64,000 nucleotides of DNA from Nautilus pompilius. Lineage: Eukaryota; Mollusca; Cephalopoda; Nautilida; Nautilidae. Position 1 is the first letter of the stretch; each line of letters opens with the position of its first letter. Under the pieces are notes generated by a model. That model was not told the DNA's origin and ran no database searches. It saw only the letters and a program-made list of their open reading frames with translations. Below, in pieces: positions 1-64,000 of the stretch. Made by a program: the position numbers and the translations under genes. The stretch spans positions 162,518 to 226,517 of the forward strand of contig JACATO010001458.1 in NCBI GenBank assembly GCA_018389105.1, given 5' to 3'.

Positions 1-435
1 ATAAGTAATTAAATATTGCCATTTTTTATACCCCACATTCCTTAAGCATGATTTATCCAGAGGTACAGCACAACCCTGTGGATGGAGGAGGAGGAAAACT
101 ACCTCAAATAGATGAATAGAAAGTTTCTTCCTTTGAAAACTAAAAGGGTGAGAATTTACAATAAGACCACAGAAATAAAGTTAAAATACCAGACGAAATT
201 AAAACTTAAAAAAAAAAAAAAAATAATATTTCCAAATCAAAGACCAGCTACAACAGTAACAAGAAGCTTATAACGCTGATCCAGGATGTGTAATGTTATA
301 GTCCTAACGCACCACTAAAGGACACTGCTTCAACTAGTTAAAAAACTTCACCTGAAGTGGCCACAGAAAAAAAAGAAAACAACAACAACACCATCACCAA
401 TGTTACTGCAGTCTGCCGGACCGAACATACCTGGT

Positions 436-557
436 CAGTGCTTTTTAGCAAATTAATCTTTTTGTAGGTTCCACCAGCAATTGGTTCTCTTCGTTGTCTT
501 CCTCCAGATATTCTGCCTTCCTGACATTTCGTCTTTGGCTGGTCTTGTTCGCGTTAT
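436..557 (-). other. Possible terminal exon of the scaffold-like gene
   Basis: Minus-strand acceptor CACATTTCAG is followed by ATAACGCG. Joined to the exon ending at 992 (phase 2) it completes AGA and then gives TAA, ending the protein at 605 residues. Another frame through this stretch is open for about 40 codons and ends at a good donor, CAG|GTATGT (436-437 region), so the stretch may instead be an internal exon using a different acceptor. No minus-strand AATAAA is visible in bases 1-560. Confidence 0.25.
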
Positions 558-991
558 CTGAAATGTGCTGGCCATCTTTCAAATTCCACATCATTTTTTT
601 TTTTTTTTTTGGATGGATGTAGCGCCATCCATGTTGATGGATGTCGACTGATCAGCTTCAACAGCCATCAAGCAGAACATCTAGCAGACCTCTGACCATT
701 CTCTTCGAACCGTACATAGTGCTCGTCACATGGTGTGCTTGTAAAACTTCCTGTCAGTAAAGACAGGACACCTTTGTGTGACCTGAGATGGCTCCAGCAA
801 CGTTCCCTCCTCCCCACAATACGGCTGATAGGGAAGTAGATGTGGGGGGGAAAACTGAAGGAATCCCACACAGCTGAGATCAAAAGAAAGAAAAGAAAAA
901 AGGGGAGAGGAAACCATGTTCCTACAGGAAGAAAACCAGGTCCCTCTTCTAAACACTGGATGACTGCATAGCCAACAATTCTAATTCTCAC

Positions 992-1091
992 CTTTCTTCT
1001 TCTTCTTCTTCTTCTTCTGATGAGTCACTGCTTATGTCAGGAGACATATCTATGTATTCTGGAGATGAAGGCAAAGCCGAGCAGTGTTGTT
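992..1091 (-). CDS. Scaffold-like gene, YIDM / poly-Glu exon
   Basis: Acceptor CCAATATAG and donor GAAAG|GTGAGA. It enters in phase 1 and leaves in phase 2. The frame reads EQHCSALPSSPEYIDMSPDI followed by a serine-rich stretch and eight consecutive glutamates encoded by a (GAA)n run. EYIDM fits the YxxM consensus for PI3K regulatory subunit SH2 domains. The GAA repeat is a microsatellite and may vary in length. Confidence 0.6.
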
Positions 1092-4000
1092 CTATATTGG
1101 TTCCAAATGATGATAAAAAAAGAAAAAAACATCATTTTACCTATCATTCACAACATTTAAATTTACATAACAAAAGAATATAAAGTAAACTTTTTGCAGG
1201 TAATTTTGTTTGATGAAGCAGTCACTATGCAGGAAAAAGTATTAACAATACTAAAACATTTCGTTGTTGTTGTTGTTTTGTTTTAAAAGAGAAATAACTT
1301 ATTAAACTAACAAAATGTGAGGGGAGAGGAAAAAACCACTAAGATTTTCAAAGTTCTAATATGCTATTTAACCCTCTGCATGTCCAAGCCCACTTGATAT
1401 GTCTTACAAGTGTGTGGACTGAATAAACATCCAGTTTAATGCAAATACTAACTAGTGCTTCTAGGCTAAGGCACAAATGAATGCCAGGTGATATAAGGTG
1501 AAAACTGATATGTTATACAGAAAGTTAGAAAAAATTAATTCAAAGTGTTTACAAAATAAAGCATCCATTTATTGAATATCATTAAACTTTAATTTGAAAG
1601 GACGGCAAAAAATAAGTTTTCAATTCAGTATCAGGAGGTTATACGCTGCCCCCAACTTGCCAAATTCACTTAAATGGAATAATCTAAAGATAGAAAATCT
1701 CTCTTCAAAGGCTCATCTAACCAATAAAACTATAAAAATTGTGCACACACAGGTACCATGGCATCCACATTTAGCTGACGATATCAATGTCTCACACGTT
1801 ACATTTGTTTGTTTGCAATGTTTTAGAACAAGCTACTAATTACATATTTGACTTGAGAATGTTGCTGCCACCACTTTCTAGCCTAAATTACATGAAATCT
1901 CATCCTATCCCAACCAAATTAGAAGTCATGAGCTGTGTTAGCTATACAAGTATCTCTCAGAACAACCATCTACTTTGTTACGTACATACACATTATTCAG
2001 AACTAAAAGATCTGCTGATGAAATCAAAAGCTGCTACAACCTTTTGGAGTCTTTAATATGAAGTCTAATTTCCAGGATTTTGGCACATATTGTTTAGCCT
2101 GTTGCAAGTTTTCACCCAGTCATTAATGCACCTACTGAAATCAAAATGTGATTAATCCATTTTGTGCCAAATTACCTGACAAGAGGACGACGACTCAATT
2201 TGGAATGAAAGATGCTAAATTCTTCTGGGTGAGAGCCACACTAGATGTTTTATGCAGATTTGACTTGAATGACATCCCTAGAGGTCACTGTTAGTGAAAT
2301 TATAAGTGGAAAGAAATGCATTAATTTTAAATATCGGCAATCTCTCCTGGCCAGGACCAGATTGTCTCTGGCACAATAGTCTGGTAACTTCTGGAAGACT
2401 GTAAGCAGACCTCAAAAGGAAGCTAGTCCACCCAACCACCACCAATGCTTAGTTTCTCACCCAACCATTTTTTCTCAAAGTGCTACTCTAATGGAAGACA
2501 GCCTTAAACTCTTTCCATCACATATTGTCACAGGTGAGAATAAACAGATATATGATAATTACCCACCTGTCACAAAGTTGATAAATTGAACACAAATAAA
2601 TATATGCAGTAAAAAAGAAAGTTTCAGAAAGAAAGAAACCTTTATAGCAGTTTATTTATCACCTGAAGAAAAAAAAAAGGAAATAACTATCCAACTTAGC
2701 TCAGGCTTGAGATACTAAGGAGGATTCTTACACGGGCATAGAACCCCTGAGCGTCTCTCATGTTATTGTTGATGATAGGGATTAGTAGTTGTCCACATCC
2801 CACATGAGGGAGTTCCAGAATGAATGAATAAATTATATGGAACTACAGACAACTCTCTCACAGAGGCAGTACTGATAGAACTGCAGATTTCCACAGACAA
2901 CAGATGGCCTGGCTTTTGTTGAAAATTCTAGTTGATGAAGGTAACTGGTCTGATCAGGTACAGATGTGTTTAGATGTCTTGTATGAATTTGCCTCCCAAA
3001 TACATTTGCACACACATTTTCCTCGAATTTTGCAAATGTACCTTTCATGATTACATCTTATGAAACAGCCAAAATCCACCATCTTAGAATTCCTGCCACT
3101 ATTTGCTTCTCTTCTATGGATGGCAATCTTCTACCTAACAACTTTTGTGGCAGGCTGAAGGAAAGTCTATCTCAATTCTAACCAATCTAAGCCCTACTTA
3201 AGTTAAAGAGTTTAAAGTGCACAATCAGGAAGAACAAAATCCCATTCTGGAAAAAAAATGTAATAAACAATTCTTATATTTAATAAACCATCTATTTAAT
3301 AAGCATTCCCTTTAATTTTTTAAATCTGAAGCTTGTGTATTATTCAAAATCACAACCCCCCCCTCTGAGGTTCATTGTAGAAAGCATCACTGTAATTATC
3401 TATCAATTAGATTGTTAAAAAAATAAGTATATTAGAATATAGATCACAGTAGCTGGTTTAATCTTTTAAAAAAAATTTTTTATTTTTCAAACCCAGAACA
3501 AATCCCTTGATAGGCTGGTATACATGAACCATAAACATCTTCAGATTTCTGGTGCAGCAAGCACTGATGTGAGAGCTGTCAAGATCAAAGGAAGATCTGC
3601 TCCCCTTTCCCATCCTTCATCCTAATGGCCATTTGATCCTAACTCTCCTATCTCAAGTACCAGGCTATTTCCTGTTTAAAATCAGTTTTAAATGTCCAGC
3701 TAGAGAGAAAGAGCTGAGTTTTGGTTAGGATGACCCATTTATCTTTAAAAGCTTTCCAACAAAAAAGAACTAACTAATTAGTGCCATCTTAACTTCATGA
3801 TACATATTTCCCCTAAAAATCTAGAGACTATGCTTACAGCTGCATAAAAACAAAAGGCTATACCCACATCACCTGCTGGGAATGAGAACACATTTCTAAA
3901 GTAGTAGTTTTTCTTTTATTACATTTATTTATTAATATTAAGATACCTATCACTCACTGTCCCTGACAGATTAATCTGATACACTCCCTTGTGGTGACAG

Positions 4001-7000
4001 AAAGGCTAAATATCTTCTTACAGATCAACATCTGAGCTCAGAGATAAAGGTCAAATGAAGTAATAGACTGTTTCTGGGTCCAGTGATATTCAAAAACAAG
4101 CATAAAGTGGTGCCCAGACAACTGAACAGCTACAGTCTGCCTGCGTTTATTATAAAAGCTGTTTATGACAGTAGGAAGGAAAGTGTTTACTCAAAATCCA
4201 AACATTAACAATTCATAAAAACTATAGCAATCTCCAACACCATCTGTTGCCTTGCAAATGAAATGAAAATAAATGATGAATGGGTTGACTGGGCAGCAGA
4301 CATTATCTGTCAACAAGCACTTATTCCAATGGTGAACTTATGAAAGAGTGCCTACAAACAATTGCTGATACTTTGTGTCCAGATAAAAATAAAGAAATTG
4401 GCAATAATACTAGTTTGTCTTGTATAACTGTAACCAAATGAGTTGGCGAACTTTCTGCCAACGTAGAAATGTGCTTAACGGATCTTGCTTCAAAATTTTT
4501 TGAGTCATTTTTGTTTGCTACTGATGAAAGAACCAAGGCATCAGATACAACCAAACTTGCAGAGAGAGAGAGAGAGATGCTCATTTCAACAACACAGGAG
4601 AGGATAATTTTTCAAGAATTAAAAATTCAAATGGCAAAATTTAATCTTAGTTCTGAAAAGCTTCATGGTGTGCCAACAGATGCACTAAAATAAAATCAGC
4701 TGTGACACAAAATAGTCTGCACAATTCACCAACAGAATGTGCACATGTAATATCTAAGGTTGTTTCACGTATCAATTTCATAAAGTCATGAGCACTGAAC
4801 CGCTGCCAGTTACAGGAATTTCTTTTGAAGATACTGAAGCTGAATATGGTAATCCTGCTTACTTTTGAGAGGTTCAGTGGTTGAGCAAAGGAAAAGTGTT
4901 AAAACAATTTTATAACTTGAGAAGTGAGATTTCTACAAGCTAAATGACAACAACTGAATATGTGATCCTGCTTTTCTCGTGGATTTTACCTCCCATCTTG
5001 ATGAGTTAAATTCAAGATTACAAGGCAAAGGCCAGTTTGTTCATCAGTTGTACAATCTTGTCTAAATGTTTCAAAACAAAATTCAGTTGTGAGAAAGACA
5101 GCTTAGGAATGACAATACCTTTCACTTCCCTACATTGGCAAATCATGGCGAATCTGATTACACTGGTCAACAAAATTAAATGTATTATACTCATTATGAA
5201 TGCAAAACCAACTTTTTTAGACTAATTTTTCATGCTGATTTCAAAATTTCACTCCATTTGTATGCAGCACGTATCAGTTTTTCAGTAGATACACGCAAAT
5301 ATTTACATATTTGTATATATGAAATCATTAATGTAATAAATAAGGACATATTATTTTTAGAAAGTAAATGAGTTTATTGATTTAAAAATCATCACTATCA
5401 TTCTACAAAGAGTGAATACACAAAAAATGGGTCAGACAAAGTTAGAACAACAGAGTTAGAAACATTGTGATTTGGATTTCCTGCGGTGTTCCTGATCTGG
5501 TTGATCACAGTAAAGTGTCCAGCAGTAGTCAGCCAGCATACGGTCATTCCAGAAGCCTTAGTACCATTTCTCCATAGCACTAATGTCCTGGTGAAATCTT
5601 TCACCATGTTCATCAGACACTGCTCCAGGGTTATCTGCGAAGAAATCCAGACGGGAGTCCAAGAAGTGAACTTTCAGTGACATGCGACAACCCATTGCTG
5701 AGTAACATTTCAGAAGATTCTTGATGCCATCCTTGTAGTCCATTGCCTTCTTGTTGCCCAAGAAATTCTCACAGATCCAATGGAAAGCATTCCAGGCGGG
5801 CAGTTCCAGTTCATCCAGTGTTGTCTTGAAGTTGACATCTTTGAGTACTTCTCTAATTTGGGGTCCAACAAAGATACCCTCTTTACAAACTGTTTCATCA
5901 GTCCAAGCTTTATGTGCAAAGGAGGCAATAGGACATTACATGGATCTACAAGAGGTGTATTCTTGACGCTAGACAGTCCTGGCTGGTATGATGTTCTTGT
6001 CTGCCAGTTTGATTCTGAATAATGTCTGTCAGTTGCCTGACTATCCCATAGACACAAGAAACAACAGTATTTTGTGAAACCTGACTGCATTCCCATTAAC
6101 ATTCCAATGACTTTTAAATCTCCACATATTTTCCATGAGTATCTTTCATAGGCAATGGCATGAAGTAAAAGTTCCATATTCTCTCATGATTCATGAAGAT
6201 GAACGGAGTGTGCAATAGGAATGGAGGGCTTCAAATTACCATTATGGAGAAGTACAGCTTTTTAAAAAAAACATCTATAGCTTATAAATCTTCTTGATCT
6301 CTGGTGTTATTGTACGTTTTTGAGTTTTCGCAATGAATTGTCCACAGACATAACAAAACACATCAGGAGGATTTCTACACTGTCTTGACATTGTTAACAC
6401 TGTAAAACAAGTAAGGAAATAGATACAAACGGTCATACTTATATTGAATTTGAGATGATGAAATATTTCATCAGACCAATTATGACTGGACAATTTGAGA
6501 TGTTGAAATACCTATTTCATCCGACAAAACTTGATTGGTTAATTTAAGATGATGAAATATTGCATCTGAACTATGCAGCAATGAATAATGTAGTTTATTT
6601 TAAAGGTATGTTTCCATGATGTAAATGAAATACATGCATACACGTCATTAATTGGAATTTCTATATAATGCATGAGCTAAAACCAAAAACTTTCTCATCT
6701 TGAAAACTGTACGTGATATCAAAAAACTAATTGTATATTTGAAATCAGCATTAAAAACTACACCTTAATATATGCTTGATGAAAAATACTTGTTGACCAG
6801 TGTTATACTTCTTTTGCTGATGGATTACTATTGCTGAACAAATCAATGCTGGATTTCAAGAGTTCACATCACAAGAAGAAAATTTACAAATTTTCTCCTT
6901 ACCATTCAATGTCAATGTTTACCTGGTCCCTGAAAAATTACAGGTGTTTTTGACTGAACTTCAAGGCAACCAAGATTTAAAAAGGAAAACAAGAGACTGC

Positions 7001-10000
7001 TCATTATAGAGTTTTACAAACCTCTGTTCAAAGATGACTTTCCTCGGACTGTGGAATTCACCAGGGAAAAAAAATCTCCCCATTTGGCAGCATTTATAAA
7101 TGTGAGCAGTTATTTTCAAGGTTGAAATTCACAGTCAAAAGCAAGATCAAGGCTGACAGACTATCACATCCAAAATAACTTAAAAGTAGCTACATCCAGC
7201 ATCTTTCCAAACACTGACATTCAGGAGAAGAAAGTATAAGCCCAAGTTTCACATTAACACGAGGTTTTGTTATAAAGTTTCCATTCTTTCCTTATGATAA
7301 TATCTGAATTGTGCTGCACTGACAATAAGCAGACCATGAATTTTCAATTGTAATTTCCTAAGTTATTTTAAGACAAATGTTTATATGATTATTAATCTAT
7401 AAGTAGGGCCTTGGCCTGTGGCCCTGCTGTAAAAATTGCATCTGGCCTGCAGTCATTAATTAATAGGCTGCCCATGCCAGACCTAAATAAAAGTTTAGAA
7501 AGCTAACTACTGTGTTAACCAAAGATCTAGCACAAAGAAAAGAAAAAAGCAAAAATGTTTCCTTCTGTTTACAAAATCACGAACAAAAGAAATATAGCTT
7601 ACCCTTTCTTCGAAAGGCATTGCGTCGAACTTTTAAAGGCATTTTGGAAAACCGAACACCTGCACAACTTTTTTAACTTACAGCTATCAACTATTTTGAC
7701 ATACAAAGTACAGTAAAAGCAGCCAAATGAGTCACACCAAACCAGTTTACCTTTCTAAAAATATACTTAATCCAGTGTATGAGAAAAACATGATTGACAA
7801 AGTAATAAAAAAAACAACAAAAACAACAACCATTCTACTATCAGGAAGAGAGAACAACAAATACTCTCTAGTTATAAATTCTAGATTTTATTTTTTTTAC
7901 AATTTCTTAACACCTTTTCTTTTGACATGGTCAAATGGTTTTTAGTGTGTCTATCAAAATTGTTTTACAAAGTTAGTCAGCTCCTGAGAAGAAGTCCACA
8001 TTAAAAAGACAGCTCTTCAGTAGGAAGAATCAACAACTCTGGCTATATATATATATATTTAAAACTCACTCATGTAATTCTAATCAATGAAACAATGCAA
8101 TGACACTGAAAACACAGATACTACTTTTAAAAAATGCAACAGATATTATAAGTAAATACAATGAAATATTTGAATGAGGTCTGTCAAAAAAGTATCTGAC
8201 CTTAGGCCAGGGGAAAAAAATTACGTACTTGGTGGGGTTCAATTGCTAATCCCCTTCGAAGTAGGCCCTTTCTGCCTCCACACACACAGCCCAGCGATCC
8301 TTCCACTGTTCGAAGCACGTCTGGAATGCTTCTTCCGGAATGGCCCAAAGCTCTGCCATCAGATTCCGCATAATGTCCTCTCAGCTCTCAAAGCGGGAGC
8401 CTTTCAGTGGCATCTTCATTTTTTGGAACAACCAGAAGTCAGAAGGAGCCGTGTCTGGAGAGTAGGGAGCCTGGCGAATGAGCGAAATGCTTTTATTTGC
8501 AAGGAACCTTGGATCAGCGGCGATGAATGAGCCAGGGCATTGTCATGATGCAACTGCCAGTTTTGCAAGGCCCACAGATCAGGTCTCTTGCACTGAACTG
8601 CATCACAAAGACGTCAGAGGACTTCCTGATAGTTACAAAGGAGTACTGTTTGACCTTCTTGTGCTTATTCATGATGCACAACGCCTTGGTCATTGAAGAC
8701 AGTCAACATCACCTTGATTTTGCTCCGGACCTGACATGCTTTTTTGAGCATTGCCGACGTTGGGGCTTCCACTGTAACCAGAGTTCCAGCTAGCCCTTTT
8801 TAGCATGGCGCCATGCCATGCCTCTGGTCTACAGTGCCATGCCTCTTTGTACAATGACATGCCCTAAATTTACAATGCCATGCCCCAAATGGTGCAAAAC
8901 ACAAAGCCCGATTTTCCTTTTTGTACAGGTATACAACCGCCGCATGCAGAACTTTTTGAGCGTCCCCTGGCGGGAATTTTCCAGCCGCTCTGCGGAGTTG
9001 TAACTTGTGCGCGTGCGCATTATACGCCATTTAGTTTACGCTTCGAAGCATAGCACGAGTACACAAAAGACCTAACAAAAGAGCGGCAGTCTTAAGAGTA
9101 TTTTTCTTCAACGTTTTAACATACAATCTAGCCTAATTCAAGGTCGTCAATTAAAGCTATTGCATTTCATTATATTATGAGAACTTGTAAATGTATATAT
9201 ACATGCATTGACTTTGTTGCAAATAAATGTGAACTTGTAGGTTTGTATGATTGCATAAGTTAGTAATACTTCACTTAACACCTACATCATACTAGTATTA
9301 AACTGTTATTTATCAAATTTGTCTTGTCATTAATGCAAATAAATGTGCCCACAATACCATGCTTCCGCACCGTGACTGCACGCGATGTGCCCTGTTTTAT
9401 AATATTTACCATGCCCGTTTGAAAACCTAGCTGTAACACTGGTAACGACTGAGCTTTGGTTTCTGGGTCGTACTCGTACACCAACGCCTCATCTCCAGTT
9501 ATCACGGTATTCTGTAACTAAGGATCTCTGTTGGCAGTATCCAGCAGGTCCTGTGCAACCTCAAGGCGAAGTTGTTGTTGTTCCTGAGAAAGCAGATTGG
9601 GCACAGCGCAAGCCCGAATCCTACTCTAAAATTGCATGTGCAGAATCTTTACTGATCCCAACCTCGTCACTAATTTTCTGCACCGTCAAATGACAATCCT
9701 CCATTATCAAGGTCCGCACCTTCTCGATAACAAATGCATTGCGGCTTGTTGACGGCCTCCCAGAATGCTGGTCACTCTCCATCGATGTGCGGCCATCTTT
9801 GAACCTGTTGTACCATTCTTTTATTTGGGTAACACCAATGGCATTGTCATCAAAAGCCTGTTGAATTTTTCCAAATTGTTTGCGCTTGGGTATCTCCAAG
9901 CTTTTGGCAAAACTTGATGCAAGATCATTGCTCCACACGTTCCGTCATCAACGGTGAAATGAAAATGTGACAAATAAATGGTACAGCACCTCACACGCTG

Positions 10001-11107
10001 GCTGCCTGACAGCAACTGATGCATCCAGCGAGCCGCTAAAATCCACGCATGCACATGAAGGCATGCGGCTCCACTATGCACACTTTTGCCTCCCTAACGT
10101 CATTACTTTCCATGGGAAAAAATAAAGTCGGATACTTTTTCGACAGACCTTGTATATTTACTGGTTTCACCCTCATACTGTAAAATATAAAAATATCATA
10201 TCTTCTCTTTAACCGTAACATCCTTTTTGTTTTTTTTTTTTCAAGTTTAGCTTGTTTGATCAACTTTAACAATTATAAATCTTGGTGGGATTTAAACCAT
10301 AGTAATGGGTGAAAGGAAGTTTTATTAATTTTTGTATCAATGTCTTGTTCTGTCAGTAATTTGCACTAGGTTGTGAGTATTAAGTATAAGCCATGATCTT
10401 AAACTCATGTTCTCTGCAAGACAGTGATGCTTCTCTTCACAATGCTATAAGAGTTCCAGTAGCCAACATGATACTGTCCCTTTATCTGTGCGCATGCACA
10501 CACACAGATATGCCTACGAAATGTGATAAAACAACAAACAAAACTGTTTTGATCTATACTCTAGTTGATTGTCAACATAAGGGAAAAACCAAGTCAGACA
10601 GACAAAACAAAATGCTGCAAGCAGGAAATAATTACCTCGTCTACTTTATATTAGAATTTATAAAAGAAAACAAACAAAAACTATGCCAATTTAAGAGAAG
10701 AGGTGAAGAGACATGGGAATTTTGTGTTCATTCAAAACAGGCTCCAGATATCTGATAAAGATTCTTGAATTTTCAGTCCGAAATTGAAAAAAAATGGATG
10801 TGGCCAGTATCTTTACATCATCTGAAAAAACTTGTGACCTAAATTTAATGTATAGTTATTAGCAGAAACTGGTTGTAACAATCTAATCCTTTGAGTACAC
10901 CAATAAGTTTGCAGAGGTATGGGTATTGATCCTGACAGAGTTATGCTGTAAATAAATCTGTTTCCGAGGTTTGGAAGCATGTAGGATTTACTCTATCAGG
11001 TTGAATACCCATTCCCCGCAAATATATGGGTATACTCTTCAGAGGGTTAACAAGATATGATCAGTAGGAAAATTCATGTTTAAGTATTTATCATAATTAG
11101 AATCATT

Positions 11108-11140
<33 letters not shown>

Positions 11141-14100
11141 AAAAAGTTTTTTTTTTTTATTTAAATTACGTAGATTAAACTTCAGCACCATATTTGTATT
11201 TTCTACCTGAACGATGGTAGCTGGGAGTAGCGAACTTAATCAAATTTCCAAGTAAAGCTTCTAATTTAACCATTATCTGGGTTAGTCCTCCTGAAGTGAC
11301 AACAACAAAAGAAAAAAACAAAACAAACAAAGCAAGGAAGCAAAAATTCCATGAATCCTTCATTAAGCTTGAATTTACAAGAACTGGAATGAAGGATGAG
11401 TGGGGGGGGGTGGGAGGAAGGCTGCAGCATGGTTCATGCCAGGTCATATTGTCCACAAAAAAAAAAAAAAAAAAAGCATGAAAGCCAATAAACTTAAATG
11501 GCGCCCGCTCAGAAAACACAAGAAACACGGAGGAAATCCAAGGTCATTTTTTGAACATTGTGAAAAGGAAACTGTCTTCTCAAAAAGATAGCATCGTTCA
11601 AGAACTTCGTGTCAGAGTCTTTGCAGCCTCAGAGGAATTCATCTGAGGCGAACTGACAGCCAAACTGCTCAGTACAACAACAAAAGTAGTAACCTCACAT
11701 AATAAGAGGAAATGTTGGTGTTGCCAGTTCTGGTCGACATTGTCTTGATCATGCTTGAAGTTAAATGCAACAAAAAACAAGCGATGCCACTTTTTAACAA
11801 CAATGTCAAGCATAGCGATTGATGTTGATCCAATGCCAGCAGATAACACAGGCATTTTATCTTTAAGAGAATGTGAACACTGAGACACACAATGCATGTT
11901 TCTTGCCTTACATGCACAAGGAAAAACATTTCTTGGGATAATTTAGTGAGGTTCTTCCCCGATGAAGCATCTGGTGATGCTGGGGGCAAAGCAGGTTTGC
12001 ATGCCATGGTAAAGGAAGATGCATCCACTGCAGTACGAACATACTGCTTTGATAAGAGAACAGATGGCATCAAAGGAACTTAGCGAGAAACTGAGCAATA
12101 TTTTGCAAAGCATCATTATCTCAAATTCCAGTTACAGAAAGGCTCAAATAGTTTGCAGCTGTTTCTTCAGCCAGTTGTGGCACAAAGTGGGGTCCCAACA
12201 CAATGCTCTGCCATTCCACACGAGTTGCAATAGCTCTCCACAGTAAGTGCCCTTGTACAATTTCTCTTGCTCAGAGACAAGACACCCGCATATGTAACTG
12301 AGTGCAACAAACTAGAGTTTGCTGATTTGATGGGTAACAGCAATCACATGTATCTGCAAGCACAGGCTAGCAACATCCTTGTGAAGCTAAATGGCCTGAT
12401 TAAGTATGCGAGGAGGAAAAATACCCATATCCTTATGCTGAGCCATGGAGTGATGGAGACATGAGGAAGATCAGTTTCTGGAGACAAAATCAGTTGTAGA
12501 GGAACTACTGAATGGCAGTTCTGAAACTGAGCTTCCAATATATGACGACTTGTCATCTCCAACAACTTGAGAAGCAGTTTAGGACTTCCTTACAGACATT
12601 CAGGATATATCCAAATTTTAACCTATTTCTGCATGAGCATGCTGCAACAAACCTGCCATCAAATGAAGCAGAATAGCTCAATGAACTGATTTGCAATGAG
12701 TCTTCAAGTTTTGTTTTCTCAATTAAATGCCACTATTTTTGATGTGAAACAGCTCCATGAACATAAGCACCTAAAGTACTTGTGACCTTTGCCATGACAT
12801 GTGTCTTGATAAAAACATACTGCTCTTCATTAGACATTACCTCAGAACTGCAACATGTCATCTACCACAAAGCCAAAATTTGGCAAGTTAATTAGGAATT
12901 CTCAAATACTTAATTAATTCAAATAAAAGCATAGCTTCTAAATATAACTAAGCTCAAGAATCTGTGTACAAACCCAGCTTAGTTGTTAAAATTGTTCCTA
13001 AATGTCTCTTTAATGTTCGGTTTCTTCTATGTGTTTACATTTCAAATGCATTTAATAGCATTTTACGCTTTGTGTTTGTTATTTTTCATTTTAAAAAAAA
13101 CAGAAAATTCTAAATGTTTTAAATTAAAAATGTAAATATACTAAATATCTATTAAAATGCCATATTTATGGTAAGCAAACACTCATCTTGTCAGCACCTT
13201 TTTTGAGATCACAAAAAATTTCAAGTGTTTAAAAGGGGTCTCAATGAAGAAAAGGTTGGAAATCCATATTCTAAGGAGTGTATAAAGGTTGGCAAGACCT
13301 GGATAGCCCTGCTGAAAGATAGGAAGATCTAAAGATACCCAAGAGTAAAAATGGTGCCCCAAAAATCTAGTAACAAGAAACAGAGTCATGATTAAAGCCA
13401 TTCTTGTCAAATTTACTTCTTGGAACAACTATTTAGCATTGCTACTTTTGCATGTGTTGTCATCCTTCAGAAAACAGATCAATTTGGTTTTGTACCTGAA
13501 GCTTAATGATGTATGCTATTGGTCTGAGTTGGTCACAAAACAAAAATGGAAGTTTTGGTGTTTTCATTTTTATAAATCTCAGTACATTAAATCTCACTTA
13601 ACACAATTAATGTGCGCTTGAAAAACTCCATGTTAAGCAATGATGCATGCTGGTGGATAGAGAGAGAAATGAAGAGTAATATAACAATTAAGTATCATGA
13701 ATGTACAGGTTTCATTGTAGCTTGTGCAGGGGACTATTTCACACTGACCTCATATCTGCTTGTGTACATTGTCAAGGAGATAATTAAATCAGCCTACACG
13801 GTGGCCACAAAGCGATAAGATAGACGACGCCATTTTAATGCAATAGAATATATGCCCATACATGCACATTTCTTTTTAGTCCTTTTTAAAGGTGTTTAAA
13901 GCGATCATAAACATGATAGACAAGTTATACATAGACTCACGCATACGACAGTAGTGTATGTGAGAGAGAGAGAGAGAGAGAGAGCAAAAGTGTAGACAAG
14001 GTCGCATAACTCACAGTTCTGGTATAGACACGCATAATAAGTGTCCCTGGCACAAGCTACAATTATACATTGTACAATGTATTTCATTTTAAAGACAAAA

Positions 14101-17100
14101 TGACATAATAAAAAAGAAATAAGTTTACTTTATTTACCACGAAATCCGTGTTCTTAGAACAGTAGTTCTCAACCTTTTTTGTGTTTACGATACACTTGAA
14201 GGGATCAAAAGTTTAAAAAATCAAGTTTTGAATTGAAAAAACTTTTTATTAATCACGCTATATGAAGATATACAACAATGTACATGTATGGGTTATTAAT
14301 GATTTTTTATTCTGAAAGTACAATAAAATAATAACTATAATAATAATTCTAAACAATAATTATAAATCAATTAGTATTCTAATGTGATACTTAAGCCTGA
14401 CATTGTTTTTAGCTATTTCACTAATATTAGGGTGCATAAATGATAAGGCGGCTCTCATTGTGTGTGCAAGTTTGCTAAGTTTTTTCCATTGATGTTCATA
14501 AGAGTTGTGAATCCTAAGTTGCAGAGATATGACATTGAAAACTGCATCAAAATTATCAAGGCATTTTCTGATATTGAAGGATATTGTTCTTTAATAGAAA
14601 TCCAGAACGCATCAAGAGACATATCTGAGTGTTTCATTTTAAGACTGTGGTCTGTAGAAATGGAAGTCAATTATTCTTCTTGTTAATATAAAATCAAAAT
14701 TTGATGTACTAATTGGAGAAAATGGATTTCTTATCCAATCATACTTCTCTACATCCAAAGATGGAAAATATTTTTTGTCGTCATCTTCCAGTGATGCCAA
14801 ATGCTTTATCATGATAGGAGCAACCTTTTGATACTGCGATTTGGTATCAAAGGAAACATTTCAAGATTGTTTTTATGTTGCTTTCTTTTTCCAGATAGGA
14901 ATTTTTTTCTGAAAAGCTGTAGAGGTCAGAATGTTTTCATTTCACCTTTGAATGCTGGTATTAATGCTGTTAAGACAATTAAATATATCTGCCAAATATG
15001 CTAACTTAGTGCACCACGTTTCACTCTTAAGGTATTTGCAAAAAGGTATAGTTTCCTTATCTTTCAAAAAAATACCAACAATTCTTCTTTAAGTTCAAAT
15101 ACACAACCACATAACACTTTTCCCCCTTGATAGTCATCTTACTTCTGTATGCAAAAGTATTGCAGAGCTGTTTAAACAGGAGAGTTCTTAAAGGTCTTGA
15201 TTTTATATAATTTGCGATATTAACTGTCTTGTCTAACACAGATTTTAATTCCAGTGATAATGTCTTTGCAACAAAGCAAAAAAGCAATGAGTGAATAATA
15301 TATATGGATTGGGTTTTTTTTCGCAAGTGTAATGAATCCTTTGACAGATCCCACCATAGATGGAGCATCGACTGTGCAAATTCCAAAATACGAGTCCCAT
15401 TAAACTTTCAAGCCTTCTAAATATGAATTCACAGAATCAAAGATGTCTTGATTTTTGGTATTTTCTGGATGTTCTCTACAACACAGAAATTGGTTAATCA
15501 TTTCATTTTCACGAATGAAGTGAACAAATGCTAATAATTCTGCTTTACCACTAATGTCGGCGGACTCGTCGATTTGCAAAGCAAATTTCGAGTTTGTACG
15601 TTTCTCTCGGCTACATCTCTTCCATGTTAGACGACATATCATTTATCCTTCTCCGAAACGTATCGTCATATAGCGGAATTTTCATAATTTCTAGTTCTGC
15701 TTCATCACCAGGCATTATTTTGGCAATTTTGCAACATGCAGGCAAAATACGTGACTCGGCCACAGTATGAGGCTTCATTTTCTGCGCTATTAACTCAGCA
15801 ACTCGAGCATTATCTGAATATTTCACTTGTTTTTGATTGCGCTGCCATCAATCACCTAAAGTAATTCTGGTCGTTTTGTCGCATGGTATGTAAAAATTAA
15901 GCTTCATTTTACTGGAAACCACTGCACTGTTTGACAGTTTTTCGCCACACACAACACACAGTGGAATGGGACATTTGTCTCCTCCTGTCCATGAAAAACC
16001 GAAACTCAAATAATCCTCCATATATTGACGACGAATTTTGGATTTTTTAGTATTTGGTTCAGCACCACGTGTACTAGCACCGTCATTGATATCGCCCTGC
16101 CCATTATTATGTCTTCTTATGACGAATTTGTCCATTGGGGGAACAAACTTTATTTGTCTGTTGAAGGAAATGGCAACAATACACTACAAGACTCAAAACA
16201 ACACTGAACAAGTCAGCAATAATTACAATGCAATCACTACTACAATATAACAATGTCTCATGGTGTCTATAAAAGCATTCACAGTTATCGCATCATTCAC
16301 TTGGTCGCCCGTCTGCACTGTATCACTGTTTGAATAGAACTGATCACTGCCCTGACCACGCTCTCTTATATACTCATGAGGTGAAGTTCTCGAATGTTTC
16401 AGTAATTGTAAAGTGTAAATTTTGCACAATTTGGCAGTATACCAGCTGAGAACCACTGATTTAGAAATGGGTGAGGGTGAGAGTTAACAGTCTCTACTCG
16501 TCATTGACGGGGATATCAATGTTGCCATCATCTGCCCCGGCCGTTGAGGTTGACGGAAAAGCAAGATCAGGAATTGTTTGTTTTTTCATGAAATGATGAA
16601 ATGACTCAATTGTAAGTTGCTCTGACTTTCAAATTTTTTCTTTATACAGTGGACAATAACAGAAGACTGCGTGGTTAAGAGATTTAACAAAACTAGCACT
16701 TCGCTGGGAATTGGGTTGTCGTCTTCAAAAATATTATTTCATCCAATAAACTAAAAGCTTTGGGTAGCCTCTTCCTTGTTACTGGTTCTTCAGGTTCATC
16801 ATTGCCATCAGCTTTATTTTGCTGCTTCTAGCTGTAAAAGTTCTTTGTGCGAATCTAGTAGCTCTGTCACATCATTCTCCTCTACCTCATCAAAGCCTGC
16901 TTGTTTGGCTAAATGAATAATTTCAGCCTTAACATTGGCAACATTTTCATCGACCTTCAACATTATCTACACCTTCCAACGATAATTTATGCCACACAGC
17001 ATTCATACACAAAAGTTTCATAGCTCACCATGCCTCAATGATATCAATCACGTTTTTTTATACTGAAATTGCGCCAAAACTGTTTGATTGTTGGGTTTAC

Positions 17101-20100
17101 CTTCACCGTCAGTGTTGTGAATCAACTTATCAAATGTGCACCGTAAATAATGCACTTTAAAAGCCACAATGGCACCTTGGTCCATAGGCTGGATCAACAA
17201 GGTTGTATTCAGGGGTACTACAGAAACTTTTAGAAGCGCTAATATCCTCACTTTTTCTTTTTGGGCCCATTGTTATTAAGGGATAAAACGCAATTTGGCA
17301 AATGATGGCTCACTAGCTATCACAGAAGAATATCAAACGCCGTCCCTCTGTGGACTACTTTGTCTCTTGGCGGGATTGTGTTACAATGAAACATCACCAT
17401 GTAAAGTGAATTTTATTCTCTACTTTATAAATCATGTAAAGAAAATTCCTGTTAAGTGAGACTTTATTGTACTTTCTTCTGTTGTAGATTGGTCCCTTGC
17501 TGTGTAACTTCTCATTTAATCAACTAGATGGCATCCATTTGCACCATCAATCGTCTAACATGCTCTGTCTACATTGTTTTATGCTAAAAGATTTGCAAAC
17601 TCCATTACTGCACTGCCATATTTCTTTCTATAATCTTTTCAGACTGCAATCATATGTTTGGCTTGTTCTTTGTTAAAAAAAACTTACCAAGCCACTGAGC
17701 AATCTATAATGAAAATTTAGATCACCAGGGAGCCATTGCAACATGAGAGAACTTTCTGAATGAGTATGATCTGAGATCTCATGAAGGCTGGTACAGTAAA
17801 TTAGCTATAAGACTGGTGCATCCTAAAGAATCTCATTAATCTCATTAAAATTGAGACAAAGCTATAATCATTACCCGTATCAGGTATTTTTTTTTTCAAA
17901 TTTTTTTTTAAAACTACAAACAGTGCCCTCTTTGTTTACTAGAAAATGTTAAAGGTAACGATAAAAGCAAACGGATTAAGCAAATGCTTGCGATAAGTTA
18001 TCCGATTCACTAAAATCAGACTCAGTGACAGGATCATCATAAAATGGTACAGTAAACAATCTAGGAAGAAAGTTGCTTACTACCAATGGTTAATGCCAAC
18101 AAAGAGCAGAAATTTCAGGGAAAAAAAAAAAAAAAAAAAATCAGCCGTAGCAATACTCACCCTGCGACGCTCTCTTCATTTTTGTTGGCAGAGGAGGAAT
18201 GAGGGCACCTTTGTTTTTGCACGGAATGTTTTGAGCGTCGTCGTTTGATGCCGACGTATTCTGCATGAGAAAATAGCCTCCTGGCCTTTCGACGCTGTTA
18301 AGAAAGCATTGTGTAGAAATGAATGCTCTTATTGCTTGTGGAACAATTTTTTTTTTTCCAACTGCTTTTATTTGCAAATATTTTTAACACTATAAAAAAA
18401 AAACAAAAATTCACTGACATCAAAAGCCATTTTGCTAAGCATCAACAGGCATTAATCCAACTGCTCTACTAATGGGATTACAATTATAATGGGAGGGCTG
18501 CTTCTCGGGTTATCTTGTTTGTTGACAAGCCATACAACATTTTGAGAAAAAAAAAAACACACATGTACTATGTATTAACCCTATTCAAGCTGAATGGAAA
18601 TGCATTTAAAATGTACACAAAGCTGAATTTCTACTTTGCCAAAGTAATTAGTGGAAGCAGTACAGACACTCTTAAAAGTAGACTAGTCATACTTTTGGAT
18701 AAAAGGGGATTCTTATAAGTTTTAAAAACTTCCTACCCGTTGACTATCTCTATCAGAATATTTTCCATCTTACTTAGTCAGGTGTACAGCTATGAATAGC
18801 AATCATACTTGAGGTACAGACGTGGTCCAAAGCCTGAACTAGTTTTCAAGCTCATTTTTGGGTTTGGGTAATCTTAGTACCATCAACAATAAACTCACTA
18901 TTACACATTTCTGCATGCCATTTACTCCTCTTTGACCGTTCAAGTAAATTATCATCATTTTTTTTTTTCTAAGTATGTTCGATTTTTTCATAGATAGATA
19001 GCTAACCCTTTCACTGCCAAGATTTTTTATGTTATTTACATTAACAGATTCACTCATCCACTGACAGATGATTCGGAATTTCCCTCAAGGGCATTTGCCA
19101 GTGCTTAAACTAACGATATTCAGTGCTACTGCCTATCAAGTGTCAGAAAAACTACATTAGATTGGCGATCTCCGATTTCGACAGGGAAAGAGTTAAAAAA
19201 TAATACTTAAAAACGATTTCCAATAAAATAAACAAAAGACCTGTCATTTTGTGTTTTTTTTTCCAAACATTTAAATATCCTCCTTTCATGGAATTATTGC
19301 AAACTGATTTTAACAAGCCCCTCACGAGCCAGGTAGTCAGTCTTTACTATGAGGTTGTTGACATTCCCTAGGTCATCATTGCAGAAGTATCCGAAGCGGT
19401 GATATTTGAACGTATCGCAAACGTCTTTCGGAACGAAAATTGAGAAAAAAAAAAATGAAAAGGTTAAAGGCATTTGAGTTTTCAGTGCTACCCAGTACAA
19501 ACGTATACTAAGGTATACAGATATAATCCCGAGGAAATACAACATAGGAAGCAGGCAGCACTTGTGATCAGTTCTGACTTACTGCTGTGCGCATCTTTCT
19601 GTATTTCTGCGTCAACGAACTGATGAAGCTTTTAACTTTATCATCAGTAGGAAAGCTGCTCGTCACCAGTGCTGCCGAGGGACTGATCGCGTAGTAATTC
19701 GAGATACTTCTTTCTTGTTACTACTAGACATTATTAACGCTTCACTGGAGTTTCTACCGAGGAAGTTGGGGAAGAGATTTTCCAATAATTTCTCAGTTGA
19801 TGCACCGAGAACAAAATAGTGGGTAGCAAACGGCTTCTCTCCACCCACGGAGATTCTCAAATGAAATCTATTTTTGTACAATGACCTGGGTTGTTTTTTT
19901 TTTGTGCCAACGAGAAAGTGACCACCTGGCCCATGAAGGGTGCATTAAACTCCAGTAAATTCCATAAAAACTGAATAATATAAAAGTTTTCTGCGCCTTC
20001 CCATAAATGAGCATATTTGACTGAAATTTATGCATTACAGCTTTGAAGAGACACGTTGGACATCTGGGTAAGCCAATAACCAGTGCACACTATTACTCTA

Positions 20101-23100
20101 CCAGAAATGTTATCTCCCCTGATAAGACCACAGGGTATACAAAATGCCAGAAACTCACTATGCTCAACAGAAAACTAAAAAGCACTTAATGATTTGCATT
20201 TTCTGATGAATAAGAAGAGCAATACATGTTGGATTGTTGAAAATGGATCAAAACAAAACCTAATAAGAACTCTCAACCACTGTTTTTAGATCACAGAAGG
20301 CAGTAGTGCTATGATATAGGCTGCAATTTGGCATAGGGTGTCTTAACTTTTCTGGGTACATTGCCATCTTAAAGACATCGCCTACCATATTTTCAATAGG
20401 GAATATTAAGATTCATTTCCTGTGTATTTTTTTTTCAGAAGGATGGCACTAAATGGCAGTCTGAAAGAAGAATAAAGGTGTTTAACCTACTCCTTTCCTG
20501 TATCCCTAAATCCTTAGATAAAGCCAACTAAACATCTAGATCAACATCATACCAATATGAAGGAATTAAAAGGTCTCTCAAATATGGGAGGACTAATATA
20601 AAAATCGCAAAAGGAGGCTTAACCAAATATTAAAATAAAGAACTTCACTCTATTGTTTTTCTTTGTGTGTCATTTTCTGCAGCAATCATACTGTACAGAT
20701 AGTCAAATTATTATCAGAGAGTCCTTTGTATACATTAGGGCAGGTCGATGTTGACACAGGAGTGTGAGTAAGCAATCAGTAGTTGCATTTCCATGTATAA
20801 TACGTTAAAATCACAAATATGAGTTTAACTTGAATATCTTTTTGCGGATTTTGAAATAACTGTTTAATTTTACTTTTTCACTAGTGTTTTCGGTACATGT
20901 AACCATTTTTTTTCAACTGTCCTTGTCTTGCTATGCTTTAAAAGTCAATGTTACGGACCACTGCGTGTCCAGCCCCCTATTATATATATATTTATAGTTT
21001 AAGGACGGTTCTCTGTGTTTATTTTAGAAAATATACGGTGTATTGCCTTGCGTCGACGGCGGACTGGAATCTTGCTTATAGTGTCATTGCGAGGCCGTGT
21101 TTTGCATAGTAACTTACTCTGTAATAATAATTATTTTAGTGTGTGTTTCTATTATTATCATCGGAAAAAGGGGGGAGGATTATGAGTATATTACAAGCTG
21201 AAGACAAGAGTTTGTAACATCATTAATTTATATATCAGATTTTAATATTGAATTTAATTACATTTAAGGTTGTTTGAGATATTTTTGAAAAAATGCCGAA
21301 AGTGAAAACAACGCCGCTAACAAGAAAGAAAAGTGAAGAGAAATATGGCGGTGGTCCTTGTGATTTAGTGCTCACAGATCCCAGCACCTACAGACAATTG
21401 ATTCAATATTATTATTATCTAGAATGTGCCGATCCCTGTGCAGATTTTTGGGCTAAAGTGCAGCATGTTACCAGGGACTTGAAATCAATTTGGTTGTCTG
21501 TGAATCCAAGATTACCATTAATTCATGAAAAATCCATTGACAGAAAAGTTAAAGATCTCTTTGTGACTGTGAAAGACATAAATCGCAAGCATGCTAAAGC
21601 AAATGCTAAGCGTAATCTGGATTCTAAGTTGGACAAACTCTTTGATATATCAGCCTGTTCCTGTCCTCTGGAAATTGTGCCTTGCAACGATTCTAGGATA
21701 TATTGCAAAAAAGACAAATGCACAAAAGAACACATCATCTGCATTTGTCCAGCAGCTGCAAAGGTGCCAATTGAAGAAAGAGCATATCTTCGAGATCAGC
21801 GTTCAAAAACAGGACCCAAGGGAGCATTTCAGATGTCTTCGGTGGACATATCTGCTGCCAAAAGAGATAGGAGAGCTAAACTGAGAGAGCAACATGTCTT
21901 ATCTCAGGAGGACATTGAATTAGCAGGACCTTCTACACAGCCTACAGATATCCCTGAACAATCAAATTCTGAGGTTCGTGTTTTTTTTTCTTTGCCTTAG
22001 TATATATGAACTAAACGATCATTACCTTGTATGCTATGTTAGTATTTCGAATCACAACTACTTCATGCAAAAATTAATGCATTTTTTCTTGTATCTTAAT
22101 CTGCTGAAGAAGTAATATTCCCTATCTAATCTTTTGTGATTCTTACATTTTCAGGGAGATGAATGGCAGCCTAACAGGAGGACTTCAGGAGACTACAACC
22201 TTCTCAAGTTTCCCAGATATGCTATGGAGCTTGTCAGAGCTGAATGTTCCTCCAGTCTTGGGGCAGCTCTTGGTAATGCCTTGCTCTATGACATCAAACA
22301 CCTATTGAGGCCAGAGGTTGACATTAATCAAATCTTAATTGACAAGTGTAAGTTAGACAGGGCTAAATCAAAAGTAAGAGTAATTAGTGAAGAAGTTGAG
22401 TCAGAGATGAAGACACACCTCGTTTGCATGGGTGTAGATGGAAAGCTTGATGATAAAACCTTGACATATAAGGAAACAGAAGCACAAGAAGGGGGAAATG
22501 TTCTCAAAAAGTGTGTTGCTACAGAACATCATCTCACATTCACATATGAAGATGGAAAATCTCCAGGCACCTATTTGACCCACAGAACAATACCTGTTGT
22601 AGGTGCTACTGGCGATGTTCTTGCTCAGGAAGCATTCAGTGTTCTTCAAGAATATGACAGCCTTGAGAGTATACATGCTATTCTTCTTGACAATACAGCA
22701 ACAAACACTGGTTCTAAGAGTGGTTTGGTGGTAAAGCTAGAAGAAATTCTTGGGAGGAAGCTGCACACAATTGGCTGTGCCCTTCATCAAAATGAACTTC
22801 CACTAAGAGCCCTATTTAAAAAACTGGATGGAACAACAACTGGCCCAAGAAGCTTCAATGGACCCCTTGGGAAAAGGTGCTTAGAAGATATTCATGGTGA
22901 ACCACAAGTACAGTTTGAGCCAGTTCAAACACCAATTACTGATGAGTACATTCCAGATGAGGTACTGAAGGATCTCAGTCATAATCAAAGGCTTCTCTAT
23001 GAATATTGTAAGGGTATCGGAGTGGGAAGAGTAGATGATAGATGGGCAGCCTGGAAAATAGGTCCACTCAACCATGCACGATGGTTAACACTTGCTATAC

Positions 23101-26100
23101 GACTTCTTTGTCTATACACACGAGACAACAGTCCAAACAAGAATCTGACAAAATTAATCCAATACATCGTCAAGGTTTATGCTCCCTCATGGTTCAGCTT
23201 AAAGATGTCCTCTAAACTACATGATTCACCTCGCATTCTTTTCTCTACCATCAACCACTTGAAACTGATTCAGTTTGATGATGTGAGACGCATTGTAAAA
23301 CAAAATATTCAGGGGAATGCTTTCTGCCTGCTACCTGCAAACTTCCTTTACGCCATGGTGAAAGATGATGATGACCAGATCAGAAATCTTGGACTTCACA
23401 CAATTCTTACTCTCAGACGCAGGTATTGTTTGCAAAATTTGTTATTCTAGATATTTTTATTTTCAAAATAATATATTAAGATTTGAACAGAATACTTAGG
23501 CAACGTCTGTGGAATTTTTATATTTCGAATTTTCAGAGCAAAAATAATAAGGAAATAGTTTTGATTATTAGGCCGATATTATTAATATACATTTTTTTTA
23601 TTTCCAGAATGAACAGCAGCCAAGAAATGGAAAAGAAAATTCCTCCAGTGAACTGGGACGCTGACACCTGGCCAGAGCTTATTGACCTTCCTGACGCTGG
23701 TACAATGGAGCCACCAACTACACAACACTTTTCTGATGAGGAAATCCAGACCTTCATCAACAAGAGCACAAAGCCGGATATTCCAAACCTACCATGTCAT
23801 TCTCAGAGCATTGAAAGGAGTGTAAAGTTAGTGACAGAAGCTTCTCATTCAGTGTATGGGTTTGAGGCCCGACACAGATCTATCCTTACGAAACTGCTGA
23901 GCAGGAAAATGCGTCCAGTGTTTATGTCAAAAGGACATTATTCTCAGTCATATGATCATTTATATTCCTAGTTTTATTGGGTCATTATGGAAATATATTG
24001 TTCTCTTTTCCAAATGTTATGTAACTTATGATAAAAAATATAGAATATGAAATAAACTTGAAACACAATTAAACTTTAATCGCAAATCCGCAAGCGGAAC
24101 ATTAACCTAAAAGCCTAATTTTTTTTTTATTGTGTACTACTTGAATAGATGCAACTACTGTATACTTACTCATATTGCGATTTTTAAAAAAGTTGAAAAT
24201 CGACCTGCCCTAGTATACATACACATTTTATATATAGAATATCTTTCATCACTTGGTTAAGGTGAAGCTAAGACACCTTTTATATAAAAAAAAAACACTA
24301 GTGGAGAAAGTATCTTTTGATAGATGTAATCAGTTCTGATGAATTAAAAGCTTACCACAGTTTCTTTCCAAAGAATAATAACCAATCATGGTGAATATTA
24401 TGCGCATATGATTATAGAATTCACTGATCCAAATTCTATGTTTTATAATCGAAAACCAATGACCAACACAAACAAAATATGAAGCCTACAATGATTAGTA
24501 TTATATTTATAGGTTTTTTAAGGTTTCCATAAATTCCATCCAAAATCATTTTTTTTTTAAAAGTAAAAAATATAAATATTTTAAAATAAATAATTTGTGT
24601 TGATTTAACAGCAAATAATAACACTCACTTTCTGTTATCGACATCATAATTTTCAGAATCTTCGGAATACACAAACAAGGCTGAGCCCTGTTTAGGTACA
24701 ACCGTATCCAGGGTCACGTTTTTTATCACTTTCCGTGGAGGTAAGGGAGGTGGTTTTGCTGCTACCATGCCCACTGTCCGCGAAGGGATGGGTGGAGGAG
24801 GAGATTCTGCAGCCTCTGTATCACTCAGTTCATCCTCAACAGTTTTGTAAATCCTTAATGTCACTGGACTTTTCACGTTCGGATTTTCAGGTGGAAGCAC
24901 CAAGCACTTGGCCAGGGGTTTTGGCTCATGAAGTTCCTTCTGTTGGGCCCCAAGCTCAGAATGCCCCGTTTTACATTCCAACCAATCTTCCTTAAACCTC
25001 ACGGCGTAAGGCTCTATGAACTCGTAATGGTCGATATCATCGTACGGACACAATTCCTTGTCCTGTTAAGTAAATAAAAACATTTGTATAAATATGCTAC
25101 CTGCAACTGTTCTTGAAAATCAGAGAACCTCCCCAAAAAACTCTCTAATATATGAAAACAAATTTTAATTTTCGGGTTTTTTTTTTTTAAAAGTTTAAAA
25201 TGTTTCGTTTTAATTTGCAATGCTAAGATTATCTAGAATAAGGACAATATCTACCCTCTTTCCTTTGTCCATCAACATCGACTTCGCTTACATTAGTGAT
25301 CATGTAGCTTTTGCTGGAAAACTTTGCTGAGTAAAGTAGTAGATACAAGTGGCACATCTTCAAAAAAAATTTTAAAAAAAAAAAGTTTCATTCTCAATTT
25401 CTGGCAAAAAAGGGCAGCTAGTTAAGGAGTTTTTTTAAAAAAACTTCCTGCCCCTTTGTCTTTCTTTATCCACACAAATACATTAATAAAGTTCCTGTTT
25501 TTTTTATTACCCAGCTGATGACTCAAATACTTGCCCTGAATTGATTCCAGAAAGACCTAGAGAGACAAAATTTCTCAACCAGTTACCTCAATAAAAAAAT
25601 ACAACTTAAAAACATATCATTTCAGAATTGACTAGTTATCTTAAATACCATGAAAAATATTTTTCTAAAGAAATTTAAAATGCAAAAAAAACTTAAAAAT
25701 AATTAGTAATATTTTTAAAAGATTGCAAATCCTTTTACTTGCAGTTAGCACAAACAGAAAACTAACTGGTAAAAGTTGGCCAGTTAAAAATCTACAGAGC
25801 ATGTTTAAGATTTACAAAAAAAAGAAGAAACAGACAAGATTTGAAATACTCTCCTTGTATTTTAACCAGAGAAGAAAACTTTAAATGCACAGAACAATGA
25901 TGGAGCAGTCATTACAGAAGACATGGTTTCAACCAAGTCATAAACACCCAACAAAGCTGCAGGGCCCGATAGACATGTCCGACGTGAGAGAGACCTCCCG
26001 GGTCCTTGGGGCCCACGGTGTCGGGGGACCGGGCCGTTTGTCGGCTCGACGAACTTCTCTCAACCACGAGGACGACTCGTCAGAGAACAGGCCACTTGTC

Positions 26101-29100
26101 TTTACGGGATGCGATGCCATTGCAAGAACCTCGTTCGGAAGTCCAACTCGCTCAACAACAACAACAACAGCCCGATAGACATGTATTCAAGAATATTAAA
26201 ATCAGGTTCGGTTTATCTTCAGAACCATCAGCTGCTTCGTTTTAATTTGCCATTATAATTGACAAAAATGAAGCACCCATTTAAAAATTTTAATTGGGGG
26301 TGGGTAAAACTAAACCTAGCAACTATAGGCCAGTTAGGTTAACCACGACAGTTTACAAAGTTAGTTTTTGACTCCTTTATTAGAGTTTAAGAAATCAGAC
26401 TAAAAACAAACAAACAAACAAACAAAATCTTGTCAAGTATTAAAAGAAATCTATATCCTTATAGAACGATTCAAAGATCTTTGTGGAAAGTCTGATCAGA
26501 TGGTCCACAGAGAGAAAGGGGAAAAGAAACTTCACTCAATTTGCATGCTACACTTCCTTTTATTCTTGGAATTGCTGAAAAACTTTCTAGAATATCAAAC
26601 AAACACAGAATTGATGGTTTCATTCTTTTCAAAAGTTCAAAGGTATTCACTTGTATATGTGAAACACTATAGATAATAAATCCATCTCATTAATTCATTC
26701 TATAGCAATAGTAAGTAACACTGCTTAATGTTCTTTACATGACAAAGAGAAATGATCTGAAATCTGAATTTTTGGGATATGTTAACTGCCAATCATAGAC
26801 ATCCAGTGCCTGTACTGGTTTGACAGACAATTCAAAATGTATACACCTCAAAAAAAAAAATTTCTAGTAGGGATTTTCAATAGTCACTTCTCATACCTAC
26901 TGGGAAGTGTTCATGCAACACAACCGGTACATAAGCATCCAATTTCTAATCTTGTATCAAGATAGGAATCCACAACCCTCAACAACCATGAGTGGATGAA
27001 AATGACATCTAAGAATGAAAACCTCAAAGAAATTATAGAAAATTTCCTTGTTTTCCCCTCCACTTTGAACAGCAACAAAAGTTATAGAATGAATGATGTA
27101 AGTAATTCCTTTCCATTCTTTATGAAAATATAAAAGCACCTAAGTTATAAACTTTTGTTTGTTTGTTTTGAAATCAAGCAGCAACGCTATATCAGAGTTT
27201 TTATGATGACTGAACATTTTTAAAAGAAAAAAGTTCTCCTTTTACTTTCATGTTTTTATTTAATGGTGCCACCCCACATGGCATTGTGTTGTTCAGGTTT
27301 TCCTTCCTCTATCTCCCTCCCTCCCATAAAAAAAAAGTTAATGCCGAATGGAAACTTCTGTGCCAGGCAACAGTGAGAAAGACTAAGTCTGAAGAGTTTC
27401 TTTACTAAAACCAACAGATTTAAATTTTCAACCCTTATCACAGGTGATAATAACTGCAGTATCATGTAGAACAAACTTGGGCATTTCCGACAAAAAAATC
27501 CATACCTATTAGGAAGAGACAGAAAATATACACAAGGTAACGTTAATGAGTAATGCATTATAACTCTTTGAAAACCACCTTGATGCAAATTCAGATAAAG
27601 TTCATTGTGCTGGAAAGTAGATAATGAAATATTTTTTTTTATGAAAGCTTTGCATTATTTTGCAAAGCTGACATGCTATGTTTTGATTCTATTATTCTCT
27701 CTTTTTTAAGCATCCCCTCAAAGACCTTGGGTATCTTTACACAAGGAATGATTTAGTCTAAAATTTCTGTCTTTCCACTATGATTTAGTCCAATTAATAA
27801 CACCAAATCATCAAATACATATAACAAATAGCTGATTAACTGTCTGTATAAACAACTTTTTACCTCCATTATACCATCTAGAAGTATTAGTTAGTATGCA
27901 CTGCTCTAGATGTACATTTAATTAACATGTATTGCAAAACACATGGAGTTGGAGCCATACAGATGTGATGTTACAAAGGGTTAAATATTAAAGATGACAC
28001 TACCTGTCACAGCCTCTGGCTCAACCTGTGCTGAGTAATGTAGATTTGAAGAGCAGTGGAGTGCAAATGAACACCAGATGGTATATGGAGAGTTAAATGC
28101 TTTCACATTGATAAGTAGAAGACTATCTAATTTTTAAAAATTTTTCTGGTGTAAGAGAAAGGGAACGAGCAAATTCATAGGTTATTTTGCCTAAGAGTTT
28201 AATAAATTTTTAAAATTTGATAGATAACCATTATTCTGTCCTCAGACTTATAACTTGTAAGCCATCACAAGTCAGTAGTCAGACTAATTCTGAAATAGTT
28301 AAAACTACTCAGGCTGGTGTATAACCATCTCCATGGTAAATTTCCAGAAGCCTATAAGATTTTGTCAAGAGAACAAATTAACCTCTCAGAGGTTTTTCAC
28401 TTTGAGTTCAAGAAACTCAAGGTGTAGACATTACTAGATAAAGATTTGAAAACAGAAAACTTGATTAAATAGCCAATGTGTTAGAATAAAACTGCTCAGG
28501 TTGGTACTTTCAATAACTTTAATAAGCCAGATGCTAATTTTTCTTCTTCTTTTGTTGTAGGGGTTCCTATATAAGTTGTGACTTTCCTCAGCTTATTTTT
28601 AATGCATTGATTTTGCATCAAAACAGTGAATGTGATAAGTAAATTCTCTTCCTGCTCAGTCACATGCCTTCCATTAGTCTGACAAAATGTCCCCAATAAG
28701 CATTTTACAATATTCTACGTTATAACAGAAGTCAGTTTCCAATCCCCTGGCCTTGTATAACTAATCTACGGATGGTCGTCGCGGTCTGTTAGTTACAGTT
28801 AGTCCTTTCATTCTGTAAGCTTTAACACACTACCATCTAAACAACACTATTCAGTAAGGGTGGTACCACGCCCAAATTTTTTCCTTCTTCTCAAAATATG
28901 GTATAAAACAACATTATAGGGGACGTTCCCTTATAAATGTCAAAATATCTTGCTGCAAAATATTGTGCACTTTTTCTAAACTTTGGCATATATAGGTGCA
29001 CGAAATGAGAAATTTTTTTTCTCCAATCTATAATATTGTTTTTTTTAATGCTAGATACAATTCATGCCAAAATGTGTCGGGGTGATGTTTCGTTTTTAAT

Positions 29101-32100
29101 TTAAAAAAAAAGAAGGTATAAAAACCCCCTAAATACAGAAGTCTCTGATGTGTAAAGCCCTGCCATACACACACATCATAAATGCACGAGAAACAATCAC
29201 AAGAATTAAAATTACTGACAACAGTTTTCACTAGAGTTACCTCTCCTGGCAGCCATTCAGTATTTGATTGTTTCTTCCAGAGTTCTCCACCCTGATTTTC
29301 AACCGCGTCACCAACAAATCTGCAATTTGAACATTTAAAAATAAAAAAAGAAAATAGTAGTAGTAAAAAAAAAAAAAAAAAAATTCAAACATTTCCGTTC
29401 ACTCATTAGCCACACTGGTCTAAACAAAATAACACACTTCCAATTTCAACCATTTCTTGAATTAAAGAAACATTCCATTCCTACCAAAAAAAGAGATGCT
29501 CTCCATCACACATGCAGAGTAAGATGCTAGGCTAACCTCTACATCATATCCACTTCCGCTTGGTTTAAGGAAACTGACTGTGACATTTCAATGCAATTGA
29601 ATTTTTATTTGTTCAAATTTTCACAGTTTAAAGAAAAACCTAGCTAGCTGCCGGACCACTGGCTGCCTTATTAATATACGCACACACGTACGCCACAGCC
29701 AATGTGAACAATTCAAATCTGAATGCATTTTGTGGCAGAATAAACATTCACCTGGCGCCAGGTAAGAATTGGCTCTGGGACCGGAAATTTCATCTGTAAA
29801 ATAAATGTCTGCATTGCACTTAATGAGGCAGGCCATCCTTGATGTGAGCAAGTAAAAGATGGCAAGAGATGAGGAGGATCAAATACATGGTTAGTCTAAA
29901 GTAAAAACTGCACAGAACTGGAAGCCGACCATAATACTATGGCGCAAATCTCCATGTAAGGGCATCCGAGAGAAGACGAACTGGTTAGTTATTCACAAGT
30001 TCCTTGGGTACGAAAAAAAAAAACAAAACGCTGTTAGTGGTCAAGGAATCCTAGATATTTTCTGTATACTTTTTTTTTCGATGAAATTTTTAATGCAAGA
30101 GAAGAACAAATCAAGGAAGTCTTAGTGTTTGGTTGCATACCCACAAACATCAGTTAGACCCTGACAGCACTTATGTATAGAGTCAACAGGATAAATACAT
30201 CGGTCTATATGCAAATACTGGCTCAAGTAAACTAAATAATTTGGATCAATTGATCTAAATATCTGGGTTTTTTTTTAATTTTAATAGCTTTTCCTGTATT
30301 GTTCAATGGATTCTTTATTGGATTCAAATCAAGGGTTTGAGCCAGCTGCTTCAGATCTGGAATTTTTTTATCTGTGAGATGCCGCTTGATGATGGATCGC
30401 TTTCATTTTGGAAAATCTAGTTGAGAGGGAAGCAGTGCTTAAAATATGATTCTAGCGTATTGGTCAATCAAAATGTCCAGCTAACCAAACAAATCCATTA
30501 TTCCCTAGATAAGATGAATACATCTTGTACCTTTTTGAAACAAACAGTCCCCAACTTTGATCTCCGCTTTGGTACACTTCAGATAAAATGCTTCACTGCA
30601 TTCAATCCAAACCTATGAAACTGTGATTCATAATACCGGAGCATCATGGCCCAAATTCCCGGAGTCCAATAAAGATGGTCTATGGCAAAGTGGAGTAGAG
30701 TCCTTCGATTCTTCAAGAAAATAAAGGGCTTCTTACTGGCAACAAATTCCTCCATCAATTTAGAATGACAAAGCTATCTATCTCTAGACAGTTCTCATGG
30801 AGATTGGTAGTCTTCCAAATCCCTTAAAAGGTCAACAGATATCTTCTGCCAAACCATTTCGGAAACACGCTTGATTTTCTTATCAGTACAAGCACCTGTT
30901 TTTCAGGATCCGCCTTTTATGTAACCACCTATTTGTTCATATAGCTTCCAGGTTAGATGACAAGCTGCTTTACTGCACTCTACCTGCTCAGTAATCTCAG
31001 TTTATCCATGCGCAATCCCATAATCAAAAAGTATTATGGGAATTAAATTGGATTTTTTTAACCACTGCAGGATACTACAAACGTTTTATCTGAAAGTGAA
31101 GGGTTAGTCTGGAGTCTCCCTAACCACATTACCTGTTTTTAGTAGCAGCCAAGCTAACTAATGAACCTATGTTTCAAAGATCTTTCCATATTGTAGTCTT
31201 CAGGGTTCACAGTTATTTTTGTTGTATACCTTTACATTTTTTTTTAGGTGGCTGCTAAATTTGAATAATTTATCCTGACTGGTATTTCTTCAGCCTGCTG
31301 TGACATCAGAACACTCCAATGTAAAGATGTGCGTGAAATCAAAAAGTTACTCAACGTGACAATAAATCGGAAAGTGCAGGATCTGCAAACCAACTTAAAT
31401 TATTGCTTTGAGAGAAGCTCAAGTTTCAGCTCAAAGAATTTGAGTTTATTTGGCAGTAAGAAAACCAGCTGATCGAGAATAATGAACAACTATGGCAAAA
31501 AAATCCTGTTGTTACATGGTGAATTTAGCAGCACAAGTTCATCAAAAGCTTTAAGGTATTTAACTCCTTATCTGCTAAAACAAAGCAGAAGCAAGTTTAT
31601 TTTGCTAAAGATGGCAAAGACAGATGCTACCGGAATAAAGAAAGAATAACCCAAAACACTTTTAAGCTGCTTTCATTCTTCTTGTCGTCTCTGGGTGCTA
31701 GAGGCAGCATACAAGGTGGAAACCCAATTAGGTTCTGTTTCTATAACTAGGATTCATTTTACGAAGCTGACTCTTACATGGATAACTGGGCAAGAGACTG
31801 GCTACTTGCCACATGATGCAGCAGGCGACAAAAAAGGTCCATACCAGAATCAGAGAGCAGCCAGCTGGGAAAGAGGAGCAAGAAGAAACCAGCCCAAACT
31901 AAACCATTTCTGAGTGAGTTTCAAACTCAAGCCATCAACCTTAGAAAGCCAGTGATGTAGCCATTAGACCACAGCACTTTACACACTTCACCAAAGTGAA
32001 AAGTGCTGAGTATTTAAAAAAAACCTAAAGGGTTAAAATTTTTCTTTTCAAAACATGGAAAATTAATGAAAAAAAAAAAAATGTACTTGTACCAAAATAT

Positions 32101-35100
32101 CTAATGTCCAAATAACCTCAGTGAAGAGAGCTTTTGTGAATGGCAAAGCTAGAGTAGAATACTGGGTCAAGTGGTTGGTATCTTGTGTTTGCTATGAAGT
32201 CAGTCTGCTATCTTTATACTTGCCTAGAAGAACATTTCTCCAGTGCCAAAGCTTGGTCAGTGATGACATCAGCCAATACAGGTCCTAAAAAGTAACAACA
32301 ACATGGCAGAGTAAGTAAGTGGCGATAAAACTGAACAGCAGTGAGATTTTATTTCTAAGTTCAGGCTTACAGTATTTTAAAGTTTCTAGTACAGGGGCCC
32401 CAAGAATATTAACCAAAACACTCATTTTATCTGGCTAAATAATATGATTGTGCAATAATTTTGGCTACTAGTGTAAATAATAGCTACACATACATACACA
32501 CAAAATGTTTACCTATAAAAGATTCCATTACTTGTAAAATTTCCAATGTAAACAATTCAGTCTAGATATAGAAGAGTTTCACTTGGACTAAGAAAATTAA
32601 AAACCTATAACCACATCTTCCAGATAATTTTAACTAAACAGTTAATTATAATATATGGCCCTTTATAACTAATAAAACAATGGGCGATACATCTTTAAGT
32701 GTATGCAACTATCTTGTCATCTTCCAGTGAAGTTTATTTAACTTATGCTAGTTTATAAGGCTCACCAGAGACTGTTAGAGCAAAACTATTTTTACAACCA
32801 GGCTCCCAGGGTATTAGAGATAAAGAATCCATTTATTCACATGCTGAAATATGAAATTTAATTCCTCTGTGTGCACAAATGAAAACACATTCCAGCATTA
32901 CAAATTCGATTATAATAGGCCCAACTCGTTCATACCAGATGATGTTATCATCTACTCTTACTAGTAATCTGAATAACTGATGGCTCATACTATACCTTTG
33001 AATAAATAACATCAGAACTACATCTTGAAGCAATGGTGCATCATTGTGATCAAATGAGAGCAGATTTGAGGTATTTGATTCTAAGCAATGACAGTAAGTT
33101 AAAAGGATGGAGAAAGGTATAAATTAAGCACGGCTTTGGAAATGCGAACGTTTAGGGTCACTTGATAAAAATTAATGGGATTCTCACGAGAGACATATTG
33201 CAACATTTTGAATGCTGTGAAATTCTGACAGGTATATACTGCAGCAAGCACATTTCAAAGTCCAGTACACAATACCTTGTTACAAGAAAATCAGGATGAC
33301 CTTTTAGAATCACGGTTATCCCTTCCCACATCTGAAGCCCACTAGATCTGTTGGGAAGGACTAGATTTCAATCTAGCAAAAACAATGTAACCAATGTCAG
33401 CCAGCCTGCAGAACCACTTGCAAGAAGAATAGACATCACTTATATGGCAATATTTTGAAAAGCTACTGAACAGGAGGCCCAAAATAAGACAAAAGTCAAT
33501 GAAGAAAACCCCTCCTGATTAATGGTTTACCTGTTCTGATAAATGGTTCAAATGATTTTTCAAGAAATTTTGCCAAAATAACATTTTCATTAACAATAAT
33601 GCTGAAAAGAGATAAAAACCAGCATGTGAATATATATATTTACTGTAAATTATAAAAAAATTAAAAAAAAAAACAAAAAACAAACTACAGTTAAAGGTAA
33701 ACTACTCTAGTAAAAACCCATAATAAAAAAAGAAAAATTACATTTCAGTTGAAAAAAAGAAAATCTCAAGCCATAACATACATTTCTGTTTTGTAAATTG
33801 TTCATGACCATGACTGGTTAACAGCAAAATTTCTGACTAGTTCTTATCTTTTACCCAAAGTGATAAGGATGATTCTCTATTAATAAATTGAAAAAAAAAG
33901 AATACAAGACACCTGAGCCGTTTAAGCTATCATGATGCGTCACAGGACAACCACCTGGAAATAGCTAGAAAGGTACATCACTTCTGTCAGTCAGGATTTT
34001 CCATCAGAAATCTCAGGAAGTGACAGAATAATTGATTTGTATTTAACACAGTTGTAATTAACTATTCTGCATAAGTAATTGGGCAGAAGGGATGAATTTT
34101 ATATAAAAAAAAAACTATCATTAACTCAGAGCCAATGGAGAGAGAGAGAGCGAGAGAGAGAGAGATATATAACAGGCAAGCATGGCTAAGTCAGTCAGCC
34201 AATGCAGATTTCGGGTCAGTTTGAAAGTCTACTCTCTACTCATCAATCAAAGCATGTCACTTGATTATCAAGCTCTCAAAGTCAGCAAAGCCCATACCAC
34301 ACATACAATAAATCTCTTTGATGAGTCACTACATACATACAATACCACACACTGAAATCAGAAGGCAAACTTCCAGTATTGAAACTAATATTTGCGAATT
34401 TAGACCAGTTTGTTACTACTAACCAATCTGGTCTATCATGGCGATGTGATGACTAAAAGTGACCAACAGATAATGCCCAAGAGAGATATTCAAGTGGAAA
34501 GTTTTGAAGAGAAATATCAATAAACATACCAGTTACTTCACTGCATAATAAAAATCATGATTCCTACTATTGAAGCATAGCAGACATTAGTAACTAATTA
34601 GTCCTATTAATATATCTTATTTATTGCTTTGGATTACTTTTCCTAATTAATACTAAATAAATGTATTTAAAACAACAAACCTCGCATTATTCATGAACAG
34701 ATTATATGGAGTCAACATCTTAAACATTATTGGTAATAGTCAAGTTAATTCATCAATATTTTTCCTTCTAAAATTTTCTTGGTAAAGTTATATGATGTAT
34801 AATGCATAATCTTCTTTTATATAAAGAGAAAAAATCATTTGATCAAACATGGAAAATGAGGGGGTAAAATTTATGAATTTAACACCAGAAGTTCCCTTGT
34901 CTCATTGATTATGAAAATTTAGAAGCTAGACCACCTTTAGTCCAAAGAAACCATTGGTTGTAGTAATGCTTATTCTAGAGCATTTTACCTGACATTAAAA
35001 CTCTCAGCTACAGCAGTATCAAAGTTATAAACCTATCCATCCCCTTTTTTTGTACATGAAATGTCTTAGCACTACGGAACTTAAAAGTACATTATTATGG

Positions 35101-38100
35101 TAGAGTGGAGCTTTAAGAGGAAGACTAGTCAAAGACTATCAATCACAAACTAATTTTCACAAACCTAAAGCCTATATTTGTTAATACCTGCAAGAGGGTC
35201 AAAGGTTAGCACACACAAATTAAAAGAAAAAAATCAGGCTTCCATTACTTTTTGAAAGCACTATATCTGTGAAAGGTAGAGGTTCAGAAGTCCAGTCACT
35301 ATTGTTTGACTCAGTTAATTTTAGCACTAAAACCTATCACAAACTGTCAAAATACATAATGTCAAAGAATACATTCATTCATTCTCCACCGTGTTGTGCT
35401 TGAAGTATAATAGAAACAAGAGTGAGTTTCAGAACACATGCAAGTATTTTGCGATACTCTCGATAATGGCAGCCATGTCTGAAGTGATGCCATTTTAAAT
35501 CTGTTCAAATTTCCCTAGAGATTAACAACATCAGGCAGTAAGTTCAGTTGTTTGTTAGCAAACCACAGTAACTATGCAAGTTATAGAGGCTGGAAGAATA
35601 AACAAACCCCTGTTATGTTTTGGATCATATTATGTCCATATACAAGACCAGTACTAAAAAAAACTTAATGCTGTCAGGGTAACCTACTTCTCATTGCATG
35701 TTCATGACCTGAAATGAAGAAAAGTCAAAATAGGATAGAATCTTGTAACTTTAGAGCTTGATGGAGACCCCCCCCCCAGATATAAGATGGGGGGGGTAGC
35801 AAAAGTGAAATCCAACTTGGATATGTGGCTAAGTAGACAAAAGGTTATGTCCTCCTTTTGTTGCTAGCTGAAGATATGCACTGCTGATTCATCTCTATGA
35901 GCAGGACTTAAAAAAAATAATAATAATTTAGAACTATTTGGGTAAAAGTATTCTTCTGAGAAGAATCTATTAGTGTTAGCAGCATGAAAAGCTATATAAG
36001 GCAGAGATCAGTTAAGCTAATCCCTGTAGTATCTAAACAGCTTCAGAAATTAAAGTCTTGGGAATTGTGTGCTTCGTGTGAGTTATCGTGCAACGTGTGT
36101 GGTAAAACGGCACATGACAAAATAGCAAACTTGCAGTCACTAAAAAAGTGATACATAAACCCAATGGACCATATCAAAATATAGAATCAGTATCCCTATA
36201 ACATATATTTATTTAAATAGAGACATTTTGAAAAAGGAGTCAGCGCTAGGCTTAAGCGCTATAAGCCTGTCCCAGAAGACTTCTGTCAGTGGGCAGAGTA
36301 GGTTATCAGCCCTGACTCGAAGCACAAGACGTTTTGCAGATATCTAACATGAGAGAGAGGGGGGTCCATACCTACCACACGCAATGAAGGAAATATGAAT
36401 TACGACCACACGGAAATTTAACTTGTGTAAGATGTTAAGATAAAGGGCAATATGGATACAGTACAATAATTCTGCTTCTCAGTCCAAACACTCGCAAAGA
36501 AATTTCATTACATAATGGTGGTCCCAGAGAAAAGACAGACTTTGCATAAGCCATGATGAATTCCTACTACTTTCGTGTCATAATTAGTTTAAATGCTATT
36601 GTTTTTTTTATCATTATTACTGAGAGAAAAAGATAAGAAACCGAGCCTGGATTTTGAAAAAAAAAGTATAATTTGTTTTAAAATCCATACAGTTTTTGAA
36701 CCAAGATTCTGAAGACATCTGCATATTGGTTTCAAATTTTCTGGTCATTCACTTTTATCAAAGCATTTATTTTTCTTTCCTCTTAACACTTTTAGGAGTA
36801 CACCCATATATTTACAGGGCATCAGAGTAATTCCACAAATATATATGCTTGCAACTTCCTACAGGCCAAAAAATTCTGGAAAAAATATACTTACAGAATT
36901 ATAATACCCAGCATTCATAAATGTGTGCGTGCTCCTTAAGGGGGGTTCATTTTATCTTAAGCATTAATTTAACAGCGTGAACATTTTGTCCTACAATTCA
37001 GAGTAATGTCGGCTAAAATCTCATGGTTGGCACAAATGATTTCCAACAGCAGATGATTTACAGAATTTGATTTGAAAAAGCAAGTGGCAAACAACCCACC
37101 AACCAAAGAGCAAATGAGAAACCACAAAGAATTTATTACAGTACCATTACATAATGGTCATTTTGTCCACACCTCAAATAGGTTTCTAAGTCAGAGAGAG
37201 ATCTTAAACACACACACAAACTAGAAGCTTTAAGAAAAACTTCAAATGAATGGCGTAAATTATCCCAGTGGTAGTTTGACAGCAGCGATGGCATAAAATT
37301 CACTTTGAAATCAAATTTATAAACATTCCTTTTCCACGCACTTGATATGTAAGCCATGGGTTTGCACCACTTTACAGTAGCTACAGTTTTCTTCTAATTG
37401 GCCGAAGGTGAAACCCTGCTGAGATTCTGATTAGTAAAATAAACTCAAAGAAAGGTTTGCCATTGAGTAATCCTGCATTCAGATGAGCTATTGGGGTTCA
37501 TGCATGCAATTTTTGGAATATAATCTGGCTTTTATCACAAAATTACAATAATAAAAAGTCTTAATTCCCGATTTGCCCCACTCTAATATTGGTCTATATA
37601 AACTTTAATTCCCTGAAATGAACCTTCCATTAATAATTACAAGGATAAAGGGGTCATAAAAGTACATTCTATATATATATATTGTTTGTCCTTTAAGTCA
37701 TATGACACTTTCTGAACAAGCAACGAATGTTATAATGAACTCTGAAATGTTCCATCCATAAAATTTAATAGTAGTCAGCTTCCATATGACCAAAAAATCA
37801 AGTGATTAAATTCTCTTGTGTACATTTAATACATAAAATAAACAAGCATTGGTTCACATAGGTATTTGAAAAAACCAAAAGTTAAATATCTGGAATATTT
37901 TTTAATAAAACAAACTTTTGCTATACTTTTTTATGACTGAAAACCTAAAGGAAAAATATTTTTTTTAAAAAATCAATCTGCCATCTCTGAAAAATCTACG
38001 GTAGATTCAGTTTACCACAAAGGGCGGAGCAATGGTTTCGATATAATTTAGTAATTATTCACCTCACAGAAGTTTCTGCCTAGTTACTATATTCCTCCTT

Positions 38101-40198
38101 TTATTGTAGAACCGTTCTTTTCTGATTCAGTCTGAAGATCTGTTGGCCACATTAAAAATCTGTAAGAACTTTTTAAAACTAGGTTTTATGGTTCTAATGA
38201 TTATTGAGATAAGGTCAATTCAAGCCTGAACTTAAAAAGTAAATATTAGGACATACAAATAGGCTAAGATAAAGGCCATTTTTCTTTAAGTTGAAGGATT
38301 GTGACATTACCTGACCTGCTTGTCATTAGAAAGTTAGAAAAGTAATAAATAAAAAAAAATTCCCCTCCCCCCACCACCAGAAAAAAACATTTCCAAACAA
38401 TAATGATAAGGCCGCTATGCGATCTCCTCCTTTTAAGTCAGTTTTATAACTGTTTTTGAAGCAGCTAAGTAAATAACAGTCGTATTTATTTTAAAATAAA
38501 TGGAATGCCCATGACACCACAATCTGGTTTAAGGCAAACAAATCCATGACTGGAGATTATCTATGTAGGAAATCTGCTTGAAGAATGCAGATACAAAAAA
38601 GGAAAAACTTAGCTAAATTATATACATAAGCATTTCATTCCTTTTATCCTCAACACGAGAAATTAAATAGACAGGTAAAGCAGATTAATGGGAGTAGTTT
38701 TCTATTTTTTATTAATTTTATTTTCAGTTAGCATAGATTTTACCTGTGTTGAGGGATCAAAACTTTCACTCAAGACAGGTGCTTGTCCTTAAAAGATATA
38801 TTCACAACAGTTGGTCTCTCAAAACAAGTTCTACTGAAGAAAAAAACTAATGTTGCTAATTATTCTGCATAGCATCAGATTTTAATTTGAAAAAAAACAA
38901 ACAAGATGGCTGTTGAAAACTCACCAGTCAGAAGTCTGCTTTATAATACTATTGTTTAGAATAGCTAACTACTAATAAGAGTTAATCAGTTTGCACAGGG
39001 AAAGAGATGTGAAGAAATTGCTTCACGTGTAGACCTTATTTAGTCAGTTTCACAAATTCTTGCTTCATGGTGACACTAAGTAGTTACAGATGCTGCTTCA
39101 ACTTTTCACTAAGTGATGGATGTTATAATCACAAGTTTGAACCACCACCAGACTCAGATTACACAAGCTCTACATATGTAAAAATTAATTCCCATCAAAT
39201 TATACCATCAGATACTTACCAAAAACATCTGGAAGTCTTTTCTTTGAACTGCACTTCCCCACAAAGTCTTCATCTGACAAACAATGAGAACTTTTGTTCA
39301 ACAATGATGATTGACTTGTACTATTCAACTGATCAGTCCCCATTTTCTGATTTTCAATCAACATGACATCATTGTATCTATCAGAGTTATCCAAACATGT
39401 TTTCCCAGAGTTAACCACCACCACCAGTTTCCCTTCATCTGAAACATCTGTGATAACATTCTCATAGTTTGGAGTTTTCATAATATTTGATGTATTGTGA
39501 TTCAAAATTGTCATTTTATCATCTTCGTTTAGACTTTGCTGCTTCTCTGAAGTATCATCTTCAAGAACAGATGCTCTATTCAACGAAATAACCTTTTCAT
39601 TACCAAACATTCTTCCACCACAGCTTTTATTTTCAGCACCAAGACTAGCATGTCGATCCAAGTTGTCATGGTTGCCAGTAGTAACAATTTTGTTATTTCC
39701 AACTACATCACCATGTATCTCCAAAGTGCTAAAAATGTTTGGACTGGAATGTGACTGAGCCACTCTCGTTTGTACATTCAAACTGTTTTTCAGATTCTGT
39801 GACTTGTCCGTGGTTTTTTCAAAAACCTTGCGAATGTTTCTGAATTTATCCACGCTCAGCTTGTCAACTGCGAGTCTGCAATGCTTCAATTCACTTGATG
39901 GGTTTTTCACTGGCTTAAATTGCGAAACCTTCGTCATTTTTGTAGTGCCTGCTGGCTTCAAGTCTCTCCACGAGCCCATGTCAGCAGGCTGGGAAAACCG
40001 ATTTAGATTTTCAACTGGAGGACGAACACGGAACTTGCTGTGACCTGGGGAGACATTAGACTCCCTTACTCCTACCTGCTTCAGGTGATGAACTTTAATG
40101 TCCTTCTCTTCAAATAATGCTGTCAAGTCAGCAACACTAGTGGTACTTTTCCTCGAGATCCAAGTCATGATTTTCTGCTTAGTCCATAAATCTATTAC
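992..40198 (-). CDS. Multi-exon adaptor/scaffold-like protein, family not identified
   Basis: Reconstructed from seven exons: 40198-39220 (ATG at 40168-40166), 32284-32224, 29319-29241, 25062-24629, 18294-18161, 7659-7603 and 1091-992. Junction phases agree at every join (1,2,0,2,1,1), giving 604 complete codons plus two bases. I see no enzymatic domain. The protein is polar and apparently disordered. It has SH3-type motifs (PPPPIPSR, PPPLPPRK), tyrosines in acidic context (CPYDDIDHYEF, SENYDVDN), a YIDM (YxxM) motif that in other proteins binds the PI3K p85 SH2 domains when phosphorylated, and a C-terminal run of eight glutamates. This composition resembles signalling adaptors of the FYB/SLP-76 kind, but that is only a resemblance. 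The largest introns, 6.3-10.5 kb, are loaded with transposons. The 3' end is uncertain: the next candidate exon gives an immediate stop. Confidence 0.7.
5161..6802 (-). mobile_element. 1.64-kb TIR element inserted in the hAT remnant
   Basis: It begins CACTGGTCAACAA and ends TTGTTGACCAGTG as inverted copies, with TTA on both outer sides (5158-5160, 6803-6805). A second matched block (TGCTGATTTCAAA) sits further inside each end, so the inverted repeats are about 100 bp and imperfect. The hAT remnant resumes on the far side, which proves insertion into it. The minus-strand coding remnant is described separately. TTA could be a 3-bp target duplication or part of a longer decayed site. Confidence 0.7.
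5429..6177 (-). pseudogene. Frameshifted transposon ORF (DEHGERFHQDI type)
   Basis: Two overlapping frames make one ancestral protein. Bases 6177-5850 carry LKVIGMLMGMQSGFTKYCCF and PCNVLLPPLHIKLGLMKQFV, and 5860-5429 carry NFLGNKKAMDYKDGIKNLLK and GAVSDEHGERFHQDISAMEK. The frame changes near 5850-5870. I remember this protein as a widespread multicopy sequence in arthropod and mollusc genomes, usually left as uncharacterised. Its position between matched TIRs supports a transposon origin, but I cannot name the superfamily. Confidence 0.6.
7603..7659 (-). CDS. Scaffold-like gene, 57-nt basic exon
   Basis: Acceptor GTTGTGCAG and donor AAAGG|GTAAGC. It enters and leaves in phase 1. The reading VRFSKMPLKVRRNAFRRK is strongly basic and could be a lipid- or protein-binding or nuclear-localisation patch (inference). 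It is 10.5 kb from the previous exon across a transposon-filled intron. Confidence 0.55.
8177..10150 (-). mobile_element. Mariner element with decayed transposase
   Basis: The ends are about 28-bp inverted repeats, AGGTCTGTCAAAAAAGTATC on the left and AGGTCTGTCGAAAAAGTATC on the reverse of the right. The minus-strand coding remnants are of the Tc1/mariner, SETMAR-like type. At 9938-9621 there is a helix-turn-helix/linker region (IKEWYNRFKDGRTSMESDQH, GRPSTSRN), near 9500 ITGDEALVYEYDPETKAQS, and in 8760-8580 the VRSKIKVMLTV region. Frame breaks are numerous. Removing the internal insertion leaves about 1.3 kb, the usual mariner length. A clean TA duplication is no longer visible. Confidence 0.75.
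8771..9450. mobile_element. TIR insertion splitting the mariner
   Basis: The mariner reading stops at the KAQ codons near 9455 and resumes as a WKP block near 8770, so about 680 bp are foreign. The ends are imperfect inverted repeats, ACTGTAACCAGAGTTCCAGC on the left against AGTCGTTACCAGTGTTACAG on the reverse right, both followed by CTAG. The left part has degenerate tandem copies of a TACAATGCCATGCC-like motif (about 8803-8890). No coding capacity is seen, so it is probably a non-autonomous element; its family is unknown. Confidence 0.55.
13580..17473 (-). mobile_element. Tigger/pogo-type element remnant
   Basis: The terminal inverted repeats are CAGTACATTAAATCTCACTT at 13580 and, on the reverse of 17450-17473, AGTACAATAAAGTCTCACTT. 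Minus-strand pieces near 17250-17050 include VVPLNTTLLIQPMDQGAIVA, the typical DDE block of TIGD/pogo transposases. The stretch at 17040-16830 keeps a C-terminal region with AGFDEVEENDVTELLDSHKE. Subtracting the hAT insertion leaves about 1.6 kb, so it is internally deleted and inactive. Confidence 0.7.
14160..16458 (-). mobile_element. Charlie-like hAT element inside the Tigger
   Basis: The ends are CAGTAGTTCTCAACC at 14160 and, reversed, CAGTGGTTCTCAGCTGG at 16458. These are the terminal sequences typical of hAT-Charlie elements. The flanks TCTTAGAA (14152-14159) and ATTTAGAA (16459-16466) look like an 8-bp target duplication with two changes. Minus-strand transposase pieces run 16135-14455. 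First comes a zinc-finger-like start (YLSFGFSWTGGDKCPIPLCV), then KFALQIDESADISGKAELLA, then a C-terminal AFWISIKEQYPSIS and SYLCNLGF block, as in SCAND3/ZBED5/FAM200 relatives. It is frameshifted and inactive. Confidence 0.8.
18161..18294 (-). CDS. Scaffold-like gene, 134-nt exon
   Basis: Acceptor TTTCTTAACAG, donor CAGG|GTGAGT. The frame reads VERPGGYFLMQNTSASNDDA and then GALIPPLPTKMKRASQ. It enters in phase 2 (completing the split codon from the exon at 24629) and leaves in phase 1. IPPLPTK is another possible SH3 ligand. Confidence 0.65.
20736..24212 (+). mobile_element. Structurally complete hAT-type DNA transposon
   Basis: The element is bounded by perfect 14-bp inverted ends TAGGGCAGGTCGAT and flanked by identical 8-bp duplications GTATACAT (20728-20735 and 24213-24220), which fit the hAT target consensus nTnnnnAn. 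A second conserved inverted block inside each end (TGAGTAAG...CAGTAGTTGCAT, near 20768 and 24173) makes the full repeats roughly 60-70 bp. It carries one intact transposase gene with two introns. Intact ends, duplications and ORF point to a recent insertion into an intron of the opposite-strand host gene. Confidence 0.85.
21293..23971 (+). CDS. hAT-like transposase, three exons, 770 aa
   Basis: Exons are 21293-21973 (phase 0; donor GAG|GTTCGT), 22155-23422 (acceptor TTTTCAG, donor GCAG|GTATTG, phase 2) and 23608-23971 (acceptor TTTCCAG). No stop interrupts the 770 codons. About residues 120-155 are cysteine-rich (CSCPLEIVPC, YCKKDKCTKEHIICIC) and could bind zinc. The RNase H-like core shows GVDGK (Asp about 322), LLDNTATNTG (Asp about 406), then CALHQNELPL (Cys 435, His 438) and HARW (Trp 537). 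This order is typical of hAT transposases; I could not fix the final catalytic Glu. It should cut and paste the surrounding element. AATAAA follows at about 24049. It does not resemble the Charlie or GTF2IRD2 copies elsewhere in the window. Confidence 0.8.
24629..25062 (-). CDS. Scaffold-like gene, proline-rich and tyrosine-motif exon
   Basis: Acceptor TACTTAACAG and donor AAA|GTGAGT enclose a 144-codon open frame that starts DKELCPYDDIDHYEFIEPY. It carries two SH3-ligand-type stretches, PPPPIPSR and PPPLPPRK (the second fits PxxPxR), and a terminal SEDSENYDVDN motif. The acidic tyrosine motifs and proline stretches are those expected of a phospho-tyrosine/SH3 docking region. It leaves in phase 2, agreeing with the exon at 18294. 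Confidence 0.75.
25063..29240. other. Intron with one retroposed insertion
   Basis: AT-rich and without coding signal in either strand. It contains the 191-bp insertion at 25979-26169 and the microsatellite (CAAA)n near 26405-26425. Confidence 0.45.
25979..26169 (+). mobile_element. Retroposed insertion with 15-bp target duplication
   Basis: A 191-bp GC-rich block sits between perfect copies of GCCCGATAGACATGT (25964-25978 and 26170-26184) and ends in an (AAC)n tail. Target duplication plus simple tail is the signature of LINE-mediated insertion. The body could be a SINE or a 5'-truncated LINE; I do not recognise it. Perfect duplication and high CpG content suggest it is young. Confidence 0.75.
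29241..29319 (-). CDS. Scaffold-like gene, 79-nt exon
   Basis: Acceptor AAATTGCAG, donor GAGAG|GTAACT. The open frame reads FVGDAVENQGGELWKK and ends NTEWLPGE. It enters in phase 2 and leaves in phase 0, matching the phase-0 start of the exon at 25062. The composition is hydrophilic and typical of coding sequence. Confidence 0.6.
31690..31977 (-). mobile_element. tRNA-derived SINE
   Basis: Read on the minus strand from about 31977, the sequence starts with a tRNA-like head: an A-box-like TGGTCTAATGGCTAC and a B-box-like GAGTTTGAAACTC about 35 bases later. It continues about 220 bp into a non-tRNA body. The head lacks a complete cloverleaf, so it is not a functional tRNA. Ends and target duplication are unclear. 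Confidence 0.55.
32224..32284 (-). CDS. Scaffold-like gene, 61-nt exon with GC donor
   Basis: The acceptor is CTTTTTAG and the donor is TCTAG|GCAAGT, a GC-AG intron start. The reading GPVLADVITDQALALEKCSS enters in phase 1 and leaves in phase 2. This is exactly what is needed to join the exon at 40198-39220 (ends phase 1) to the exon at 29319-29241 (enters phase 2). Without this exon the two neighbours do not fit, which is the main argument for it. Confidence 0.55.
38744..38787 (-). other. Possible alternative 44-nt exon
   Basis: Acceptor ATCTTTTAAG and donor ACACAG|GTAAAA frame an open reading GQAPVLSESFDPSTQ when entered in phase 1 from the exon ending at 39220. It leaves in phase 0, so it cannot precede the 32284 exon, but it could splice directly to the phase-0 exon at 25062. 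Alternative exon or chance. Confidence 0.25.
39220..40198 (-). CDS. Scaffold-like gene, first recognised coding exon
   Basis: A 316-codon open exon from the ATG at 40168, which begins MTWISRKSTTSVADLTALFE. It is preceded by a strong acceptor (T-run then AAACAG) at 40199-40220 and ends at TTTTTG|GTAAGT, leaving phase 1. The 30 bases between acceptor and ATG are also open in frame, so an upstream coding exon cannot be excluded. The protein is rich in Ser, Asn and Lys, with no cysteine pattern or membrane segment, and looks disordered. Its amino end (VADLTALFE) resembles short amphipathic starts seen in cytoskeletal regulators, but this does not identify a family. Confidence 0.75.
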
Positions 40199-41157
40199 CT
40201 GTTTAAAAAAAAAAAAATACTACTACTATAGGTTTTAATCTTTACACTACTGTAGATACATAAAAGTTAATCACTGGTGTTTTGCTGAAGACAGAAGTCC
40301 CAGGCCCCACAAGGCACAAGAATGGCAGCACTTGTCAGCAAGAGCACCCCCACCTCCCCAGCACCCTCAACTTCACAGATTATGCCTACTATGACAAACA
40401 CAAAAGAAAAATAAAGGGGGGGGGGGTAATTTCAAGCAATATATCATTTATTATGCAGGAATCTCCCATGAGCCATAGCATCTTCTCACTTAAATTAAGT
40501 AACTTAAACAATTCTTCCTCGAGCCCGCAGGCTGTCAAGACAACCACCTGCCAGAAGAAAGTCCCCTTGAGTAGGTTTCCTAAACCAAGTGGGAGAGAAC
40601 AAAGTGCAAGTTAAGCACATGCCTACCACAGAAAGTCCCCACTAACAAGTCCTGAAATCAAAGTGCCAAGCTAGTGAAGAACAGCAACAAGAAAACAGAA
40701 TGGACAGGCACACCAAGCTAACCCGGTCCCTTCTCGACATACATCGATCACCAGGTGTTCTTGGTTCACTAGGAATTTTTGTTAATTCACACCTATAAAT
40801 CAGGTTACTGAGTTCAAATGCTGTTTGTGTAAACTGACTTCGCAAAGGTATGTTAAACACTGTTCATCATGAAGACCTGTACTTCACTAATATTACATAA
40901 CATGTCTGGCAATTATCATCATGATAAGTCAACCCACAGTATACATTAGTCAATCACAAACATTTTAGTCGCAATACACTTTATTAATTAACCCTGCTCC
41001 AGATATTCTACTTAATAAAAATAAACAACAAAAAACACTAAGATAAAGTAAGATACAAAATAATGATTAATGCCAGGTAAACAGTTTACCTAAACCAAGA
41101 AAGAAAAAAAAAATTGTTTTTGAAAATTTGATTTTTTGGTAAAGACCATAATTAGAG

Positions 41158-41215
41158 GGGTCTCTCTCTCTCTCTCTCTGGGTTATATATATATATATAT
41201 ATATAACCCAATTTA
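41158..41215. repeat. (TC)n microsatellite joined to a (TA)n palindrome
   Basis: A CT run is followed by GGGTTATATATATAT...ATATAACCC, a perfect self-complementary hairpin, in the intron just downstream of the promoter block. Confidence 0.8.
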
Positions 41216-42229
41216 AAAAAAAAAAAAAAAGAGTTTAGCACAATTACCCACAAAGTAAATGATGGCATTATCAATAATTAACAATTATACAAAATCAAGA
41301 AAAGGATCTTTTTTTTTAAACAGAGTTTCCAAAACCAATTTATTGTGTTAATCCTAATGTAAGACCACCTGTGTACTTTTAAAGAGAAAAGGATAAATCA
41401 CTGTTAAGCACTTGGATGATCCTACTGACATGTATCAAATTCTCCCTTCCCTACCCCAACATCCCCATGCTTTTTGCAAGTCCTGTCATCTGTCAAAGAT
41501 CATCCATACAGAAAAAAAACAAACAAGACACACACAGCATCTACAGAGGATGCTTGTTGTGTACACTTGTTTCTTACATGCTAGTGGTCCCCCACCCTCA
41601 TCTCTCTTCTGTTTCCAGTCCATCCATTTTACTTTGCCAGAAGCAAAAAAAAAACAACAACAAAAACTTAAGCATAAATTTATTTGAGGATGAACCAATG
41701 CATCCGGGAGACAAAATGAAAAAAAAACAACAACAAACAAACAAACAGAACCTAAAACAATAGGCAAAAGCGGATCGACTTGTACTAAATTCCATTTACC
41801 CCGAATACTAGTTTACTTATATCTGTTACACGGGGACTGTGTTCCCAAGAGTGTGGTGTCATCGTAAACCCAGTAAAGGTGGGGGCGGTCAACAACAAGG
41901 AAACAGTAGCTGGATAGTCGATGATGAGACGACGACTTCTAAGATGCACAAATTCCCCATCCTCCCAACACACACACCTACCGAAGCCATCCACGGAGGT
42001 ACACCGACCGAGAATAGCTCTCTCGTTCAGCAGACCGTGCATATTGGACTTTAAAAAACAACAACAACAACAACAACAACAAACACCTCCCCCCTCCTCC
42101 TCCTCTCAGCGAAAAGTTAATTAATATTAATTAATTAAAAAATCTTAAGTTCCCTCTACTGACCAACGTTAACTTTACCGTTCTGTTCAGGTGTCCCAAG
42201 GGGGTGGGTGATTACACTTCTGGCAACAA

Positions 42230-42532
42230 AATAAGTCTTCCACTCCCGTCAGCGGACCGGAACATCACCAGGCAGGGAGTTGGCGAGGAGGAGGCCGCGG
42301 CCCGGTATCTGCGAACACACACACACACACGTACTCGTCCGGGAAAGAACCACGAAAATGGGCAATAACAATACATCCCTCTTCTTTCTGTTATACAGGG
42401 GTCGTCTAATCTAAGCAGGTGCGTGTGTTAGGGAAGGAGAGACGATAACGGTGATAGGGGTGGGTGGGTGCCCGACAGCCTGTGGTAGAGAGTCGTACGG
42501 TCGGAGAGAGAAACAACAACAATAAAAATGAA

Positions 42533-42575
<43 letters not shown>

Positions 42576-43520
42576 TTTGCTTGTGAAGGTCTGTCTGTCT
42601 GTCTGTCTGTCTGTCGCTCACCTGTTATCGGCGCAGTCCAAGCGTTTCCGATCGAATGAGGCCCCGCCTGGGACGGGCGGTTAGACTTAAGAACGGCCCC
42701 GGGGGGGGGGGTTCGTCCCCCTGTCAGGCGGGAGACTGGGAGTCTTTCGGGGTCGACAGCTGGGAATAAACTGAGCGCCGTCCAGGTCCTTCCCCCACCC
42801 CTACCTGTCTCAACAGCGAGGCGGTCATTCGAACTGGATCGCGGACGTCAGTCTATCACCCACAACGCACCGCTTCCAGCCCCGGTCGGTGTCGGGGTCG
42901 AGGTCGAGGTCGGGGTCAGGGTCACCTCCTCCGAGATGACAGTATAACCCTCTTGTCATCGTTCTCGTTGTCCCCCCGCCACACCCGCCGCTTGCCTTTT
43001 TTCGCACTCCGGGGATTTATTCACCTGTGTCGTCATACCCGACCACCTTCTTTTCTTTCAACTTAATCCATCCTTCGATGAGACGTAGAAAAAGAAAGAT
43101 GGAGAGTAACTTTTCGGGTCCAAGGGGACGGGAGGAGCAGGCAGACGACCGGCCGGCCCGGTCCTGCGAGGTGAGGTAAGCACCCACCCGGACCTCTGCA
43201 CCCGAAACGAAGCCGGGTAAACCAGCCCCCGGGGGGGGGTGGGGTCGGTTCATCATCTCCTCCTCCCTACCCGCCCTGTGGACCGAGGTAAATGGAATTC
43301 GGGGTGGCGGGGGAGGGAGAGAGAGAGCGCGCGCGCGTCCGCCAGGTAATGTCACCGCCCGTACACCTGTCGGCGCTTTCGGTCCCAGGTGACGAAGAGA
43401 ATGGTAAGCAGGACTTCCCCCAGCAGATCTCAGGTGCCGGGGGGGGTGCAGAACAGACCGTCGTGTCGTACGGAAATCTAAAAGAATAGAAAAGAAACAT
43501 CCCCCCCCGCCCACTTCATG
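42230..43520. promoter_or_regulatory. CpG-rich promoter block and likely 5' exon of the scaffold-like gene
   Basis: The sequence shifts abruptly from AT-rich to GC- and CpG-rich, with a CG-repeat tract (GCGCGCGCG) near 43328. Good minus-strand donors occur at 42622 (ATAACAG|GTGAGC) and near 43020 (CACAG|GTGAAT), suitable for an untranslated first exon spliced to the acceptor at 40199. A plus-strand donor (GAG|GTAAGC) near 43177 leaves room for divergent transcription. The open frames here look like products of GC richness, not genes. Embedded repeats are (TAA)n at about 42533-42575 and (CTGT)n at about 42590-42615. Confidence 0.5.
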
Positions 43521-43559
43521 TAGCTATAGCAACGGAGCAGAGGGCAGAGTCCATCACTT

Positions 43560-46002
43560 CACCTCAAAAGAGTTAAAAAAAACAAACAAAACAAACAACA
43601 CGAACCCATGGCAACAGTATTTGGGAGGGTGGTGAGATGAGACTATTTGGGTCCCACAGCCACACAGAAAAGCTGCTGCTGCTGTTGTTGTTGTTGTTTT
43701 TTAAAAATTTACTGCACGGTACTAATCAGTGAAACATTGGATTTTCATCATCACAAACTGTTTTCCTATCTGTGCACACGCAGCATCATCAGTCTGTTAT
43801 GTACTTCTAAGTCTCAATTGTCAGCTGCATCACTTCAGGGTTACTTACCTCCCTTTACAGTTGCTCAGTAAGTGTGACATCTTGTCACTTAGGAGGTTGT
43901 GAATGTATGTAGGTGTTTTCGAGGCTTATCTGCTATATTAAACTATATTTTTCATATATAGGAGGAAAAAAAGGTGGGGGAGGAGAGAGAAAGGCTAGGT
44001 GATGATTGCTAATTTTCAAATGTGAACTGTCATTTTATAAAGAAACCTGCTTTAATTTATAGATGGCTGATAGCTCTAAAGGATATTGCAAGTGTCACCT
44101 CATTGTTGGGTATGCAGTAATACCATCAGCAATAGAGTGAATGGAAGTAGTTATCTGGCGTATAGTTTTTCAAAACGCTTGAGAGTTTTATAAACCACAG
44201 TAAATAACTACTATCATTGCACTTGAATTTATTCTGTATTAAATTATTTCAAGATAATAGATTCATATAATGACAAGAGCAGCTAAGGCAGTTTGAAGAG
44301 AGTTCTAGTTAGCTACCAAGGCAGCCATAATATGAAAAGAGGAGATTTAAAGAGATCAATTTTGAGGAAGTCATTAACAGAAACATTTTAAAACTATTTA
44401 GCATTGCTTAATATTGGTATGTGCACGAGTAGCAACTTCTGTACACTCTAAAGCAGAGTGGGCAGGTAAAAAAGTCCACAAAACAGTTGAGTAGAAAACT
44501 AGTTTTATTTTAATACTAATAATACAGAACTCAGAAATATTTTTTAAAAAAAATATCTCAAAGAGCGTAAATCCAGGTAATCATGAGGTTTGATGCTGTA
44601 GCCATTATGTTTGAAATCTGTGCAAAATCCATCTTTCTACAAGTCGGTCTCAGTTTCATTGAAGTAATTTGGAATTGTTCTTGGAGACTGATAGCCTGAA
44701 CAGTCCAACCACATATCAGTTTTAGCAAACCTTTAAACAAGTTTAAACAGAATTTTAAAAAAAAAAAAAAGCTTTTTAGCCTGGAAAATATCAAGGTCAT
44801 TTTTTTGGCATCTTTATCTCATCAGTGTTCCTATCTGGTGATGGCTTCACTACTCACCTTCCATAAAATAGTCCATCTTCCTTGGCAGTTGATACAACTG
44901 CATAATCTTAGGTTGTATTGAGACACATTCTAAAATAGAAAGTACATTTTTAAAATTATTCTTCAAAAGATTGGTTAACATGAAATACAGGTCGAAATAA
45001 GGCCTCACTTATAAACAGCTGTGGCGGCCGGTCATGGAACCGACCCAGCTCCCACCACACACTTGCAACTTCATAAACACACCCAAACAATTGCACCACA
45101 CCCCCCCAAAAAAGATCAGGCTACAGATCACAGATGTACGTTGTATTACAAATATCTATATAAATAATTTTTTCATGATTGCCAGATATATGCATTATAG
45201 TTGACTTTGTTTCATAGCAGCCTCTCAAAAATTTATTTAGATGTCACCTGCAAATCTTTTAAGTACATATAACGAAGCTACCGACATTGTTATATATTTA
45301 ATATACTCTCAATTTATTGATAAAAATACTTCATGACATTGTTTTTAGTAAAAGATTAAATTATTTTCAAAAATGAGTCAACAAAAACATTTGGTAGCAT
45401 ACTAGGTACCAGCATCAATGCTGGGCCAATATAGTTTGTGGAAAAACTCACGTTGTAATGGTAGGTCGGTATTGGCCCAATGACCTATGTAACGAGCCAA
45501 TGGTGCCAGTACAAAACGGTATATCACCAGCATTGGCCCAATACAGGCATTTTTGTTGGGAGATTCTTTAACAAAAACCTATTGATATTAAACTTAGGGA
45601 ACATAGCCTATAAGATTTATATCTTCTTACCATATTTGCAAATAAGTTACATGAAAATTAATTTGTGCCAAGTTTATTAAAAATGTTTCTAAAAAATATT
45701 TAAAAAAAACAAAGTGATTTACATTCTAAATCCTTTCCAATTTTGAGTTATCTTTCCCATGAATTAGCAACTGAGTGTTAATTCTATGCTGACCACCAAA
45801 ATTTAAAAGAGAAACAAACTTGCCAATTTTGAAATGATTACATTAAAAATGTTTTTTTGTTTATTAAAACCTCGCAATAGTTTTAATAAGTTGCAGTTCT
45901 AAAATCAGTGATAATACTCTCTTTAGATTTTAATAGATTCTCTCTTAAACCAGATGCCTGCATATTTAACAGAACAGGCTAATTGCATTTTCAATAAAGT
46001 TT

Positions 46003-46037
<35 letters not shown>

Positions 46038-48320
46038 TACAAACCTAAAAAGAAAAATGAATTTAAATGTTTTTCAAATAAAACAACTATCACAAACTGT
46101 AGAGTTCCAGAAAACCACCTGTTACGAAAACGAGGCTAAAAATTTTAATGGCCACATTCCGCGCAGCAAAGGAGTAAAATAAATAAATAAATAAATAAAT
46201 AGACTTTATTTTAAATTTTGAAAGTTACGGTAATTTTTTTCAAGAGCAAAATTTATGCAAGCCTAAAAAAGAAAAATATAAATAAAAAAAATCTCTTACA
46301 ACCAAGGGCAGTTATTCCTGACAGTGCGATTTACGATTAAAGGGCGATAACTTTTACCAGAGCTAATTAATTCCCCCCCCCCGCGGATGCTGTCCCATGA
46401 TCGAATCTCAGTCTCCCCTTCTGAGAACTTCAGAAATGTATTAAAATCTTTTTTAAAAAAACCCCCGGAAGATACGTAACTTTATTCATCTGTCGAAGTT
46501 GGAATGTACAAACCGAAGACTGTTGTTCAGGCCTGACTTTGGTAGAGTCCGACCAGACAGATAATAAGTAAGGTTCAGTGGGCTCTATTTCCAGCCCTGA
46601 CCCACCAGAAGATAGCTAATTAACCTCACAACAAATTTAGTTATTATAAAGAAACCATCGCAATTTATACAAGAATATAGTCCCCCCCAATTGGAGAGGT
46701 AAGTTTATTATTAAAAAAAACAAAAACAACAAACAAACAAACCGGTTAACACTACATTCAGCCTCAGAAACTTATATGTTGTCGCTAGGGCTTGAAGTAT
46801 TTTTGAAAGACGCCATTGTTAAGGTAATGGGAGGAGGGGGGGGGTTAATATTTTTGCGTGGCTCCGTGGCGAGTTCAGACACTAAAATGACGAACGATTT
46901 GCGTGATTCTCCACCGAGAGATGCTTGAACATTTGCTGGTATGTTGCTTGTTCGTCTACTTTACTCTGCACTTTTCTAAAACGTCTATATCCTTCCCGGA
47001 AACGGGGCTTGAACCCCATACTTCGAAAAGGGGGTCCTCAGTAATGAACCGCGAATGGAGATACGTACAGCGTGGGGACTGGATGCTGTGTCTCCCAGGC
47101 CCTTCCATCTTTCTCTCTGCTTCGTCCACACCGGTTGCTCTCGGTGTACGGTGGGGCCTGCAGAAAAGCTTGTTATCACGGCGCCATGTATTAGAAATGT
47201 TCCTTAAGAGTTCACCAATGACGTCAACACTTATCACTGCCTTGAGTTATCTCACCTTGACCATTTAAAAATGGGGGATGTGTGTGTGTGTTTATTTATC
47301 CGGGATCTTATTTATTAAACGCACCACGATCATTGGTTACAATTTTCATCCGATGAGGGCGAAGGGGGGGGTGGGGTGGGGCCTCCTTCCGCTCTTAATT
47401 CTTTCTGCCTAATTTTTATTCACCGGGCCATCGACCTTCAACCGCATAAATAAATGGAAACGTGGTTATCTGCCCTTGCCCGAGCTGGATATTTTTGACG
47501 CGGACTTTGCTCATTTGAAAGCGACACCGCCAGGCTAACAACGTAAAAAACACACAGACCCGTCCCGCCCACTGCCCCAGTGCAGCAGCTGGCCGACACG
47601 ACCTTGCCACTTTTATCGCAACAGGAGATGCTGTACCGTAAGTGGGTTCGCCCCTATTAACCCTCTCTCTTGATAAGCATACTGTCGTCAGCTAATCGCA
47701 GCCCGCCAGACGTCGTGCCAACTTAAAGACTCCCTGGCTGAAATGCAAAACAAGGATGCATCAAAGACTGAAAACTGATTCTGGATCACATGTGTGTGTG
47801 TGGTGTGGTGTGTGTGTGTGTGTGGGGCGGGCCTTCCACCGCGTCTGTCGCAGCTCTGACGATGGCTTCTTGAACTACCGACTTCGACGATTCCACCCGC
47901 GACACGCGGGGAGAAAATTCTTCAGCGCCCGGCCTGAATCTCAGACCGGAAGCTCTTCATCCCATCGACGTTTGGCTATTCTCTTAAACCTGCACAAACC
48001 AGCCGACGGAAATCAAGAATTAAGGAATTAAAATTTGTTTTTCTAAAATATTTTTATTTATTTATTTATTATTTTTTTTTTTACCGGATTCTGCGGTTGA
48101 CGGCCAAACTCGGGATAAAATCGCAAAAAAGGAATGGAGGGGAAAAGGCGACTTCCGGAAGAACTTACATCACGGCACTTACAGCTCAGGGCGAGAGATT
48201 TTGAAGAAAAAAATTACTTTAAACAGCGTTAGCTGCTCTGTGGTTGCTTAGAAAATTGGAATTAACCAGGATGGGGGGGTAGGGTAAAAAATGGCAATTG
48301 CTTGAAACATTTTTTACTGC
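43560..48320. other. Intergenic region, no gene recognised
   Basis: AT-rich sequence with local GC-rich islands (about 46800-47250 and 47550-48000), (TTA)n at about 46003-46036, (AAAT)n near 46181-46200 and (TG)n near 47791-47822. Open frames such as 46903-47268 have no recognisable product or splice context. Confidence 0.45.
45395..45560. repeat. Short repeat with palindromic ATTGGCCCAAT motifs
   Basis: Several forward and reverse copies of GGCCAAT/ATTGGCCC occur in about 165 bp, including CAGCATTGGCCCAATACAGG and the inverted-type CAATGCTGGGCCAATATAG. This could be a small dispersed repeat or MITE. No clear ends are visible. Confidence 0.4.
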
Positions 48321-48329
48321 CCTAAGGTG

Positions 48330-49665
48330 ATAGAGGGTGAACTCTCCTCCTCTCTCTTCATCCCTCTCCCCCTCTCTCTGTCTCTCCCTCCCCCTCTCTC
48401 TCTGTCCCTGTCTCTCCCTCCCTCTCTCTCTGTCCCTGTCTCTCCCTCCCTCGCTCTCCCCTCCCCCCGTCTCTCCCTCCCTCTCTCTCCCTCCCCCCGT
48501 CTCTCCCTCCCTCTCTCTCCGTCCCTGTCTCTCCCTCCTCTCTCTCCCTCCCTCTCTCTCCGTCCCTGTCTCTCCGTCCCTGTCCCTCTCCCCTCCTCTC
48601 TCTCCGTCCCTGTCTCTCCCTCCCTCTCTCTCCGTCCCTGTCTCTCCGTCCCTGTCTCTCCTCCTCCCTCTCTCTCCGTCCCTGTCTCTCTCCCTCCCTC
48701 TCTCCGTCCCTGTCTCTCTCTCCCCCCTCTCTCTCCGTCCCTCCCTCTCTCTCCGTCCCTGTCTCTCCGTCCCCCCCTGTCTCTCCCGCCCTCTCCTCCG
48801 TCCTGTCCTCTCCCTCCCTCCTCTCTCCGTCCCTGTCTCTCTCTCCCTCCCTCTCTCTCCGTCCCTGTCTCTCTCTCCCTCCCTGTCCTCTCCCTCCCTG
48901 TCTCTCCGTCTCTCCGTCCCTGTCTCTCTCTCCCTCCCTCTCTCTCCTCCCTCCCTGTCCTCTCCCTCCCTGTCTCTCCGTCCCTGTCTCTCTCTCCCTC
49001 CCTCTCTCTCCCTCCCTCTCTCTCTCTCCGTCCCTGTCCTCTCTCTCTCTCCTCCCTTCTCTCTCCCTCCCTGTCTCTCCGTCCCGTCTCTCCCTCTCCC
49101 TCCCTCCCTGTCTCTCTCCTCCCTGTCTCTCCGTCCTGTCTCTCTCTCCCTCCCTCCTCTCCCTCCCTCTCTCTCTCTCCGTCCCTCTCTCTCTCCCTCC
49201 CTGTCTCTCCCTCCCTGTCCTCTCGTCCGTCCCTGTCTCTCTCTCCCTCCCTCTCTCTCTCTCCGTCCCTGTCTCTCCCTCCCTCTCTCTCCCTCCCTCT
49301 CTCTCCGTCCCTGTCTCTCCCTCCCTCTCTCTCCGTCCCTGTCTCTCCGTCCCTGTCTCTCCCTCCCTCTCTCTCCGTCCCTGTCCCTCCGTCCCTGTCT
49401 CTCCCTCCTCTCTCTCCGTCCCTGTCTCTCTCCTCCCTCCTCCTCTCCCTCCCTCTCTCTCCGTCCCTGTCTCTCTCTCCGCCCTCTCCTCCGTCCCTGT
49501 CTCTCTCTCCGTCCCTGTCTCTCTCTCCCTCCCTGTCTCTCCCTCCCTCTCCCCTCTCTCTCTGTCCCTGTCTCTCCCTCCCTCTCCCCTCTCTCTCTGT
49601 CCCTGTCTCTCCCTCCCTCTCCCCTCTCTCTCTGTCCCTGTCTCTCTCCCTCCCTCTCCTTCTTT
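48330..49665. repeat. 1.3-kb CT-rich microsatellite tract
   Basis: Almost pure pyrimidine on the plus strand, built from irregular mixtures of CTCTCTCC, GTCCCTGT and CTCCCTCC units. The long open frames on both strands (Ser/Pro/Leu or Arg/Glu/Gly only) are artefacts of the repeat. The strand asymmetry could allow triplex or H-DNA structure (inference). Confidence 0.95.
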
Positions 49666-49987
49666 CATATGTATACTTATAACTTCTTTTGTTACTATTA
49701 ATTAGCAAGGAAAACAATAACTGAAATGTAGCCAATTTGACGGAGGGAACGGAGTAAACCCATCTATTAAAAAAAAAAAAAAAACCAACAAAAAAACCGA
49801 AGGCACAGCTTTAAGTAACCTTCGTCCGTGTGATTATTTAATCCTGAAACTCGACAATCTTGCGGCCAGGAAGTAGCAGTGAAGGAAAGCGAACATTTTC
49901 ATTTAGCTCTCGAGGTTGTGTGGCCTCGATCACCAGTCACCAATGAGAGCGACGTGGAGCCTCCTACGTGACGGAGCTCGGTCCGTG

Positions 49988-50021
49988 TATATAAATAAGC
50001 CCAAACATAAAAACGGGGGCA
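49988..50021 (+). promoter_or_regulatory. TATA box and initiator of the prokineticin-like gene
   Basis: TATATAAATA lies at 49988-49997, and CAGTCT, an initiator-like sequence, has its A at 50021, about 31 bases downstream of the TATAAATA core. The ATG follows at 50049, leaving a 28-base 5' leader. The spacing is canonical for a focused promoter. Confidence 0.65.
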
Positions 50022-50048
50022 GTCTGAGAGCAGCTAATTCTCATCACT

Positions 50049-50105
50049 ATGATTTTTTCACCCTTTGCGCTTATGTTTCTGCTGTTGGCCACTTTCCAGC
50101 TCCAG
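50049..50105 (+). CDS. Prokineticin-like gene, exon 1: signal peptide
   Basis: Nineteen codons from ATG to CTCCAG|GTACGT, phase 0. The hydrophobic core (FALMFLLLATF) followed by QLQ is a textbook signal peptide, and the TATA box lies 61 bases upstream of the ATG. Confidence 0.75.
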
Positions 50106-52772
50106 GTACGTAACACACGTTACTCTCTTTTCCTCCTTTTATTTAAGGAAGTGTTGTCTTTTTTTGGTAAATGGGCTCTCGGTGAAACTATTTTAATAAG
50201 CAACTAAGAATCACACACACAACAGCTAATTCTTTTCAAATTCGCATCTGATCGCTGCTTAATTATACCTTGGCACTGGCCCAGCAGATATTGCGTATAC
50301 AAATTATAATATCTGAATAACAGAGAACATCTGTAAGACTGACTATACGTCCACGCAAAATCGGTATTGCTTCGTGTCCCTTTCTGTTTAGAATCGGCCT
50401 CCATCCGAATTTCAAAGCTTAACGTACCTTTGCGAACGACCACTGCCAGCATTTTAATCTATTCACTCTATTATTATTATTAAATTTTACAAAGAGGTCG
50501 AGGGGCCCACCGGTGGATGCCCCAGGTTTCTCTCGACACCCGAGATACAAAACCTCCGTAACTCGAGCGATCGGAATTCGGATCGCTCATACCTGTCACA
50601 CCTGAGCGGTCCGGGCCACCTCCCGGCGCCTCATCCGCGCGGCACCTGTCTCACGAAGCAGCGGCAGTCGTGTGGGACGGAGTGATCGCAACACGTCGAC
50701 ATTATCAAGCTCGTAATGCGGAGGGTAGAGAAGCTAAAGTCAGCTGACGGCTTCACGAAAAGAAATTTTTTCAAAAAAAAAAAATGGCCGCATACGAAAT
50801 ACGCACCGGGTTTGTATCAGATTGTTGTCGGGACGGATTAATTCTAAACAGTGGCCCTCTTTGAAATTCGGGGACAGATGTTCCTGGTTGTAAAAGGAGA
50901 AGATCTGAGCAAGGTGTTGCGGGTTGTGGGGAAGGCGATAGCGCGAGTGATCTGAAGGGGCTGCTGTCGTCCGGCTGGAGAGGAGGAGGAGGTTTACACG
51001 GGACTGGGCGCACCCCGTCACCGGCCGGGAACCAGTCAAAGGAAACAATGCTGGCGACGTTTAAAAATAAACAATAAAACAGAACAATAGCAGATAAACG
51101 AAGCACCTTTAAAAAAAAAGGTATATTTATCTGGAACGTAAAATGTTGCTTAGCACCATCGGTGCGTGCTGGGTTAATTTGGCTAGAACCGGCCGGTCTT
51201 TAAATATATTGGGGAACGGCAGGAGGCGGAAACCATGAGACGGTCTCAATATTCATATATGTGCGCGTTCGCGTTTGTACTCAATGGTCGCTAGAAAAGT
51301 AAACTGTCACGGGCGACATCTAGCGGGAATTTACGGGACAGCGTACAGCGCTAATCTCATAGGCTTTAAGAAAGTGTAGTGGGGGGCTGGGCTGAAGGGG
51401 CAGCGCGAGGAGGAGTTAAATAGTGTAGACCTACCTAGTCCCCATCCGACGCACCACCCTGTTCTTCTCGCGGGCCCACCTCCTTTCCCTTATAGCTCCC
51501 ATCTGCGAGAAGACGCCCTCTATATCGGGACAAAGATGGCCGACACACACACACACACTAGCAAAGAAACTTAATTACTTTCGCTTATTTTGTTGTCCTA
51601 GCCAGCTTCCAGTACCCGCTTTACGGGGAGTTCCATCAGGCAGCGGGCTCCCCGTAGCTGCAGCAGAGGGAGTGACTGCCCGAGCAGCCAGTGCTGTCAG
51701 ATGTTATCCTCGATCAGGAGAAAGAGAAATGTACACCAGACTCTTGGCACCTGTGCAAGTCTTGGCAGAAGGAACCGAAGTAAGTAAATCCGCACTGCAT
51801 CTCTAATTTTGTACGGTTTGCCATTAATCTTTCAAGCAATCGGCACGTTTCCCAACATTTAGAATTAATTAAATGGCTGTAGGTGCGGACTGGATAACTG
51901 TTGGTCCTTCCATCAACTGCAGGCAAGGAACTCCAAGAGCCAAGGACGGGATTTACTTTTGTTGTGTGTAGAGTCCAATGGAAATAACGTTGAGGAAAAT
52001 CCTTTAATCTCACCAGACTGTAGCAAAGATGTGACCTGGAATCACTCGAAAAATAATATCAGTTTAAATATCCTTTGTCCCGGTTTGGACAAAGGGTGTT
52101 CAATGCAGCGAAGCATAGATATTTGGCGACCTTCAATAAGATTTACTTATAGCAGAGTTCGTAGAGTTTTCCAGGCACCGTGCGACCTATATACAGGACA
52201 GCGGTACTTCAACGTTCCGTCTCACGGCTTCCCCCCTTTTTTTGATTTTATATGCAAAAGGGACTTCGCCAACGTCCTTTAGCAGTATCGTCGTAGGAGG
52301 TTTTAACATATACGCTGAGACAAACAGTTCAGTCTTCTAGTAGACTGTCCAACCAAATGGCAAAGGAACTTTGGCATTTCGTAGCGAAAATATCCCAGCC
52401 TTGGAGGGGGTTAAACGTAGGTAAGTTGGCGACAAATTACAACACCCACAGCAAGGAAGATGTCATTGGGGCCCTGTAGATTCTGGTATTCAATGTAGTG
52501 TAATCATCGTTTGGCCGATCAGCAATTAAACACACACCCCTTTTTTTTTTCAGTCGTGAAACTGAATTGCTCTTAGTAAACCCTGTGGCTTCTCTCGGTA
52601 TTTGTGTCACGGCTTCAGTGTGCATAACGCGCTGTATCTAAAAGTAAAATATACCGTGGTGAGTCGGCGCTGCTCGGATAATGGGATCTTTTGTGAACAG
52701 CTGAAGCCGGCATAATTTCAGTTTCCTTGAATTTATGCCGGCTTCAGCTGTTCACAAAAGATCTCATTAGTT

Positions 52773-52805
<33 letters not shown>

Positions 52806-54005
52806 TTATGAAATTTCCTCCAATTCTGATTAAGTTGGATTTTTTCGGTATGGACATTGACGGAAGATGCCTCGTTCCTCTACCTGATTCTTGTCGATTA
52901 TGGTGGCATTTCGTCCGGGTTAGATGAAATCGTTCAGGGTCCCCGTGTCAGCAAAATTGTCAAAATAATTCGTGTTAATTACAATAATTTTTATTTATAG
53001 ATATTTTTTTGAGTGAGGAGAAATGGTAATTTATCCTTTATGATTTGTAAATATATTTATGGCTTGTGCTAAACGTGTGCATAAAAGTATATCCACGGGC
53101 TGCCATGTCTATCAATAAATCATTCAGTATTTCATCGATACTTTTAAGGATAACGTCGTCAAAATTTCTACACAGAGAAAATTGTGTGTAACAATTTATT
53201 CTGTCAATCTCTCTCTCTACACCGACGTCATCTCTCTCTCTCTCTACACCGACGTCATCTCTCTCTCTCTCTACACCGACGTCATCTCTCTCTCTCTCTA
53301 CACCGACGTCATCTCTCTCTCTCTCTACACCGACGTCATCTCTCTCTCTCTCTACACCGACGTCATCTCTCTCTCTCTACACCGACGTCATCTCTCTCTC
53401 TCTACACCGACGTCATCTCTCTCTCTCTCTCTACACCGACGTCATCTCTCTCTCTCTCTCTACACCGACGTCATCTGCAATAAAATAATTCGTAATTCTT
53501 TTTCTGACTGCAGACTGTCCAATCTACAGATTTGGGATCAATGTATCAGGAAAAACGGACGCTGTTGTCTACATGTGCAACTGCAGATCCCATCTCACTT
53601 GCGTACAGAGGAAAAGAATAATACGTAGAGTACCTGCTGACATTGGTAAGTTTGAAAAACATTATATCTATCGTTATCACACACAATTACAGATTAACCG
53701 CTTTGATTAGGTTTTAAATATCCTGCCCTTACTGAACCCTTTACTTTAAATAAAAGGGTCTTCTCTACGTTTGTTTACTTAGAAGTTCAAAAACATTAAC
53801 ACTTAGTTTCGCTAAGAGTCTTTTAAAATATCGACAAGGAAGAAACGGGTTTATTTCTACTTTCTTCGATGCCATTTACTTCACGTATCCGTTAAAATCG
53901 TCTTTTTCACATCTCCCAGGGGTACAGAGACTACAATTCTTACTGCTGTTATCTTTTTTCTTAGGGAGATGCCGTCGGCCGCGGCGTGCAGGAAGAAGAG
54001 ACTAA
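50049..54005 (+). CDS. Prokineticin/astakine-like secreted ten-cysteine peptide
   Basis: Four exons (50049-50105, 51602-51779, 53514-53645, 53965-54005) splice in agreeing phases (0,1,1) to give 135 residues. Residues 1-19 are a signal peptide (MIFSPFALMFLLLATFQLQ), cleaved near QLQ-PA. The mature part has ten cysteines: C-5-C-4-CC-18-C-9-C-19-C-1-C-5-C-16-C. Vertebrate prokineticins, as I recall them, have C-5-C-4-CC-11-C-9-C-17-C-1-C-5-C-8-C, so all short spacings are identical and only three loops differ. This is the AVIT/colipase-type fold shared by prokineticins (GPCR ligands) and arthropod astakines (haematopoietic cytokines). An N-terminal AVIT is absent, so prokineticin-receptor agonism is not implied. 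The tail RCRRPRRAGRRD is very basic. AATAAA is at 54155. Confidence 0.8.
51602..51779 (+). CDS. Prokineticin-like gene, exon 2: first five cysteines
   Basis: Acceptor TTGTTGTCCTAG, donor CCGAA|GTAAGT. It enters in phase 0 and leaves in phase 1. It encodes CSRGSDCPSSQCC, an extended arginine-rich loop with an RRKR furin-type site, and TCASLGRRN. The nine residues to the next cysteine, across the splice junction, match prokineticin spacing. Confidence 0.8.
52679..52769. repeat. Near-perfect 37-bp hairpin in intron 2
   Basis: Arms 52679-52715 and 52733-52769 are complementary over 37 positions with one mismatch and a 17-base loop. The central arm sequence is CAGCTGAAGCCGGCATAA. It is followed by A- and (AT)-rich tracts. 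It could be a fold-back element, a MITE remnant or a long hairpin transcript. Confidence 0.85.
53207..53477 (+). repeat. Minisatellite with (CT)n and ACACCGACGTCAT units
   Basis: About ten copies of a 25-29 bp unit made of a CT run plus ACACCGACGTCAT, ending 36 bases before exon 3 of the prokineticin-like gene. CGACGTCAT differs from a full cAMP-response element (TGACGTCA) by one base. Confidence 0.9.
53514..53645 (+). CDS. Prokineticin-like gene, exon 3: CxC module
   Basis: Acceptor CTGACTGCAG, donor CATTG|GTAAGT, phases 1 in and 1 out. It reads NCPIYRFGINVSGKTDAVVY then MCNCRSHLTCVQRKR. C-x-C-5-C is the diagnostic second half of the prokineticin/astakine pattern. Confidence 0.8.
53965..54005 (+). 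CDS. Prokineticin-like gene, exon 4: last cysteine and stop
   Basis: Acceptor TTTTTTCTTAG, phase 1. It encodes GRCRRPRRAGRRD and the stop TAA at 54003-54005. The exon, its acceptor and intron 3 recur almost unchanged at 63689-63999. Confidence 0.7.
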
Positions 54006-54154
54006 GTCCGACCGAGATAACCAAGACCATGACCTGGCTTTCCTCTCATTCTTACCCGACGGATTTTTGTGTAAAATCCTTAAGTGTAATGGAAAAAAAC
54101 ACACGCCTTTAATTTACTATTCTTTATCCTATGCATCCGTTAAAACTTTTGCTT

Positions 54155-54160
54155 AATAAA
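54155..54160 (+). terminator. Polyadenylation signal AATAAA
   Basis: First AATAAA downstream of the stop at 54005, about 150 bases into the 3' untranslated region. Confidence 0.5.
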
Positions 54161-54209
54161 ATTAATTAGCATAAAACGAAATCTGTTGGTCAATGTTGCT
54201 ATTTCCTTA

Positions 54210-57200
54210 CATATCTGACAAATGTCTTGCACGATTCCATCACCAGACACAGTAAACCGTCTCTCTCAGCAGATTTAAGGCCCAGATTAAGTAAAATCAA
54301 GAATTTTATACAGAAAAGATTTCTTTAAATCGTAACATATATAATTGGATTTTCATTTTACAAATACGTCTGGCTTTCGAGTTAACTACTGCTGCTGCTA
54401 TCGAATGAGATTTGATTTTGAAAATATTAAAAGAAGCATAATTGATTTTCGCGTGCGATATTAAGTTTTAATAATGAAAATGTATTGAATATCACGTGGA
54501 TTTAATGAAAATAAGTAGGTACTCTTTTGAAAATAGTGAATGTAATTTTTTAAAATTTCAAAACACCGAGTTACTTCCCCTATATTTTACACTTTCTTTA
54601 ACTTCATGAGGAAAGAGAGGGGGAATAACTTCTCAAAAAGACTGCTGCGAAGCAGGTTCGTGTCGGCTCTTGTATTGTTTCCAGCCAATAGAAGCAGCCA
54701 GAGCTGACAGTTTAAAGACTGGAATAGCCTGAGTGGTTGTTCCTTTTATCCAACCATAAAGGTTCCGCTCCACACAATAATTACACAGTAAACAACGAAC
54801 AAGGAAGATAGCTATTTGTTATAAACTAAAATGCCAGAAAGTCCTTAATGAGGAAGACTGACTGGCCATCCCCGTTCGAAAATCGTTTACCATAACATAA
54901 GTGTTCTTTGACGATAAAGATTTGTGGAAAATAACTTACAGAGCGATAATAAAAGGCAAACATATTTCACAACTATTACGTTTAAAAGATTGTTACAGTT
55001 TAAAAAGTAAACCTCCAAATCATAAAATATACAACCGAAGAAATTTTCATTGCCATTTGTTTCTTTGAATCTTCGATTCTGAACGGACATGAAAACGGGA
55101 AAGGTCCACAATAGATTTCCGGGAACTGTTCATCATTGAATACAGAAAACGTTCAGAGTAATTTTATATTTAAATTCAGGATATTTTAAATCGAAGATAA
55201 GTACAACTGAACATTAAGACGTGTTAAAGAAATCGATTATTTTCTCTTTTTAATGCAATCATTCGTTAATTAAAATATATAATGGCCAAGATGTTTCCAA
55301 ATTTTAATAGTCTTATGGTTCGATTTACCAAACACTTCAAAGTAGTGACATTACAAATTAAAGAATTAATTCAGTACTCTACAGAAATGTATAATATTGC
55401 GTCAGCTGTTGAAATGCATTTAATTTCGTTCTGAATGCCGTCTGTCGTTATCCTTCTATCTGCTTATTCAACGATGTATCTAAAATACATGCAATCATAC
55501 CTAAGTCACCAGAAAGCAAACTTTATCCTTTGCTTTACTTAAATTATGCATTTGTTTTTAGAAAAGATATAGATACATTCTAAGATAAATTCTGCCTTAT
55601 CTCTGCCATTTATTTATAACAAAGTATATTTCAGAATAATGTTGAAGAAGAGCAATAATATCTGCATAACACATTCTGGAGGATAATAGAAAGCAGTTTA
55701 AAGTTTACCAGATTCCTCGAAAATCCATCAATATAAAGTAAATAATTTATATTTCAAAACGGGGAGCGAAAAATCCTTTTGAGAAAATAAGTCAACAAGA
55801 TTTCTACATAATTCTGCATATATATATAAGGCTGATGTTCGTAACAAGAGAGGATAAGAATCGTTTAGTGATACATATATAATAGAATATACTTTATAGT
55901 TCTTTATTCTTTCACAAGTGTAACGATTTGTACCCTTAAAGGAACTACATTACGCAACAGCGAGAGTGAAAACAACAGACAACAAACACTAATGATTTAA
56001 CATCAAAAAATATATATTATAACAAGCAGTGATATTAATATAATCCTACCACGGACAGTTAGTACAGTTAGATCCAGATATATGTTACTCACAGGTAACT
56101 AAACCCAACCCAACTTTGCAATACGATAAATAGGGTAGCCAATACAAAAACTTATCTGAAGTTGCTGAAAGTCAAAGCTGCTCTGGATACGGTCTCTCTG
56201 GTTGCTTGGTTGGTTGAGAAATCTGTTGTCATCTGTCTTATTTCGAATGTCCGTGACACGTACTGCTCGATATTCACCTGCGGGTTAACAGATCTTTTTC
56301 TGAGAAAGGGTCTGGTATGTATTCTTATATACAGGATCATTTGCATAACAATGGACATAGCCGGACAGAGGTCAGCGTACCCGGTCAACATCTACAAAGT
56401 GTTATTGACAGGACAAAGGACGTAGCCGGACAGAGGTCAGCGTACCCGGTCAACATCTACAAAGTGTTATTGACAGGACAAAGACGTAACCGGACAGAGG
56501 TCAGCGTACCCGGTCAACATCTACAACGTAATTGACAGGACAAAGGACGTAACCGGACAGAGGTCAGCGTACCAGGTCAACATCTACAAAGTGTTATTGA
56601 AAGGACAATTGACGTACCGGACAGAGGTCAGCGTACCCGGTCAACATCTACAAAGATCACTGACGCGACGATGCCCCGACCACGTCCTTCCAGTGTCCAG
56701 GCGCCACGATAACAAAGAATCCCATCACAATTTCCTATCATTCACACAAACCAGTTTCGTGATCAAAAGAAATTTTTTAAAAAAATCACACACGCACCCA
56801 GGGCTGATAACACAAGATATAATATTCGTTCATAACATCTGCTCTTTAATTCTGTTTAATCTAAACTGAGACCAATCCTGCATTAACAAATTTTGGAAAA
56901 TTTGCATAATCCTATGATGGACATTAATTTAAAGAACATTAACGAAACATCATTTACCCTTTCTTTGATGCAGTTTGATTGTTACGGTAGAGACATGTTG
57001 CCATGATAACCCTATAAGTTCAGAGAGGCGCAGTTTCCTGCCTATGTATTCACTGAAATTGAGGAGTTACCTTTAATTTGAGGGTAATCGGATATAGAAA
57101 GTTATATTTTATTTTAAAGAATTTTCTGAATTTCTTTTCGTGTTGCAGTTGCGTCAAGTTAATCAATTCTCCTTAAAGGAGCAAATGAATACAAGTGACA

Positions 57201-58040
57201 TCTTCCTGGGGTTATTCACTCCACGAGATACCGTCAGATGGTATTCAGAGGATTTGTTGACAGCTGGTTGAAAGAGCAGAAAGAAATATCTTCCAGAAAA
57301 TAATGAACAATTAATAAAGCCCATATTCTGAAGATACTTTCTAGGATACAGACAGACCCACAGAGGTCCCTTCGGTGACTTATTATATCTTTTTCCATTA
57401 CTTTCATTTTATTTAAACTGTTTCCATACTCCGAAAGGCAGGGGAATAAATTACATTAAATAGGTATTAAGAAAATAAAGATGTAAAAGACAATTGTAGG
57501 AATCAAATTTAAAAGGAATGAAAAATGGTTACCATTAAGGTGATCTCTGATCCGATTCCTACATCATCAAGATGTTCCAAAACAACTGGTTGGTAAACGG
57601 CTACCACTGCTCATGAAGTATATTACATCTTGGTTTTTATCAAGTATCAGACATGAAGAGGACTGACAAATTACATCAAAACTTTCAGAGGTCTAAAGAT
57701 CTGCCTCTGAACAGTTGATAAAATTGTCAGATAAGCAAATTGATATCGAAAGATTCCGTGAGATAATCCTTTGCTAGGAATAACCTTGAAGTACCTACCT
57801 AGACTCATACGGTGCGCATATTAGCAGAGTCTATTCCATACTCCTTAGAAACATGACGGATTTTCTATATTATTTCGGTGGAGAAACTAAATAAAAGCTG
57901 TAATGTTTCCGTCGTATAGAAGCCGTAATTCAATAAAAATAGCCAGTTTCTTTATTTACCTTCGAAAAGTTATCTTTAATTAACATCATTGTTGTTAGAA
58001 ACTGAAAATGTTTAGTTGCCAGTGTACTGTTTACTGAATT
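54210..58040. other. Intergenic region, 54.2-58.0 kb
   Basis: AT-rich, without recognisable genes. It contains the 65-bp minisatellite at 56353-56655. The open frames over that array (56162-56535) are repeat readings. Confidence 0.5.
56353..56655 (+). repeat. 65-bp minisatellite, about five units
   Basis: The unit core is GCCGGACAGAGGTCAGCGTA followed by CCCGGTCAACATCTACAAAG and a TTATTGACAGGACAAA linker. Units are about 65, 64, 58, 65 and a final truncated copy. Unit-to-unit changes are few, so the array is recent or homogenised. Confidence 0.9.
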
Positions 58041-58046
58041 TCAGGA

Positions 58047-61000
58047 TCAAGGCAGTTGTGCATTATTCCGGCTGTTTAGGAATTCCTCCATCATCAGGTA
58101 GCAGAGCTCATACTGATCCTGATCGTGGATGAAGTCGGGCTGCACGAACTTCAGAAGAAGTTTTACAGTGGATACGACGTTGACAACATTTTCCCTGCCC
58201 GCTCGTTCTGTTAGGTTCCACACAGCACAAAACAAAGCACTTTGCTGGTATCCGTTGGATATGATACAAAGACGTTTAGGACAGTATTTGGCATGGATTT
58301 CCTTTACAAAACACACGAGGGATAGAATGTGATCGCGAGATTTTGGTGGGTTGCTATTTTCACAAATCGCATTCCGATGTACCACCTTGAGTTTGTGACT
58401 AACAGATTTCTTCACAAACAACACTAAGTCAGACATTGCAAATAATCCGGATTCCTGTCCTCTCTACGGATAACAAAGAAATGTCCATATTTCAGACACC
58501 GGTTTTCCTTTAATGACACCAGAAAATTAGTCATTTCATTACTACTGTCTTCTACCAAAACAATCAGATCAATCCCGTTTTCTAAATATACTCCAAATGT
58601 TCTCTGTCGAATACATTTCATTAGTCGAAATGAGTAGAAAGAAAAATTTTGAAAAGTAACTTGGAATTATAAAACTTTCCATGGAAACCGAGTTTGGAGG
58701 AGAATTACAAGCACCAATTTGTGTTCTTCTGTTCATGTCGGCGGCGTATAACTCCGTGTAGCTGAAGGTTCTTCTATTGATTTCATACGTACTTTTCTGT
58801 AGTAAATTAAACTCGTATCGAACTCTTGTCTGATCGGAAGGTGCTTCCTGATTAACTTTACTTAGAATATCTGTAAAATTCTCAACCGGATAAGAAGAAT
58901 GTGAGAGTAGCATGGCTTCTCGAAGTATTTTATGCAGGAAGTTGTATTGGATCTTGTTTTCTACGACATTTGTCCTTTGACTACGAATCTCCGTGACACA
59001 TTTTCTGACATCGATCTTCCTACTCTTCTTCTCCATGTCGAGTAGATAGTCAAGGGCTATAAAAGTTCCAGTTCTTCCAATGCCTTGACTTCCATGAACA
59101 ATCATTGGTCCACCAGATTCATCAGGATTAAGATGGTAAACTTTGTCTCTAAAGAATAACAGTTCTGTCGATATTCGTGGAATGTAATGAATTGGCCAGG
59201 ATTGAAAATGAAACTGGCGGATTGTTCGACGTTCGTTTTCGAAGACAACAGAAAAAGTTCTCGAACAACACATTCCGCAAAGGATTCATTAGCGACCATT
59301 TCCACAGAAAGGAGCCCATAATGGCGAATTCCACTGTCCGGCCAATACTTCTTACAGAGCACCGTGCATTTTTCCTGTAGACATGTCAGCATGATAATCT
59401 TGAAGGAATCCATTTGCCAAACCATTGACCAGAAATCCACGATTTCGTCAAAACTCTGAGGTGCAGCAGAAGCAATATATTTGCACTGGCCATTATATCC
59501 TTGTATAAAAGAGGCATTTAAATACCTGGTGTAACCACAGTTTCTATAAATGGAAAGATGTGCTAAATCTTTATGTTCGTGCCTATCTCTTTCATCTTTA
59601 GATAACATATCTTCTCGGATAATACACACATTATGCTGGATGATTAGATCATTCTGGTAAAAATGGATTCCAGGCAATGTGTTATACTCGTCTTCAGTGA
59701 AAGTCGGAAATGGTATTCTTCTGCTAGTGAGCTGCAGCTCTTGAACGAAGCATGCAATGAACCAGGTACGCAATACACTACCTTTCATGTAGACAAACAG
59801 CAAGAATATTGAAGATAAGCAAGCGGCAACCACGGTGAGTAGAGGGTTAATCATTAATCTAGCGAACGTACTGCCGTCCATTTGATGAAATAAATGGCTA
59901 TTATTGAAGGGTTTTATATCGTCACCTATTGTATTGCATATAGATATTTTGGTGCCTTTGTCACATCGATTAACCGGACACATACCGTTGACGTGGTTAC
60001 AATGTTTCTTAAACGGACATTGCACGCACTTTCTTTCACAGAACATACCGTAGTATCCTGATCGGCATTTCTCGGTGCATTTAATACCTTTCCAACCCGG
60101 GTCACAGACTTCGGCTAGACAATGCCCATTTGATTTCCTGCAGGCCTGGCGATGTATGCAGTGTCCACACCTCTTCAAACATTTTTGTCCATACCACCCA
60201 TTCGGACACGTTATATTGCAATGGTCATTCATCCACCCACTCTTACATTTAGCGCCTCGACAAACACCGGAAATGGAACTGCATGTTGGTGCAAAGCAGT
60301 GACCGCATTTTTGGGAGCAGTTGAGACCGTATTGACCTTTGAAACAAGGATGTTTACAGCGAGAACCCCTCCATCCAGGATTACATCCACCGGTGTAACA
60401 ATCCCCGTTTATGCTATTACATCCACTGACGTTGGAACAATGACCACATCTCAGGGTACATTTCCGACCATACCATCCTGCAAAACATCTACAAGATGGG
60501 TCTTTGTTTCCTTGTTTGCAATGACAGGAACCGTCTGGATAATCGCACGGTTCCCTGCAATGACCACACGGTTGTAGACAATATAACTGGTACCAGCCAG
60601 CTGGACAAGCTCCTGAAATGTTGCATTTTGATGCTGTTTCTGCATCCACTTGGTAGATGTATTTCCCTGGAAATCCCACATTAGATCCGACGAATAAATC
60701 AACATCATTTGTATTACTTTTCACAATTTCTTTCTTACAGGTAGGTATATGTATGTTAAAGTATGGATAACGTTGTTGTTTTTTTCTTCCTAAATTGTGC
60801 ATGTGTAAGTTCATTATCTGGAATACGTGCTTTTCGTTCCAGATGATAACTATTTGTACAGTTACGTTTTGACTTACAATCTGTTTTAGAGCATTGGTAG
60901 CAGTTACCAACAATGCGTTAGTTCCTTGAAATGTTTGGTGATATGGCACATAGGTTCGAATTTCCTTTGTGGCTTTTTCTAAAATTGTTGGATGGTTACC

Positions 61001-61305
61001 TTCATGAATCCATGCATTCCAGTTCGAATAAGATAATTTTTAATCTAAATTAACACTTTTTTCACCGTTTTCCTTAGTGAAAATAACCCTTTATAGAACA
61101 AATCATAAGAATGGTATTTAATTCCAAAATAGTATAAGGTCGATTTTAGTTTTCGAAATTGAATTTCAATTTTTAAAAAACGTGTGGTTTTGGGAAACGG
61201 ATATAGGTCTTCTGTATAAAAATGAATGGCAGAAAATACTAAGTTTACGAAGATGTAGACACTTAGTAAAGTTGATTCCATCAGCAGTATGGTGCGTGGC
61301 AACAT
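58047..61305 (-). pseudogene. Receptor-type tyrosine phosphatase with MEGF-like ectodomain, catalytically dead, frame-broken
   Basis: In order on the minus strand: a signal-peptide-like start (61280 region, LLSVYIFVNLVFSA), an unassigned N-terminal domain, and five or six Cys-rich EGF-like repeats of MEGF/SREC type (60600-59930; GWYGRKCTLRCGHC). A transmembrane helix follows (about 59850-59785; LLTVVAACLSSIFLLFVYM), then PTP domain 1 (59730-58860; YLNASFIQGY, YIASAAPQSFDEIVDFWSMV) and a degenerate domain 2 (58620-58050; DQYELCYLMMEEFLNS). The WPD loop reads WPI (59190-59192) and the P-loop reads HGSQGIGRTG, with Gly for the catalytic Cys (59091-59093). Frame breaks occur at the A5 run 59252-59256, near 58620-58660 and near 58430. 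Near 61040 there is a break or a short intron. Almost no introns in 3.2 kb suggests a retrocopy. Breaks could partly be sequencing errors, but the missing residues are not. Confidence 0.75.
59102..61020 (-). CDS. Longest open part of the receptor phosphatase copy
   Basis: Continuous frame through the N-terminal domain, EGF-like repeats, transmembrane helix and first half of PTP domain 1. Counted from the GTG at 60949, cysteines follow the MEGF pattern from about residue 115 to 338, the membrane helix is about 367-388, and the phosphatase domain begins about 405. Reading continues upstream of 60949 (SNWNAWIHEGNHPTILEKAT) without an ATG. In the receptor family such proteins remove phosphate from tyrosines at the plasma membrane; this copy cannot, for lack of catalytic residues. 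Confidence 0.65.
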
Positions 61306-62029
61306 AAGTGGAAAGTGTAGAAGAGAATGGGTTTCAGAATCCGTTCTGCAGTCAGGAACTAAGGATGACGACAGATCACTCTCTTGTGTCGTAATCTTGA
61401 TTCATTACTAATACTTAACGACACCAAACAACATTGTTAGTAAATAATGTCGTAAACGTGTCATGCATAAATTAAATTCAAACTTATAATATACCGAGTT
61501 TCCTACTGTTTCAGGGTAATAATATTTTTCCGCATTTTACTCATCTCATTTATCCCAGAGGTTCTTGAAAGTAAATATTTAGTTGGTTCTTTAAATTTGC
61601 AAAAATTGTCGCCTACGAAACGTGAAAATGAAAGAGAGATCATTAATTTTAATAAGCTTCAGCAATAGTTTATGGAATAGAAGAAGGAAGATTGTGAAGA
61701 GGAGACATGAAGCTAGGGTAGACAGTACCTAAAGTAATCTACGACGCAGAGTTTGTGTCGTACTGACGATTAGAACCGTGTATATTTGCAAATATGTGAG
61801 ATCAGAGAAAGTCATGCACTTCCGGAGGATATCAAATCTGCGTTCATTAATAGGCACATAAGTTGGTGATGGTGTTGCGGAGAAAAATTAATGACAATAA
61901 TTTTTTTTTAAAATATAAGTATTTCTAAAGTTACATTTAAGAATAATGGAGACTTGATTTAATCTAAACTCAGAGTAATTTAGTCTTTAATGCTACAATT
62001 ATGACCATTTTTGCTAAATTCAACTTCTA
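61306..62029. other. Region upstream of the phosphatase copy, nothing recognised
   Basis: AT-rich sequence with no open frame or motif I can support on either strand. Confidence 0.4.
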
Positions 62030-63560
62030 TCTTAATATTAAATGTTGTCTTTTTACTGTCAGTCCTGCGTTATTCTGGTTAGGTAAATTTAAACTTTGAA
62101 AATGTTTGTAAACTACTATGGCAATAACTATGAGGCGCTGAATATTAGCACATCAATTGACATTGTACTTCATCGTCGTCGTCACTGAAAAATAAAATGG
62201 TAGGCGCGACCTCTAGCGAGAATTTATACTCACTAGGAAAATGTATAGTGTTTACCTATCAGGCTTGAAAAGTATAGATGGTCTGAACAAGCGGCGGGAA
62301 GAAAACCACATGGAAATCTAACTTTTCTTTACGCAAAGATAGAGGGACGCGCCACACGCATCTGCTAGCACCTGACAGTGAGATATCCTCCATGTCAAGC
62401 TATCGATCTGTGGATATAAAGAAACTGCTGCAATAAACTAACAGCAAATGTACCTTTATTTCTACTTGGAAACCGTCTCAGTTTAAAAAGGGAACATTTT
62501 CCTGCGTGTTAGTTCTGGTCACAACCAGTTTTTCATCTTAAGACTGAAACATCTATTCGTCGTTGGTTTTCGGGATCATCCATCTGTCTCAGAGTTTCCT
62601 GCTGAAGTAATTGACCTGAAGTCGGCATCAGTGGTCTCGGTTATTCTAAGGGTACAACTGAAAGGGTCTGCATCATGCTCCGCCATTTGATTTTGGATGC
62701 TTTCAAAAGCATGTTCTGCTGGCATATGGTGGAACTCCGACCATAGCAACAAATAGCAGAGAGTACGGCAGGAGAATACACGCGAAGTACCTGAGGTTAC
62801 TTACTGTACTTTCCCAACCAGCCTCGAGCGCCTGAGGGCTGTGGCAGAAGAAGCGCTGGTTGTTTGCGAAACACTCGCCAGAAGAAATCACGGTGAGCCA
62901 GAAAACTCTACCGATATTTTCATCTTTTATTTATATTGTTGTCAGGGGCTTTTAAACAATTTAATGTCACGTTAATATTTGAAAATAAATGGCTGAATGT
63001 GCGATGCCAATAGTTATGGGTCTTTTTATAGATGGAAGGTAAAGGGTTAAATTATATTAAGAACCGGAATGCCTTTGATTAGAGATCAATAGCTTTCTGG
63101 AAAATTCTAACGTACCAATGTCGTTAGACATTCTATAAGATCTATTTTGTAATGAGTAGAATACAAGTTATTCTATATATGTTCATTTTGACATAGTTAA
63201 TTAGAAGTAAAATGTAAACGACACGACGCAGCTGATGCCATTAAACAAAGACTACGTTCATAACGAGGTTCATAGTAAGCAGGAAGTATACACTTCTCAT
63301 AATGAATGCCATCAGCGGCTCTCTTCAGTGTCCGATTTTTCTGACTTTATGTGTAATGATGATTTTGATACCAATAACTTTCCTTAACAGTGGAATCTAA
63401 GCGAATTTCAAAATATGCGATGAGATAAACATTCCAGCCTTTTAGTAGGTCGTTTAGTCAAATAGCCATAGCGTTATATTTCTTGGTAAGAACACTCGAA
63501 CCTGAGAGAAGTTATACATAAATATTCTCAAAGTTTTATTTGTTGCTCTCCAAATATTAG
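62030..63560 (+). repeat. Diverged duplicate of the prokineticin-like locus
   Basis: Two stretches align collinearly with the peptide locus. 62030-62290 aligns with 51140-51390 (for example GACCTCTAGCGAGAATTTA against GACATCTAGCGGGAATTTA), and 63400-63490 aligns with 52300-52390 (CTTTTAGTAGGTCGTTTAGT against CTTCTAGTAGACTGTCCAAC). I estimate moderate identity by eye. No equivalent of exon 2 or exon 3 is visible, so the copy lacks most of the gene. Confidence 0.5.
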
Positions 63561-63688
63561 GTGGCTAACACAGAACCTGGAGGAGATTTCAATCTACCAA
63601 TGAGGCCAGTGAGTGTTATCGATGATCTCTACTACAATTTCTCATTTTGATGGCAAACCTACTGGGGCTTTCAGTCTTAGCAGTCCAT

Positions 63689-63999
63689 CTGCCCTTACTG
63701 AACCCTTTACTTTAAATAAAAGGGTCTTCTCTACGTTTGTTTACTTAGAAGTTCAAAACATTAACACTTAGTTTCGCTAAGAGTCTTTTAAAATATCGAC
63801 AAGGAAGAAACGGGTTTATTTCTACTTTCTTCGATGCCATTTACTTCACGTATCCGTTAAAATCGTCTTTTTCACATCTCCCAGGGGTACAGAGACTACA
63901 ATTCTTACTGCTGTTATCTTTTTTCTTAGGGAGATGCCGTCGGCCGCGGCGTGCAGGAAGAAGAGACTAAGTCCGACCGAGATAACCAAGACCATGACC
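63689..63999 (+). repeat. Near-identical direct copy of intron 3 and exon 4
   Basis: These 311 bases match 53723-54034 with a single one-base difference in an A-run, and include the acceptor TTTTTTCTTAG and the terminal coding exon of the prokineticin-like gene. The last window base (64000) already differs. The equivalent exon would be 63930-63970. Upstream sequence differs at once, so the boundary is sharp. Confidence 0.9.
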
Positions 64000-64000
64000 A

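Follow-up and report, generated by a model that had tools for sequence, protein, structure and literature searches.

The window, a stretch of 64,000 nucleotides of the Nautilus pompilius genome that reaches the end of its contig, holds a four-exon gene predicted to encode a secreted protein with ten cysteines (Table 1). The genome also encodes molluscan haemocyanin domains, seven at each of two places, in keeping with the seven-unit haemocyanin of nautilus. The four exons of the original prediction, with their lengths, coordinates, splice junctions and phases, were reproduced: all three junctions are of the GT-AG type, with the donors gtacgt, gtaagt and gtaagt and acceptors formed by a polypyrimidine tract and ag, and the phases 0, 1 and 1 agree across the gene. 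Joined in frame, exons 1–4 encode 135 amino acids followed by a stop codon, the protein consisting of MIFSPFALMFLLLATFQLQ and then 116 residues. Its translation has the signal-like start and the ten cysteines that had been proposed, the latter with spacings of 5, 4, 0, 18, 9, 19, 1, 5 and 16, and the TATA box that had been placed upstream was also seen, although as a consensus match only. Over the 6.6 kb that precede exon 2, exon 1 was the sole candidate under a filter that combined an ATG, a hydrophobic stretch and a phase-0 donor-like site. As a prediction from the DNA, the observation of a four-exon gene for a secreted-type ten-cysteine protein is thus confirmed.

Table 1. Features of the ten-cysteine gene and of the repeated segment that carries its last exon (positions of the window)
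Feature	Position	Strand	Description
TATA box TATATAAA	49988..49995	+	ends 54 bp before ATG; consensus only
Exon 1, coding part	50049..50105	+	57 nt; 19-residue hydrophobic signal-like peptide; ends in phase 0
Exon 2	51602..51779	+	178 nt; Cys1–Cys5; 18-residue Cys4–Cys5 loop with RRKR; ends in phase 1; related exons at C2027
Exon 3	53514..53645	+	132 nt; Cys6–Cys9, core CNCRSHLTC; ends in phase 1; two related exons at C2027
Exon 4	53965..54005	+	41 nt; Cys10, Arg-rich tail, stop codon; candidate equivalent exon at C2027
Polyadenylation signal AATAAA	54155..54160	+	starts 150 bp past stop; consensus only
Left edge of tandem unit, copy 1 of the segment bearing exon 4	53723..54035	+	from repeat comparison
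Second, orphan copy of exon 4, exact	63930..63970	+	inside repeat 63689-64000

A search of the 727.6-Mb genome with the window protein recovered its own gene and copies of exon 4, along with three weaker matches, one of which (C2027:830325-830438; 45% identity over 38 residues, E = 0.02) led to a paralogous locus. There, a Cx5Cx4CCx18C exon is followed by a segment like exon 3 and then by a further pair, resembling exon 2 and exon 3 in that order; the whole set lies on a single strand and fits into about 2.2 kb. When joined, these encode two ten-cysteine domains, each spaced 5, 4, 0, 18, 9, 15, 1, 5 and 15, which apparently belong to one transcript in which the exons 829964-829848 and 829295-829137 would be joined. 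The spacing 5, 4, 0, 18, 9 and the phase-1 introns before Cys6 and Cys10 are common to this locus and the window gene, and the exon with Cys1–Cys5 of the second domain begins with Cys10 of the first, in phase 1, like exon 4 of the window gene. Two additional cysteines lie ahead of the first domain if the start of exon 2 is placed correctly. The outer exons of this paralogue are tentative, its last exon (exon 4) having been picked from six candidates that passed a loose filter and its exon 1 from three, two of which use a common donor.

The genome search with the C2027 protein returned exon 2 of the window gene (45%, E = 0.012) and revealed a third locus at C2312:9914-10171 (38%, E = 0.0098). 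The latter is a single open frame with one domain, whose ten cysteines are spaced 6, 4, 0, 19, 10, 16, 1, 5 and 18, and a candidate signal-like exon lies about 3.2 kb upstream. When the genome was searched in turn with the C2312 protein, neither the window gene nor C2027 was recovered: apart from itself, the query found a single match, at E = 1.4. In the PDB, this protein retrieved three unrelated PMGL2 entries (E = 0.1–1.2). Five further candidates (L020, L021, L022, L034 and L036) were judged unrelated upon inspection. The family therefore comprises at least three loci in this genome. An alignment of the window domain, both C2027 domains and the C2312 domain shows, besides the ten cysteines, an invariant Asp, a Lys-Arg in the long loop, and a Ser, Leu, Pro and Gly; the Cys9–Cys10 loop measures 15–18 residues across the four domains.

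The similarity between these domains exceeds what their cysteines alone would give. With the cysteines fixed and unscored, and 3000 shuffles per relative, the window peptide scored above 3000/3000, 3000/3000 and 2999/3000 shuffles against its three relatives (z of 8.0, 5.3 and 3.4), the weakest comparison being that with C2312, whose score was reached by one shuffle of the 3000. The cysteine motif is rare in itself: Cx5Cx4CC occurs once in the six-frame translation of the window, at exon 2, and 0.12 times on average (at most once) in 60 control windows resampled from it by a first-order Markov chain, none of which contained the longer Cx5Cx4CCx18C. No such rarity holds for the Cx1Cx5C motif of exon 3, with 14 occurrences in the window and a mean of 3.5 in the resampled ones. 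We regard the conservation at two other loci as stronger proof of a gene than the rarity of the motif.

Searches with single sequences revealed little of the family. Neither the window protein nor its core matched a prokineticin family in Pfam, or any PDB chain at E values up to 10; the only matches of the window protein or its core, to Glyco_transf_99 (E = 0.27 and 0.18) and Dumpy_DPY (E = 1.4 and 3.4), were far under the respective cut-offs and were discarded. The prokineticin profile PF06607 did not match the window protein, and its best score among the relatives, 12.8 bits for C2027 domain B, was under the cut-off of 21.6. Run over the whole genome, it gave three matches, all sub-threshold, with no ten-cysteine domain in the translations viewed. 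The colipase profile Colipase_C (PF02740) did not match the full window protein; exon 3 alone reached 14.3 bits (E = 0.046), with a cut-off of 23.7. Over the genome, this profile gave six sub-threshold matches, the best of which was a C2027 exon 3, while the other five resembled noise. The whole two-domain C2027 protein exceeded the Colipase_C cut-off with 27.1 bits, whereas its domains singly remained under it (20.7 and 11.3 bits).

A profile built from the four-domain alignment brought the relationship into view. Searched against the PDB at E values up to 10, it gave 12 matches, headed by the prokineticin Bv8 (E = 0.0022) and followed by MIT1 (0.0045), three colipases (0.044–0.055), Dkk2 (0.097), U33-theraphotoxin (0.14), which we take to be a colipase-fold protein, three Dkk1 entries (0.25–0.34) and two unrelated proteins. 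Ten of the 12 are thus prokineticin, MIT1, colipase, Dickkopf or U33-theraphotoxin. When the window sequence was left out of the profile, 13 matches were obtained, with the unrelated TIM-4 first (0.056) and Bv8 second (0.4); colipase then ranked above MIT1, but the ten family matches were all still present, which indicates that the window gene adds family signal and does not borrow it. Two scrambled controls, each run once, retrieved no member of these families: residues scrambled between fixed cysteines, which aligned imperfectly in this control, gave no PDB match, and whole columns permuted with the ten cysteines aligned gave two unrelated ones (CNL9/Sr35). The family profile has prokineticins as its nearest solved structures; the window protein alone matches no prokineticin profile. 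Single-sequence profile searches miss such genes, and only the paralogues within the same genome made the family visible.

With ten cysteines in the register of colipases and prokineticins, the predicted membership of the gene in the colipase-fold superfamily is well supported, and within this superfamily the prokineticin branch is the best placement, although not a decisive one. The short spacings 5, 4, 0, 9, 1 and 5, which had been put forward as equal to those of prokineticins, are indeed equal, but they are not specific to prokineticins and fit the superfamily at large; the second cysteine-rich domain of Dickkopf (CRD-2) has the same ones. Colipase and Dickkopf CRD-2 share the fold superfamily and the ten-cysteine register with the window family, and the alignments to colipase, Dkk2 and Dkk1 run through Cys10. 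The gene could accordingly be read as a Dickkopf-CRD2-like or colipase-like secreted protein, that is, a Wnt antagonist or digestive cofactor instead of a prokineticin-type cytokine. We consider this unlikely. In its favour are the colipase and Dickkopf structures that come next among the profile matches, the Colipase_C score of the whole C2027 protein, and the Cys9–Cys10 loop of the family, which is nearer to the 17 residues of colipase than to the 8 of vertebrate prokineticins (a figure taken from the original prediction). However, Bv8 stands above colipase and Dickkopf with and without the window sequence in the profile, even if prokineticin leads both by only about 4–7 bits with it. Furthermore, exons 1 and 2 leave no room for the first Dickkopf domain (CRD-1), the Dickkopf_N profile PF04706 found nothing above its cut-off in the genome (one sub-threshold match), and the window gene has no lipase-related context.

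The window protein shares the spacings 5, 4, 0, _, 9, _, 1, 5 with vertebrate prokineticins and Bv8/MIT1 (PF06607; PDB 2kra and 1imt), and differs from them in its loops, which measure 18, 19 and 16 residues versus 11, 17 and 8 (the last again from the original prediction). The intron positions inside the vertebrate prokineticin domain apparently differ from those of the window gene. Human PK1 has a first coding exon of 19 residues, as the window gene does (PMC8877203). The AVITG(A) motif at the N-terminus of mature vertebrate prokineticins is absent from the window translation, and so is any Trp, including the receptor-binding Trp24 described as a requirement of vertebrate prokineticin (PMC8877203); both absences argue against activation of a vertebrate-type receptor. 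Three points count against a firm assignment to the prokineticins proper over other colipase-fold proteins: the window protein alone matches no prokineticin profile, AVITG is missing, and the Cys9–Cys10 loop is nearer to that of colipase. The closer likeness, drawn from published descriptions, is to the molluscan prokineticin-like proteins and astakines (Cragi-prokineticin 1–5, CgAstakine and Pomacea Pc-PlP), which have ten cysteines, are secreted and are described as free of AVITGA. According to PMC8398477, invertebrate astakine/prokineticin-like proteins are recognized by a signal peptide, ten conserved cysteines and the absence of AVITGA, and all oyster members except number 5 carry the signal peptide. 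The predicted window protein combines a signal-like start with ten cysteines and no AVITGA. A sequence signature of the lophotrochozoan astakine/prokineticin-like proteins has also been reported (PMC11521371).

Taken together, we think it likely that the locus is a working gene of four exons, and that its product is a secreted, strongly basic protein with ten cysteines which belongs, within the colipase-fold superfamily, to the prokineticin/astakine branch. Its secretion and fold are suggested by the signal-like start, the ten-cysteine register and homology: the signal peptide would be removed in the ER, five disulfides would form within a compact colipase fold of two subdomains, and release into the haemolymph would follow. 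The mature part has a pI of 11.6, with 27 Lys/Arg and 4 Asp/Glu residues, and contains three stretches of the XBBXBX type under a loose pattern. This strong basic charge, together with the heparin-binding motif reported in prokineticins (PMC8877203), suggests that the many Arg and Lys residues may hold the protein on sulfated glycans. It would be read by a receptor distinct from the prokineticin GPCR of vertebrates. The oyster astakine is cited as promoting haematopoiesis (PMC8398477), and by this analogy the likeliest role would be that of an astakine-like cytokine with blood-cell production, or gut and immune tissue, as its target.

Two further readings concern how such a protein would act. 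The family may constitute a prokineticin-like subfamily of this mollusc lineage with an enlarged Cys4–Cys5 loop, in which a convertase would cut at the Lys-Arg that all four domains share (RRKR, residues 58–61 of the window protein) to yield a two-chain disulfide-linked ligand whose new internal N-terminus replaces the vertebrate AVITG end; the subfamily would also include a ligand with two domains in tandem that could link two receptors. We hold this to be quite improbable. Less probable still is a secreted colipase-fold effector of a digestive or salivary gland, a venom-like peptide and not an internal signal. Three of the four aligned domains, although not that of the window gene, show weak similarity to the MIT-like atracotoxin family (E = 0.058 at best), the profile retrieves a spider peptide from the PDB, and the oyster members are reported to be expressed in the digestive gland and less in the male gonad (PMC8398477); yet all the atracotoxin matches are under the curated cut-off, and a shared fold, not a shared use, would explain matches to toxin families.

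Astakine-like signalling thus remains the preferred reading, and as such the gene is a divergent new member of the prokineticin/astakine type, not a new kind of molecule. The original prediction held that prokineticin-type cytokines are poorly described in lophotrochozoans, which is contradicted by the literature: almost every lophotrochozoan phylum sampled is reported to have them (PMC6425005), and members are described in Platynereis (PMC3890597), in the oyster, with five prokineticins (PMC8398477), and in the apple snail, with one member of disputed role (PMC9178244). To call the protein an undescribed secreted signal was therefore an overstatement. According to PMC8398477 and PMC8557429, AVITGA is missing from non-vertebrate members and no prokineticin-type receptor is known for protostomes; one proposed receptor is the F1-ATP synthase beta subunit (PMC8398477). 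Since protostome ligands are without a known cognate GPCR, any well-defined member is of use in testing what their receptor is. The window locus and its two paralogues offer intact candidates whose exons are defined; their N-terminus differs from the vertebrate one, and one of them apparently has two domains. Three features are less usual: the apparent two-domain paralogue, for which a phrase search of the literature returned no paper, the Lys-Arg that is invariant in the long loop, and the copies of exon 4 along a tandem receptor-phosphatase array.

These copies stem from the genomic setting of the gene. The segment at 53723-54035 is repeated at 63689-64000, with 311 of 312 aligned bases identical and one gap, and recurs at five further places on C2219, C2451 and C1520; it marks a tandem array. 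The possibility that the exons are a chance or decayed in-frame set without a working gene draws on the orphan copies of this duplicated segment and on the divergence of the window protein, which reads CNC at a site that is CPC in the three relatives, but is highly improbable given that all ten cysteines, all junctions and phases, the TATA box and AATAAA are present and that residues other than cysteine are conserved with the relatives. The genome search found exons 1–3 of the window gene once. In the window, the tandem unit is about 10 kb long and contains, on the minus strand, a receptor tyrosine phosphatase gene that includes a nidogen-like region; the edge of the unit lies in intron 3, so that exon 4 travels with each unit.

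Exon 4 of the prokineticin-like gene recurs as an orphan copy at every copy of the array edge, both in the window and on three further contigs of the same genome. The array unit measures ~10 kb in the window, and the copies on C2219 and C2451 are spaced ~12 kb apart. The small size of the contigs suggests that the array is incompletely assembled. Inside the window's unit lies a receptor-type tyrosine phosphatase gene with a nidogen-like region and a cysteine-rich stretch, EGF-like in appearance as judged by eye. Its Y_phosphatase segments, located in three open frames, probably represent two domains.

Features in the window and at related loci of the N. pompilius genome
Feature	Location	Strand	Remarks
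Tandem array	window 53723-63688 and 63689-64000; also C2219, C2451, C1520		
Receptor-type tyrosine phosphatase	window 58050-61039	minus	
Apparent gene with two tandem ten-cysteine prokineticin-like domains	L026/L027, C2027:826490-830468	minus	
Two-exon relative	L032/L039, C2312:6663-10180		signal-like exon and ten-cysteine domain
27-bp minisatellite	window 53208-53476		intron 2 of prokineticin-like gene
Near-palindromic inverted repeat	window ~52679-52769		intron 2 of prokineticin-like gene
Pyrimidine-rich imperfect repeat tract, 1.3 kb	window 48342-49658		

Two loci elsewhere in the genome encode relatives of the window gene. A phrase search of the literature found no paper describing the apparent two-domain layout at C2027. 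In the C2312 relative, the ten-cysteine domain is without introns, and an ATT-repeat tract directly precedes the start of the exon encoding it.

Three long open frames follow in succession at window positions 21278-23971, for which a Pfam search (E up to 0.01) gave no match. Within intron 2 of the prokineticin-like gene, the minisatellite accounted for the majority of the 111 matches in the genome search, spread over many contigs, and the inverted repeat matches itself at 88% on the opposite strand. Downstream of the pyrimidine-rich tract, the gene's TATA box follows at a distance of a few hundred bases.
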